NCBI GenBank assembly: GCA_023213315.1
Contig: JAKCPI010000879.1
Coordinates: forward strand, 1-64,000
Length of the DNA: 64,000 nucleotides
Direction of reading: 5' to 3'
DNA from: Euborellia annulipes
Taxonomy: Eukaryota; Arthropoda; Insecta; Dermaptera; Anisolabididae
Each line of letters opens with the position of its first letter. The stretch's first letter is position 1. The notes under the pieces were generated by a model that was not told the origin of the DNA, did no database searches, and was given only the letters and a program-made list of their open reading frames with translations. A program made the position numbers and the translations under genes. This document shows positions 1 to 64,000 of the stretch, in pieces.

Positions 1-534
1 AATTTTTAATAATTCTCATTTTTTTATTAAAAAAAAATTGACATTTATAAGTCATTGAGGTTTTTCTATTTTTTTCCTGGAAATTTTTTTATTCATCTTG
101 AAATAAATTTCCGAAGGACAATGATTAAAAAAAATTGTATTGTAACCTTTAACAAGAAACATGTCAATCACTTGCGCAAAGCCACTAGTTGCGTTTCAAA
201 GCCAATAGCGTTTTGAATAAATAACATATCTGTATTTCAATAAATCATTATTATTACTAGACATTTCATATTTTATCAACGGCCTCAATTCATTTCCTCC
301 AAAAACTAATTTCTATTTAAATATCAATATAATGAAAATTAAAAATAAAATTCAATTAAATTAAAAATAAAATTCTATAATCACAAATGTCAATTACAAC
401 TTCGGCTAAGACTGGGATTTCTTCTGCTCCCTATACCGGTCTTCCCTTTCTTTGGGCGAACCCCGAAATCTAGACGAATTTTCCACTATAGATTCTTTAA
501 GATTATTTCTACAGAAATACAAAACTCTATTTTT
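1..534. other. AT-rich non-coding DNA, no gene seen
   Basis: AT-rich sequence with homopolymer runs. No open frame, RNA gene or recognisable repeat is visible up to the family A copy that starts near 535. Confidence 0.5.
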
Positions 535-1213
535 ACTTTCTCTTACCGATACAGTTATATATAATATATATGGAGAAAGTATTGCGATCAGTCAAAAATT
601 CGATGTTGATTGAAGTCCTGCATCAGTCTGTGTGCTTGTAACGATTTTAAGCTATGAAGGAATTGAGCTATGAGATTGAAATTTTATATTTATGTTAGAT
701 ATCCTCCCGTACAGTCAAAATAAACTTTTGAACAAAATCAGCCAAAAAGCACTAGTACTTTACTGAAGTACTTTTTCAGTTTTTTTCGAATTTCTCAAAA
801 TAGGCTCGAACAATTTTGATTAAAATTCAAAAATCAATTATTTTTTACATGCTCTTTAAAAAGTATATCAGTAAAATTTTTCGTGAAAATTGTTTAAAGT
901 ACACTTTACTGATTTACTTTTTCAGTTTTTTTCGATTTTCTTATTATTGGGACTAACGATTTTGATTAAAATTCATAAATCAATTAATTTTTAGATTCTT
1001 TTTAAATTGTATATTCCCATTTTGTCCTGAAAATTGTTTGAAGTACACTTTACTGATGTGGTATTTGAGTTTTTTCAAATTCATTTTTCGACTCTTCTTT
1101 CCATAGAGCCAACGTTAAATCCCTATGGGGATTTACATGTTTCTATTTCAAAGAGGGTTGGGTTCTATTTGGAACTTTTCAAAAAAATCTGCTGTGCGTT
1201 AAGTCACACCAGA
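535..1213 (+). mobile_element. Family A non-autonomous element, diverged copy
   Basis: The left end ACTTTCTCTTACC follows a run of T and is followed by AT-rich DNA and the matching GAGAAAGT, so the end can fold. The body shows the family landmarks in order: CAAAAATTCGATGTTGA, AATTTTATATTTA, ACTAGTACTTTACTGA and CAGTTTTTTTCGA. The right end is a shortened hairpin ending CACACCAGA. No coding capacity. The family recurs about 20 times in this window. Confidence 0.8.
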
Positions 1214-2284
1214 TTATTCCCCCTCAACTTCATTAAAATAGAAAACCTCATTTACACCGAAATCCCCAAAGCCGTTTATAAATTTATTTATTACCTCGAC
1301 TATCATGAATACAAATTTTTAATCAACTTATTGAAAATATCTATTTTATTTGTTTCAATGTTATTTTAATAAATAATTCAATTATAATATTTATTATATA
1401 TCCATGAATTTTTCGCCTAATGACGTTGATAAATTATTTAATTTTTTTTTTTTTTTATAATTGTCATAGTATTTATTTTTTATTTTTCAAGTGTTTATCA
1501 CCGAATAATTCTATTCACTTCATGTCACGTTCACTGAAAATCCATTTGTTTGGCTTATTATTTTTATTCATATGAGGACAAAAAGATAGAGGGCGATAAT
1601 GGGCGGAAAACCTGCATTCTCACCCTTCTCCCTACTTTCAATTGTTTTTAGGGATGACTGCTGACGTCATCAGATAGAGGTCATATGCCAGTCCATTGAG
1701 TTTAAAGATTTATTAAATAAAAAAAATCTCATTTATGTGATTTCATCTTTTTAATTCAATTATTTTTCACTGGACTACATTATGAACCTTTTAGTATTGC
1801 AGCTTAGATTATATTTCTAGAATATATCGCAAGGTGTTGATGATTATTATTTGAATATATTCTAATATCCAAGTTGAAACTTTGTTCGAGGGTTGGCCAA
1901 TTTCCTCTTGCAAGACGAAGCTAACTTCATCTTCAACTAACGCATTTCATTTTTTTTTTATTTAGTTAAAAAAATAATTGTTGTTGGTCTTTATTTAAAA
2001 TTTTTCGATCGATATCTCGAGTCTCACAATCAATGCTTTGAAATTTTACAATGGGAAGTTTTTCACAAATTTTAAGTTGTGAGCCAATAGTACTACTAAA
2101 AGATTTTGGGGCAGTCGTTTTGCCATCCAAAGCTTGAAACAACTGCCTGAACGGTAATGCAAAAGGCAATACCCCACTGAAGTGGTATTTTAATTTCTCC
2201 GGTCATCGCCCGAATGCGCAGCCGTCATCCGTACTTGACGCTATAATACGTCATTTTTATATCCATTTCACTACCTCAAATTGA
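1214..2284. other. AT-rich non-coding stretch
   Basis: Poly-T and poly-A runs with no long open frame. I recognise no gene or repeat here. Confidence 0.4.
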
Positions 2285-3055
2285 AAAAAATACATTTTCA
2301 ATAATTCATTGTCTTTTTATAACTCTAATATAATTGATTTTCACTATAGCTGTTAAATATTCAGCTGTTTGGATACATTAAAAAAATCATAAAATTCTGT
2401 GATTTTTGTTAAATTCTAAATTTCAACTGTAATGCGCTAGCTGGAGGTTAGATATAACTTTTTTCTTTGTTGCATTTTAATTACCTATCATAGAGGCAAG
2501 TTTTTTCAGTATAGCGTGAAGAAAAAAAGAATTTTTTCTCAGCCCACCCTAATAGATTTGTTGTAATGAAAAATTTGAACCGGACAAAGGTGGTCACGGG
2601 TCTATAGTTAAAGGTTTCGGTCAAACTTGGCCATCAATTTAAGACAGGTGAGTAGATGAAAATACTGCAAAAATCTTGTATTCTAACATTTAATCGTCCT
2701 GAGGAAGGTCGTGACATGCGACCGAAACGTCGACGATTAATAATTAAATAAGTTTTTTATTTAATTTCCTTGGCTGCAAAGTCTCCTATACCCAATAATT
2801 ATTAGGGTTGGCTGAAAAAAATTTCTTTTTTTTTCTTCATGCTATAGTGAAAAAAACTTGCCTCTATGATAGATAATTAAAATCCAACAAAGAAAAAAAG
2901 TTATACCTAACCTCCAGCTAGCGCATTACACTTGAAATTTCACAAAAATCACAGGATTTTATGAATTGTTGGATAGTGGACTGTTGTAGTAAAAATCATT
3001 TATATTAGAGTTATAAAAAGGTAATAAATTATTTAAAATGATGTATTTTTTAAAT
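2285..3055. mobile_element. Long inverted-repeat element with a hammerhead insert in its centre
   Basis: Positions 2285-2556 and 2803-3055 are imperfect inverted repeats of about 250 bp. Shared blocks include GCGCTAGCTGGAGGTTAG in one arm and its complement in the other. The 246-bp centre holds a well-formed hammerhead motif (2691-2739, +). It also holds a degraded antisense one near 2608-2635, where GGTTTCGGTCAAACTTGGCC keeps the stem II complementarity. No coding sequence. It may be a TIR element that received a hammerhead insertion. Confidence 0.6.
2691..2739 (+). ncRNA. Hammerhead-ribozyme-like motif, best-formed single copy
   Basis: Stem I: TAATCGTC (2691-2698) pairs perfectly with GACGATTA (2732-2739). 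The core CTGAGGA (2699-2705) fits CUGANGA. One extra A is followed by stem II, GGTCG (2707-2711) with CGACC (2719-2723). Then come GAAA (2724-2727) and CGTC (2728-2731). The self-complementary ACGT replaces stem III, as in hammerheads that cleave as dimers. Cleavage would fall after C2731. Such small stem-III-less hammerheads are known from Penelope-like elements. Activity is inferred only. Confidence 0.75.
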
Positions 3056-5690
3056 TTAAGATAGGGCAAAGGCCTTCAATATATTGATAGTTTATCACTT
3101 TTCTGTGGTAACCGGCACATGCAGCATGTAGTTTCTTCAAATTTACTACTCATGTAGTTTTTTTTATTTTTTTTAGAGCCTTATTGTTAATAGAACAAGA
3201 CTTTTTTTGAATTAAACAACATGCCTAAATATGCTCTGAATTTATGATCGAAGCGTCGCATTAAATTAGAAAAAAAAAATCTCCATTTTTGCTATTTTCT
3301 TCTCCAACTACTTGACATTTTACCTTAATACGTTATTATATTAAGCCGAGTTCACAATGAACGCACACATGGTGTGAAACAAATTTGCATTCAAATGCGT
3401 AATTCTCCCGTTGGGCGCAGCATTTGACAATAACAGTTATTGATTGATATTAATTCACTTATTTCGAATTTTGACTTAAGCATACCCCTAGAGATTAGAG
3501 CAGCCTCTCTCTATTCATGAAAGGACATCGAATAAACAAACAACGTTTGATGGAATCCTTACAAACCAAACGAATTTAAATTCTTGTATGTTATAAATTA
3601 AATTCCTTTTTTTTTTTTTTTTTACAACAAACCATTGGAAATCCTATTACGTGAATTGACATGATCCAAATGAAATGAAATTTAATTTCAATTAACATAT
3701 TCGTTTTTATTTAAAAATATGAAATTGCAAAGCTTTTTTTTTTTGTAATGACAAATCGTCATGTTTTATTATTGATTTTACATTTAGTGTTCGCGCATCT
3801 CTTTTTCCGTTTTCTTTTTCCAATAAAAAAAAGTCAATTTACTTATTAATGAAATTTTCGCTTTAAATCTAATCATTAATTTTTGTTTCTAAAAACTCAT
3901 TTTTATCTTTAATTAAATTTCAAGAGTTTTAACCTTGATTATTTAATTATAATCTGGAATGTCAAGCAGATATAGGAAGCACTCTGATCCACCTTGAATT
4001 ATAGTAGTAATAGGGGTTGATTATAAAAACTTTTTCAGATTCAGATTCTACTGACAAGTTTCTGGTTACCATAATTAGATTTGGCCAAAAGGACTTAGGA
4101 CATTAATGCCCATTAAGGACTCTCTTTTTACCTTTCCCACAAAGACACATAGGCAATGTTGGATAATTTTTTACCGCAACCGGGACTTTATTCCGAGTTG
4201 TGTTACAATTCTAGATCCGTCCTCCACAGTTTATCCGATTAGCCATGAACTTTAATCTTCATAGATAAGGGTAGTCCACCCGCCGCGAAAGCGTGGAGGT
4301 CCTGGTTCGACTCCAATTTTGCCCAATCTTAAGCACAATCTCACAAACTTGCTATTTTAAACGATATATTGACTGGCTAATGAACAGTCTATTTGAGCAT
4401 TGATTGAAAAAATCCATCCTTTTCAAACAAGGCTCTACCTAGTTGATGAGGGAGGAGGGGTAGTGATTTATCTATTTTGAGACAACGTTTAGACAATTAT
4501 TTTGGCTGTAATTTGGTCAAATTTAGCGCCTAGAGACTGTTTTCGGTCTCCGGGTTTTAGTATATTCCAAAATTCACAAAGATATTATCCAATTGAGGAC
4601 TTGGCTCTAAAGGCTTACTATTCACTTATTGTCTGTACAATGTCACGGTAACATTTGTTGTAAATAATAGAGGATGAATAAGGGCTTTCCTTTATCATTG
4701 TATTTTTTTTTTTTTTTTTTTTTTTTTATTTCTCTCTGGAAATTATTCCATTGCTATCAGATTGTCTCTTTTTACGTCTGAACAAAATTTTAATTAAACT
4801 AATAAAACATCGCAACAATAGGTCTAAAAGCAAAAAATGAAATAATCCGATTGTAATCAATGAGCTAAGTCAGAGTGGAGAGTTCAATTCATCGCTGGTT
4901 TGCCGATGCATAATTTAATAGAAGTCTATTTCTGTGTGTGGAGAGTGAACTAAAAGCAAAAGGGCTGCAATGAATAATGCAGGGGAAACCAGAACGACCT
5001 GCCAGGAAAGCGAAAACGACTTAGACCAGTCCTCGAGCAATGAGCAATTCATTCCAACAACTGAATCTCGCTTTTTACTTTTTCTCTCTTTATACACTTT
5101 ATAATATCTAGTTAGCTCTTCTAACAAATGGATTTTCAATTCCTCTTATTTAATTACAAGAACAAATTTAACCTTACCTCAGCTTTGACCAAGAAAAAAG
5201 AAAAAGGTTTTTGCAATAGAAGACATTTTTTAAATTCAGTTCAAAAGAACTCTCTATTAAAGCCTGTTCGACCACCTACCTTGTTGATAAGATGCTTTTT
5301 GCTATTTCTGGAACCATTTCTTAATACCAAACTTTCCTGCTTCTGAAATGAACAGACACACTTGTTTAATCAGACAAATCGAGTAGGCAGGGAAGTGGCT
5401 AAGATAAGCTGCGGAATACAGATCCTAAGTTTCAACACAACTCGGGTTCGAATCCAGCTCCGACTTGGTTAACCTGTCGAGAGATGTGGGCCTGGGAAGG
5501 AGCACTACCTCATGAAATCCATCCACTCAATGAGCCAAACACGGAGACAAGTCGGAACTTTAAGGGGGATACCTCATCTCGTAATTCTTCTTCAAAATAT
5601 TACTCAACACCCCATGGAGGCTATATAATTCTTTTTCTGTCTATGTCTGCTCAATCTAGCGGGTTGTCGTGAAGACTGAGTTTTCTATAG
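3056..5690. other. Mostly unrecognised AT-rich DNA; two tRNA-promoter-like spots
   Basis: No convincing gene. GGTTCGACTCC near 4303 and GGTTCGAATCC near 5447 match the pol III B box, and each has weak A-box-like sequence upstream. They could be remnants of tRNA-derived SINEs. Neither folds into a clear tRNA. Confidence 0.35.
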
Positions 5691-5696
5691 AATCTA

Positions 5697-6140
5697 CCCA
5701 CCATGTTGCGGGTCGTCTCTTGTCGCGGTTCGACTAATAATGTAGTTGTTTATTCCAGATGGTGGGTTCGCGATGAGTCTTAAAGATTTGTTCTCCACCC
5801 TTTCCAGGAGCAATATGTTGATTTTTGCAGCCTTTCCCCATCATATTGGTGCTCCGTACGTGAGTCGGGGACGCCCCATTGTTTTGTACAGCTTTACTTT
5901 GTAGTCTACGCTGATTCGACTGGAGGGCTTAGTGAGCGACCAAACCATCTTAGCTGCTTTCTTCCCATTTGTTGCTGCGTTTCCGAGGTGGTGCACAAAG
6001 TTGAGGCGCTTATCCAGAATGATTCCTAAATACTTGACCCTTTGTTTCCAGGAGCAAATTGTATATTTCTTCTTGTGTGTTTTTGACGAGTGCTGAACAT
6101 TATTGCTTTTAAAACAATAACTAAAAGAGCGGGGATTCAC
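5697..6140 (-). pseudogene. Jockey-type LINE reverse-transcriptase fragment
   Basis: On the minus strand the frame reads through VKYLGIILDKRLNF, then an alanine/lysine-rich helix, then YKTMGRPRLTYGAPI. This is the thumb-region signature of Jockey-like non-LTR retrotransposons (YLGxxLD ... LYKxxxRPxxTYGAP). An in-frame TGA at 5838-5840 interrupts it. The same frame continues as ERVENKSLRLIANPP to about 5697, which also matches the family (LQNKxLRxIxNAP). The upstream palm domain and the endonuclease are absent. It is a dead, 5'-truncated copy. Confidence 0.8.
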
Positions 6141-7032
6141 TTCGGATGCAGTTAGCTGTTAGGGAATTATTACACAAACATTTTATCAGCAAACACCGGG
6201 ATTCTATTCTTTTGAATGTACAGCTAGCATCTATTGAAGAATCGTTGTATTTGCCTGTTTTATTCTTGTTATCTTCTATAAAAATTAAAAAAAATTTAAA
6301 TGAATTTAACAATTTTATTATTAGTTCTATATTCATCTTATTTGTATTCATCTCTTTGTTTCGCACTTGGACTGACTTCTCTCTCTTCTCTCATAAAGTT
6401 AATTTCTAACTCAAAGCCAACTCGGTCTCTCTTTTAAAAATAAAATATGCATGTTTCTTTTCGTTTCATTCTTTAGCGTGAATAATAATAATCTAGTTAA
6501 AAAAATAAATAAATATTTCTCAATTTATTTACTTCTACTTTTCAAGGTTATTTTTCAAATAATTAAACGAAATAAAGGATCCGTCCTTTGCTCTTTTTTT
6601 AGAGGTATTTATACCTAAAGAACCCACTTTAAACATAAAATTTTCAACAAAAGGGCCATGGAGACTAAGGGAGGGGATACATGCCTTGAACTATTATTTA
6701 CTCTTCGTTCCCCCTAGAATATTTATCTTTTCGGCTTTTCTCTACTGTCTCGATTATTTTAAAATCAAAATTATGAAGATTTTATAAAAGAGCAGCTATG
6801 ATTAATTGTTTTATTGATTAAGCTAAGACCTGGACTGATGTTTGGGTCACGTATGAGACTATCTTCAGAGCTATCAAACAACTGGTTCAAAGAATACATC
6901 AATAATTTAGTTTCTTTTTTTTCTTACCATTCATTACGATTACAGAAATTATATAAAATAAAGAAAAAAATAAATCTTTTGTTAGTAAATAATAAAAATG
7001 AATGAACATTAAAAGGTAACTAATTAATACAT
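6141..7032. other. AT-rich non-coding stretch
   Basis: No gene, RNA or repeat recognised. Short open frames here have no family features. Confidence 0.4.
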
Positions 7033-7120
7033 TATTCTTTGTATCAGCTTGTTTAATAGTTCTGAAGATGCTCACATACATGACCGAAACGTACTCCTGT
7101 CCTGAGTTTATTCAATAAAC
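7033..7120 (+). ncRNA. Degenerate hammerhead-like motif, first of two related copies
   Basis: CTGAAGA at 7062-7068, a weak stem II (G.TCA with TGA.C), GAAA at 7086-7089 and CGTA. An AATAAA follows at about 7112. The surrounding sequence recurs at 7510-7600 (CATTATTCTTTGTATC in both), where GAAA has decayed to GAATTT. These are two diverged direct copies of one repeat. Confidence 0.35.
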
Positions 7121-7158
7121 ACAGGATCTGAGGTTAACAAAACATATAGGCCTATTCA

Positions 7159-7391
7159 TATATTAAAAGATTTACATAAACATAATATTGCATCAGAGTA
7201 TAATTACAGATAGAAAAGTCAGAAGCTTAAATTGATATAGCTTGTCATATAAAGATATACAAATAAATACTGATGATATATCTTATTTCATATCTTTATA
7301 TGACAAGCTATATCAATCTAATCTTATGACTTTTCTATCTGTAGTAATTATATTATGCAATATTATGTTTATGTAAATCTTTTTTAATATA
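7159..7391. repeat. Palindrome with arms of about 100 bp
   Basis: Positions 7159-7258 and 7290-7391 are near-perfect inverted repeats around a loop of about 30 bp. Both arms contain GACAAGCTATATCA or its complement, and TTTACATAAACATAATATT or its complement. It lies directly upstream of the hammerhead motif at 7419 and is probably part of the same kind of foldback insertion. Confidence 0.75.
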
Positions 7392-7418
7392 TGAATAAAT
7401 GTTTGTTGATCACAGTTC

Positions 7419-7452
7419 CTGATGATGAGCGCGTCGAGCGTTCGAAACGTCG
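7419..7452 (+). ncRNA. Hammerhead-ribozyme-like motif
   Basis: CTGATGA (7419-7425), one extra T, stem II GAGCGC (7427-7432) with GCGTTC (7438-7443, one G-U pair), GAAA (7444-7447) and CGTC (7448-7451). Stem I is weak (about two pairs), so this copy may be inactive. It follows a 230-bp palindrome. Confidence 0.55.
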
Positions 7453-7619
7453 GCAGAGATAATTGAAAATTTTTTTTGTTGACTGCCTATTCATCATCCC
7501 TTGAATTTGCATTATTCTTTGTATCCGCTTCTGAAGATGTTTCCATATATGTCCGAATTTCGTCACCCCAGCCCTGAGGTCAATAAACAAATAAACATAG
7601 ATGTCATTTTTCAAATTTT

Positions 7620-8220
7620 TAAATCAAAATTATAAAGATTTTATAAAAATAGCCGAGCAGCTATGATTGATTGAGCTATACACGATCTTCAAACTATGAC
7701 GGTATTTAATTGAAATTAGAGTTGTTATCTTCTTATATTCTAAATAGTTGTTAATTTTATCCCGACTAATCAATTCATTAATTTCAGAATTATTGTAAAA
7801 TAACATTTCTATCTTCAGTTAACGTTTAAAGTGGACGTCAACATTTATAAATTTATTGTCCCCGAAGAACTGTATTTTTGCTCAAGAACGTAAACTCTTC
7901 TATCAGAGCTTTCTTCATTCCTTTTGATTAACCTTCTACAAACAAAAATGAATTTCTTACTAAACTATGAAATTTATTTTTATTGAAAACTTTAGAACCC
8001 CATGGGATCAACTTCTCTAAATAATTTGGTCTGGTTTCGTTCTATAATGCCTCGTTTGAACTAATTACGTTCTCTTCCCTTTAGGCAACCGCAATTCTAT
8101 TCAAAGGAAATTCAATTTAATCCGCAGTATAGCGCATATCCGATTGGACAAACCCTCGAAATTTGTTTCTATTTCGATTCTTCGATTAAGAATATACATA
8201 GGGGAATCCCTCAGAGCTCA
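7620..8220. other. No gene seen
   Basis: AT-rich DNA without recognisable coding or repeat structure. Confidence 0.4.
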
Positions 8221-8837
8221 TTTCTCTTACCTATATGAATATGTTAATATATAGAGAGAGAAAGTATTCATGTCAAAAATTCGATCAGATTTTGATGGAT
8301 ATACACGTTTTGATGTCCCCTGAATCCAAAAAAGTGGTTTTCGCGACATGGTCTCTGTGTGTCTGTATCCAAATTAAAGCATGAATAAATTCAGCTAGGA
8401 GGTTGAAATTTTATATTTAATTTAGGCACCTCCCTAGGGCGTGAAAATAAGCTTTTGAACAAAATCGGTCAAAAACTAGTAGTACTTTAGTGATGCACTT
8501 TTTCAGTTTTTTTTTTCGATTTTCTCAAAATTCGCTACATAAATCATTTATTCTTTAGATTCTCTTTAAAATCTATATTCTCTTTTTTTCATTGAAATCT
8601 TCTGAAGTCCACTTTACTTTTGTACTTCATAGGAAATATAGGAGAATTGGTTGCTATGGTAACAAAATATAAATATTTTCCCAAGTTGATAAATCTTACA
8701 TCGTGAATTCAAATATGCCGTATTGTAGGAAACTAAATATATGCCGACACAAAAAATCTGGTGTGACAAGCACAGAACACAACTTTCGATTACCGAGGGT
8801 AAGAGAAAGTTGTGTGCTGTGCGACAGTCACACCAGA
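8221..8837 (+). mobile_element. Family A element, nearly complete
   Basis: Begins at TTTCTCTTACC with a foldable GAGAGAAAG partner. It contains GTTTTGATGTCCCCTGAATC, ACTAGTAGTACTTTA and GGTAACAAAATATAAATAT. It ends in the hairpin TCTGGTGTGAC ... GTCACACCAGA, which encloses GGTAAGAGAAAGT, the inverse of the left end. The GTCTGTGTGTCTG microsatellite is in the usual place. Confidence 0.85.
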
Positions 8838-9320
8838 TTTTTATCATAAAATTCCTTTTTGAAGTGACTTTGAATACAACAATTATTTTAATTAAAAATC
8901 TTCAGCATTTTATTTAATGATTCCAAAACCTAAATATTTATTGGTTAAAAAAAAAATCGATCTAACATTTTAATTGAAAAATTATTCTCTGAACTTTTAA
9001 ACAAAGTGTTAAAAGTGACTCTCTCCTCAAGAGAATCTACAAAAGCAATTAGGTCTGAGCTTGAAGTGACTCTCTAAAATCCAACTTTTTTTTTTTTTTA
9101 TTCTCCCTCATGAGAGGATAATTCAAGCACCTCTGAGAGGAAAAAATATTTTCTTTCAATGCTTTATTTTATAAATAAATACAAAAAAAAAAAGTTTTAA
9201 CAATTTTATGCTTGAAACGCCTTTAATTAAATATAAATAACTCTGATTAAAAAAAGACCTAAATTAAAAATACCCTGTTTATAAAGTTGTTTATTAAAAG
9301 GATATTTTTAGTTTACTTTT
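8838..9320. other. No gene seen
   Basis: AT-rich DNA with homopolymer runs only. Confidence 0.4.
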
Positions 9321-9465
9321 TTTTACTTTCTCTTACCTCTGTATATGTTAATATATATAGAGAGAAAGTATTGGATTCAAGTAAAAAATTCAATGTCGAG
9401 ATTTTGACGGATATAAACGTTTTGAGGTGAAAATACACAAAAATGATTTTCGAAAAAAAGTGGAG
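9321..9465 (+). mobile_element. Family A, left-end fragment
   Basis: ACTTTCTCTTACC followed by AGAGAGAAAGTATTGGATTC and ATTTTGACGGATATA, then loss of similarity after about 145 bp. Confidence 0.75.
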
Positions 9466-9873
9466 TTAGACACTTTTCTACTGAGAGCGTCGATTTGTAA
9501 TCGCCAAACCTAAAAAATAAATAGGAACTCGATTATCGCACTGAAGTCCGGTTAATCGACCTTCATTCCTTAATCTGTTATAAAGAAATATAGACTATTA
9601 TAATTTTATTTTGCCTTTTCGGCATCTTAGGCAATATTTAAACCAGATAACTCGAGTGTCATATTTTCAACAATGGTCCGATCGATATCTGTTGGATTCG
9701 TTTAGGGACTTTTGTTATATCATCTAATTAGATTAGAGTCATTTAGTCTCGTTAAGTCTTCATTTAACTATTATTATTTCTATTAATTTCAAAATAGAAA
9801 TCCACATTGGCATAATAATCAAAAATTTTATTTGACCTGAGATATACCCCTATTCCGAAATATATATCATAAT
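9466..9873. other. No gene seen
   Basis: Non-coding AT-rich DNA with no recognised element. Confidence 0.4.
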
Positions 9874-9999
9874 TGATTTGAATGAGGGTATGTTCAGCCA
9901 AATAAAAGCTTTATATGCTTATCGATCCCGGAGACGTTTCGAGATCGATAAGCATATAAAGGCTTTTTTATTTGGCTGACTTGCCCTCATTCAAATCAA
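9874..9999. repeat. Compact palindrome centred on GACGTTTCGA
   Basis: Arms 9874-9927 and 9943-9999 are inverted copies, sharing TTTGAATGAGGG and TATGCTTATCGATC or their complements. The loop contains GACGTTTC, the complement of the hammerhead GAAACGTC, but no CTGA core remains. It is probably a collapsed hammerhead palindrome. Confidence 0.65.
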
Positions 10000-10201
10000 C
10001 TATATTCAGAGCCACCAAATTCCCATTCATTTATATCATAAACCAAGTTTGAAGTTGGGGCAAAAGAAAAAAACTGTAGATTACCAAAACAAAATATAAA
10101 ATCGTCTCTATATTCAAAAATAAAATTCTTATTATTATAGACAGGAGAAGGAGCAGGTGCAGCCAAAAAACAAAAGCCTCGGATTTAATACAATTTAATG
10201 A

Positions 10202-10236
10202 GACGTTTCGGGTGAATTTCATCTACCCATCTTGCT
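10202..10236 (-). ncRNA. Degenerate hammerhead-like motif, antisense arm
   Basis: On the minus strand: perfect stem II GGGT/ACCC, then GAAACGTC (plus-strand GACGTTTC 10202-10209). The CTGA core has decayed (AGCAAGA), so it is predicted inactive. Confidence 0.45.
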
Positions 10237-10275
10237 CTATTGACCAACTCCGGGACTTTTAACAATTTTGAAGGA

Positions 10276-10310
10276 CTGAAGATGGGTAGATGAAATTCAC
10301 TCGAAACGTC
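10276..10310 (+). ncRNA. Hammerhead-ribozyme-like motif
   Basis: CTGAAGA (10276-10282), an extra T, stem II GGGT with ACTC (one wobble), GAAA (10303-10306) and CGTC (10307-10310). Stem I is weak. It lies in the right arm of the palindrome. Confidence 0.55.
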
Positions 10311-10495
10311 TCATTAAATTATATTAAATCGGAGGCTTTTGTTTTTTGGCTGCACCTGCTCCATCTCCTGTTTATAGAAAAACAGCCACCGACTTCATTG
10401 AATTCTTATTATTATCATTAAAGAAATCCCTGAAATTGAGAAAAAAGCAGCCAGGTAGGAAGTCTCTATTATTAAATCAAACTCCTTTATTACAA

Positions 10496-10529
10496 AACGT
10501 TTCGGGCAATTTTATTGTGCCATCTTCAG
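10496..10529 (-). ncRNA. Hammerhead-ribozyme-like motif
   Basis: Minus strand: CTGAAGA (complement of 10523-10529), T, stem II GGCA with TGCC plus a mismatched C, GAAA, CGTT. The core matches CUGANGA and ACGT is present. Its mirror copy is at 12304. Confidence 0.6.
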
Positions 10530-10612
10530 TTGTATAAAATTATTTACATTGTTAATAAACTAAATATTCGATTTAAGAAATTTTTCTTTTTAAATATTCA
10601 ACATTGTTTTTT

Positions 10613-11952
10613 ACTTTCTCTTACCTATGTATATATGTAATATATATATAGAGAGAAAGTATTGGATTCATGTCAAAAATTCGATGTCGAGATTTTGATG
10701 GATCTTCACGTTTTGAGGTCCCCTGAATCCAAAAAAGTGGTTTTCGCGACATGGTCTGTCTGTGGGTGGGTGTGTGTTCAATTTTAAGCATGAAGGAATT
10801 GAGCTACGAGGTTGAAATTTTATATTTAAGTTAAACACCCCCCGGGACCGGAAAAATAAGCTTTTAACCAAAATCGGCCAATGAGTACTAGTACTTTACT
10901 GATGTACTTTTTCAGTTTTTTTCGATTTTCTCAAAATTTGCTCCAACGATTTTTTTTTTTAATTCAAAAATCAATTATTTTTTAGATGCTCTTTAAAATG
11001 TATATTCTCATTTTGCAATTGAAATCTTCTGAAGACCACTTTACTCTTGTATTTCATATGGAAGATAGGAGAAATGGTTGCCATGGTAACAAAATATAAA
11101 TATTTTTCCATACTTATAAATTTTACTTTCTCTTACCTATGTATATATGTAATATATATATAGAGAGAAAGTATTGGATTCATGTCAAAAATTCGATGTC
11201 GAGATTTTGATGGATCTTCACGTTTTGAGGTCCCCTGAATCCAAAAAAGTTGTTTTCGCGACATGGTCTGTCTGTGTGTGGGTGGGTGGGTGGGTGGGTG
11301 TGTGTGTGTGTGTGTGTTCAATTTTAAGCATGAAGGAATTGAGCTACGAGGTTGAAATTTTATATTTTAGTTAAACACCCCCGGGACCGGAAAAATAAGC
11401 TTTTAATCAAAATCGGCCAAAGAGTACTAGTACTTTACTGATGTACTTTTTCAGTTTTTTTCGATTTTCTCAAAATTTGCTCCAACGATTTTTTTTAAAA
11501 TTCAAAAATCAATTATTTTTTAGATGCTCTTTCAAATGTATATTCTCATTTTGCGATTGAAATCTTCTGAACACCACTTTACTCTTGTATTTCATAGGGA
11601 AGATAGGAGAAATGGTTGCCATGGTAACAAAATATAAATATTTTCCCATACTTATAAATTTTACATCTGAATTCATATGTTCCGTACTGTCATGTCGGGA
11701 ACTAAATATATGTCGACACAAAAAATCTGGTGTGACAAGCACAGAACACAACTTTCGATTACCGAAGGTAAGAGAAAGTTGTGTGCTGTGCGCCAGTCAC
11801 ACCAGATTTTTACATCTGAATTCAAATGTTCCGTACTGTCGGGAACTAAATACATGTCGACACAAAAAATCTGGTGTGACTGGCGCACAGCATACAACTT
11901 TCTCTTACCTTCGGTAATCGAAAGTTGTGTGCTGTGCGCCAGTCACACCAGA
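10613..11952 (+). mobile_element. Family A element split by a second family A element
   Basis: The outer copy runs 10613-11124 and resumes at 11812-11952. Across the gap the body reads CTTATAAATTTT then ACATCTGAATTC, exactly as in uninterrupted copies. The right terminal hairpin (from about 11865) ends at GTCACACCAGA. This copy lies in the left arm of the 10.4-12.4 kb palindrome. Confidence 0.85.
11125..11806 (+). mobile_element. Family A element inserted inside another family A copy
   Basis: A complete 682-bp copy from ACTTTCTCTTACC to CACACCAGA, entered between CTTATAAATTTT and ACATCTGAATTC of the host copy. Four T precede it and five T follow it where the empty site has four, so it either duplicated a T4-5 target or carries terminal T. 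A (GGGT)n/(GT)n microsatellite at 11277-11316 occupies the usual CTGT-rich position. This insertion fixes both ends of the family. Confidence 0.9.
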
Positions 11953-12303
11953 TTTTTAAAATACACTTGTTAATAATACGTCTGTACATAAGCCATTCAT
12001 TTACAATAAATGAATACAAATATATTTGAAAATAGAGTAAAGAAGCGAATTTCAAAATGTATAAATGTTAGAAAATTGTTTTTTTTTTATTAATTTCGAA
12101 ATTCGCTTCTTTACAAGATCCATCATATTTTCAAATATATATGCATTGCTTTATTCCTAGGCTATAGTAAATGACTTATTAAAAACTCTATTCTTTAAAA
12201 ACTGTAAGTCTGAATAATGTTATTTTTTAAATTTTTTTTTTTTTTAATCGAATACTTAGTTAATTAACGACATTATAAATAATTTGTTCTTTAGCTTATA
12301 CAA

Positions 12304-12337
12304 CTGAAAATGGCACAATAAAATTGGTCGAAACGTT
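12304..12337 (+). ncRNA. Degenerate hammerhead-like motif
   Basis: CTGAAAA (G8 changed to A), T, stem II GGCA with TGGT, GAAA (12330-12333), CGTT. It is the mirror of the 10496 copy. Loss of the invariant G predicts no activity. Confidence 0.5.
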
Positions 12338-12440
12338 TTATAATATATTATGAGTTTGATTTAACAATAGACGCTTCAAACCTGGCTGCTTTACTCTTCA
12401 TTTCAGAGATCCCTTTTCTTCATTTATCCTAGAAAAACCT

Positions 12441-13341
12441 ATTGTACCTATAAAAAATATTATATTTCAATCTTGATTAAAATTTAAGTCCTCATAAGTA
12501 ATATTTTGACAATTGAAAAAATGGGCTCACAGAAAATTGTTTTGGTTCTGTAAAAAGTTTTCCCTTCTTGGATATGTCTAGAGATGCGTGAGTGACGAGT
12601 CGGTTGCCTGCCCTCCAGGCGGCGAAACAATAAGTGCGTTTCAATTCCCAAACGTAACTTTTCTCAATCGATTTTTTAAAAGTCCTACACATCTTACATA
12701 AGCTGATATCTAACATTATTTGGGACGAAATTTCTCATCTCTATTTAAATTAATATCTCGCCACATTTTTTTATTTAGTCTTCTAAATATTTATACCATG
12801 TTTAACAAATATACTTTTTTGTAAATGTTTCCAAGGACCTTTTTTTTTCATCACTTTATAAGATTCATCTTGAAAATATTTGTTTCTTGATCCAAAAATC
12901 TGACAATTAGAAAATAAAGGCCAAGCCAACATCTGACGTATACGAAGCTGACGTGTCAATGAATGAATTTAAAAAACGTGGAAGCAATCTTTTTATTTGT
13001 GAATGAAGGAATGAATGAATGAATAAATCACAAATAAGTTTGGCTCTCTTACTATATTTAATATAAATCGCCAATTTTTCTGTCAGTTATATACTTATCA
13101 ACAAATCTAGATAACGAGATTTTAAATTTTGCATTGACACGATATAAAAATGAAAAATCAATAGGGAGCAAAACAAGAGGATATACTCCGGAAATTATAT
13201 CATAGAAGAAATATTACTTATTGTTTTTTTTAGTCAAGATCGATTCCCAGCGATGCCTTCAATTAGAGTGGAGAAAAAAAAAACTATTCGATAAAAAATT
13301 TAAAGAAAATCTAATTTTTTTGATTCAAAATTATTTATTAC
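12441..13341. other. No gene seen
   Basis: AT-rich DNA. The short minus-strand open frame at 12492-12716 has no family features. Confidence 0.4.
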
Positions 13342-13349
13342 TCTATTGT

Positions 13350-13649
13350 CATGGGCGTACCCAGGATCAAATCTAGGGGGGGGGGGGGGCATGGTCAGAT
13401 CATGGTCGTCCAGGGGGGGGCAGATCATGGTCGTCCAGATTGTGACATAGCTATTTTTTATATAGAGGGGGTAAAGCCTTCGAATTAAAGGCCTAAAAAC
13501 CCTCGAGTTCTAACAAAAAGAATCATTTCCCGTCGCCAACCACCAATTTTGTTTCGTTTCATCACTTTATAAGCATTTAATTTTTTTTTTTTGTTGCTTC
13601 TAGGGGGGGGGGCAGCTGCCCCCCCTGCCCCTCGCTGGGTACGCCCATG
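13350..13649. mobile_element. hAT-type MITE with GGGCGTACCCAG ends
   Basis: Terminal inverted repeat CATGGGCGTACCCAG at both ends. The perfect 8-bp target duplication TCTATTGT lies at 13342-13349 and 13650-13657. The interior has long G and C runs and no ORF. Length (300 bp) and TSD match the copy at 26755-27051, which is in opposite orientation. An 8-bp TSD is typical of hAT transposons. Confidence 0.9.
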
Positions 13650-13949
13650 TCTATTGTATTAATTAATTTAACCACGAGTTAATCGTTAAGTTCTTGCATC
13701 GGTCTATCACATTCTGCGAGTTTGAAATACTTTTATTTTTTATTATTTTATAACTTTCACTCTTCATAATAGTAAAATTATTATTTTACAAAATGTTTGT
13801 ACTTTTCTTGGAACGCTTGTGACAAATAGGAAAAAAAGATGAAGAAAGTAGAAACTAGTGGTCTAGACTTGCCGGTCGATACTTGGCATTTGAAAGAGTC
13901 GACCCTTTTGTTGATCAACATTGCCATAGGATTTTGGGCAATTGGCGGA

Positions 13950-14220
13950 CCAAACCAGAGAACTATCGACCGTTGAGAACCGACACGCACGCGTGTAGGC
14001 GTGCGATGACGTCACGCTAACGATCGTCGCGACGCCCGGGGCGTTGCGTGCGCAGCCCAAAAAGCCCACGCTAGGGAAAACGGAAAACGCTGCTGCAGTT
14101 GGGTCCAGCATCTTGACAGACTCACGACCCCATTCATTGTGAGTCTCTATCTATTAACACACATCGACTAGACAACTCCAATCATTGACGGCAACGGCGA
14201 CGACGACGACTTGTTGAGCC
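13950..14220 (+). promoter_or_regulatory. CpG-rich promoter-like island with a palindromic CRE
   Basis: An abrupt rise in GC and CpG against the AT-rich background (for example CGTCGCGACGCCCGGGGCG near 14027). The consensus CRE TGACGTCA is at 14007-14014. No TATA box is evident. It lies directly upstream of the ATG at 14221, which has an in-frame stop immediately before it. This suggests a TATA-less promoter and 5'UTR; the assignment is inferred from composition and motif. Confidence 0.5.
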
Positions 14221-14610
14221 ATGAGCGGCGTTGGTTTTCTTGCCGCTGTTGGCAAGACCTTCGCACCTGGGTCACGACGCCGTAAACGTGGTGAAAAAAC
14301 ACAACCAAGACTTGAACTACCGTCAGAAGTCGAGGGAGCAGTAGCCGGGGTCTCATCTTGTGAAGCAGCGCCGCCGATAACACCCCCAGCTGCTTTTCTA
14401 CCACCTAATCATCGGAAACATCGGCAGCTGGCAGCTGAAGCAGTTGCACTCGCTCAAGGTCCTACTTTATCAAATTTTATGGAAAATGAAGCACACACAT
14501 TGACACTTGGAAATTTATTAATCCATCATCATCATCATCATCATCAACAAACATTATCCGCTTATGTCAAAAACCTTGAGCGGATAATGTTTTTAAAACT
14601 CTACATATGA
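14221..14610 (+). CDS. Possible first coding exon of an unrecognised protein
   Basis: A 129-codon open frame starting in a good context (GAGCCATGAG), with TGA in frame two codons upstream. The first 110 residues are encoded at unusually high GC for this window. They contain a basic stretch (GSRRRKRGEK, about 17-26), a proline/alanine-rich segment (about 50-62), HRKHRQLAAEAVALAQG (about 65-81), and a run of seven histidines near 102-108. I do not recognise the family. The last 20 codons turn AT-rich and overlap a small inverted repeat (CATTATCCGCT with AGCGGATAATG), so the true exon probably ends earlier at a donor I cannot place. No partner exon is identified. Confidence 0.45.
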   Translation: MSGVGFLAAVGKTFAPGSRRRKRGEKTQPRLELPSEVEGAVAGVSSCEAAPPITPPAAFLPPNHRKHRQLAAEAVALAQGPTLSNFMENEAHTLTLGNLLIHHHHHHHQQTLSAYVKNLERIMFLKLYI

Positions 14611-15114
14611 AGATCAATAGTATCAAAATTTGGCTACTGTTCAACTTGATCAATCTCTTATTGCATTAGACATTTTAATTAAAAAAGCAATCCATCAATC
14701 TAAATCTTCCTCCCACTTGTTTCGACATTATTATTTAATTATTTTTCATCATACTAATTATATTATTAAGCACCAACTATTCACCTCACTTGAAAACACC
14801 GAGCACAAATTCCATCTGGTTTATTATTTGGAAATTCAATCTCATTTTCAATTAGGGAAGCATTTAATGGAATCTCAAATATGCAAGGTCGCTCGGAAAA
14901 AAAGAGAAAGAGAGACTGGATTGTTTTGAACTTGAACTTGAATTCACTCTTAAAATGTTCGTTATCCTATTTCGTTTTTGTTATTAATGTTTAAAAGATT
15001 TGCGAGGTCATTCGCTATTCCTGGCATCGGCATCCACCTCCAAATAATTACTCACCTGATTTTTCGTACACTTGAAAATGCTTTTATAACATTAAACTAG
15101 AAAAAGAAAAAAAA
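14611..15114. other. Non-coding or intronic AT-rich DNA
   Basis: An open frame at 14630-14929 shows no domain. It could be intron downstream of the possible exon. Nothing else is seen. Confidence 0.35.
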
Positions 15115-15575
15115 TCTGGTGTGACTGGTCGCACAGCACACAACTTTCTCTTACCTTCTGTAATCAAAAGTTGTGTTCTGTGCGACCAGTCACACCAGAT
15201 TTTTTGTGTCGAGATATATTTAGTTTCCGCCGATATACGTATTAGAATTCAAGATGTAAAATCTATAATCATGGGAAAAAAATTATATTTTGTTACCAGG
15301 GCAACCATTTCTCCTATCTTTCATAGGAAGTACAGTAAAATGTGCTTCAAAAGATGTCAAGAGCAAAATGAGAATATACCATACATTTTAAAGAGCACTA
15401 AAAAATAATTGATTTATGAATTTTTAACAAAATCGTTGGGATGAATTTTGAGAAAATAGAAAAAAAACTGAAAAAGTACATCAGTAAAGTACTAGTACTT
15501 TTTGGCCGATTTTGTTTAAAAGCTTCGTATCACGTCCCGTGTACCTAATTTAAATATAAAATTTCAACCTCCTAT
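15115..15575 (-). mobile_element. Family A element, truncated
   Basis: Starts with the TCTGGTGTGAC hairpin (15115-15201). The body continues on the minus strand through ACTTTACTGATGTACTTTTT to ATATTTAAATTAGG, then stops where a SINE-related repeat begins. The ACTTTCTCTTACC end is missing here. Confidence 0.8.
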
Positions 15576-15722
15576 TGGGGTCCAGGCAAATATATTTATA
15601 CCATTTGGTATCTAAATGATTTAAATAAATTTATTGGTCTGCCTGGGGTCCGAACCCACTCCCCCTTGGCTTTTAGATTGACATGCCAACATCTCTAACC
15701 TCTCTACTAAGGAGGAGAAGGG
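15576..15722 (-). mobile_element. tRNA-derived SINE, diverged copy
   Basis: Minus strand contains the B box GGGTTCGGACCCCAGGCAG and the family tail region (ATTTAAATCATTTAGATACC ... GCCTGGACCCC). The A-box half is diverged. It abuts the truncated family A copy. Confidence 0.6.
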
Positions 15723-17177
15723 TTATAGTTGCTATCGATTTTAAATACTATAATGTACATTTTTGGCGGACATTATAACTAGTTTTAAATATTTTTTATG
15801 GTTTGAATTTTTCTCGAACCCATTTCCCCACATTGTCTTATTATTTAGAATACCGTATATGATTCAAAAGCCAATTCTATTTAAAATGAAAGGATTCTAG
15901 ATTTATATATAAAGTTTGAAATTTATTGAAACGACTCTATCGGCCACGGAACTAACTTTATGGCGCACCTTTATTCCTTTATTTCTTGACATGGCAATTC
16001 GCCAAATAGCCAAAATTTCTATTAAAGTCACTCTTTAATAATACTCCCTGGTCTTGATAATAAACCGCCATGATATTAATTTTAAATATTATTATTCGAC
16101 GATAAATGAAAAATTATCACCTTCTTTATATATTATCCAATTCAAAGAAGGCTATTTTGTACCAGAAATTTTGTTTTCCCATTAGTTATGTCGTCGATAG
16201 AAATGTTAACTACACAAATATGCTATGAGATATGATATCATATTCGATAGTTTACATTTTTATTGCCGATTTAGTCTCTTTATTCCGTACTAAAATATTG
16301 TTGTCTTAACTGCACTCATAATGTGTCACCGAAATTAAGAGTTGAAAGAAAGGGCGTTTAGAGATCTTGATTTATTAGAAAATTTAAACAAATCTTGAGC
16401 TAAATTTGGCTTTACCGTAGAAATTAATCAAATGATTAGAGACCTATTCCCGTCTCATCTACAGGATTAAGGACTTAATTTACTAATTAAATAGACACAA
16501 ATAGCTAATCCATTGAAGGCCCTTTATCTTCATTTACTTGTCCAAAAAGTTTGGGATAAAAAACTCGTTTCTAACATAATTAGCGGTCACACTTTTTTTT
16601 GGTGATAAAATCGTGAAATGCTAATCAATCACTTGCCAGACATTTTGCAAGAAGAGTGAGGAGAATGAAAGCCTTATTCACTCAACTTGGACACTTGCTC
16701 TCTTAACTTTCGTGATTATTCATCAATTTAAATATAATATTTTATAATACTAAATTAATTAGCATCTTAATAAATTTAGTATTGCGAACCTTCGTACAGA
16801 CCTTCACATACTTATTTACAAACAACAATTGAATCTGCCTATTCACCGTTTTGTTTATGGTTGCGAACCTGCTAACATGTCCGCAAAAACTCCCTTTGAT
16901 GTTTACAAAAAACCTTGCGACTGGTGAATCAAAGCTGACGAACATATTCCCGTCCAAAAGAGTGTTGTTCACTTCGTTGTTCTGCTCGTGGTTTGGGTTA
17001 TTTTTCATGTCTTGCTTAAAGCTTGAGCCGAAATATGAACAGAACCAACAAACTGAACATTCTTTTGGACCCCAGATGCCTTTAGAATCTATTTGAACCC
17101 GTTCAGATTAATTGATTTAGACTTTAGTGATTATTATTATTAGAAATATGGAGGTGATGCGGCATTCATCGTATGCC
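15723..17177. other. No gene seen
   Basis: Unrecognised AT-rich DNA. Overlapping short open frames on both strands at 16742-17096 show no family features. Confidence 0.4.
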
Positions 17178-19180
17178 CGACATAATTTTTAACATGAAAC
17201 CAATACTTTCTCTCTATATATTAACATATATAGGTAAGTAAAAAATAATAAATTAAATAAATATAAAACAATTTAGTTCATATGCTAATCAAAGGTATAA
17301 AGTATTTTGACCACTGTAAAAAATTTTATTATATAAAAAAAGGTAAACTTTAAAAAGACAAATGCTACTATGTGAAAATATATATCTGGATCATCTGATA
17401 GTTACATAAGCTTTTTGCTTGTTTTCAAAAAATGTCAAGAGAAATTGGTCACAACATCTTCTCAGCCATTAGGTAGTCTCTTCATCTTCTCCCATGTCTC
17501 AAACCTTTTATTTCAAGTCTTTGACTTCCGTATTACTGATTTCGACCACCACTGCCTGTGTTAGTTGTCCAGGTTCTTTTTTTTTGTTCAATGAGTAAAG
17601 GAAATTTTATTAGGCGGAGGTTGTTTTAAATCAGAATCATATGAATCGAGGCATTAACGTTGATTCTTCTATTATGCCGGTTTTATTTGTTTTTGAGAAT
17701 CAAGTTCTGCTTTAATTTTCAATGATCGCTTCGTGATCACATTCCGCTAGCAAGAAATGGCTTAAAGTTTAATGATTTCTGTCAATGTTAGCGCAGATAG
17801 GGCCATCCGTTGCCAAACAATCCCATCCAATGATATGTTGATTTTTTGTCCAAGATGATGGATTACAATGGTTGTTGTCACGAAATACTATAACGATAAA
17901 AAATTATTGGCTGTTTTATACAGCCGGTGTAACGTGAAGCTTGACTTCAAATCCATTTTTCTTACCTATCTTTATACGACTAGTCGTTTTCGCCCCTAGT
18001 CGTATAAAGATAGGTAAGAGAAAGTAAAAATAGTTTGAAGTCAAGAAAAAGACTTCACGTTAAAAAGCCACCGGCTGTGTATAAGACAGCCAACACCAAT
18101 TTTTTTTTTTTTTTTTTAATCGTTTATGAATTATTTCGTGACAACCAACCAACAAGAAGAAGCAAGAATCAATCCATCATCTTGGACAAAATCAACCTGT
18201 CTATCCGTCATTTGGCTGGATAGTAAACTTTGTTCAGGGTTAAGGTTTGGCAACGGATGGCCACAATATATAAATCTCCCCCTCTCTCTGCCTCTGCCTT
18301 TGTGGTCACATTGATAAGAAATCATTAAACTCAAGAGCCAAACCATTTCTTATACAACCCCCCCCAGTAGCCGCTGTGACGTCACGAAACAGCTTGAAAC
18401 CGATCATTAATTAGGAAAGGGTTAGTGGTGTGGGAGAGAGATCTGAGTTCAAAATCGGGGCTACTGTACTTGTATGGGTATACCACGAAAAACAAATAAA
18501 ACCATCCGTAATAAAGAGAATCAACGTTAAAGTACCTCATTCATATATGATTCTGATTTCAAAACAACCTCCGCTACAATAAAATTTCCTTTATAAAAAA
18601 ATAAACTTCATTGAACAAAAAAAGAACCTGGACAATAGCACAAGAAAGAAGGTAGAAGAATTGAAGACAGTGGTGGTGAGAAGAGAGGGTTGGCATCAGT
18701 AGCTTCTGGGAGAGGTCAAAGAAGACTTAGTAAAGGTTTGGGAGACATGGGAGAAGATGAAGAGACTACCTGGCTAAAAGTGTCCGAAGAGAAGCATTCT
18801 GAATAAACTTTTATTTTAATTTCATGTAGGGGAACGTGTTGTACCTTTGACAAGTTTTCTCTTTGAAATTTTTTAAAGACAAACAAAAGCTTATGTAACA
18901 TCAAGATTGATCAGATATATAATTTCACCTTATAATCCATATTTGTTAACTTTTTTAAAAAAGTTTTAAACCTTTTTATATAATAAAAAAATTTTTTTAC
19001 ACAGTGGTCAAAGGTAAAACACTGGTGTTGTACCTTTGATTAGCATATGAATTCAGACTAAAATTGATAACAAATATAAGTTTTATATTTATTTAATTTA
19101 TTATTTTTACTTTCTCTTACCTATATATGTTAATATATATAGAGAGAAAGTATTGGTTTCATGTTAAAAATTCTATGTCG
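17178..19180. repeat. Two-kilobase palindrome with family A ends outside and at the centre
   Basis: The left arm (17178-17988) and right arm (17997-19180) are imperfect inverted copies. Shared blocks include CATATGCTAATCAAAGGTA, AGTCTCTTCATCTTCTCCCA, TTGTCCAGGTTCTTTTTTT and TTTTGTCCAAGATGATGGAT, or their complements. The exact centre is a hairpin, CTATCTTTATACGACTAG with its complement, followed by GGTAAGAGAAAGT. Both outer edges show the family A left end facing outward (17195-17242 minus, 19109-19180 plus). The right arm carries about 350 bp extra near 18310-18480. No coding sequence. Confidence 0.75.
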
Positions 19181-19215
19181 AGATTTTGATGAATATACAC
19201 GTTTTGAGGCCTCTG
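19109..19215 (+). mobile_element. Family A, left-end fragment
   Basis: ACTTTCTCTTACC, AGAGAGAAAGTATTGG, TGTCGAGATTTTGATG and ACGTTTTGAGG, then divergence. It marks the right edge of the palindrome. Confidence 0.75.
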
Positions 19216-19586
19216 AAATATAGACCTAATATATACCGTATAAAATATAACATAATTCAATTCCAAACATTTATAATTGCTGTACTTATATGATGTTCTA
19301 TCTTTGAAGTGGTCAAAGGTACAACACCAGTACATTCTGTGATTTTGTGAAAGAGGGGGGGTTATAATGCCAGCTTCAAAATTTTAAGAGAAGTTATACG
19401 ATAAGTAGTAAATAACAACCTGTGAGTTTCACCTTTCAAATTGGTAAGATTCAAAGTTCATAACACAAAAACAAACGTATAAACTACTTACTTTTTAGTA
19501 GCGAAAATAGATAAAGTTATGTAGTAGAAGGATAATAAAAAGAGAGAGCAGCTAGTTTTCTTTTATTTTATTAAACCCTCATTGCT

Positions 19587-19618
19587 GACATTTCGGTCCT
19601 GTTTAGGGCCATCTTCAG
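19587..19618 (-). ncRNA. Hammerhead-ribozyme-like motif
   Basis: Minus strand: CTGAAGA, T, stem II GGCCCT with AGGACC (one mismatch), GAAA, TGTC. The usual ACGT is changed to ATGT, weakening the dimer stem. Mirror of 21436. Confidence 0.6.
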
Positions 19619-19699
19619 AACATTAGGGTTGTCAATATAAATTTTAATTTCCATATTTCACCTATATTTAACATAGTTGGTCGATTTTATAACAATATA

Positions 19700-21172
19700 C
19701 CGGGTGGGGAATAGTGCGTGGCGGAGGTGAGGCTTATTGACTGGACATTTTTAAAATTTGTTGATCGCACGTGGGGGCCTTTAAGGGCTACAAATTAAAA
19801 ATATTTTTGTTCAATTGCACTTTATACAGGGGCCTATAAGTTATGTTTTTTAAATGGAACGCCCTATATTGCATTATTGTTCTGCGGCCGATAGTATGGG
19901 TTATGTCATGCAATGTACTGAAACAAATCGTTGGGTTTAGTGAAAAACTGCTGTCTGGAAAAAAGAATACTCAGAACAATACAGGGGATGTTGTGAGGTA
20001 TAATGAATGGCCTAATGAGGAGATGGGGAACCCGAATTATTCTTATGTTGGGAGTTAATATGAAAATTTTCAATCATGGATAACTTTATTTTTTCAAATG
20101 GAACAGTACTTTTTTCATAGGACGTAATTAATTATCTTTCAGCTGATATAGGTTATCATATCTATCTTTGGTAGTTTTCTTTTATTCCAAAATATCTGAC
20201 GAAAAAAAAAATATTTATTATAGATAAAATATTAAAAAAAAAAATCCAAACGCAAAACAAAATTGTAATAAATGGACAAATTATGCTAAATATTCGAAAA
20301 TGTCTTTTAATTTCTTAAAATCATTTATTTGAACCTCTCAAAGAAGTCCCGCTTGCTCAAATTCGGGTTATGATTTGTCAACAAGATGGCGCACCTCCTA
20401 ACCTGAACATAACCCTAATTTCTTTTTCGAGAAGTTCAAATAAATGATTTTAAAGGAAATTTAAAGACATTTTCGATTAGCATAATTTGTCCATTTATTA
20501 CAATTTTGTTTTGCGTTTGGATTTTCTTTTTTTTCAATTATTTTGTCTATAATAAATATTTTTTTTTTTTCGTTATCAGATATTTTGGAATAAAAAGAAA
20601 ACTACCAAAGATAGATATAGACAACCTTATATCAGCTGAAAGATAATTGAATTTCACGTCCCATGGCATAAAAAAAAAAGTAGCATGTTCCATTTGAAAA
20701 AATAAAGTTATCCATGATTGAAATTTTCCAAATTGGCATGGCCATATCTCCCAACATAAGAATAATTCCGGGTTCCCCATCTGGCCTGCATTAGTCCATT
20801 TCATGTTTAGTAACCTCACAAAAGAACAGTTCCCTAAGTTTTATGGTTCGCGAGATATTCAATTTTTTCCAGACAGCAGTTTTTTTCACTAAAGCCCGAT
20901 TTGCGCCTAAACGGTTTGTTTAAGAATACATTGCATGACATAAACTCATACTAAAATTGGCCGCAGAATCCAAATATGCAATAATATATAGGGCGTTCCA
21001 TTTAAAAAAACATAACTTTGATATGGGTCACCCTGTATAAAAAGTGCAATTGGAACAAAAATATTTTTAATTTGTAGCCCTAAAGGCCCCATATTATGTG
21101 CGATCAACAAATTTTAAAAATGTCCGTTAATAAGCCCACAATCTTCCGTTCACGCACTATTGGCCCACCCGG
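19700..21172. mobile_element. Foldback TA-target element (Tc1/mariner-like) nested in one arm
   Basis: Ends CCGGGTGG and CCACCCGG, flanked by TA at 19698-19699 and 21173-21174. The opposite arm of the host palindrome reads AACAATATATATTATGATAAG without the insert, so it is the empty site and shows a TA duplication. The 1473-bp insert is itself palindromic almost throughout (arms meet near 20385), with TTAAATGGAACGCCCTATAT in both arms. It has no transposase ORF. A TA target fits Tc1/mariner-like MITEs. Confidence 0.8.
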
Positions 21173-21435
21173 TATATTATGATAAGTAGGTGAGATATTT
21201 TATAATGGTAAAGTCTGCGAGTAAAATTCTGTGACTGTTCTATCGAGTTTAGTTTATAAAGCTATGAGTTTATAAACTAAACTCGATAGAACAGTCACAG
21301 AATTTTACTCACAGACTTTACCATTATAAAATATCTCACCTACTTATCATAATATATATTGTTATAAAATCGACCAACTATGTTAAATATAGGTGAAATA
21401 TGGAAATTAAAATTTATATTGACAACCCTAATGCT

Positions 21436-21467
21436 CTGAAGATGGCCCTAAACAGGACCGAAACGTC
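21436..21467 (+). ncRNA. Hammerhead-ribozyme-like motif
   Basis: CTGAAGA (21436-21442), T, stem II GGCCCT/AGGACC (one mismatch), GAAA (21460-21463), CGTC (21464-21467). Stem I pairs TGCT with AGCA next to the core, then CCCT with AGGG further out. AATAAA follows at about 21482. Confidence 0.7.
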
Positions 21468-21663
21468 AGCAATGAGGGTTTAATAAAATAAAAGAAAACT
21501 AGCTGCTCTCTCTTTTTATTATCCTTCTACTACATCAACTACACAGCTATAAAAAAACCTCCAAGATAAAGTTATTTATTTTCTAAATAAACCAGCTTTT
21601 ATCCTCAAAAGTCCGACAGTGTATTTCTTTCGTGGCAGGTCTGTAAACTAGTACCTATAGCAT

Positions 21664-22220
21664 ACCTATTCAACCATTTCTCCTATCTTTCCTATGAAGT
21701 ACAAGAGTAAAGTGTTTTTCAAAAGATTTCAATGGCAAAATGAGAATATACATTTTAAAGAGCATCTAAAAAAATAATTGAATTTTGAATTTTAATCAAA
21801 ATCTTTGGAGTGAATTTTGAGAAAAATCGAAAAATAGTGAAAAAGTACATCAGTAAAGTACTAGTACTCTTTGATCGATTTTGTTTAAAAGCTTCGTGTC
21901 AAGTACCATGTGGAGGTAGGAGGAGGGAGGGAGAGGGGAAAGAAGGGGAAGGGGGGGAAGAGGAGGGGGAGGGAAAGGGAGGGGAGAGGGGAGGGGAAGG
22001 GGATGCTCTCATGTGATGCCTAACTTAAATATAAAATTTCAACCTCCTAGCTCTTTTCGTTTTTGATATATTTTGTTCACAAAAGGCAGACAGATACACT
22101 TTTATGGACCCAGGGGACCTCAAAACGTGAATATCCATCAAAATCTCGATACTCAATTTTTTGACTCCAATACTTTCTCTCTATAGAAATATCACATATA
22201 GACTATAGATTAGAGAAAGT
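21664..22220 (-). mobile_element. Family A element with a purine-rich insertion
   Basis: Minus-strand copy from CCATTTCTCCTATCTTT to AGAGAAAGT. The hairpin end is missing. A G/A-rich tract (about 21905-22012, GGGGA/AGGG motifs) interrupts the normal CCATGGGG region. Confidence 0.8.
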
Positions 22221-23464
22221 AAAAAAAAAAATCAAATTTTTAAACATTAATTAAACTTCCCCCCCCCCCCAACAAATAATAAAATCTTCATTAACTAAAG
22301 TTAATATCTTTTTAATCTAATTTTTTTTTTTTTTTTCTAAATGAATTCCATGTCACCTTTAAGTTGGAAACAAAAAAAAAAAAAAAGAAATTTATGACAT
22401 TCCCAAAGTCACATAGCTACACTTTGATTGATTATCTATTCTAAATCGTTATTTTTTTTTTTTATTCTTTCTACTTCATATTTCATTTGTCAGAGAGACG
22501 AATAAAAAAAAAAAAAAAAAAAACTTTTAAAGTTTCTTTAATCTACTTTATTTGGATTAAGTTATTTAAAAAAAAAAAAAAAAGAAAAGAATTGTAAATA
22601 TTATTTTAATTTCCTCAACGACAATTCTTTGGAGTTTATTTAACTAAAAGTGTCTCTCTCTCTGTTTATCCTTAAAATACCTCTTGGAATTTATTGTTTA
22701 AATTTTAATTCATTTTTTTTTTTGATTGAAAATGTCAAAAAAAAAAAAACGTTCAAGACGAATCTGTAAAAGTTTGTCATATTTATTTCTGAAAAGTACA
22801 TTTAAAGACAAAAATTTAAAAAAAAACGTCTCGATAAGTTAATTGTTGTCAGTTTGACGGTTATTTAAATAAAAAAGTCAATGTTTTTTTGAAAATGCAC
22901 CACAAGAGAAAGTTGTGTGCTGTGCGACCCGGGACACCTGTTATTTTTTCCAAATTCCTTCCTAGTTCATTTCTTTGTTCCCTTTAAATTCTTTCTGACA
23001 ATTGATATTCACTTGTTTTTTTTTTTTTTTTTTTTTTGGCAGTCAGGCAAAAGATGGCAAGGTCATTTCCCACCCTCTTTGTATGTACCCAACCCTCCAT
23101 TTCTCCTCCCTTCTTGCTCATGGCTAGTTAGAGAGGCGAGCCACACACATTTCAGACGAGTTGTTTGCTTCAGTATCTATAGAAGTAAAGAATTTCTGTG
23201 ATTTTAACAAGTTTTTTTTTTTTAATTCTTCGGGCCTTGAATTAAAAAGTAAGTACGAATTATTTTTATTTTCTTATCTAAGTGGTCCTGATTCCCTATT
23301 GTTTCTTTCAATCTTATTTGGTTAAACGCACACCAAACGAGCACAAAAACGTTTCAATGCTTTTCTTTGGGTCAACGCACACTGAAGAGACATCGGACAT
23401 GTTTCGGACATTATCGAACAAAATGTTTTGTCCCAAAACTTTTTTGATCGTTCGGATATGCGTT
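22221..23464. other. Homopolymer-rich non-coding DNA
   Basis: Many A and T runs of 10-20 bp. A family A scrap (AGAGAAAGTTGTGTGCTGTGCG) is at 22904-22928. No gene is recognised. Confidence 0.4.
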
Positions 23465-24600
23465 AACGATGTAAAATTTATAAACCGAGGAAAATATTTA
23501 TATTTTGTTACCATGGCATCCATTTCTCCTATCTTTTCTATCATAGGGGCCGGAACTGGAGGGGGGCAAGGGTACATTGCCCACCCCCTGGCATCCTATA
23601 GGAGGGGGCAATATGTCTTCTTTTATTTCATTTATTTTTAAAAATTATACATTTTTACTTTTGAAAAATAAAATCTTTTAAATACAAAAAATTAAAAGAG
23701 TAAGAAATTCATTTTTTTCCAAAATATTTTATAATAGACCCTATTGTATTTCTAATTTATAAAAACATTTTATATTGAATTAAAAGAAGAAAATTAAAAA
23801 TATTTATTTCCTTCAAATAGTAGAAATATAGCCTAAAAAAATTTTTGATAAAATCACTAGCAAATTTTTTACAATTTTAATTTTATTAAAATTGTGATAT
23901 TATTTAAAAATTTTAAAGCTTTATAGTAGATTTGTTTTTGTTTTATACTATTTGAACATATTAAATTATTTTAATTTTCTAAAAAAAAAATTTTGCCCCC
24001 CCCCCACTGATTCAAATTTTTTTCCGGCGCCCCTGAATACTAGTAGTACTCTTTGGCCTAAAAATCTGGAGTGACTGCTCGCACAGCACTCCCCCCCCAA
24101 ATTTGAGAAAAATATTTTTTTCGGAAAAAATTGTATTTTTAATATAAAATTTTAAAAACTAATACTTGAATATTTGATTTGTATATATATTCTGGTAAAC
24201 AACTACAGAATGCACCTTTAAATTACCGATAATAAGAAAAAAATTGTGTGCTGTGCGACCAGTCACACCAGTTCCCCCCACCCCCAAGATCCGCCACTGC
24301 CGTGGCCTCAGACAAGAATAAAGTGCGATTCAAACAATTTTGTCAACAAAATGACAATATACATTTTAAAGGGCATCTAAAAATCTAATTTAATCAAAAT
24401 CGTTGGAGCAAATTTAGAGAAAATCGAAAAAAAACTGAAAAAGTGCATCAGTAAAGTACTAGTACTTTTTGGTCGATTTTGTTCAAAAGCTTGATGTTAC
24501 GTCCCATAGGTGTAACTAACTTAAATATAAAATTTCAACATCCTAGCTCTTTTCGTTCTTGAGATATTTTGTTTACAGGCACACAGACAGAAAAACGTTT
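23465..24600 (-). mobile_element. Broken family A element(s) with insertions
   Basis: Family A pieces on the minus strand: 23467-23545 (TTTGTTACCATGG), 24055-24095 and 24225-24270 (hairpin halves), and 24310-24600 (ACTTTTTCAGTTTTTTTCGA complement, AATTTTATATTTA complement). A separate segment, 23546-24038, has ends AGGGGCCGGAA and TTCCGGCGCCCCT and looks like a TIR insertion. The order is rearranged. Confidence 0.6.
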
Positions 24601-24835
24601 CGGTAATTTCATTAAAACTCTCAAATTTTAATAAAATTAAAAAAAAAGTCCATAAAAATTCGTCAAGTAATTTCATAGAGCAAATTAAAATTAAAATAAT
24701 TAAATTTCGCAATTATTATTCTATAATTAATGATTTATATAGAATTTCAATTAATTTTTATTAAGTTCCTTAATAAATTTTATAAATTCAAAGAGTATAT
24801 GAATTTGTTTTTTTTTTTTTTTTTTAGATCTCAAC
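24601..24835 (+). promoter_or_regulatory. AT-rich upstream region with a splice-acceptor-like tract
   Basis: A run of about 19 T followed by AG (near 24826) lies ten bases before the ATG of the LRR gene. This is the form of a polypyrimidine tract and 3' splice site. It suggests a 5' non-coding exon upstream, which I cannot locate. Confidence 0.4.
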
Positions 24836-26467
24836 ATGGCAACAATATCTCCAACAATGACACAACAACAAATCCAAACAAAAATCATTGAATTTATCAA
24901 TTCTGATTTAAAATTCCATACTGAAATTACATTTAATACATTTCAAGGCAATCTTTTTCAAAAATTACCAATCGATGTAATTGATGAATTGTTGAACAAT
25001 TTGCTTTTGCATTTCGGTGAACAAAGAAATACAGAAATGACGTTACGAGTTCTTAATTTAATGATCTCTAATTGTACAAATCGATTGTTTTTAGCGCCAT
25101 GTCAATTTCTATATAATAACGATTTAATCAATGCAATTTTAACGTTAATGAAATATAAACAAGTGAATTTAAAACATTTGGAATTAATATTTAATAATAA
25201 TGAAAATTATTTTTATAATTTTATAAAAATGTCTCCAAATTTAGAAAAATTAACAATCAAATGTAATTCAATTAATGATAAATGTATAAAAATGATTTTA
25301 CGTTCATGTCCTAAATTAAAAGAATTAACGTTAATTATTTTGAGTTCATTGCAATTAAATATTAATTCATGGCCAATACATGAAAATCTTGAAATTTTAC
25401 GTTTTAATGTTTATTCAATTGATATTTTTAAGATCCAATCACCAAAAATTAATTTCAAAGGAAAATTTCCCAATTTACAATTAATTGATACAAATCAGAA
25501 ATTTTTAAAATTATTTTTAAAAAATGAAATTTCACTAGAAATAAAAAAATTATTATTAAAAAAATGGAATTTAAAAACAGTTGAACAACTTTTTGATATT
25601 CAACCACAAATTGATTCAATATGTCTAAATGATATCAAGGAAAACGAAGCCGAAGACATTGTTGAATTCGTGACGTCACATTTCCAACAAGTGAAACAAT
25701 TGACGTGTCATAATGCCTTCACAATCAATTTCCCCAACGATTTTGGATCACAATTAACATCACTGACATTGTATCAAGCAGATTTAAATGATTTATTAGA
25801 ACAATGCCCGAATTTGGAATATTTAGATCTTCAAAAATACAAATTTGATGAGAATTATATAATAAAACATGAGAAATTGCGTTATCTTTCTCTTTCTGAA
25901 TGTGATATAACGTTAATTAAATGTCTTAGAAGTGTCAAAACAATTGAAATATTTAAAATTGGCTCGTTCACGTCATATTCACGTGCAAATCTTCATAATC
26001 TAATTGAAATTATGCAAAATGTAAAAATTTTCCATGTATATTTTGATTGTGCTTTTACATTAGAATGTATTCAACAAATAATTACAAAGTGTCCTAAGTT
26101 AAAAGAAATTGTTCTACCAATAGAAAATTATAATTTTGAGGTTGATGCGGTTTTAGAATTTATTAAAATTAAAAATATCAATGTAAAATGTATGAATAAT
26201 GAAGTGTATGGCGAATTGTATGATAGATGGCCGTCATCAGAGCCGACGATGACGCATTTAAGTCCAGGTGCCACTTGCAGTAGCCAACAAGCCATGACAA
26301 ACAAATCTGATTATTTTGGTGAAATTTTTTTTTTAATTTATGTACTCACTTATATTGTTCTATTTTTTATTTACCCTGACATTTTTGAACACTTTATAAA
26401 TATTTCTTTATTTCTATTTACTTGTATTTCTTTTGTAATTATTATGTCATGCCGAGTCTGTTTATAA
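24836..26467 (+). CDS. F-box-like leucine-rich-repeat protein with C-terminal membrane segments
   Basis: A 543-codon uninterrupted frame, the only long host-like ORF here. Residues about 38-58 (LFQKLPIDVIDELLNNLL) resemble an F-box. Irregular leucine-rich repeats of the F-box/RNI type follow, for example NLKHLELIF (111-119), SPNLEKLTI (133-141), CPKLKELTL (158-166), CPNLEYLDL (324-332), EKLRYLSL (346-353) and CPKLKEIVL (419-427). Residues 462-492 are more polar and less AT-rich. Two hydrophobic segments (about 496-512 and 520-537) end the protein, unusual for an F-box protein. AT-rich codon use matches the window. LRR/F-box proteins usually select substrates for SCF ubiquitin ligases; that role and the membrane location are inferences. 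The absence of introns could mean an expanded single-exon family or a retrocopy. Confidence 0.8.
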   Translation: MATISPTMTQQQIQTKIIEFINSDLKFHTEITFNTFQGNLFQKLPIDVIDELLNNLLLHFGEQRNTEMTLRVLNLMISNCTNRLFLAPCQFLYNNDLINAILTLMKYKQVNLKHLELIFNNNENYFYNFIKMSPNLEKLTIKCNSINDKCIKMILRSCPKLKELTLIILSSLQLNINSWPIHENLEILRFNVYSIDIFKIQSPKINFKGKFPNLQLIDTNQKFLKLFLKNEISLEIKKLLLKKWNLKTVEQLFDIQPQIDSICLNDIKENEAEDIVEFVTSHFQQVKQLTCHNAFTINFPNDFGSQLTSLTLYQADLNDLLEQCPNLEYLDLQKYKFDENYIIKHEKLRYLSLSECDITLIKCLRSVKTIEIFKIGSFTSYSRANLHNLIEIMQNVKIFHVYFDCAFTLECIQQIITKCPKLKEIVLPIENYNFEVDAVLEFIKIKNINVKCMNNEVYGELYDRWPSSEPTMTHLSPGATCSSQQAMTNKSDYFGEIFFLIYVLTYIVLFFIYPDIFEHFINISLFLFTCISFVIIMSCRVCL

Positions 26468-26746
26468 AAGACGAATGATTTTTAATTGTTATTAATTTGC
26501 AAAATTTTAACTTTTATCAATAATAATAAAAATTAATAATTCAAACAATATTCAGATTCTTCATTATTAAAATTTTTTTCTATAATGTAAACAAATATTA
26601 TTATTTTAATTGTTAATAATAAGAAAATAAAATATTTTAATAAAAGATGTAATTTTATAACATCTTCTTCATTCTTCAAGAAGCACAAATCAACATTTAA
26701 AATAGCCACATCTGATCCAGAGCTCGCTATATATTTTTTCATATCA
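26468..26746 (+). terminator. Likely 3'UTR and polyadenylation signal of the LRR gene
   Basis: AATAAA lies at about 26524-26529, roughly 57 bases after the stop codon, in AT-rich sequence. Confidence 0.45.
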
Positions 26747-26754
26747 TGTTGGTT

Positions 26755-27051
26755 CATGGGCGTACCCAGCGAGGGGCAGGGGGGCAGCTGCCCCCCCCTA
26801 GAAGCAAAAAAAAAAAATTAAACGTTTATAAAGTGGTGAAACGAAACAAAATTGGTGGATAGCGGCGGCGAATGATTATTTTTGTTAGGACTCGAGGGTT
26901 TTTAGGCCTTTAATTCGAAGGTTTTTCCCCTCTATATTAAAAATAGCTATGTCCCAATCTGGACGACCATGATCTGCCCCCCCCCCCCCCTGGACGACCA
27001 TGATCTGACCATGCCCCCCCCCCCCTGGATTTGATCCTGGGTACGCCCATG
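26755..27051. mobile_element. hAT-type MITE with GGGCGTACCCAG ends, second copy
   Basis: Same TIR (CATGGGCGTACCCAG) as 13350-13649 but inverted. Perfect 8-bp TSD TGTTGGTT at 26747-26754 and 27052-27059. It starts about 290 bp after the LRR gene stop. Confidence 0.9.
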
Positions 27052-27058
27052 TGTTGGT

Positions 27059-27235
27059 TTATAAAATGTTTCTTTGAATTGTATTTTTTCTTGTGATTTT
27101 ATTTTAGAATGTTTCTTTGAATTGTTTTTCTTATCATATTATTTTATGTTTTTGTGAATTGTTTTTATTTCTTATCATATTATTTTATAATATTTCTTTG
27201 AATTGTTCTTTCTTGTCATAGTAGTAATATTGTTT
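27059..27235. repeat. Imperfect tandem repeat, unit about 50 bp
   Basis: About four units of TTTCTTTGAATTGT followed by TTTTCTTATCATATTATTTTA-like sequence. Confidence 0.6.
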
Positions 27236-29251
27236 TGTTTATATTATTTTGATATATGTATATTTTGTAAAAAATTTTTTGGCAGTTGGCTAGACGGGCA
27301 GAATAAAAAAAATCTTCATTCTGATGTTTAAATTTTTGAATTAATAATAATTTATTAGTGAATGGTATTTTTTTTTTTTGTTTTCTAAATAAACTATTAA
27401 AATACACAAGAAAATCTTTGAATATCCTTTAAATCCTTTATAACCTCACTTTGTCAGATGGAGATATATTGATATAGCGTAATTGGTAAGTAATCATATC
27501 TCTTTGAATATTTATTTAAATATTAAGGAATTTACAATTCTTAATTGTTGATTATTCATTGAATTTTTTAAATTCAATTTTGACATATTAATTCCAGTTA
27601 AGGTTAGGATAGGAATAACAAATAGCCAAAGCGACGATTATAAATTATTTAATTTCAATTAATTTCTATCATATGTAAATAATCATATATCTTAATATGT
27701 AGGCTGATTTTATAAACGAATCGAAGCAATACATTTTTTTTTTTTATTGGCTCTCTCATCCATTATTAGGCAATCTAGTCTTACAAGTAAAGTACGGTAA
27801 CCCAAACATTAAATTCCGATCTCATTGAAACTTGGTACAATTAAATAAATGATAAATCTATATATAAATTTGAAAAAAATTTGACTAATGAATGAACAGT
27901 TTATTTTTAAAAAATGTTTTAAAAATTATTCCTGAAAATCAGTACAATAGTGAAAATCATTAAAAAAGTGTTTTAAATTCCAAGTTAGACCTATATTCAA
28001 TATTGAATTCAAGTGATTTCATACAATTGATAATTATACCTAAAATGAATAGATTAGAATTAAAATTAATATTAGCATTAGGTTTCTAACTCAACAATAG
28101 TATTAATGACCATTCAAAACACTTTGTAGCTAAAAATCTATATTGTTTAAAAATTTTCAAAAACTGTTGCAAAAGTGGACAGACAGAGATCTATTTTCTT
28201 TTATAATATTTTGAATTTTGAAATAAAACTAGGTCTCCCGTAAGTGCGGGGCTTCTTCTTCAAGCTCCCCCGTTAACCCATAGCCTACCACCAAACCCAT
28301 TAATTTCTGTTATCAGACTATATACTCCTTCAATAACATTATTAAGCTGAAAAGTTTCAAAATCCAACAATCAATTCACTCAACAAACAGGATTTTTAGC
28401 TTTTCAAAACAACTAAAATCTACATGTTTTAAAAAATCAAAAATTAATTTTTTTAAAAAGTAATGTTATTTTATTGGTCGAATTTTTTTTGTCGTTTAAT
28501 GCATATTTATATTAGTTGTTTAATTGTACAAAGTTTCATTGAAATCGGAATTTCATGTTTGGGTTACTTTACTTGTTAGAATTTATTTTGGTCCTTTCTG
28601 TGTTTTTTGATATACTATTTTGATAATTATAGAAAATTTTAAAATTAAAAGAGCGTTTTTTTTTCCTCATCCAAACAAAGGCCTTGACCTACAGGTCATT
28701 TCGGTTTTTTGGATGAATGCAAATTATATTTTTTTTGTTATTATTATAAAGATAATGTGAATGTGACAAAAAATCTGACATCCGTTTTAAAATCTTATAG
28801 AGAGAGATTTTTTTTTTTAAGTATAGAATAGAAAAATAGCAAAGTAAATGAAGAGAGAGAATTCTCATGGGATTTAAAGAGAGAGAGAGGATTTAGTCAA
28901 CACAAACACACCAATACATCCTTCTCTTTTTTTTTTTTTTTTTGAGGATTAAATAAAGAAAAGAAAGAGATGGACCAAACGTAAAACTATAATCCCTATT
29001 ATATGACAAAATGAACGCTATAGCTATATAGAGAGAGACATTTCGCGTCAAGATAATCAACTAGAGCTTGAATTTGGGAAGGGAAAATTTTTATTAACCT
29101 CTTTGACATCCTCTTTTCACGTTGATATCTCTGTCAAAGTGATTAAAGAGTGAACAAGAGAAATTCTCATAAAATTTAAAAAATATTAGCTGCACAACAT
29201 GCCTTTGAGTTATTTCCTTGCTTAAAATTAAGAATTATTTTAAAATATTAA
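27236..29251. other. AT-rich intergenic DNA
   Basis: No coding frame. Several GA-rich microsatellite patches (28800-28900, 29020-29040) and poly-T runs. No element recognised. Confidence 0.4.
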
Positions 29252-30049
29252 TTAAGGTTGTTCGGATAGTACATCGTAAGTCATAATAGAATCTAAATTT
29301 TTTTAAAAATAAAATTAAAAATTTGGATGCCAAAATTCCTTATTATAATTTAGTCGTGACCTATCATAGTTTATAATTGTATTAAGTTAATAATTTAATT
29401 ACCAAAAATAATAAATGAATGACTTTTGACTCGAGCAGTTTTTCACGTAATATAGATCTGGCAACATTGCATTCATCAACTATCTATTTTAAATCTTAAA
29501 CGCCTTCAATTTTATTTTATTTAATATATTACAATGATTAATGCAAATCAGTTTAAACACAATGGATGATTTGCGAGAAAAAATATCGTAAAATGGAAAA
29601 AAAAATGTAACTAACATCGAGAAAAGAGAATTATTTTATGCGACGTTGCCAGGCTGGTCTGACTCTCGATGCTTCCTTATTTTTAAATATTGGCGACTGT
29701 CATTTTGGAGAATTTTTTTGACTTTCTTGTTAAAATATCTTTAAAAGCGTTGGCCAGAAACTTTTGATTATATTTTTAACGTATCCCTCGGAAATGAATT
29801 GATAAAATGTAAGTATTTTGTTTTTGTATCTATTGCAGAGATGGCTATATAATTCGATATGTGTGCGTTTCGTCGTTATTCCCCATAGACTACATGTTAA
29901 ATTTCAATTTTTTAAAAATTAATTACACGATAACCCTGGGTCAGATCTGCTTCAAAATTTTATTTTATACGTATTTGATAGTGATTAATAACATATTAAA
30001 AAAATTGCTTGTAATCTAACAAAGTGCTTTAATGTCCGAACAACCTTAA
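29252..30049. mobile_element. TTAA-flanked TIR element, complete copy
   Basis: The ends read TTAAGGTTGTTCGGA and its complement TCCGAACAACCTTAA, total 798 bp including both TTAA. TTAA duplication is the signature of piggyBac-type transposition. No transposase frame, so it is non-autonomous. Related copies lie at 35676-36426, 38780-39150 and 58359-58409. Confidence 0.75.
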
Positions 30050-30224
30050 ATGTATAATAAATGTTTTTCTGGCTCCAGATTGGGTACCCGTTATGATGAA
30101 TTTTCGTTTCCCATTGCCAAATTTTTGTTGAAGAAGGGGATAGGGTTCACACGCACACACAGCAAATGGCAACGCGAAAATTTTTGGTTTAACAATTATT
30201 AATATTTAGCACGAATGTGTTTAC

Positions 30225-30360
30225 CTGGTATTAAAGCTTTTGTAGTTTGAATTATTATTATTAGGGGGATTTTTAATTATAGACCATATTTTTGTATTTT
30301 ATATAAATACTTTACAACGTTTCGACTGTTTATTTTGCAGCCGTTATCAAGTAATGTGCA
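30225..30360 (-). mobile_element. Hammerhead element fragment, antisense relative of the 31.9-kb copy
   Basis: On the minus strand it matches 31985-32114: GATAACGGCTGC, GAAACGTTGTA, TATGGTCTATAATTAAAAAT and ACAAAAGCTTTAAT in the same order. Both end at AAAGCTTTAAT. It contains a degenerate hammerhead at 30316-30351 (core TTGATAA, stem II GGCTG/CAGTC, GAAACGTT). Confidence 0.65.
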
Positions 30361-31390
30361 TTTGCTCTGACTCAACCTTAAGGAATTGTCTATTCTTAGA
30401 GCCACGGAATCACTTCGAAGCGCCCCACGCTTTTATTTTAAGTCATAAATATTCAACAATTTTAACAAGAACAATTAAATTATTTCACTCTTTTTAGTTC
30501 AATTTAAATAAAAGCATTTTTTTTTTTTAATGAAGCAGAGAAATAATTTTTTTTTTTATTATAATTTTATTTTAAACTTTTTAGTTACAATTGAAATCTT
30601 TAAATGGATTTCGAACGTATCACGTCCATTGTTGTTGATAACAATGTGAAATCTTTAATAAATTTTGGTGGAATAATTTTTTTCTTAAAGTTCACTCTCT
30701 TTAAAATGGTAAAAAAAAGTTTTTTTCTTGCTCAAATAGAACCGGAGTTATGAATTTTTAAAAGTGAGTCTCTAAGCCAAAAATCACCTAATTTTCGACC
30801 CTCTCTATTTTCCAAAATATTAAAGAAGAAAGAAAATCCTCCAATACGGGTCTATTTTTTTTAGACATAGAACCCGTAAAAAAAATTTCAGCCAAATAAA
30901 AAATATGTCGGTCAGAAAGTGTTCGGTTTATAAAAGAATCACCCATATATATATATATATATATGCATACTGTATTTAGGTAAGAGAAAGTAAAAACAAT
31001 TTTTTTTTTTTTTTATATTAATAAATCCTTCCAAGGTGAATTTAAATGAAATTCACAAATCTCTCAAGAGAGAGAGGGAGAGAGAAGAGAATCTCTCTCC
31101 AAATCTTTAGATAAGTTTTACCTAACTCGCAAAAGTTTAAAAAGAAAAATCTCTCATGGGTAAAATTTGAGTGTTAAAACTCAAAAATAAGTTTTTAATA
31201 TTCCAAAAAAAAAGGAATCTCATAACGTTTATATAATCAAATAAAATGCAAAAGATTAATGAAGCAGAGAAAGAGAGTGGGAGAAAATTGAATTGAAGAG
31301 AAGAGAAGTAAATGGACCAATTTCATTTTATTTAATTGATTTTTTTTTTTTTATAAATTTAAAAATCTCTTTAAATGCCTAAACCCCGGA
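30361..31390. other. No gene; family A end scrap
   Basis: AT-rich DNA. Near 30980-30992 the family A end GGTAAGAGAAAGT follows an (AT)n tract. GA-rich microsatellite at 31067-31100. Confidence 0.45.
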
Positions 31391-31653
31391 CGGCGGTTCG
31401 ATGTTGGGTTTGTCAGGTTGTGGAACAGCATCCCGGAGTCTATTAGGAGGTCGAGGACGTAGGCCATTTATAAGAGCCGGTATTACCGACATTTACTTGA
31501 TGAGCAGAGGGGGGACAGCTGGTTTAGTGAGATTGGACTGAGGAGAGAGAGGCGAGGTGTTTTGTACAACAATTGTGAGAAACTATGTATGCAAACGGAA
31601 GAGGGAAAAAAACTATATATGTAAAAAAAAAAAAAAAATAATAATAATAATAA
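31391..31653 (+). pseudogene. LINE 3' fragment (CR1/Jockey-like RT C-terminus) with TAA tail
   Basis: The frame reads FVRLWNSIPESIRRSR, an in-frame stop, then YKSRYYRHLLDEQRGDSWF. Sequence of the form RLWNSLPESIR ... FKSRLYRHLL is common at the C-terminus of Jockey/CR1-clade LINEs. It ends in poly-A and (TAA)n at about 31620-31652, a usual LINE 3' tail. The Helitron begins immediately after. Confidence 0.65.
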
Positions 31654-31872
31654 TCTATATATATAATTCGTTAATGTCCGTCTGTCTGTCTTTACGTCAC
31701 GCTCTATTTAGGCAACTTCCCGTTGGAATTTTGAAATGAAATTTTATATGTATAAAGAGGACCTTCTAGGGATTACAGGAAAATTATTTTCATCCCGAAA
31801 TTCGGAAGGAGAGAGGGCGAAAAATGGCAGTACAAAGGCGAAGCATTAGAAACGGTGAAATCATATAACTAC

Positions 31873-32114
31873 TTTGAATCTAACTTCACAGGAATGCCTA
31901 CAGATGGCGCTGACGTCGCTGTATATAAAGAGGCAAGCAACGGACATGACAGTTAGTTCACTTCGTCGGAGTAAGTGCACAGTGCTGGATAACGGCTGCA
32001 GAATAAGCAGTTGAAACGTTGTACAGTATTTTTAATAAATATTTAATACAAAAATGTGGTCTATAATTAAAAATTCTCCTAATAATAATATTTCAAACCA
32101 CAAAAGCTTTAATA
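31873..32114 (+). mobile_element. Single-unit hammerhead retroelement with 15-bp TSD
   Basis: AAATCATATAACTAC repeats at 31858-31872 and 32115-32129. Removing the 242-bp insert rejoins the LINE frame (VKSYNY-LGHKF). Inside, in order: TATA box TATATAAA (31922-31929), an initiator-like region about 25-30 bp on, a hammerhead-like motif (31985-32020), AATAAA (32034-32039), and a 3' end CAAACCACAAAAGCTTTAAT. No ORF. TSD length and layout match the foldback hammerhead elements, suggesting one terminal-repeat unit inserted alone. Confidence 0.8.
31985..32020 (+). ncRNA. Hammerhead-like motif, diverged core
   Basis: CTGGATAA (core changed from CTGATGA), stem II GGCTGC/GCAGTT, GAAA (32013-32016), CGTT. 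Stem I ACAGTGC with GTACAGT has one mismatch. The fold is kept but invariant core bases are changed. Confidence 0.5.
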
Positions 32115-33229
32115 AAATCATATAACTACCTTGGCCATAAGTTCGCAGCAAGCGGATCTCCATGGGAACACATTAAGACGCAAGCAGGAAAGGCTTTAGG
32201 AGTAGCCAATCAATTGTGCTCGGTCTATAGGAGGAGCCAACTGAGAGGTTTTGTCGAAAAAGCAAGACTTTATGACTCGCTCATATATTCAATACAAGCA
32301 TATTGCCTGGAAACTTGGGGTTGGAAGAGGTCGGATGAAATGGAACGAATCCTTGGAAGATATTTCAAGAGAGAAATACCCCGGATTATCTATGGAAGAT
32401 AGAGGCATATATTTGGAGCATAGAGACGAGGAATTTCTGCAGGATGGCCAAGACGATATATCGGATCGTTACAATGGAAGAAAGAAGATGGCCAAAGATC
32501 TGCCTAAAAGAATGCGTCAAAGGCATATTAAATAGAAACGCCTCAAAATGGGGAAAAGAGATGGAGAAGGCGTTAGAAGAGGTGGGAAGCCCAGGAGTCT
32601 TGAAGATGATCTTAGAAGATAGAGAAGAGGAGGTAAGAAGAGAGTTAGAGGCTGCAATGAAAAAGAAAATTCAGCAAGAGACACAAAATAACTGGAACCG
32701 CATAGACCAGTCAACTTATAGTCCCCACTATAGAAAAGTGAAGAATGATCTGGGGCTGGAGCAGTATCTGAAGGGATGATAGGCTACCCTACCTACAAAG
32801 AAAAGGTAACGTGGACTAGAATAAGGTTAGGCAGTGGACTCCCGTGCTGCAGGAGTTGGTGGAAGACCGAGAAATGCAGGCTATGCAACGTCGAGAAGGA
32901 GACATTCAACCACATCTTCGAGTGCGAGCGGGATTACCTCAGAAAACGCGAGAATTCCTGGAGGGAAGCAGTAAGATAGCGAAGAGAGAAGAAGGCTGGG
33001 AGTGGATGACAAGGGGCGAAATAAAGGAAGAGATAGTGAAGATGTGGGGAACGTGGGAAAGACTAAAAAGAGAGAGAAGGTCGGATATGCAAGACTTCAA
33101 TTTTACACGCATGTTTGTAAATATTATAGCTGTATCGATCCCCAAACCCTAAATAAGAGAGGGGTGGAAGTCAATAAAAATTATTATTATTATTATCCCG
33201 AAATTCCTCTAACTTTTTGAGTTATTAAT

Positions 33230-33881
33230 TGTCGAATCCCATTCGACGTCGATGGGACAAATCACCAGGCGGGCCAAGTGGAGTCCTCACATTGGTGTCG
33301 AAAATAAATTCGACACCGCGCGGTGCATTCAAATCACTGGGCCAATGTGAAGACGCCACTTGGCAAGAAGAGAAGGCTCCTTCCGGTGCGTGCCGCGTAC
33401 CCGACACAAGGAGGGATCCGGACGCCATTCCATTCGGCCTTCAGCGCTCGTTGCATGCACTTCGTTCGTCCACTGCGGCTCGCTATACAAGCCTCCCTGC
33501 TGGGCAACTAAAACTCCTATTTATATTTCATTTCCATAATCCATTTTCATTCCATTGTCTTTCACTATCATCCGACCCCGCATTTGTCCACGAATCACGA
33601 CCCCGGCTTACGTTTGATACCGCTGCCTTGAACCAATTACATTATTTTTCTCCTTTTCTTTTTGTTCCTCTCCTGCAACCAGCAGTGAAGCCCGTATTTG
33701 TTATAATTGTATATTTTTGTTATATTTGTTATTCGTTCAATAAACGAAATTTGTTATTGTTTGCCGAAACGAAATTGTTTTCTTTTTCTTATACTACGAA
33801 AGGGTTGTGTGAGTATTTTACACCTATACCTATACCTATACAGTCCAATTGCTCTATATTAAACATTTTTATTTCCACACA
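33230..33881. mobile_element. Possible solo LTR inside the Helitron
   Basis: About 650 bp absent from the sister Helitron at 49.9 kb, where GTTATTAATT joins TTAAAGTTACG. It begins TGTCGAATCCC and ends CCACACA, giving TGT...ACA ends, with AATAAA near 33740. A foldback near 33270-33370 pairs CCAAGTGG and CACATTGG with their complements around GTGTCGAAAATAAATTCGAC. No 4-6 bp TSD is clear (only AAT/AAT). The 219-codon open frame here has no domain. Confidence 0.4.
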
Positions 33882-34173
33882 ATCTTAAAGTTACGATTTC
33901 TCCCATAGGAAATGTATATAGAAATATTTATGTATTCTTTTCATTTGTGTATTCCTTGAATGTAAACAAATCCTCAAGCAGGCACTGGATTGGAATGGAA
34001 TAATAGCCTAATAATTTTCTTTTCATAATTAAGAAGAAAAGGCGAGGGTCCGCCGCAGGCGGACCGGAGCCAGTTGAAGGGGAGTCCAGGGGGACGTCGC
34101 GGCTAGTAATATCTATCTAACTATAAGTATGCTCCAAGAGGCCATGCCTCAGAGCAAATAAAATTATCTATCT

Positions 34174-34433
34174 GCCCTCGGGGCTTGGTGTAGGGGTTAG
34201 CGTGCTAACCTCGTATACCGAAAGTCGCGGGTTCGGACCCCAGGCAGTCCGATGATTTTATTTAAGCCATTTGGATACCAAAAGAATGCCTGGACCCCCA
34301 ATAGATAGATTTAAACACACGAGTATCGTTAAAAGTCTTAAATGGCCTAAGTTGCCGAAAATACTGTGTGTATGTGAATGTGAATGAGAAAAAAGTGTTT
34401 TTGTTTTTTTTTTTTTTTTTTTTTTTTTAATCT
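34174..34433 (+). mobile_element. tRNA-derived SINE, best copy
   Basis: A-box-like TTGGTGTAGGGG (34185-34196) and B box GGTTCGGACCC (34230-34240), spaced as in a tRNA. A family region (TTATTTAAGCCATTTGGATACC, GCCTGGACCCC, AGTATCGTTAAAAGTCTTAAA) follows, and it ends in poly-T. Flanked by ATCTATCT at 34166-34173 and 34434-34441 (microsatellite-like, so tentative). Other copies: 15576, 44003, 46482, 46755, 57554. Confidence 0.75.
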
Positions 34434-34441
34434 ATCTATCT

Positions 34442-35429
34442 ATCAGCCACTCGGATCAGAAAAAGCCAAGCATCTGATCCGAAACTCTTCAATGAATTGT
34501 TGAAAATTATTTTTTGGCTGCGTCTATTCCTTTTTCCTGTTATATAGAGAAAGTTCGCTTAATTTGTACCAGCGCCATAATTGTATCGCCAAAGTAGGAG
34601 TGACCAGGGCAGGTAGGCCCTGTCGCGATATTTCGCAGAATAATTGGACGATTGTGTTACGGTTCAGAATGAAGGTTAATAGCACTGCCACTCTACTTCT
34701 GCCTAAACAACTATAGCGATCGCATGAGCTAGGATCATTTATTCGTTTTTTGCAGCTTGGAGTAAATTTTTATTAGTTGATGTTTTTTTATCTACCTTAT
34801 GGTTACTTCGAGCATAACGAGTGAGCTTTCTATTTAAAGGTTGGAGTATAAGGATTATATCTCCAAGATATATTAATTAAAAAACCTCAACGTTGTGCGG
34901 AATTAAAATTGTTTCAAATATGGCGATGGGGCAGGTTGGCCCAGAGAAAACGGGGGACTTAGACCTTTTACCATTGTATGCATGAAATCATTAAAATAAA
35001 AATTATTATAAATATGGATGGCGAAAGCGAGGATCCTGAAGTAAAAAAAATAAAAGTTGTATGATGCGGTCGCTTACACTTTTTTTTTTTTTTTTTTGCT
35101 TTGGAAATTGCAATAAAAACCCAAGTATGAGGAGGAGGGAGAGAGAGAAAAAAAAAAAAACATCGAGCGTCAATCAATTAATGCATTGACCCTTGTGATC
35201 ATCACTCGTCGTCCTCGTCCTTTTTTCTCTCTCTCTCTCTCTCTGCCAGCAACCCCTTCACTTCTCTCGTTAGGGAATATAAAAAGAGATCGTTATTTTT
35301 TTGAATATCTATTTAAATGATACCAACTGCAAACCAAATAAAAAATTCACATTCCTTCAGAATTGACTCAACTTCTGACTCTTCTATTTTACATTATATG
35401 AACTTTTATGATTTTTTTAGAAATTAAAA
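34442..35429. other. No gene seen; repeat of unknown type
   Basis: Non-coding. A CT-rich microsatellite is at 35220-35245. The block GCGTCAATCAATTAATGCAT (near 35167) recurs inverted near 36710 together with its GA/CT tract. Confidence 0.45.
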
Positions 35430-35672
35430 AAAAAATCTTTTAAAGACCACTTTAATCTTGTACTCCATAGAAAAGATAGGAGAATGGTTGCCATGGTAAC
35501 AAAATATAAATATTTTCCCATACTTATAAATTTTTATCTGAATTCAAATGGACCGTACTATCGGGAACTAAATATATTTCGACACGAAAAATCTGATGTG
35601 ACAAGCACAGTACACAACTTTCGATTACCGCAGGTAAGAGAAAGTTGTGTGCTGTGCGCCAGTCACACCAGA
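35430..35672 (+). mobile_element. Family A, right-end half
   Basis: Starts at AAAGACCACTTTAATCTTG, passes GGTTGCCATGGTAACAAAAT, and ends with the TCTGATGTGAC...GTCACACCAGA hairpin. It is joined directly to a truncated TTAA element, as if it inserted there. Confidence 0.8.
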
Positions 35673-35675
35673 TTT

Positions 35676-36426
35676 TTAAATATGTTATTAATCACTATCA
35701 AATACGTATAAAATAAAATTTTGAAGCAGATCTGACGCAGGGTTATCGTGTAATTAATTTTTTTTAAAAATGAAATTTAACATGTAGTCTATGGGGAATA
35801 ACGACGAAACGCACACATATCGAATTATATAGCCACCTCTGCAATAGATACAAAAAAAAAAAAAAAAAAATTTACATTTTATCAATTCATTTCCGAGGAA
35901 TACGTTAAACATAAAATCAAAAGTTTCTGTCGAAGGCTTTTAAAGATATTTTAACAAGAAAGTCAAAAAATTCTCCAAAATGACAGTCGCCAATATTTAA
36001 AAATAAGGAAGATCTCGAGAGCTGAGACCAGCCTGGCAACGTCGCATAAAATAATTCTCTTTTCTCGCTGTCAGTTACATTTTTTTTTTCCATTTTACGA
36101 TATTTTTTCTCGCAAATCGTCCATTGTGTTTAAACTGATTTGCATTAATCATTGTAATATATTAAATAAAATAAAATTTAAGGCGTTTAAGATTTAAAAT
36201 AGATAGCTGATAAATGCAATATTGCCAGATCTATATTCCGTGAAAAACTGCTCAAGTCAAAAGTCATTCATTTATTATTTTTGGTAAATAAATTATTAAC
36301 TTTCTAAATTATGATAGGTCACGACTAAATTATAATAAGGAATTTTGGAATTCAAATTTTTAATTTTATTTAAAAAAAAATTTAGATTCTATTATGACTT
36401 ACAGGGTACTATCCGAACAACATTAA
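35676..36426. mobile_element. TTAA element, one end missing
   Basis: Inverted relative to 29252-30049 and similar throughout (AGGGTTATCGTGTAATTAAT, CCAGCCTGGCAACGTCGCAT). It ends at ATCCGAACAACATTAA. The other end is replaced by family A. Confidence 0.75.
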
Positions 36427-37443
36427 ATAAATAAGTCTCGATTATGAGAAAGGTATCAATCAATGGAATGAGGCCCATCAAAAACGACCAACTAATAAAC
36501 CATAAAAACAAAACAAAAATCAATATATAAATTACACCCTTTTCTAATGGGGTTGAAAATAACCAATATGAAAATAATTTTTTTTTTTTCTACATCATGT
36601 GCGTATCATTAAATAGCTTTTCGTTATTTTATTTATTTATTTTTTTTTCCATCAGAGAGCGAGTGAAAGTCAAAGGGTTAAGGGAGAATGATCACAAGGG
36701 TCAATGCGTTAATTGATTGACGGCCAGCCAATGCTTTTTCTCTCTCTCTCTCTATCTCTTTTAATGTCCTATTCCCAAGACAATAAATTAAATGTTTAAA
36801 AAAAAAAAAATATATCTTGCAATTTTAATATAAAAAATCTGGTGTGACTTAACGCACGACACATATGCTTGTCACGCCAGAAAAAAAAAAAGCTAAATAA
36901 ATAACCCGTCCCCTGAGGGTCCGTTATTCCGAGACCTTTCAATAACCCCTTCCCGGGCTTTGCGTTATAAATATTAAACGAAACAATTCTCTTTGGTAGA
37001 AATATAATTATTACTTTTATAAGTGAGATTTTGTTTATGGACAAGCAACAAAGAATTTAGCGGCTAAAATTCCCTTTTTTGGCCTGGTGTGTAATTTCCT
37101 CCCACCCCACCCCCCTCAAATCCCTTAAAATACGTACAATTTATCAATTTTCTTAATTTTTCTAAAATTTTATGACTTTCTCTTATAGTCCCTGATATAA
37201 TTCCCTAGTAACCTGAGCTAATTACTTGATGGTCTCTGGGACTGTATGGCGGATTTAAAAGGAGCCTCTGAAATTTTGCTAGAGTCTTTGTATAATATAA
37301 AGAAATAAAAATTAACACACTCTTCATAATGGAGTCATTGAAGAGGATGTAATATTTTTGTAAATACGGCAAATTGTGAAGATATTTTGATAACGAAAAT
37401 GATATTCGTTCACTCTCTTGAATGATGATTTACAATTTAAGCA
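36427..37443. other. No gene; isolated family A hairpin
   Basis: A lone hairpin, TCTGGTGTGACTTAACG ... CGTCACGCCAGA-like, lies at 36834-36881. The rest is unrecognised AT-rich DNA. Confidence 0.45.
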
Positions 37444-37445
37444 AA

Positions 37446-37940
37446 TCTGGTGTGACTGCAGAGCACACAACTTTCTCTTACCGTCGAAAGATGAAAGTTG
37501 TGTCGTGTGATTGTCACACCAGATTTTTTGTGTCGATATATATTTAGTTTCCGCCGAGATATTAAAATTCAAGATGTAAAATTTATAAACGACTGAAAAC
37601 ATTTATACGTATTTTGCAACCATTTCTCCTATCTTTTTCCTATCAAGAACAAGAGTAAAGTGTGCTTCAAAAAATTTCAAGAGTAAAATGAGAATATATA
37701 TTTTAAAGAGGATCTAAAAAATAAATTATTTATGAATTTTAATCAAAATCATTCAAACGAATTTTGAGAAAATTGAAAAAAACTAAAAAAGTTCATAAAT
37801 AAAGTACTAGTACTTTTAGGCCGATTTTGTTTAAAAGCTTCCTGTCAGGTCCCATGGGGGTGCCTAACTTAAATATAAAATTCCAACCACCTAGCTCATA
37901 TCGTTCTTGAGATATTTTGTTCACAAACAGAAGACATTAA
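37446..37940 (-). mobile_element. Family A element, truncated at its ACTTTCTC end
   Basis: Hairpin TCTGGTGTGACTGCAGAGC to GTCACACCAGA (37446-37527), then the body on the minus strand to GAGATATTTTGTTCACA. The remaining 150 bp are absent. Confidence 0.8.
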
Positions 37941-38779
37941 TTGTACAGTATTTTATTTTGATACTTCTTTATTATATTTTTTTTTTGGTTAAAGAAGCAA
38001 AAGAAATAGAATAACAATAAATAAAAGAAAAGCTCCTTCCAAAGCTCTCTCTCTCCCTCTCCGTTTTCTTTCTCTTTGATCCTTTAAGTAGATTCGAATC
38101 GAATTCGACACCTAATTTGTACAATATAGTTTGAAACATAAATATACATGTAGAAAAGGATAAGAGAGAAAGAGAACGTCTTGTTTCCAAACGAATGAAA
38201 TCTTTTGACAATTACATTAAGTAAGAGAGAGAGGGAAAGAAAGAAAAAAATAGAATCCTCTAGAGAGTGATTTAAGTTTTGAGACTTTTGTTGTTATTAC
38301 CTAACCCCCCCCCCCCACACACACACCACACCCCTTCCCCATATATATATTTAAAAAGAAATTTCCTCTTTCCACAAGTAATTGAACAAACCCCAAGAGG
38401 ACGGTTGGCTAAATCGAAATTGCACCTCTTTTTTTTTTTTTCTATCATAAATAATAATTTTGACGATAAGCTATTAATAATAGGTTTGTTTATTTCACTT
38501 GGAATAAAAAGTGCAATTTATGCATCTGTTGGATTGAAGTTCTGAACTTGCAAAATGAATTCTTAATAACCTAATCTTCAGTTGTCTTTTTCTCTCGGAT
38601 TGTTTCGAATATTTTATATCATTGATCCTTAAATAAATCAAAATAATAATAAAAGAAAATTAATAAAAAAAGTTTATTTATTGTCGATATTATTTTAATT
38701 GAGGTGAATTGAGAGAAAATGGCGACAAAAAGGTGGCCATCTACTAAAGCTTTGGTGCCACAATCAAATATTTGCCTAT
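37941..38779. other. No gene seen
   Basis: AT-rich DNA with a C-run and (AC)n at 38302-38330 and a poly-T at 38429. No element recognised. Confidence 0.4.
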
Positions 38780-39150
38780 TTAAGGTTGGACATTAAATAG
38801 ATTAAAAGCTAATTTTTTAATATGTTATTAATCACTATCACATACGTATAAAATAAAATTTTGAAGCAGATCTGACACAGGGTTATCGTGTAATTAATTA
38901 TTAAAAAATTGAAATTTATGTAGCCTATGGGGAATGTCGACGGCACTATCGAATAATATAGCCACCTCTGCAATAGATACAAAAACAAAAAAACTTACAT
39001 TTTATCAATTCACTTCAGAGGAATACGTTAAAAATAAAATCAGAAGTTTCTGACGTGAGCTTCTAAAGATATATTAACAAGAAAGTAAAAAAAAATTCCC
39101 GAAAATGAAAGTCGGCCATATTTAAAAATAAGGACTACCTCCTTTAAAAA
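38780..39150. mobile_element. TTAA element, truncated copy
   Basis: Starts TTAAGGTTGGACATTAAA and continues AATATGTTATTAATCACTAT, AGGGTTATCGTGTAATTAAT, similar to the first 360 bp of the reverse of 29252-30049, then stops. Confidence 0.7.
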
Positions 39151-40070
39151 ATTTTCAATAAAAACCAACAAAATTAATTCTGTATAAAACGGGCTTGAGT
39201 TTTCCCAGTTATTCTAAAGTTAATTTTTTTTTTTTTTTCATTTTTACAACGCTTTTATTAACTTGCTTTCCTGTTTTTTCCGACAAATCTGCAAATCGAA
39301 AATACGACCACCTCTACGTAACCTAGAGCTTTGAAAATTTATACATATATGTAACTCCCGTGACAATGCAATATTTTAAATGTCTCATCTTTGTATCTCA
39401 ATTAATTTCAAAATGGCGGCCTGCTAATCACATTTCTATTGTTTAGTCCGTCAAAGTTGCCGATCGAAATTACGACCACTTTTAGTTAATCTAAAGCAGT
39501 GGTTCCCAACCTTTTTTGACCCATCGCCCCTTTTTGGAGGTTGACTAACACCTACGGCCCCCCTTTACATTTTCATTGTATGCCTAATTTTAATTTGAAG
39601 TAAAGTGTAAATAATAAAGCAGTTTTATTATTTTAAACAATTTTATTACCGTAGGCCTACATACAGGGCCGCAGACAGACTTGGCAGGCCCCGGAGCTAC
39701 TTAGTAATATGACCCCCCCAAAAAAAAAAAAATAAAAAAACTTAGTTTTTTTTTAATATGTAAAAGGCTATTGTGGCCTTCATGCCAACACTTTTTTTAC
39801 ACAACTTTTGAAATAGTTATACATAGCTTACAATATTTATTTAAATAAAGTTATATAAAATTTTTTCAAAATTTCCTAAACAAAGAGTTACAATAATTTA
39901 TCGAGGACAGAGGATTTCCGGGGAATCTGGGGGTATGGAAAATTTTTTGAAAATTTGCCACTGAAACCTGCGTTTTTAGCTATCCTGAGTCGTGAAAAAG
40001 ATCAAACTTGATTTTAGCTTAAAGGGCCCGGGCCTCCTGAGGAAAAAAAATTCAAGAAAATGATTTTTTT

Positions 40071-40737
40071 ACTTTCTCTTACCTATGTATATATGTAATA
40101 TATATATAGAGAGAAAGTATTGGATTCATGTCAAAAATTCGATGTCGAGATTTTGATGGATCTTCACGTTTTGAGGTCCCCTGAATCCAAAAAAGTGGTT
40201 TTCGCGACATGGTCTGTCGTGTGTGTGTGTGGGTGGGTGTGTGTGTGTGTGTTCAATTTTAAGCATGAAGGAATTGAGCTACGAGGTTGAAATTTTATAT
40301 TTAAGTTAAACATCTCCCGGGACCGGAAAAATAAGCTTTTAATCAAAATCGGCCAAAGAGTACTAGTACTTTACTGATGCACTTTTTCAGTTTTTTTCGA
40401 TTTTCTCAAAATTTGCTCCAACGATTTTTTTTAAAATTCAAAAATCAATTATTTTTTAGATGCTCTTTAAAATGTATATTCTCATTTTGCGATTGAAATC
40501 TTCTGAAGACCACTTTACTCTTGTATTTCATAGGAAAGGATAGGAAAAATGGTTGCCATGGTAACAAAATATAAATATTTTCCCACACTTATAAATTTTA
40601 CATCTGAATTCAAATGTTCCGTACTGTCGGGAACTAAATATATGTCGACACAAAAATCTGGTGTGACAAGCACAGAACACATCTTTCGATTACCGAAGGT
40701 AAGAGAAAGTTGTATGCTGTGCGCCAGTCACACCAGA
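40071..40737 (+). mobile_element. Family A element, complete, nested in a hAT-type element
   Basis: A 667-bp copy from ACTTTCTCTTACC to GTCACACCAGA, preceded by seven T and followed by eight T. It carries (GT)n at about 40219-40251 in the variable site and the complete terminal hairpin. Confidence 0.9.
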
Positions 40738-40773
40738 TTTTTTTAATTGAAATTTAAGATTTGAGCTAAAAGT

Positions 40774-40806
40774 GACGTTTCAATTCTAGATTGGAATTAT
40801 CTTCAG
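40774..40806 (-). ncRNA. Hammerhead-ribozyme-like motif
   Basis: Minus strand: CTGAAGA (complement of 40800-40806), T, perfect stem II AATTC/GAATT, GAAA, CGTC. Stem I AGT/ACT with further partial pairing. Unpaired single copy. Confidence 0.65.
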
Positions 40807-41025
40807 ACTATTTTATTTTTATGATAATATTTTGTCCTCTTCTATCCTGACCATTCTGTAAATAGGAGATTTTTCTCTTTGATTTTTATTTTTTTAAATT
40901 TAAGTAAACTAATAATTTTTCTCCCTTTGAATACTCATCGCACCCCGCTTACTTATCGCCCCCCTGAAAACCCAAATCGCCCACTTGGGGGCGATCGCCC
41001 CAGGTTGGGAACCACTGATCTAAAG

Positions 41026-42516
41026 CTTTCAAATTTTATACACCAAAAGCGTTGTTTTTAAATTTTTTTTTTTTTTTTTTTTCAATTCGTAACACTGTGC
41101 GAGGGTTCGTCGCGCAGGCGAGTCGAGGAGGGGGTGGGGGGGGCAGGCAAGTTAATTGGAGCATTTTGTAATATGCAAGTAATAAGTAATTATTCCCGCC
41201 CGCTCCCCTCTAATTTCCCTGGCATTAAAGTGGCACAATTAATGAATGATTAATCATCCAATGCAAATGACATTATAATGAACATCATCAACATTATTAT
41301 TAATATATATAACTATCTATCACATCCTATCTAATTTTATCCCCTCTTTTATTATTATTATTATATACTACTCTTTGGCCTTTGTAGGGCGGGATAATGC
41401 AAAATGCAAATGCAACCACATAGAGCGAGCCCTCGCTCTATATGTATAGAGAGAGCCTCTTATCTGAATGCCTTTTAATTTCCGACACCATCATTATCAT
41501 TATCATCATCGGCATTCATAGTTCATTTATTTCATAAACAAAACAAGTGGAAAATGAAAAAAAAAATACATATTCTTTGTATAGTCGAATATTACAGCGC
41601 CATGTTGTAGGTCTATAAAATCTGGTGTGAATAAAGGGAAACTGAGGGAATTTTGAGAAGTTGCGGTCACAATTTTCAAGCTATTAGTAATCATAGTGTT
41701 AAAAAATAATTAATTTTTTGCTTTTAATTAATTAGCTGGAACCTTTCAAATGAAATGGAATAAAAAGCTTGTTTCTCTATAGGCAGAACTAACGCCATCT
41801 CTTGCCGCCTACAGTAACCAGTTTCCGAATCGGCTATTAACGTTTTTTCGAAATAAATATCGATGGCTACTGGGAGACGTTCTACACGCTTATTTTTCGG
41901 GGCCACCCATCAAGCGCTTGGCTTTGTTCTAATCCAATCTCAGACCCCCCAAATATATTTTCGATATAAAATGTAATATTCGCTTACGCTGTTTTCTTGT
42001 TCATTTCTCCTTTCTTAATTCATTTAAGAGAGAACATGATAATTGAATTAAAGAATTCCCATTCAATTCTCGTTTCCTAACTCTAATCACATTGAAATCA
42101 TTAATATCAACCTCTAAAGATAAAATACTAATTCGATACGAGAAAAATATATTATTCTCAGGGGTCGGCAACCAACAATTATAAAAGATTGTGTCGCTCA
42201 GCCCCCTGGCTATGTCCACTCTATTCTTATAATAGACAAAAATTCTTCAAAGAGGTGGAGCCTCATTTCAGGGATCCTCCGTCACTGTACCAAATCCTAT
42301 TTAGACATAAGTCGTTGCAATAGCCACCTTTTTCAAAGAATCAAATATATCCATCTAAATCACTCAGTACAGAGTTTTATTATGTTCTTTTATATCCTAT
42401 TGTATTTTATAATAATGTACTGGTAAAATGTGTTTTAGATTGTGTTGGTTATATAATTTATTTTATATTAATGTTCTTATAGGCGAGCGGTTCATTTATT
42501 TATATCCACATTATTC
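41026..42516. other. Unclassified repeat and AT-rich DNA
   Basis: The segment 41740-41935 (GAATCGGCTATTAACGTTTTTT, GATGGCTACTGGGAGACGTTC) resembles 57380-57470 inverted and 55905-55965, so it is a dispersed repeat of unknown class. No coding. Confidence 0.45.
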
Positions 42517-42550
42517 CTGATGAAGGAGGCGTTGAGTCTCCCGAAACGTC
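42517..42550 (+). ncRNA. Hammerhead-ribozyme-like motif
   Basis: CTGATGA (42517-42523), A, stem II GGAG with CTCC plus a mismatched C, GAAA (42543-42546), CGTC (42547-42550). AATAAA follows at about 42563. Stem I is weak. Confidence 0.6.
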
Positions 42551-42656
42551 GACTGTATAGTGCAATAAAATTTGGCCTGAAAATACTTCCAGCATTTTTA
42601 TTTGTCGTTCATTTTTTCCATTTCATTTTTTACTTTTTTCTGCCTATTTCCCCAGA

Positions 42657-42706
42657 AGATAGCACAGTACGTTTTATGTACGTACATAAGACGTACTGTG
42701 CTATCT
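42657..42706. repeat. Short near-perfect palindrome, 25-bp arms
   Basis: AGATAGCACAGTACGT and ACGTACTGTGCTATCT are inverted around TTTATGTACGTACATAAG, with no loop. It lies about 105 bp downstream of the 42517 hammerhead. Confidence 0.8.
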
Positions 42707-42709
42707 GGG

Positions 42710-43627
42710 TTTACGCAAATTCTTATAAAAACAAAATTTTTAATAAATATCCAACAAAACATTTCGAGATTATGTTGATTTGACACTAAAATTGAAAATC
42801 GAAATATTTTTCTTTATTTTATTTAAATTGATTAAAATGATTTGTATTTGTGTTAAATTTACTTAGAAATGTGGAAGATATTTCATATTAAATGTTTCTT
42901 AAATTAGAGTATCATTAAGGTAGATTAAGAAGTAACAAAACGTAACGTTATTTTTGACGCACAGTGGATTTTTTTTAACGAATTCAAATTTTTTCTATTT
43001 ATTGTGTTTCACCTCAACTATAATTAAAATTTCTTTGTTAACAAATTGATATCATATATAATTAAGATTTCAGTCTTTTGCTCGCCCTTCAGGATTTTTT
43101 TTTTTTATTTAAACCATTTATGCGTAAATTCTTATCCGAACATCATATCAATAATTATCCATAATTATGGCTCGTTATTCAAAAAGGTTTGTCAGATCTA
43201 GAAGTAATTTTTAATCGTTGTTTTCTAATGTCTTATTTATTTAATCGAATAGACGATAAATTACAATAAAAAATAGCAAAATAAAAACACACAAGTAAAA
43301 TTATATTATATAAGAGGTGATCTATCAAAGTTTCGAGGTCGCGAATTAAAATAAAAAAAAGTCCTTTGGCTAAAGGAAAATTGGATTATCATTATCGTTA
43401 GAATGGTAAATAAATTAATTCATTCCTTAAACAAAAATAATTTTTTTTCTTTGTATGTTCTGCGAAAAGTGATTGTCGACGAAGTAAAAATATCGGTACC
43501 GGAATTTTAGTCGAATTAGGTTTTGATTGAATACGATTCTTCACTATTTTCTATACAGGTTTATTCGGTAATTGTAACGATGAGAATCCGATAAATATTA
43601 CAAAATAATCGATTTAGTAACCTTAAA
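42710..43627. other. No gene seen
   Basis: AT-rich DNA without recognisable features. Confidence 0.4.
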
Positions 43628-43877
43628 TGGACCCTGTTACGCATTAACGTGTCAAGCGCCAGCTACCGAGTTTTGAGAAAATTAACATTAAAGTTTTTTG
43701 TTTACATTGGATTATATATAATTTTTTTTGTCAATTGTGCAAGTAACATTAAATATAAATTTTTTAGGACATATTTCATAAAAAATACTATTAATTAAAG
43801 CATTTGAAACAATAATCCGTGCTTAACTCAATTTTTGATTTTTTGGCATTTGACACACTAATGCATAACAGGGTCCA
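43628..43877. mobile_element. Short MITE with TGGACCCTGTTA ends
   Basis: A 250-bp element with inverted ends TGGACCCTGTTACGCATTA and TAATGCATAACAGGGTCCA, flanked by AA on both sides. A related copy is at 49524-49766. Confidence 0.75.
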
Positions 43878-44002
43878 AATAGTTTTTCATTTGTTTTGTA
43901 TATCTCTGAAAGGCTGATTTTTTAGTTTTTGAGATATCAGAATGGTTGGTCTTAAAATGTTCAGGAAATTATTCTCCACAATAAAATAACAATCACTCGA
44001 TT

Positions 44003-44265
44003 GCCCTCGAGCTTGGTGTAGTTGGTAGTTGGTGTACACCAAGGGTTGAGGGTTCGGACCCCAGGCAGTCCGATGATTTTATTTAAGCCATTTGGATAAC
44101 AAATGAAGAATGCCTGGACCCCTAATATATATATTTTCATAATAACGGTTATCGTTTAAAGGCCTACAGCCGAAAAGACTGTATGTCTAAATGTGAGTGT
44201 GAATGGGAAAAAAGTGTGAGTGTTTTTTTTACTTAAAAAAAAAAATCACTAAATTTGTGAAATTT
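44003..44265 (+). mobile_element. tRNA-derived SINE
   Basis: A-box-like GCTTGGTGTAGTTGG, B box GGTTCGGACCC, the shared tail region (GATTTTATTTAAGCCATTTGG) and a T/A-rich end. Confidence 0.7.
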
Positions 44266-44307
44266 TCCCTTTCACTTTCCTAAATTTATTACCACTATTA
44301 TCACTAA

Positions 44308-46005
44308 ATGACCTCCTGAATCCAAATATGACCTCCGTTTTCCCCCAGCACGTACCGTTTTCGGGGGGAGAGCCCCCTACTTATTTCCACCCCTTTTCGT
44401 TAATCTTAGGGCCATGAATCAAATTTGGAGGGATGAAAAGGAACATTTTAGCCTTAATATTTCTTCTGAAGGTCTATAGAAGTGAAAAGTTCAAAAAACA
44501 TGAACATTTGAATCCAAGAGGGGATGTGGGGGAGGATTTTGTCCCTTAAAATACAAAAAAATCATTAAAAATGATCGATTTTTTCTGTTTTTTCGCAGTC
44601 TTTCCACTGTTTTTCTACATATTCCAGCTAACAGACCTTCCTCAACCTTCTTTAAACATCTCTCAACAAAAAAAAGTATATAGGATAAAGCGGGTGGGGT
44701 GTGAGAGATTCCGAAGCCCTCGCAAGGAGATGTAAGATTTACATCTCCAACGCTGCACAGTTGGTCAAATTCGCGAATATTGAAGAACAAAAAAGAATGT
44801 GTATATATAATTTGAAATTTGCAAAGATCATCAACCAAAAAAAAAAGATAATTATAATCGCATATTTGCGAATTCGACAGACTGTGCAGCGTGGAGCTGT
44901 TAAGATTCCAAATCCTGAGGGCTTCGGAATCGCTCACGCTTCACCCGCTTTATCCTATATATTTTATATTTGTTGAGGGATGTTTAAAGAAGGGTGAGGG
45001 AGGTCTGTTAGCTGGAATATGTAGAAAAACACTGAAAAAACTGCGAAAAAAACAGAAAAAATCTGGTGTGACTGGCGCACAGCACACAACTTTCTCTTAC
45101 CTTCGGTAATCGAAAGTTGTGTTCTGTGCTTGTCACACCAGATTTTTTGTGTCGACCTGTATTTAGTTTCCGACAGTAGGGTTCAATTGAATTCAAGATG
45201 TAAAATTTATAAGTATGGCAAAATGTTTATATTTTGTTACCATGGCAACCATTTCTCCTATCTTTTCTATGGAGAACAAGAGTAAAGTGGTCTTCAGAAG
45301 ATTTCAATCACAAAATGAGAATATACATTTTAAAGAGCAACTAAAAAATAATTGATTTTTGAATTAAAAAAAAAATCGTTGGAGCAAATTTAGAGAAAAT
45401 CGAAAAAAAAACTGAAAAAGTGCATCAGTAAAGTACTAGTACTTTTTGGTCGATTTGGTTCAAAAGCTTCGTGTCACGTCCCATGGGGGTGCCGAACTTA
45501 AATATAAAATTTCAACTTCCTAGCTCTTTTCGTTCTTGAGATATTTTGTTCACACACACACACACACACAGACACACAGACAGACAGACCATGTCGCGAA
45601 AACCACTTTTTTGGATTCAGGGGGCCTCAAAACGTGAAGATCCATCAAAATCTCGACATCGAATTTTTGACATGAATCCAATACTTTCTCTCTATATATA
45701 TATTACATATATACATAGGTAAGAGAAAGTAAAAATAGATCATTTTTATTGATTTTTTTGCATTTTAAGGGACAAAATCCTCCCCCACATCCCCCCTTGC
45801 ATCCAAATGTTCATGTTTTTGAACTTTTCACCTCTCTAGACCTTCTGAAGAAATATTAAGGCTAAAATATTCTTTTTCATCTCTTCAAATTTAATTCATG
45901 GCCCTATAATTAACGAAAAGGGGTGGAAATAAGTAGGGGGCTCCCCCCCCGAAAACGGTACGTGGTGGGGGAAAACGGAGGTCATATTTGGATTCAGGAG
46001 ATCAT
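44308..46005. mobile_element. Foldback element with long inverted arms, hosting family A
   Basis: The ends GACCTCCTGAATCCAAATAT and their complement are inverted. The similarity continues about 280 bp inward (CACGTACCGTTTTCGGGG, GGATTTTGTCCCTTAAAAT). An inner palindrome near 44700-44960 contains GATTCCGAAGCCCTCGCAAG and its near-complement. A second copy is at 52361-53110. Family A sits at 45062-45730. Confidence 0.75.
45062..45730 (-). mobile_element. Family A element, complete, with known empty site
   Basis: A 669-bp copy from TCTGGTGTGAC to GGTAAGAGAAAGT, inserted between CAGAAAAAA and AAAAATAGATCATTTTT. The sister element at 52.8 kb reads CAGAAAAAATCGATTATTTT without it. Hence insertion into an A-run, with five or six A on each side. 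Confidence 0.9.
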
Positions 46006-46481
46006 CTTACTAAAGAATCTGAAGGAATTATCTCGGGGCTTTTTTTCTTGTTGAGTAGTGTATTCAATCATCTTTAATATTGTTATTAATATTGATACTA
46101 CATTCTTATGTAAGAACTAAGATATTAATAAGCTTATTCATCAAATAAAAATTTCAAATATAATAAAGCTTATTTTTCTATTTCTCTTCTTTTCTATGAT
46201 TATTTATTTATTATTCATTATCCAATCTTTGCGTTCGATCGAAACTTTCAAGTACGTTTTCAATTGATGTTTTCTTTTTTTTTTTGTTTTTAAATTATGG
46301 ATTTGAGTTTTTTTTTTTAAGTTTTATTTTTATAATACGGTCTTCTTATTACAAGCGAAAAACTATAGAAAAAGAATTGGGAATTTAACTCACCACCAGT
46401 GAGGTAATTTCAAACTTTTTTTTCTAGCTTTACCGAAAATTTACTTACAATCTAGACAAAAATTTTAATATATCTATTGTG
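46006..46481. other. No gene seen
   Basis: AT-rich DNA with no recognised element. Confidence 0.4.
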
Positions 46482-47030
46482 GGTCCAGGCATTTCTATTT
46501 AAGCCATTTGGTATTCAAATGGCTTAAATAAAATCATTGGACTGCCTGAGGTCCGAACCCGCGACTTTTGGTATACGAGGTTAGCACGCTAACCCCTACA
46601 CCAAGCCCCGAGAGGAAAAAAAAATTACTATTATTGCTATTCCAATCCAGTGCCTGCTTGAGGATTTGCTTACATTCATAGAATACACAACTGCAAAGAA
46701 TACATAAATATTTCCTATGGGAGAAATCGTAACTTTAGGAGTTTTTTTTTTTTTAATTTTTTTTTTAAAAACATATACACTTCTTCCTCATTCACACTCA
46801 CACTACACACACATTCACACAGTCTTTTCGGCAACTTAGGCCATTTAAGACTTTAGATGATAACCGTAAAAGTTGTAATGAGGGATTGGGGGTTCAGGCA
46901 TTTCTATTTAAACCATCTGATATCCAAATGGCTTAAATAAAATCATCAGACTGCTTGGGGTCCGAACCCGCGACGTACGGTATAGAAGGCAGGCACGCTA
47001 CCAACTACACCAAGCCCGAGAGCTAAGCAT
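46482..47030 (-). mobile_element. Two tRNA-derived SINEs around a Helitron fragment
   Basis: SINE copies at 46482-46616 and 46755-47030 (B box complement GGGTCCGAACCC in both; A-box complement CACCAAGCCC). The second has the full tail. Between them, 46627-46741 matches the Helitron interior (CAGTGCCTGCTTGAGGATTTG, TTTCCTATGGGAGAAATCG). Confidence 0.7.
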
Positions 47031-47171
47031 TACTTTATTATCATTATATAATATAAAAAAAATCTTTATTTATGTTGAAAAATAAGACTTATGACTGTTT
47101 TTTTTTTATTTCTGAATAAACAGGAAAGTAGCCAGCAAAATAAATTAAAAAAATATATATTTAATTTTTTC

Positions 47172-47198
47172 GACGTTTTGGCACTGCCTTTCTTCAAG
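47172..47198 (-). ncRNA. Degenerate hammerhead-like motif
   Basis: Minus strand: CTTGAAGA, stem II GGCA/TGCC, AAAA in place of GAAA, CGTC. Predicted inactive. Confidence 0.35.
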
Positions 47199-47379
47199 AC
47201 AATTAATAAATGTGCTGAGTATTAAGTCTTAATTATCTTGGTCAAATCGTCGAAAATTAAATAATTATTTAGCGGTTGAGTGTTGAGTGTTTACACGTGC
47301 TGAATATTAAAAAAAAACTGTGTTTGATAGAAAGAAATAAAAAAAAAAATAAATGTGCAATGATAGCGTGTGTATTTGT

Positions 47380-47690
47380 TTCTGCGAGACGCACGTGGGT
47401 ATGTCGCGAATATGAAGACCGAAACACTTCCGGGTGGCTACGATGCTGATTGATTGATGTGTACGCGAAGACACCCAACGGCCAACTGACCGACTGTCAG
47501 TCGAGAGAGACGGATTGTCTACCCGAAGACGGACGGCGGCGCGGCGCCGTGCTGTCCTGTCGTTATGACGACCACCGGCCACCGATACCAAATACTCAGA
47601 CCACGTGTCTACCTACCTACCAACCTACCAGCAACCTACCTACCCAAGTTAATTATAGACAAATTTCAAACAGCCTGGCGCCATGACCTT
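47380..47690. promoter_or_regulatory. GC-rich island with two CACGTG E-boxes
   Basis: Composition shifts sharply to GC/CpG (GACGGCGGCGCGGCGCCGTG near 47530). Perfect E-boxes CACGTG lie near 47391 and 47602. A CCTA-repeat lies at 47607-47645. Overlapping frames on both strands show no known domain. It could be a promoter or 5'UTR exon of a host gene. Confidence 0.35.
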
Positions 47691-47875
47691 GTACACGAAA
47701 TATTACATGAACTTAAGAAAATAAAAGTAAAAATTGGTTAAACTTTTTATTTAAAATAGTTTTTTTTTTTTAATAGAAAAAATATCACTTGCATGCATGG
47801 AGAGAGTAGTAGTAGTAGTAGTCGGAGTAAGTAAATATTAAATTAAAATACAACTCTCTTATCCCTTAAGAAAAT
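47691..47875. other. AT-rich, short GTA microsatellite
   Basis: (AGT)n at 47808-47821 then GGAGTAAGTAAAT, which resembles a splice donor. No coding frame supports it. Confidence 0.3.
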
Positions 47876-47960
47876 TCTATATATACAATGGCGGAGTGTC
47901 CGTCTGTCTGTCTGTCTTTGTCCAATCCGAGTCCCATCCACGATTTCATTTGATTATTTT
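47876..47960 (+). mobile_element. Helitron 5' end
   Basis: TCTATATATACAATGG then GAGTGTCCGTCTGTCTGTC and TCCAATCCGAG, typical of arthropod Helitron 5' termini. The 3' end is not identified. Confidence 0.6.
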
Positions 47961-48076
47961 AATTAATTAGCATTATATCAGGAGGATTGGCTGAATATAT
48001 ATTGAGTATTGAGGATATCCAAGGCAGCCAAAAGCAATAAAGAAAATTATATTTATCTTTAGCTTTATTTCATATG

Positions 48077-48120
48077 TTTGTCGACGTTTCGGCCGATATT
48101 CCGGCCTACATCAGGACAAA
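48077..48120 (-). ncRNA. Hammerhead-ribozyme-like motif, strong stems
   Basis: Minus strand: stem I TTTGTC with GACAAA (six perfect pairs), core CTGATG then TA, stem II GGCCG/CGGCC (five perfect pairs), GAAA, CGTC. The distance from CTGANG to stem II is the same eight-base block as in the other copies, with U-A instead of A-U. AATAAA follows on this strand. Confidence 0.7.
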
Positions 48121-48282
48121 TGCTGTTTGCCTCGAAATCATAGAGGCTCTTGGCAACTCCTGACAATGAGTTTGAGCGAACATTCGTCGGATGTCATGAC
48201 TTCTGGTTCAATAGTTCTATATTCACTACAAAATTACTTAAATTGTGATAGTCTACTATTTAAAAAAAAAAAATGTGGAATG

Positions 48283-48638
48283 TGTGTGTTTTTGAATTTA
48301 ACAAAAAAATCGTTGAAGCGAATTTAGAGAAAATCGAAAAAAACTGAAAAAGTGCATTAGTAAAGTACTAGTACTCTTTGGTCGATTTTGTTCAAAAGCT
48401 TCGTGTCACGTCCCATGGAGACCCCGCCTAACTTAAATATAAAATTTCAACCTCCTAGCTCTTTTCATTCTTGAGATATTTTGTTCACAGACAGACAGAT
48501 GATGCGAAAACCACTTTTTTGGATGTCAGTGGACCTCAAAACGTGTATATCCATCAAAATGTCGACATCGAATTTTTGACATGAATCCAATACTTTCTCT
48601 CTCTATATATTAACATATATATAGAGGTAAGAGAAAGT
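48283..48638 (-). mobile_element. Family A element, 3' half
   Basis: Minus-strand copy from the TTTAACAAAAAAATCGTTG region to GGTAAGAGAAAGT. The hairpin half is missing here, but a separate hairpin lies at 48810-48880 (+). Confidence 0.75.
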
Positions 48639-48809
48639 AAAAAAAAAAATATTCAAACGCCTTCATTCTAAAAAAGGCAACCAAACATACACGAAAGTGT
48701 TGAAAGCAACGATTCGTGAGAAAAATGACGAATACAAATTTTGTTTTTATATAAAAGTAAGCAAACTCTCCGAATGTTAAGGGGGTGTAGGAGCGTACTT
48801 TAAAAAAAT

Positions 48810-48880
48810 CTGGTGTGACAAGCACAGAACACAACCGAGGGTAAGAGAAAGTTGTGTGCTGTGCGACCATCACACCATAT
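48810..48880 (+). mobile_element. Family A terminal hairpin alone
   Basis: TCTGGTGTGACAAGCACAG ... GGTAAGAGAAAGTTGTGTG ... ATCACACCA, without the body. Confidence 0.7.
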
Positions 48881-49467
48881 TTTTTTTAATTTCCAATTGA
48901 AAATTATTTTTTTCTAATTGAAATAATTTGGCACGATGCCAATTATCTATTAGTATAGTATCCCGTCCCCCACCCCTTCTCTCCCCCCACTCTCTGCCAC
49001 GCCATTGGCTATCAATTCTCATAGGGCAGCTGGAATTCGAGTCTACACGCTAAGTCAATGAGAAATCTATCCTTTATATTTAATAGCAAATTCAAAGAGG
49101 CTTCAGTAGAGTGGGGGCAGTGATAGAGGAAGCACCTTCCGTGTTAATTGTGCCAACCCTCATTTGAAACATGGCGACGCCTCGAGCGGACGCGTCACTC
49201 CGGGCTGCCGTGAAAAATTCGCGTTGCTTCTAAACTTGAAGGACTTTTAAGGTAAATTTCATCTCTCCACGTTCATTAATACTTGGTTTATTATTTGAAA
49301 TATAAATGCCACCAGAAAATAATTATTATTTATATATAAACGTAGTTGGGACTCTATAAAAATGTATTCATAGGAGATAGTGTGCGAATATAACTAAATA
49401 TATCTAAGTTTGTTTCTATTTGATAAGTGCATTTATTTTTTTAATTTAATAAAATAAATAAATAAAA
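48881..49467 (+). other. Non-coding, with a small GC-rich patch
   Basis: The GC-rich segment 49168-49240 contains a 20-codon ATG frame (ATGGCGACGCCTCGAGCG) and is followed by AAGGTAAATT near 49249, a donor-like sequence. It might be a 5' exon; support is weak. Confidence 0.3.
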
Positions 49468-50090
49468 CTAGCCGCGTCGCCCGCCTTCGGCCCTTCTTCG
49501 GACCCTCGCCTTTTCTTCTTAATTGGACCCTGTTATGCAATGGTGTGTCAAAGACCATAAAATTCAAAATTGAGTTAAGCACGGAATATTGTTTACAATA
49601 TGCTTTAATTAATAGTATTTTTTATGAAATATGTCCTATATTTAATGTTACTTGCACAATTGACTAGAAAAATTATATATAATCCAATGTAAACAAAAAA
49701 CTTTAATGTTGATTTTCTCAAAACTCGATGTTTGGTCTTTGACACACCATTGCATAATAGGGTCCAATTATGAAAAGAAAATGATTAATACTACTATTCC
49801 AAACCAGTGCCTGCTTGAGGATTTGTTTACATTCATGGAATACACAAATGAAAAGAATACTTAAATATTTCTCTATACATTTCCTATGGGAGAAATCGTA
49901 ACTTTAAAAATTAATAACTCAAAAAGTTATGGGAATTTCGGGATAAAAATAATTTTCCTGTAATCCCGAGAAGGTCCTCTTTATGCATAAAAAATTTTAT
50001 TTCAAAATTCCAACGAGAAGTTGCCTAAATAGAGCGTGACAGACAGACAGACAGACAGACAGACGGACATTAGTGAATTATATATATAGA
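49468..50090 (-). mobile_element. Helitron (non-autonomous), with nested MITE
   Basis: Minus strand: 5' TCTATATATATAATTCAC (from 50090) to 3' CTAG (49468-49471), with A and T at the target. Same backbone as 31654-34106. GTCTGTC microsatellite near the 5' end, GC-rich 3' end. A 243-bp MITE interrupts it. Confidence 0.8.
49524..49766. mobile_element. Short MITE with TGGACCCTGTTA ends, inside the Helitron
   Basis: Ends TGGACCCTGTTATGCAATGG and their complement. The uninterrupted Helitron reads TTCTTAATTATGAAAAG; here AT (49522-49523 and 49767-49768) is duplicated. A 2-bp TSD is implied. Confidence 0.8.
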
Positions 50091-50640
50091 TATTTAAAGA
50101 CCAATAATCAAATAGACTAATTGATTTGGCTCTCTCTGCTTGACTCTCTTGCAAGGGTCCGTATGCAAGTCAGGACAAGTTTGTTAGATAGGTATAGCTT
50201 AGCATATGGATTACAAACCTTAGTATAGTCTAATCCACTAAAGCATTGGAAATTTTATTTTTCATTCAATTGGGTGACTTGTTTCTCGTATTTTTTTTTT
50301 TTTATTTAAACTTTTTTTTTTTTTTTATTTATTTTAAAGGCCATCACCTTTACAGTACAAGACCTTACAAATATTATATTATACATTTTTTATATTAAAA
50401 AATAGATAAATAAAAATCAAAAAATATTTTTTCTTCTCATGTTATATTTTTATTTTTTAAAATTGTTTCCACAATCAAATCTATGTTGCTTTCTTTTAAA
50501 ATATCCATATTTACAGGGATTTCGCTACTTATTATATTTGTTAGTATCAAATTAACTAAATACTTCAACCCTTTAACATCTGGAGTTTTAGTATTTTCGT
50601 TTACAGTATTTTTACTATATATAGGATTATTTAAACTTAA
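50091..50640. other. No gene seen
   Basis: AT-rich with T-runs at about 50291-50340. No element recognised. Confidence 0.4.
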
Positions 50641-50885
50641 CTAGCTACGACGCCCGTCTTCGGTGGTCACCTATTCAGGCAAATTTCGACCTCCTGGATA
50701 CCCTTAGTTAGATATTTACTTCCGTTTTTTATTAGAGAGGGGGCTAATCAATTCATTTATATGCAGTGGCGGATGACATCCAATTCAAGGCCTTGCAACT
50801 CAACCATAGATTAAATTATTTTTTATAAGATCTAAATAAAATTCAAAATATACTATACTAGCTGCGTTGACTGCTTTCGGTGGCT
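50641..50885 (-). mobile_element. Two Helitron 3' ends
   Basis: CTAGCTACGACGCCCGTCTTCGG at 50641 and CTAGCTGCGTTGACTGCTTTCGG at 50868, both resembling the minus-strand Helitron 3' terminus at 49468. Bodies are not delimited. Confidence 0.5.
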
Positions 50886-50887
50886 GA

Positions 50888-51372
50888 TATCAACTTTTTC
50901 TTATCTTCGGTAATCGGAAGTTGTGTTATGTGCTTATCACGCCAGATTTTTGTGCCGACATATATTTAGTTTCCTCCTATATTTTTCAGATGTAAACAGA
51001 TGGGAAAATATTTATATTTTATTACCATGGCAACCATTTCTCCTATCTTTCCTATGAAGTACAAGGGTAAAGTGTGCTTCAAAAGATTTCAATGGCAAAA
51101 TGAAAATATACATTTTAAAGAGCAACTGAAAAAATAATTGATTTTTGAATTTTAAACAAAATCGTTGGAGTGAATTTTGAGAAAATCGAAAAAAAAAAAA
51201 CTGAAATACTACATCAGTAAAGTACTAGTACTTTTTGGCTGATTTTGATTAAAAGCTTATTTTCACGCTCCCGGGGAGTGTTTAACTTATATATAAAATT
51301 TAAACCTCCTAGCTCTTTTCGTTCTTGAGATACTTTGTTCACAGACACACAGACAGACAGACAGTCCTCTTC
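50888..51372 (-). mobile_element. Family A element, partial
   Basis: Starts inside the hairpin (TCTTCGGTAATCGGAAGTTG) and runs on the minus strand to the ACAGACAGACAGACAG site. The ACTTTCTC end is missing. Confidence 0.8.
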
Positions 51373-51979
51373 TCGGAACAAACATACATAATTTTTACCT
51401 CCTGAATTCCCTTATATGCCCAAAGTTAAATTAGGGCGTTGATTCGAAAACACACACAGGAATCGCTAAAGACTATCGTTAGTAGAAATAATAGAAAGAT
51501 AAAATTTATAAATTATTTTGTATTAAAAATAAAATACAAAAAATTAATTGTCTAGCTTGATTAGGAAGGTGTCCTTCTACTTGTTGGTTCTATAATAGAG
51601 TAGAAAAAAACAAATCCACCTACGAACGTTAGTTAATCAAATCAAACAAGTGGCAGAGAGATTATCAATTACTTTGTTTTTTTTTTTTAAACCTTAATAG
51701 GAAATTAATTATTCAAATCAGATAAAATATTACAAAGAATTGCCAAAATGGTATTTAAAAACAAAGATATAAAAATAGCACCTGAAGGACATTTAAAGGA
51801 TACGAAAGAGAGAGAACCAAGTCGGGTTTCCAGTTTGGTTCTTTTTTTTTTTACCAACTGCATCCTAAAGACTTAAAAAAAAAAAAACATTTTTAAAAGG
51901 AAACTTTTTAAACTCTTTATTTTCAGTTTTTATTTATTTTAATATGAGCATGGGTAGCCATGGCGAAAAAATAAAAGTC
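51373..51979. other. No gene seen
   Basis: AT-rich, unrecognised. Confidence 0.4.
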
Positions 51980-52012
51980 AACGTTTCGGGAGTTGATCTC
52001 CCTCTTCATCAG
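51980..52012 (-). ncRNA. Hammerhead-ribozyme-like motif
   Basis: Minus strand: CTGATGA, AGA, stem II GGGAG/CTCCC, GAAA, CGTT. Two more linker bases than the other copies and a weak stem I. Confidence 0.5.
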
Positions 52013-52360
52013 GATCTACAATTTTATGTATTGTTTACACAAGTGTTACAAAATTAAAATAGTCAAGATGCATATAAAATTGGTGTTAAATTAGGCCATA
52101 ATGGCTGATGAAAGCAGGCTGAAAGGGAAGTCAGGCCACCCGCGCTACACGCGTTCTGATTTGTCAGGGAAGGGAGTGAGGGGTTGGATGGGTGACCAGC
52201 CTGTACTGTATGGGGTCGTATACGTAAATTATGAATTGTAAAATAATGTAGCACAAATGTATTTTGTGAACTATTAATTATATGTTTATTTATTTATGTA
52301 ACAATTGTAACAATAGCATTTTGTCCCAACAATAGCGTAAACAATTAGCGTATATTAAAG

Positions 52361-53110
52361 AGTTTTTCTACATATTCCAGCTAACAGACCCACCTCACCT
52401 TTCCTTAAACATCCCTCAACAAAAATAAAATATATAGGATAAAGCGGGTGAAGCGTGAGCGATTCCGAAGCCCTCGCAAGGAGAAGGAAGCTTCACAGCT
52501 CCACGCTGCACAGTCGGTCGAATTCGCAAATATGCGGTTATAACTATCTTTTTTTTTGGCGGATCTTTGCAAATTTTAAATTATATATATACATTCTTTT
52601 ATGTTCTTCAGTATTCGCGAATTTGACCAACTGGACAGCGTTGGAGATGTGAATCTTACATCTTCTTGCGAAAACTTCGGAATCGCTCACACCTGACTCG
52701 CTTTATCAAAAATAATTTTTTTTTTTTGTCGAGGGATGTTTAAAGAAGGTTGAGGAAGGTCTATTAGCTGGAATATTTAGAAAAGCAATGAAAAAACTGC
52801 AAAAAAAAAACAGAAAAAATCGATTATTTTTAATGATTTTTTTGCAATTTAAGCGGCAAAATCCTCCCCCACACCCCCCTTGGATTCAAATGTTCGTGTT
52901 TTTGAACTTTTAACCTCTATAGACTTTCAGAATAAATATTAAGACTAAAATATTCCTTTACATCCCTCCAAATTTAATTCATGGCCCTAAAATTATCAAA
53001 AAGGGGTTGAAATAAGGGGGCTGTCCGTTTATAATAATCCGTTAATATCCGTTTTCCCCCAGCACGTACCGTTTTCGGGGAAAACGGATATTTGGATTCA
53101 GGAGGTCATT
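52361..53110. mobile_element. Foldback element, second copy without family A
   Basis: Matches 44.6-46.0 kb (CGAAGCCCTCGCAAGGAGA, GGATTTTTGTC-like blocks, CACGTACCGTTTTCGGGG) and ends GGATTCAGGAGGTCAT. The left outer 300 bp are missing. It supplies the empty site for the family A insertion at 45062-45730. Confidence 0.75.
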
Positions 53111-53528
53111 TTACTTAAGAATCTCGGGGCTCGAAAAGAATTTTCATTTTGCAGAGTAGTGTAACCAATAAAAAAAAAGTGCAGCGAAAATTGAATAAAA
53201 AGTGAACGTTACTCAAATTATTGCAATATATTTTTCACCTCACAATCTCAAAAATAATCTTTTCGCTTTAGTACAGTATTTATTTAATTGAAATCGACAT
53301 CTATTTTAAGCCTTTATTTAATAACATTGAAAAAGAGTAAAGTTAAAAAAGAAAAAAAAATCAATCAGAAGTTTTAATTATTCCACCCCTCATATTTATT
53401 TTTAATGCCCTTGAATCAATCAAGTGCATTTTCAAGGCCTATTTGTAGAGGGGGGGGGGGGGAGTTATTTTCTAGCCATGCAACTTGCGTGCCAATAAGA
53501 AAATTGATCGTCCAATTTGAAAACTTCA

Positions 53529-54536
53529 CTGTAAAAAAAATTTCGATGATTTTACAAATTTTTTGTTGTAAGCAAATTTCAAGACCAATAGATACTAAAT
53601 TTACTATACAGTTGAATGATATTTTTACAAAACTCTTTGCAAAAATCGTTTACAAATGTGTGGTAATTTTACTAATATTTAGCAATTTTCGAGTCCAAAT
53701 GTCTGGTAATTTTACCAATATTTAGCAATTTTCGAGTCCAAATTTGGTAATTTTACAAATATTTAGCAATTTTACAATCCAAATGTTTGTAATTTTACTA
53801 ATATTTAGAAAAAGAAAAAAAAATTTACGACTGGACCCATCATAGGTTATTGACCTTTAGGGGACGTCTCTACCTGAATGGAGTGAAATAAATATTTTTA
53901 TTTAATGAAAAATTCCTCCAGGATTTGAACACTGACCTTTTTTGTAGAAGTCTTGCTGCCTAGTCCATTTGACCATCGAATCACCTGTTAACTAATGATC
54001 TATCTCTGCTATTTGGCATTCAAGTATGACCTCATTGTCAACTATTTTTACTAAATAATAAAATAAAAAATAAACTTAAAGTTATCATAATATTATTATT
54101 TTTTGTATTATTATAACTTAAATAAATCCTTATAGTGCCAAAAATGTCTTTATTAAGAAAGCTAAAAAGCAGTCGAAACAAAGTCGGCCATGTTGACCGT
54201 CTCAGAGAGCCTTAAAAGGAAAATTACAATACCCTTGTATTGTAAAATTAGAAACCTTTTTGTAAAATTACAAACCCTTTTCTAAAATTACAAACCGTGT
54301 TCTAAAATTACAATGCCGTTGTATTGTAAAATTAGAAATCATATGGTAAAATTACAATATTTACTCTAATTTTCCAAGAGAATTGTAATTTTAAAATGTT
54401 TTTTGGTTGTAAAAATTTTTTGAATGCATAGATTTGTAAATTTAGTAAACAAATGTATGGTAGTTATCATTTACAAGGAAAATTTGTAAATTTACTATAC
54501 TAAAACATACTAAAATTAAAATTTTTTTTTACAGTG
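53529..54536. mobile_element. TIR element with CACTGTAAAAAAAATT ends and internal TAAAATTACA repeats
   Basis: The terminal inverted repeat CACTGTAAAAAAAATT is at both ends. Left interior: about four units of GGTAATTTTACNAATATTTAGCAATTTT (53660-53810). Right interior: repeated TGTAAAATTACAAACC. About 1 kb with no ORF. A tRNA-like SINE (53880-53993) is nested in it. A target duplication is not clear. Dense subterminal repeats resemble transposase-binding arrays of DNA transposons. Confidence 0.65.
53880..53993 (-). mobile_element. tRNA-related SINE-like sequence
   Basis: Minus strand shows A-box-like TGGTCAAATGGACTAGG and B-box-like GTTCAAATCCTGG about 45 bp apart, as in a tRNA gene. It does not fold cleanly into a cloverleaf. 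Unlike the other SINE family here. Confidence 0.4.
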
Positions 54537-54773
54537 TTGTATTTATTTTATTCTAAATAAGGGATCGGGCGAGATGTTGTTCAGTTTAGATTTATTGATG
54601 ACTGACGAGCTCTTGACCAAAAATGGTGGGTGCAACTTGTGCTTTTAGACCCTCCCAAGGATAACCAGTTGCATGCATTTCTGCGTAACTAAATGCGATC
54701 TCTTAAATGAAGGAGACAACCGTCCGGCGGGATACAAATAACGCAATTCCCTTTCAAAATGTTTCGAATTTTT

Positions 54774-55413
54774 ACTTTCTCTTACCTCTATTTATATAGA
54801 GAGAGAAAGTATTGGTTTCATGTCAAAAATTCGATGTCGAGATTTTGATGGATATACACGTTTTGAGGTCCCCTGAATCCAAAAAAGTGGTTTTCGCGAC
54901 ATGGTCTGTCTTGTCTGTCTGTGAACAAAATATCTCAAGAACGAAAAGAGCTAGGAAGTTGAAATTTTATATTTATGTTAGGCACCCCCATGGGACGTGA
55001 CAAGAAGCTTTTGAACAAAATCGGACCAAAAGTACTAGTACTTTACTGATGCACTTTTTCGGTTTTTTTTCGATTTTCTCAAAATTCGCTCCAACGATTT
55101 TTTTTTTTAATTCAAAAATCAATTATTTTTTGGATTCTCTATAAAATGTATATTCTCATTTTGTCATTGAAATCTTGTGAAGACCACTTTACTCTTGTAC
55201 TCCATAGAAAAGACAGGAGAAATGGTTGCCATGGTTACAAAATATAAAGATTTTGCCATACTTATAAACGGTACATCTTGAAAATCGAATGTACCGTACT
55301 GTCGGAAACTAATTACATGTCGACACAAAAAATCTGGCGTGACAAGCACAGAACACAACTTTCGATTACCGAAGGTAAGAGAAAGTTGTGTGCTGTGCGC
55401 CAGTCACACCAGA
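54774..55413 (+). mobile_element. Family A element, complete
   Basis: A 640-bp copy from ACTTTCTCTTACC to GTCACACCAGA after a T-run and before T6. Landmarks include TGTCTGTCTGTGAACAAAAT, ACTAGTACTTTACTGATGCA and the full hairpin with GGTAAGAGAAAGT. Confidence 0.9.
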
Positions 55414-56862
55414 TTTTTTAAAATATGATTATTACTAAAATAAAAAAAGAAAATAGATCACATAAATATTGGCCTAGTAATCTTAATAATAAATCACAGT
55501 AGCCTTTAGAAAAAATTGGGAGAGGGATCTAATATTCTATTTACTATTAAGCCTAAAAGTAAAATCGTGTAGTTTTAGAGTGTTATCAAGAATAAATTCA
55601 TTTTCTCCTCTTGATACTGGTATGTTAATTCCTTGACCGAATTAAGACTAGAGCGGCAGTTTTTAATATTCATAATTCAATTAATCATTTATCTTACAAA
55701 CCTTTTAAATCCAGAGTTGAAGTGTCAGTGCCGGCTTAGCTAGTGTCGGCATAAAATAAAATCATTCATAAAATAGAGCATTTTTACTTTCTCTTACCTA
55801 TATTTATGTTATCATATTTTTCTACTTTCCCTTTTTTTTTAAACCCTTTTCGGCTACAGAGGCCATTAGGGGTTATTACTTTATTTAAAATAAATTAAAT
55901 ACATTAGTACTGATGGCTACCGGGGGGCGTTCCACACGTCCGCACGCTGATTGATCGGGGTCACCAATCCTCGATTCATAATAAAATTCTAACTTTACAT
56001 TCGAATTTATTGTCTCCTTGGTCATAAATGATTTTCCGATTAGTGCTGCTACCTAGGGGATAAATCATGAACTTGTTTTAAAAAGTTCAAAGAATATTAT
56101 AAACCGTATATTAAAAAAAAAAAAAAAAAATATTTATTTATTACGCCTAATTAAAATTATTAAATTAAATATAAATTTTAATTTAATATTTTAATTACAT
56201 TCTTTTTGTTTCATTATCAAAATAAATCAAATAATTTTCAAACATTTTTATTTATTCTATGTTTTATATTCTTTGAAGATTTCTTTTCAACTCGCCTGCT
56301 TCTCGAATGTTTGACGTTTAGTTTGCTCTTATTTTGTGTTCTTATTTCTGTGTTTATATTTGTGAATTTCATAATCAACTTTATTCGTGGTGAGTAATTT
56401 AATTAGTTTTGATTTAATATTCATTAAATATATTTCAATTAGAAATATCGAAACTTATTAATTTTCTCAAATCAAATGGTATTGAAATGTGTTCAATACA
56501 TCATTGATTTAAAACAAGTTTTTTTTTTATTTAGAGATATATTAAATGTTTTATTGAATATTAGATATATAATTATTTTCAATTAGTATTTAGTAAATTC
56601 TCTATAAAACGTATCAAAAGTGAAATAAATAATTCAGATATTTTTATCCTTATATACTGCTGGCATCTAGCGGAAGAATGATGAACTAACTCATTTTTAA
56701 ATTTGATTCCTTTTATTGTTTGTTTACAAATTGTTAACAATTAAAGGAAGTGAGTATTATTCCAAGGAAAATTATAAATTATAACAAGTGACGGTTTGCA
56801 TCAACAATTACAATCCTACCACAGAAGCATTTCGAACCTCGATCATTAAATCATCAACTTTT
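55414..56862. other. No gene seen; family A scrap and unknown repeat
   Basis: ACTTTCTCTTACC scrap near 55787. 55905-55965 matches the unclassified repeat at 41.9 kb. Otherwise AT-rich. Confidence 0.4.
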
Positions 56863-56972
56863 ATTCTTTTCCTTTAGTATTGTAGTTGTGGCTGTTTGAG
56901 TTGTATCAAGAAAAGGTGGGGAAGAGCAGAGACTGGCAGCCAAATTTTTTTCTTTAATTATTTTATTGGGTC

Positions 56973-57004
56973 GACGTTTCGGTCTCGATAGAGGCCAACT
57001 TCAG
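56973..57004 (-). ncRNA. Hammerhead-ribozyme-like motif
   Basis: Minus strand: stem I TGGGCC/GACCCA (one mismatch), CTGAAGT then T, stem II GGCCTC/GAGACC (one mismatch), GAAA, CGTC. Core A9 changed to T unless the linker shifts. Confidence 0.6.
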
Positions 57005-57096
57005 GGCCCAATAAGTGTCAAGGAAATATATATAATTTGCATTAGGCAGCTATGTGTAATGTAAATTATATATATTTCCTTGGCACTTATTGGGCC

Positions 57097-57128
57097 CTGA
57101 AGATGACCTCTATTGAGACCGAAACGTC
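57097..57128 (+). ncRNA. Hammerhead-ribozyme-like motif
   Basis: CTGAAGA (57097-57103), T, stem II GACCTC/GAGACC (imperfect), GAAA (57121-57124), CGTC (57125-57128), AATAAA at about 57133. Confidence 0.65.
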
Positions 57129-57207
57129 GACACAATAAAATATTTAAAGAAAAATTTTGGCTGAAAGTCTCTGCCCTTCAATCTTTCCTTGATATTCTTT
57201 TCATTTA

Positions 57208-57496
57208 TTTGTCCTAAGAATAATACCAAGGGGCTCTATATTCTTAGGAGATGCTTTTGATATTTTGCTCAGCTTTTATTTCGGTCCTTTCGAAAATTTG
57301 CCTTCTTTGATCGTTATGTTCCGCCGTTTCTTTTGTTAGATTGCAGAAGTGACTTTTATCGTCCTCAGCTCTCTTCTGCCCATAGTCTTAAAAAAACGTT
57401 ATTAGCCGATTCAGAAGCTGGCTACTCTAGGTGGCGATAGTTCTGCCCATAGGCAAACAAGCATTTTAGTCAGTGACGTTATTTCATTTTCATTTT
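57208..57496. other. Unclassified dispersed repeat
   Basis: 57380-57470 (AACGTTATTAGCCGATTCAGAAG, GTTCTGCCCATAGGCAAAC) is the inverted relative of 41765-41860. No coding. Confidence 0.45.
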
Positions 57497-58023
57497 TGTG
57501 TCGACATATATTTAGTTTTCAAGAGTAGGGTACAATTGAATTCAAGATGTAAATTTTTTTTTTTTTTTTAACATTCACACTTTTTTCCCATTCACACTCA
57601 CATTCACACACAAACAAACAGTCTTCTCGGCAACTTAGGCCATTTAAGACTTTTACGATATCCGTTATAGAGATTAATATACATATATGGGGTCCAGGCA
57701 TTCTTATTTAAGCCATTTGGTATTCAAATGGCTTAAATAAAATCATCGGACTGCCTGGGGTCCGAACCCGCGACGTTTGGTATACGAGGTTAGCACGCTA
57801 ACCTCTGCACCAAGCCCCGAGGGCAATGTAAAATTTATAAATATGGGAAAATATTTATATTTTGTTACCATGGCAACCATTTTTTCTATCTTTCCTATGA
57901 AATACAAGAGTAAAGTGTTCTTCAGAAGCAATGACAAAATGAGAATATACATTTGAACGAGCATCTAAAAAATAATTGATTTTTGAATTAAAAAAAAAAT
58001 CGGAGCGAATTTAGAGAAAATCG

Positions 58024-58065
<42 letters not shown>

Positions 58066-58356
58066 GAAAAAGGGCATCAGTAAAGTACTAGTACTCTTTG
58101 GCCGATTTTGTTCAAAAGCTTCGTGTCACGTGCCAGGGGGATGTCTAACTTAAATATAAAATTTCAATCTCCTAGCTCTTTTCGTTCTTGAGATATTTTG
58201 TTCGCAGACAGACAACCATGTCGCGGAAAACAATTTTTTGGATTCAGGGGACCTCAAAACATGTATATCCATCAAAATCTTGACATCGAATTTTTGACAT
58301 GAATCCACTACTTTCTCTCTCTATATATTAATATATAAATAGAGGTAAGAGAAAGT
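57497..58356 (-). mobile_element. Family A element split by a SINE
   Basis: 57497-57553 and 57836-58356 join across a SINE to give the normal family order on the minus strand. It ends at GGTAAGAGAAAGT. A poly-A of about 43 (58024-58063) expands the CAGTTTTTTT site. The hairpin end is missing. Confidence 0.85.
57554..57835 (-). mobile_element. tRNA-derived SINE nested in family A
   Basis: ATGTAAA flanks it at 57547-57553 and 57836-57842. Minus strand: A-box-like GCTTGGTGCAGAGG, B box GGTTCGGACCC, AATTTAAGCCATTTGG-like tail region, a GTGTGAATG-rich 3' part and a poly-A tail. Confidence 0.85.
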
Positions 58357-58358
58357 CA

Positions 58359-58409
58359 AAAAATTTAGATTCCATTTTGATTTACGGGGTACTGTCCGAA
58401 CAACCTTAA
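58359..58409. mobile_element. TTAA element, end fragment
   Basis: AAAATTTAGATTCCATTTTG to TGTCCGAACAACCTTAA, the terminal 50 bp of the 29252-30049 family. Confidence 0.65.
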
Positions 58410-58620
58410 ATCCACTGAAGGAGAGAAGTTACTTTTAAGACAACACATCCAATCCCTAAACTCCAGGCTCCACTCTCGAGCACATCAGTCACTTGTGGCG
58501 CTCACTGTACACACTGTAGAGCAAAGAGACTCTCGGACAAATCAAAAGCATTCTGGATAGGTGATAAAGAAGAAAATTCGCAGCTAGTTAATATTTCATT
58601 ATTTTTATTCCCATTATGTT

Positions 58621-58652
58621 GACGTTTCGGTCCCGGTCGGGACCACCCTCAG
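58621..58652 (-). ncRNA. Hammerhead-ribozyme-like motif
   Basis: Minus strand: CTGAGGG (A9 changed), T, six-pair stem II GGTCCC/GGGACC, GAAA, CGTC, short stem I TGTT/AACA. Confidence 0.65.
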
Positions 58653-58697
58653 AACAAATGGATTATATAATTTATACATATTTGACACCCATTTGTT

Positions 58698-58729
58698 CTG
58701 AGGATGGTCCCGACCGGGACCGAAACGTC
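58698..58729 (+). ncRNA. Hammerhead-ribozyme-like motif, intact core
   Basis: CTGAGGA (58698-58704), T, six-pair stem II GGTCCC/GGGACC (58706-58721), GAAA (58722-58725), CGTC (58726-58729). Stem I TGTT/AACA. AATAAA at about 58741. Cleavage would be expected after C58729. Confidence 0.75.
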
Positions 58730-58840
58730 AACATAATGGGAATAAAAATAATGAAATATTAACTAGCTGCGAATTTTCTTCTTTCTCACCTATCCTGATT
58801 GAACTACCAGCTATAAGCCTTACGTATCAAAAGCATTCTG

Positions 58841-59559
58841 ACTAGTATTTTATATTTTAAAATGTTTATTTAGTAAATAAGGCTATTAATTTTCAAATCA
58901 ATTTTTCAACTTTTCTTTTTGCTCATGGCGCTAATAAAAAATTCAATACTAAATTTGTTCATTTCAAAAAGCACTTTACTAACATTATAAGAGCATTCGT
59001 TCGCCCTTCCCTTTTCTCTCTCTCTCTCTCGCTCTCTTTCTTCTTTCCCAATTTGTTTTCCGAATATTTCGGTTATTATCTCGTCGGTTCGTATTTCTTT
59101 CATTTCCCTCCCCCCTCCCCCCGGGAGAATCTTTTCTACCGAGCCGTTAACACGAAATTCCTTTATAACGAACGAACGCTGGCTGGCTGGCCTTATTTCC
59201 ACAAGCGCTTTATCATATTCTTTATTAGAATTCGCGCGTGTCGCCGTTTCTTTGATCATTTTTGCTACCGTCTTTACGCTCGAAAAGGAACGAAAAGTCC
59301 TTTATGAGCCTTCCTTTAAAGTAAGGGGGAGGGAGGGGGGGGGCGTGAGTCTTTAGTCAAAAACAACGGGAGAAAAATTAATATTTAATAAACGAAAAAA
59401 AAAATGAACCTTTTGATCATTTGAATTATAATCCGTTTTTTTTTTTCTTTTTTATAATAATTAAGTATGTCATATGAATAAATTTTAGATAAATTCTGCC
59501 ACTTTAATCTATCTTTTTGCTATTAGGGTCATGATTTGGCGTAATTAAAGGGAATGCTG
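58841..59559. other. Non-coding, moderately GC, CT-rich tract
   Basis: A (CT)n tract at 59012-59045 and a less AT-rich stretch to 59310. Overlapping frames on both strands, none with a known domain. Confidence 0.35.
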
Positions 59560-59567
59560 TTAATCAC

Positions 59568-59924
59568 TAGGGTCCGACCGAAACAAGATTTTCGGCCGAA
59601 ACCGTAACCGAAACCGAAACTTGTATTTCCTATAAAAAATTTTTTTCATTTTACCTTTTTTTTTTGAATTTTTTTCCCTCCCATGAAAATCATTTTACCT
59701 TTTTTTAGGGAAACTAAATTTTTTTCTCCCTCAAGTGCAAATCATTTGACTTTTTTTTTTTTTTTTTTGCATGCGAGTCTCATCCCATTTTTTCAGACTC
59801 TGGTTTCGGCCGGCCGAAAGTTTCGGCTACGTTTTGGCCGAAACCGAAACTACGGCCGAAACCATGATTTTTGACCGAAACTGGCCGAAACCGTAACCGA
59901 AACCGAATATTCGGTCGGTTCCTA
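59568..59924. mobile_element. MITE with 8-bp TSD and CCGAAACCG repeats
   Basis: TTAATCAC repeats at 59560-59567 and 59925-59932. The ends TAGGGTCCGACCGAA and GGTCGGTTCCTA are inverted. The interior is built of GGCCGAAACCGTAACCGAAA-like repeats around T-rich DNA. The 8-bp TSD suggests hAT. An inverted partial relative lies at 60040-60200. Confidence 0.85.
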
Positions 59925-59932
59925 TTAATCAC

Positions 59933-60629
59933 AAAACCTGACATGCTAACAATTTTCATTTGCAAAATGTCTTAAGGATTTTTGCACTTATAATCTGCCT
60001 GTGGAGTAAAGAGGTCGAGTCGAGTAAAATATAGTAATTAGAAACCGACTGAATGTTCTGTTTCGGCCAGTTTCGGCCGGCCGAAACCTGAGTCTGAAAA
60101 GATAGGATGAAAAGTCAAATGATTTGCACTTGAGGGAGAAAAAAATTTTTCACTCGGTGGAAAGGGGAAAAAAAATTTAGTCTCCCTAAAAGTTAAAATA
60201 AAAAAATAAAAAACGCCATTTTTTCAAGGATGTTATGATTCGCTATAGGTCTTGATTTTTTTCCCTAGAAGCCTCCATCAGCCCCCAAAACATATCAAAA
60301 ATTCAAATCAATCGGTCCAACCGTTTCTGAGAAAAAATATTTTTTTCTGATTTTTTTCTTTTTCTCAAAAACCAATTGAGTTAGCGAGCGATCTGATACT
60401 TTCAGGCAGTGGCGTAGCGAGGGGGGGGGGCAAGGGGGTCATGATGCCTCGGGCGCTACTCACAAAGGGGCGCCAAATGGTCCGCAAAACAAAAAATTGC
60501 TGGATAATTTTTATTTTTATTATAATTGATTTCTAGAAAATATATTTTATATGTAGTACCAGTGGAATAAAATAATTCTCGCCGAAAAGAAATGGCCAAA
60601 AATCCGAAAAGTTCCAAAATAAAATATTT
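59933..60629. other. Repeat relics
   Basis: 60040-60200: inverted relic of the CCGAAACCG MITE. 60416: CAGTGGCGTAGCGAGGGGG, a hAT-like terminus whose partner I could not find. No coding. Confidence 0.45.
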
Positions 60630-60868
60630 TAAAAAATCTGGTGTGACTGTCGCACAGCATACAACTTTCTCTTACCAAAGGTACTGTACTGTGCTTATCA
60701 TGCCAGATATTCTGACCCTTGGTTTAGAAGGCCAGCACTCTAGACACTAGACCAAGCCCGAGGTCCCGAGCCCTGCTTATAAATTTCATTTCATCTTCTA
60801 ATATATCGACGGAAACTATATATACATATGTCGACACAAAAAATCTGGTGGGACAGTCAGATATTTTA
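60630..60868. mobile_element. Fragments of family A and SINE
   Basis: Hairpin piece 60636-60712 (TCTGGTGTGACTGTCGCACAG), SINE 5' piece 60715-60765 on the minus strand (A-box complement CCAAGCCCGAG), and family A piece 60830-60868. Confidence 0.6.
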
Positions 60869-61583
60869 TTTTGGAACTTTCCGGATTTTCGGCGAGTTTG
60901 TTTTAGGCAATATTTTTAAAAATTTAATCCACCCGAATAACTCGAAAGGTTACAGCTTGCATTTGCAGCCAAAGATGGGGACCATATCTCTCTTTATTTT
61001 TGTTTATTTTTGAAATTTCGGGTCTGAATCGCCCAACACTCCCCCCCCCCGTCCCAGTAACTAGGAGGGCTCTCAAGCTCCCCAGTTCCTAAATGTACAT
61101 GTTTACACTTCTTAGCCAAGTTAACCCCCTCTTGCATCAAAATATAAAAAGATTCACTCTATCACTTTGGCTTCAAAATGTATTTTGTAGAAAAATATAC
61201 AAAATAATTTAAAAAAAAAAAAATTTCTGAATACCCAAGAGAGATGCTTTCATGTTTAATTCTCATGGAACGTGTTGGGTCTTTAGACTAGGATGGCAAT
61301 CGATGATGAAGCAGAAGGAGAATGAAAGGGAAAGTAAAGAGGCCCAAGAAACGTGCCAGGAATCGTCTTATAAACACACACACACACCCCCCCCCCATAC
61401 ATACTCCTCCAACTCGACTAGTATTCACTCGATAAATCGTTGGCAAATTAACAAATACTTAGAGAAAATATCTTGCAATTTATAAACAACACTCAGGAAG
61501 AGACTTAAAGCTTTTCAAAGGTCGTAAAATTAATAGAAACTCTTTTAGAAATGTGTTAGTTATAACGATTAAATAGAAATAAA
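60869..61583. other. No gene seen
   Basis: Unrecognised, with (AC)n/C-run at 61376-61396. Short open frames without domains. Confidence 0.35.
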
Positions 61584-62040
61584 CTAGCCACTAGGCCCGC
61601 CTTTGGCAGGCTTCGCGAATAGCTTGTGGCGTACCCTCGCCCCTCGTATTTTCTTAATCAAATTTTTTCAATCAACTCATTTCAGACAATTAATTATAAA
61701 ATTCTTTTTCTAAATATATATAAAAGCTGAGTGTCCGTATCTCTGTCTGTTTGTATCCAATCCGAGCTCAATCCCCGATCTCACTAAATAAAAAAAATAA
61801 AAATTTAATCAACAAATTTCAAACAACAGATAAATTTAACAAAAGTGTATGCAACCAAATTTTAAAGAAGAGTTTCTTGTGAAAAATTTTAAATTTTATT
61901 TGAACTAGCGGCAAGGTTCGCCTTCGGCGAACGCCGCGCTAGCCAGGGAGCTTCGCCCCCCTGGACCCCAGCTCGCCTTCGGCGAGCTCTTTTGCTCGCC
62001 TTCGGCGAGCAATTGCCCGCCTCCGGAGGGCAAATTTAGG
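61584..62040. mobile_element. Cluster of Helitron termini
   Basis: Minus-strand 3' ends start with CTAG at 61584 (CTAGCCACTAGGCCCGCC) and 61905 (CTAGCGGCAAGGTTCGCC, followed by repeated CGCCTTCGGCGA hairpins to about 62030). A plus-strand 5' end TCTAAATATATATAAAAG begins at 61719 with TGTCCGTATCTCTGTCTG. At least two elements are interleaved. Confidence 0.6.
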
Positions 62041-62660
62041 GCTTGCTGGCATGTTTCTTGCACACTTATAATAACACTTTCATCCCGCATTTTTTGTAAG
62101 ATATTTTAAATGATACAGCAAAATGACAAATGTTTTATGTTAAATTTATGAAAATGAAATATTCAAGTAGCAATCATACAAAAATTTTAAAATAAAACAC
62201 TATTAATTTGTAAATAAACAATTTATTTGTAAAAGCAACATATCGGTTCATTCTAGTGGAGCTCTTGGCCAGGATATTTTCATCCAAAAAGGTGTTGAAT
62301 AGACAAACAATTCGTTGAACATATTTTCCATTATGGGCGCTGCACTGCCTTGCAACTGCTTCTCCATCTCTCGTCTAATATCTTCAGAGTGTGTTTCTTT
62401 ATACTTTTCCCAAAGAATTAGATAGAGGACCAGATAGTTAACACATTATCATTGTCATTGTTGTAAAAGCTCTCGTAAGTCTAGTATTATTCTAAAATTT
62501 TATAAAATTTAAATTTCTTCAAAAAAAAATTATTAAATCTCACAAATAGAATATGTGTATAAAAATTATATAAATTCTAATAATATAAAATAAATTGGGG
62601 GTTTTTAATTTGTGTTTTGGGCGGGTGGGAGGATAGGGGTGGGCTAGGCGCCGGAACTGA
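62041..62660. other. No gene seen
   Basis: AT-rich, unrecognised. GGGCGGGTGGGAGG near 62618. Confidence 0.35.
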
Positions 62661-63379
62661 CAGGGTGGCGCAAAAAGATGGGAACTTTTGAAGAAAGAAA
62701 AAAACAAGGAACAATTTTTTTTTTAAATTTATTCAGGATGCCTAATGTACACTACAACATTGGAAATTTAAGAAACATTCAAAGTTTTGAAGATGATATC
62801 GCGAAGATGATGTCCGTCTTGCCGGATGCATTCAGCAAGTCGATTTTGAAAATTCTGCATTACCTGGTGCAAAGTGTCGAAGTGGTATTGCTGCGATCTC
62901 TTCTGTAATCCTTGTTTTGAGTGCAGGTAGGGTTTTGGGACGTGTATTGTAGACTACACTCTTCAAGTAACCCCATAAATAAAAATCGCACACTGATAAG
63001 TCGGGGGAACGAGGTGGCCAAACAATGTCAGCGTTCCTGGAAATGACGTGGTTACCAAACAGGCGCCTGACCACTGCCATTGATACTTTTGCAGTATGTG
63101 CAGTTGCCCCGTCTTGTTGAAACCAAGTGTTTTCAAAGTCAATACCAGGTAAACTGTGCATTCTTTGCAGCCAAAAATGTCTCCAAGCTATGGTAACATA
63201 TCGCTCAGAAGTTACTGTCACCGTGTTTCTCTGGTCATCTTCAAAACACGGCCCCACTGATCCATGGCCACTAAATCTCCAATGCTACTGTACAACTTGC
63301 CACCTTCCTCCCGTTGCTCTGCCCCTCACAGTGCTGCCAACATCAAATCCAAAAGTTCCCATCTTTTTGCGCCACCCTG
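62661..63379 (-). mobile_element. Tc1/mariner-type transposon, internally deleted
   Basis: Perfect 30-bp inverted ends beginning CAGGGTGGCGCAAAAAG (62661-62690 and 63350-63379). TA follows the right end; the left flank is GA, possibly a mutated TA. The 719-bp element carries only the C-terminal part of a transposase. Confidence 0.85.
62832..63257 (-). pseudogene. Transposase C-terminal remnant (Tc1/mariner superfamily)
   Basis: A 141-codon minus-strand frame containing FQQDGATAHTA (second catalytic Asp) and WPPRSPDLSVCDFYLWGYLK (third acidic region), 36 residues between the two aspartates. This motif pair is typical of IS630/Tc1/mariner transposases. The N-terminal DNA-binding domain and first catalytic Asp are missing, so it is inactive. 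Confidence 0.85.
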
Positions 63380-64000
63380 TATATATAAACTAAAAGAAAA
63401 AAATTTGTCTTTAAACTAGAGATATTGATGAATTAAGAAAAAAAATTTTGATTAAATTGGTCCATTATTTCCCATAAAAAAATTCTTGAATTTATGCTAA
63501 AAAATGGTTAAAAAAATCTCTCCGTAATTTGGTCAACTTTGCCCGCCTATAACTGTGAAATGGCTTCACTATTTTAAAAAAAATTTACGGCTTTGAGTTA
63601 GCCAAATATTCAAAGTTTAATATCCTAGAATATCATTCTATTTGGTTGACTTTCATTTTTTTTGGTTTGGCCGCTTTTTCGAGCGATCCGGACCACTGTG
63701 CGTCGCTCCTGAACCCCTTAACCTAAAAAGTAAGGTTATGATTTTGACAGTTTTGAGATAAAGCAACATGTTAACGTCTTGGTTTAAACTTGGTTTAGAG
63801 AATAGCATTTTTTTAATTTATTTAAATCATTTAGATACCAAATAAATTGAGTCTGGTCTCCCACATACAGTATATATCTAATTTTAATAATGAGTATCGT
63901 TAAAAGCGAAGACTTAAAAAAAAAAAAAATTATTTTATCTATTTAATCTTCGATTTCTCTGCAACCAGCTGTATCAAGCAAGGATTGGCATTATAAAGAT
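63380..64000. other. No gene; SINE tail relic
   Basis: 63818-63915 resembles the SINE tail region (AAATCATTTAGATACCAAAT, GAGTATCGTTAAAAG). The rest is unrecognised. Confidence 0.4.

Follow-up and report, generated by a model that had tools for sequence, protein, structure and literature searches.

The window, by which we mean the whole 64,000-nucleotide stretch of Euborellia annulipes DNA analyzed here, carries at 58541-58840 a unit in which an insert of 270 bp (58556-58825) is bounded by perfect 15-bp direct repeats. The repeat, ATCAAAAGCATTCTG, is found at 58541-58555 and again at 58826-58840, identical in 15 of 15 positions, and the insert comprises two head-to-head arms, 96% complementary and each with a hammerhead motif, along with a tail on one side. 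This confirms the first-pass annotation of a two-arm insert with a one-sided tail between perfect direct repeats, and the identity of the flanking repeats supports its view that the insert arrived with a duplication of the target. The inverted-repeat finder gave 113 nt at 96%, overrunning a few bases into the flanks, and we set the arms at the 106-nt spans 58556-58661 and 58689-58794. The tail, 58795-58825, measures 31 nt, or 30 if the common base of the junction is assigned to the arm. The parts of the unit, with the start sites as we propose them below, are as follows.

58541-58555, plus strand: target-site duplication, left copy, ATCAAAAGCATTCTG
58556-58661, minus strand: tailless arm, with its sense on the minus strand, ending at the putative inner start site
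58621-58652, minus strand: hammerhead motif of the tailless arm, with core CTGAGGG, in which G replaces the last A
58662-58688, unstranded: centre, 27 nt
58689-58794, plus strand: tailed arm as far as the putative inner start site
58698-58729, plus strand: hammerhead motif of the tailed arm, intact core
58764-58769, plus strand: TAGCTG, 5' strand of the body-tail stem
58795-58825, plus strand: tail, 30/31 nt, ending at the putative outer start site
58808-58813, plus strand: CAGCTA, 3' strand of the body-tail stem, within the tail
58826-58840, plus strand: target-site duplication, right copy, ATCAAAAGCATTCTG

The joint between exon 1 and exon 2 of the tailed arm, as defined below, falls at 58695/58696. 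The centre appears in this unit to be mostly the head of the tailed arm, since elsewhere the same sequence stands upstream of the arm, as exon 1. A transcript of the whole unit is predicted to fold as one hairpin (-183.7 kcal/mol), and hence the hammerhead within the inserted pair is probably a passenger.

The motif in each arm takes the form CTGANGA-stem-GAAACGTC, with the final A of CTGANGA replaced by G in the left arm. It is of the minimal type I, GAAACGTC standing where a true helix III would be; the relevant passages of two reviews likewise describe the hammerheads of Penelope elements as minimal and lacking helix III (PMC7761336, PMC6155905). The hammerhead motifs of the window are not products of chance: GAAACGTC occurs exactly 13 times, against a mean of 1.10 in shuffles, and relaxed hammerhead matches number 15, against a shuffle mean of 1.43 and a maximum of 5, with the match at 57887 looking spurious and that at 40774 weak. 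The pairing of stem I is copy-specific across 15 hammerhead copies, being equalled in 0/2000 re-pairings, and stem II exceeds shuffled sequence in strength (0/500). Rfam returned no match at gathering level in the whole window, and a relaxed search of the unit brought up other models, mostly hairpins, but no hammerhead family; hence, our hammerhead calls rest on the core pattern and the pairing tests. For the solo motifs at 42.5, 48.0 and 52.0 kb the window offers no clear mate, and one solo motif sits inside an unrelated palindrome (2263-3072). Scans of viral and prokaryotic contigs yielded 39 loci, which by eye are phage hammerheads of another type or chance matches, none with the present anatomy.

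We observed 206 inverted pairs of at least 60 nt at any distance in the window. Among the 39 pairs no more than 2.5 kb apart, some of which overlap one another, seven bear hammerheads in their arms, chosen by our list of motif positions. A match of at least 10 nt abuts an arm in five of these seven, as against 0/32 pairs without hammerheads, one of which shows a 16-nt match, though not directly beside an arm. In these five, namely pair A (the unit at 58541-58840) and pairs B to E below, one arm is directly adjoined by a match of 10-15 nt, from which the other arm is 28-32 nt away; random placements in the window showed such one-tailed geometry, with a match of at least 10 nt, in 122/60000 cases.

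9863-10041, unstranded: pair E, arms within 9873-9999, tail on the right, 32 nt, target-site duplication TATATCATAA, joined inside the hammerhead
10124-10415, unstranded: pair C, arms within 10141-10371, tail on the right, 29 nt, target-site duplication AATTCTTATTATTAT
19509-21575, unstranded: pair B, arms 19519-19699 and 21355-21535, tail on the right, 28 nt, target-site duplication AGATAAAGTTAT
56862-57202, unstranded: pair D, arms within 56904-57194, tail on the left, 32 nt, target-site duplication TATTCTTTTC

The remaining two hammerhead-bearing pairs, G (10420-12416) and H (6810-7119), have no target-site duplication, and their arms are only 75-78% identical, compared with 88-99% in pairs A to E. 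Pairs A and B are distantly related, at 72% over 103 nt, and D matches A over a mere 59 nt at 71%, while C and E match none of the other pairs of this set at an E-value of 1e-3; thus, the one-tailed anatomy recurs across families. A mariner-like element (19696-21176), with terminal inverted repeat CCGGGTGGG and TA at either end and itself an imperfect palindrome of 1.5 kb, is nested in what was formerly a 538-bp palindrome of pair B. The element is thus a later, nested insertion and not foreign DNA captured by pair B.

A further feature common to the five pairs is a short stem that joins body and tail. The body motif TRGCTG is complemented inside the tail in 5/5 window tails, by 6 bp in four of them and 5 bp in E, the letters being TAGCTG/CAGCTA in A and B, and TGGCTG with CAGCCA or AGCCA in C, D and E. 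None of 20000 sets of shuffled tails reached five-of-five pairing, and the pattern of hammerhead end followed by TRGCTG and CAGCYA occurs five times in the window (A, B, C, D and the solo motif at 48.0 kb) and not once in 100 shuffles. The inner end of the tailless arm is located in the loop of this stem. For the Poseidon element of Anolis carolinensis, PAc, reverse transcription is described as beginning in an AC-rich stem loop, and the tail as the stretch between its two start sites (Frangieh et al., PMC11167929).

The unit at 58541-58840 is one of many genomic insertions of its family, which we term family A. When the unit was used as query against the 903-Mb genome, 104 matches were obtained from the 40 scored of 1727 candidates; the 39 places fetched beyond the window comprise 37 head-to-head pairs and 2 single copies. 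A second query of one arm plus tail, chosen to reduce the bias that a palindromic query brings, gave 34 pairs and 6 copies that are single within the fetched DNA among the best 40 of 1996 candidates; one of the six, L108, is at a contig end and has an upstream flank in common with L113. Both queries together define 58 family-A loci with 52 head-to-head pairs, 42 of them independent once loci with a common flank are merged (looser flank matching adds only matches of 29-43 nt). Both queries include the tail and thus favour tailed copies while not disfavouring two-tailed pairs, and since only the top-scoring 40 candidates out of 1727 and 40 out of 1996 were used, the sample leans to young, tail-bearing copies; within it, exactly one arm is tailed by homology in 41/42 independent pairs. 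The last, L080, has by eye one tail shortened by internal loss and a 12-bp duplication, and no pair with zero or two tails was seen among the 42.

Direct repeats and tail both recur in these copies, as the first-pass annotation had proposed checking. It had also named flanking repeats absent from other copies as the outcome that would count against it; target-site duplications of at least 10 nt, spanning 10-15 bp and mostly 12-13, accompany 30/42 independent pairs (abutting the tailless arm in 20/28 sites of the first set and 10/14 further pairs) and are missing by the criterion used in 12/42, L080 among them. With swapped flanks, abutting matches of at least 8 nt arose in 146/3884 cases. The duplications of 20 sites are 85% A+T, versus 68% for the window. 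Short duplications (missing in 12/42), AT-rich targets and variable 5' truncation are all found in family A.

The monomer of the family is about 290 nt long and non-coding, the longest stop-to-stop frame of the L084 monomer being 37 codons, in support of the earlier description of the unit as coding-free. Mapped on a 291-nt reference, the first set, with 28 independent sites, has 3' ends that fall into two clusters some 30 nt from each other, and scattered 5' ends. No correlation was seen between the 5' ends of the two arms of a pair (rho 0.10, p 0.62, n=28; without L075 rho 0.08, p 0.71, n=27). We left L075 out of the comparisons of head length, as its 109-nt head difference is an alignment break, the tailed head continuing across two deletions almost as far as the common head. 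At the centre of this pair both arms seem by eye to lack the same stretch of exon 1, some 45-50 nt, as though an RNA with that internal deletion had been the template of both. Paired 5' ends differ by at least 20 nt in 12/27 sites and by at least 50 nt in 8/27, and in 6/27 the tailless arm is longer at the head by 18-96 nt even though it has no tail; hence, simple copying of either arm does not yield the other. The longer head is clear in L076 (80 nt) and L083 (96 nt), and less so in the four sites with 18-37 nt, where A+T-rich heads align loosely and later deletion is possible. A common head, (A)CTCCTGATTTG, is reached by an arm in 8/28 sites (5 tailed, 3 tailless) and forms a discrete end point, located 150 nt upstream of the arm. 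Although the 291-nt reference itself stops there, arms at the common head join other sequence directly near that point, and single copies start there too. The core of the predicted ribozyme, as read from the sequence, is intact in 26/28 tailed and 17/28 tailless arms of these sites.

Single full-length copies of the family exist, namely L113 and, with an intron, L097. In the latter and in other copies, a 188-nt block with GT..AG ends and a pyrimidine-rich 3' part is placed exactly at the continuous joint of the short form. This block fits an intron that would have been spliced out of the shorter copies, and replaces the idea that the extra block between head and arm is a tandem copy. In the unspliced copy L097:2669-3142, the intron end CATTAG could by eye substitute for CATTTG of exon 1 in stem I (CATTA with TAATG), and with this exchange both splice forms may fold the hammerhead. 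As the heads and centres differ from insertion to insertion and single full-length copies exist, the template appears to be not the palindrome but a single RNA about 290 nt in length, or the version of it that keeps the intron. The term foldback element in the first-pass annotation hence seems misplaced, for the palindrome would not be the unit that is copied.

The splice state could be typed on both arms in 22/42 independent pairs, some typings resting on 8 letters beside the joint and the remaining 20/42 having a truncated arm: 15 are without the intron, 7 with it and none is mixed. The probability of no mixed pair under independent draws is 3.7e-6, and 0/200000 label permutations achieved it. 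Mates also resemble each other more than permuted mates do (0.970 versus 0.941; 0/2000), while the mate is the best or tied-best match for only 25/84 arms, with a median rank of 9 of 83. Since splice states are never mixed and mates share variants, the two arms of a pair would tend to have a single RNA, or a single source, as their common origin. The splice state and the one-tail rule together are most simply, though not conclusively, explained by one RNA with two starts; uniform splice state and mate likeness also fit two RNAs of one source locus, or an intron-less subfamily.

We propose that family A is a non-autonomous, non-coding retroelement moved in trans by machinery of the Penelope-like type, with a reverse transcriptase (RT) and a GIY-YIG endonuclease, through two-ended priming from an inner and an outer start, and put the probability of this reading at roughly 0.7. 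An RNA of about 290 nt, or a form retaining the 188-nt intron, would begin at (A)CTCCTGATTTG and bear the small hammerhead mid-way, followed on its 3' side by the stem TRGCTG/CAGCYA with the inner RT start in its loop; the outer start would be about 31 nt beyond the inner one, past the stem. Staggered cuts 10-15 nt apart would expose two target 3' ends, each of which would prime one cDNA, one at the inner start and the other at the outer. Each cDNA would extend toward the 5' end of the RNA and stop independently, and the two heads would then be joined, leaving two head-to-head arms, exactly one of them tailed, within a target duplication. Both cDNAs would usually be made off one RNA molecule, which in turn would explain why each start is used once per insertion. 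Two-ended target-primed reverse transcription would likewise explain the unequal fixed 3' ends, the independent 5' ends and the duplication. The enzyme of the Anolis element is reported to cut and extend both strands and to start reverse transcription at two neighbouring sites that mark the limits of the genomic tail, with no difference in start site seen between top and bottom strand (PMC11167929); hence, the use of one of each start is not predicted by that alone. A bolder proposal, which we rate as slightly more apt to fail than to hold, is that these elements can insert in the Penelope manner only in a two-ended fashion, on a single RNA with two stem-separated starts, one per target 3' end, each pair being one RNA copied twice from different starts. 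If this were true, Penelope palindromes would be a normal product and not an accident.

As to the enzyme, two short motif probes for RT and GIY-YIG produced nothing above chance level in the window, where the best match had E 0.72, and no match at E 0.5 across 20 fetched loci, most of about 6 kb, and Pfam detected no RT or GIY-YIG endonuclease in 10 window ORFs. Thus, by these short probes, an ORF combining RT and GIY-YIG, as in an autonomous Penelope-like element, was found neither in the 290-nt monomer nor in the window or the 20 loci, and so we infer the Penelope-like enzyme from the anatomy. The earlier suggestion of a Penelope-like anatomy is upheld by the inverted pseudo-LTRs (pLTRs), the tail of about 30 nt on one of them and the short duplication.

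Self-priming is a different route to a head-to-head pair, wherein one cDNA or antisense RNA folds at its head (snap-back) and is copied into the second arm. The junction palindromes of the Penelope elements of Adineta have been interpreted in this manner (PMC3846280), some pairs have small loops, such as B with 8 nt, and pairs with the longer tailed arm would fit if annealing were internal. Nevertheless, a copied arm should share the end of its template, yet the 30-nt tail is absent from one arm of the pairs seen, and the extra heads of tailless arms, clear in L076 and L083 only, also speak against such copying. We therefore regard self-priming as unlikely.

Equally relevant are the animal retrozymes, which are described as non-coding, non-autonomous elements of 170-400 nt with a type I hammerhead (PMC7229834), a description that family A fits. 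Their mobile form would be a circular RNA cleaved by the hammerhead, whereas 56/56 arms at the 28 sites run upstream beyond the cleavage site, a count that is not a rate as the search favours long arms, and pair E of the window, unlike these arms, is joined inside the hammerhead. The extension of the 56 arms past that site agrees with a published proposal, in which RNA left unprocessed serves as the main substrate in vitro. Moreover, the heads stop at the discrete common site in 8/28 cases, and direct repeats are unusual: 52/58 loci are inverted pairs, and a possible direct arrangement is seen in L114 alone, with same-strand partial copies at 426-540 and 2990-3173, 2.5 kb apart. Retrozymes are described in the same text as tandem repeats with circular RNA, as opposed to the mostly inverted pairs and templates uncut at the hammerhead of family A. 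Nothing in the insertions points to retrozyme-style circles, which the RNA may nonetheless form in general, and we deem this origin quite improbable.

A DNA foldback element or MITE, mobilized by transposase cut-and-paste at terminal inverted repeats, would share with the unit the inverted arms and target duplication, and inverted pairs are plentiful in the window. However, the ends are unequal, with one tail, in 42 independent pairs, in place of the equal terminal inverted repeats of such an element, the heads are variable between pairs, and the family includes single copies as well as forms with and without the intron; these are marks of reverse transcription. The one-tailed geometry is also seen in 0/32 of the other inverted pairs in the window, and we hold the transposon reading to be very improbable. 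Last, a hairpin RNA gene (miRNA or hpRNA precursor) kept for its double-stranded transcript is scarcely credible, for in spite of the strong predicted fold and several Rfam miRNA hairpin models below cut-off (the best being MIR821, 148.9 bits versus 249), such sub-cut-off matches are expected of any long hairpin, gathering-level matches are absent from the window, and the duplications, tail and many scattered copies are marks of insertion.

Our preferred reading, a non-autonomous element moved by Penelope-like machinery, is best compared with Pen2a of Adineta vaga. Reported for this element are inverted pLTRs arranged head-to-head, a 31-bp tail "optionally present" on one of them, duplications of 8-10 bp, intron retention and the capture of non-coding sequence between pLTRs (PMC3846280). 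Family A resembles it in the inverted repeats, one-sided tail, short duplication and intron retention, and differs in having no ORF, duplications of 10-15 bp, a tail on exactly one arm of the pairs seen instead of optionally, and some heads at one discrete site. With PAc it has in common, as far as the accessible text goes, a hammerhead upstream of the RT-initiation stem-loop, a tail equal to the interval between two start sites, AT-rich targets and an ATG in stem II of the hammerhead, 26 nt before the cut site, which is also present in the window unit, where by eye a stop follows after ten codons. Unlike family A, PAc is autonomous and tandem, and one of each start per insertion is not reported in that text (PMC11167929). 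The dispersed minimal hammerheads are likewise described as minimal type I motifs in non-coding DNA, some in Penelope pseudo-LTRs (PMC7761336); to these family A adds a non-coding vehicle.

Inverted repeats with an optional tail are hence already published for Penelope, whereas the strict one-tail rule is, tentatively, new: in the open-licence literature we did not find it, a coding-free 290-nt family or the splice-state test in print, which is a weak negative. Each genomic copy would serve as a readable record of one insertion, with two starts, two stops, one duplication and one splice state, and the asymmetry of its ends may record how a poorly understood class of mobile elements joins its copies to DNA. 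The one-tail rule and the want of mixed splice pairs make this question testable in the existing in vitro system. Family A may also be seen as a vehicle for the minimal hammerheads scattered through non-coding DNA.

Certain other features of the window merit mention. An ORF at 24836-26464, uninterrupted for 543 codons, scores above cut-off with an F-box LRR model, and had no relative at an E-value of 1e-3 among the scored candidates of the protein collection. A tRNA-derived, SINE-like sequence at 57695-57825, with A- and B-box-like motifs on the minus strand by eye and no tRNA called by ARAGORN, has repeat copies at 15562, 46465 and 46874. Finally, an abundant family of long repeats is found in both orientations, for example at 10609-11602, 40067-40755, 45057-45735 and 54759-55431, and holds a stretch of 80-110 nt with CACACCAGATTTTT that is present in many places, again in both orientations.
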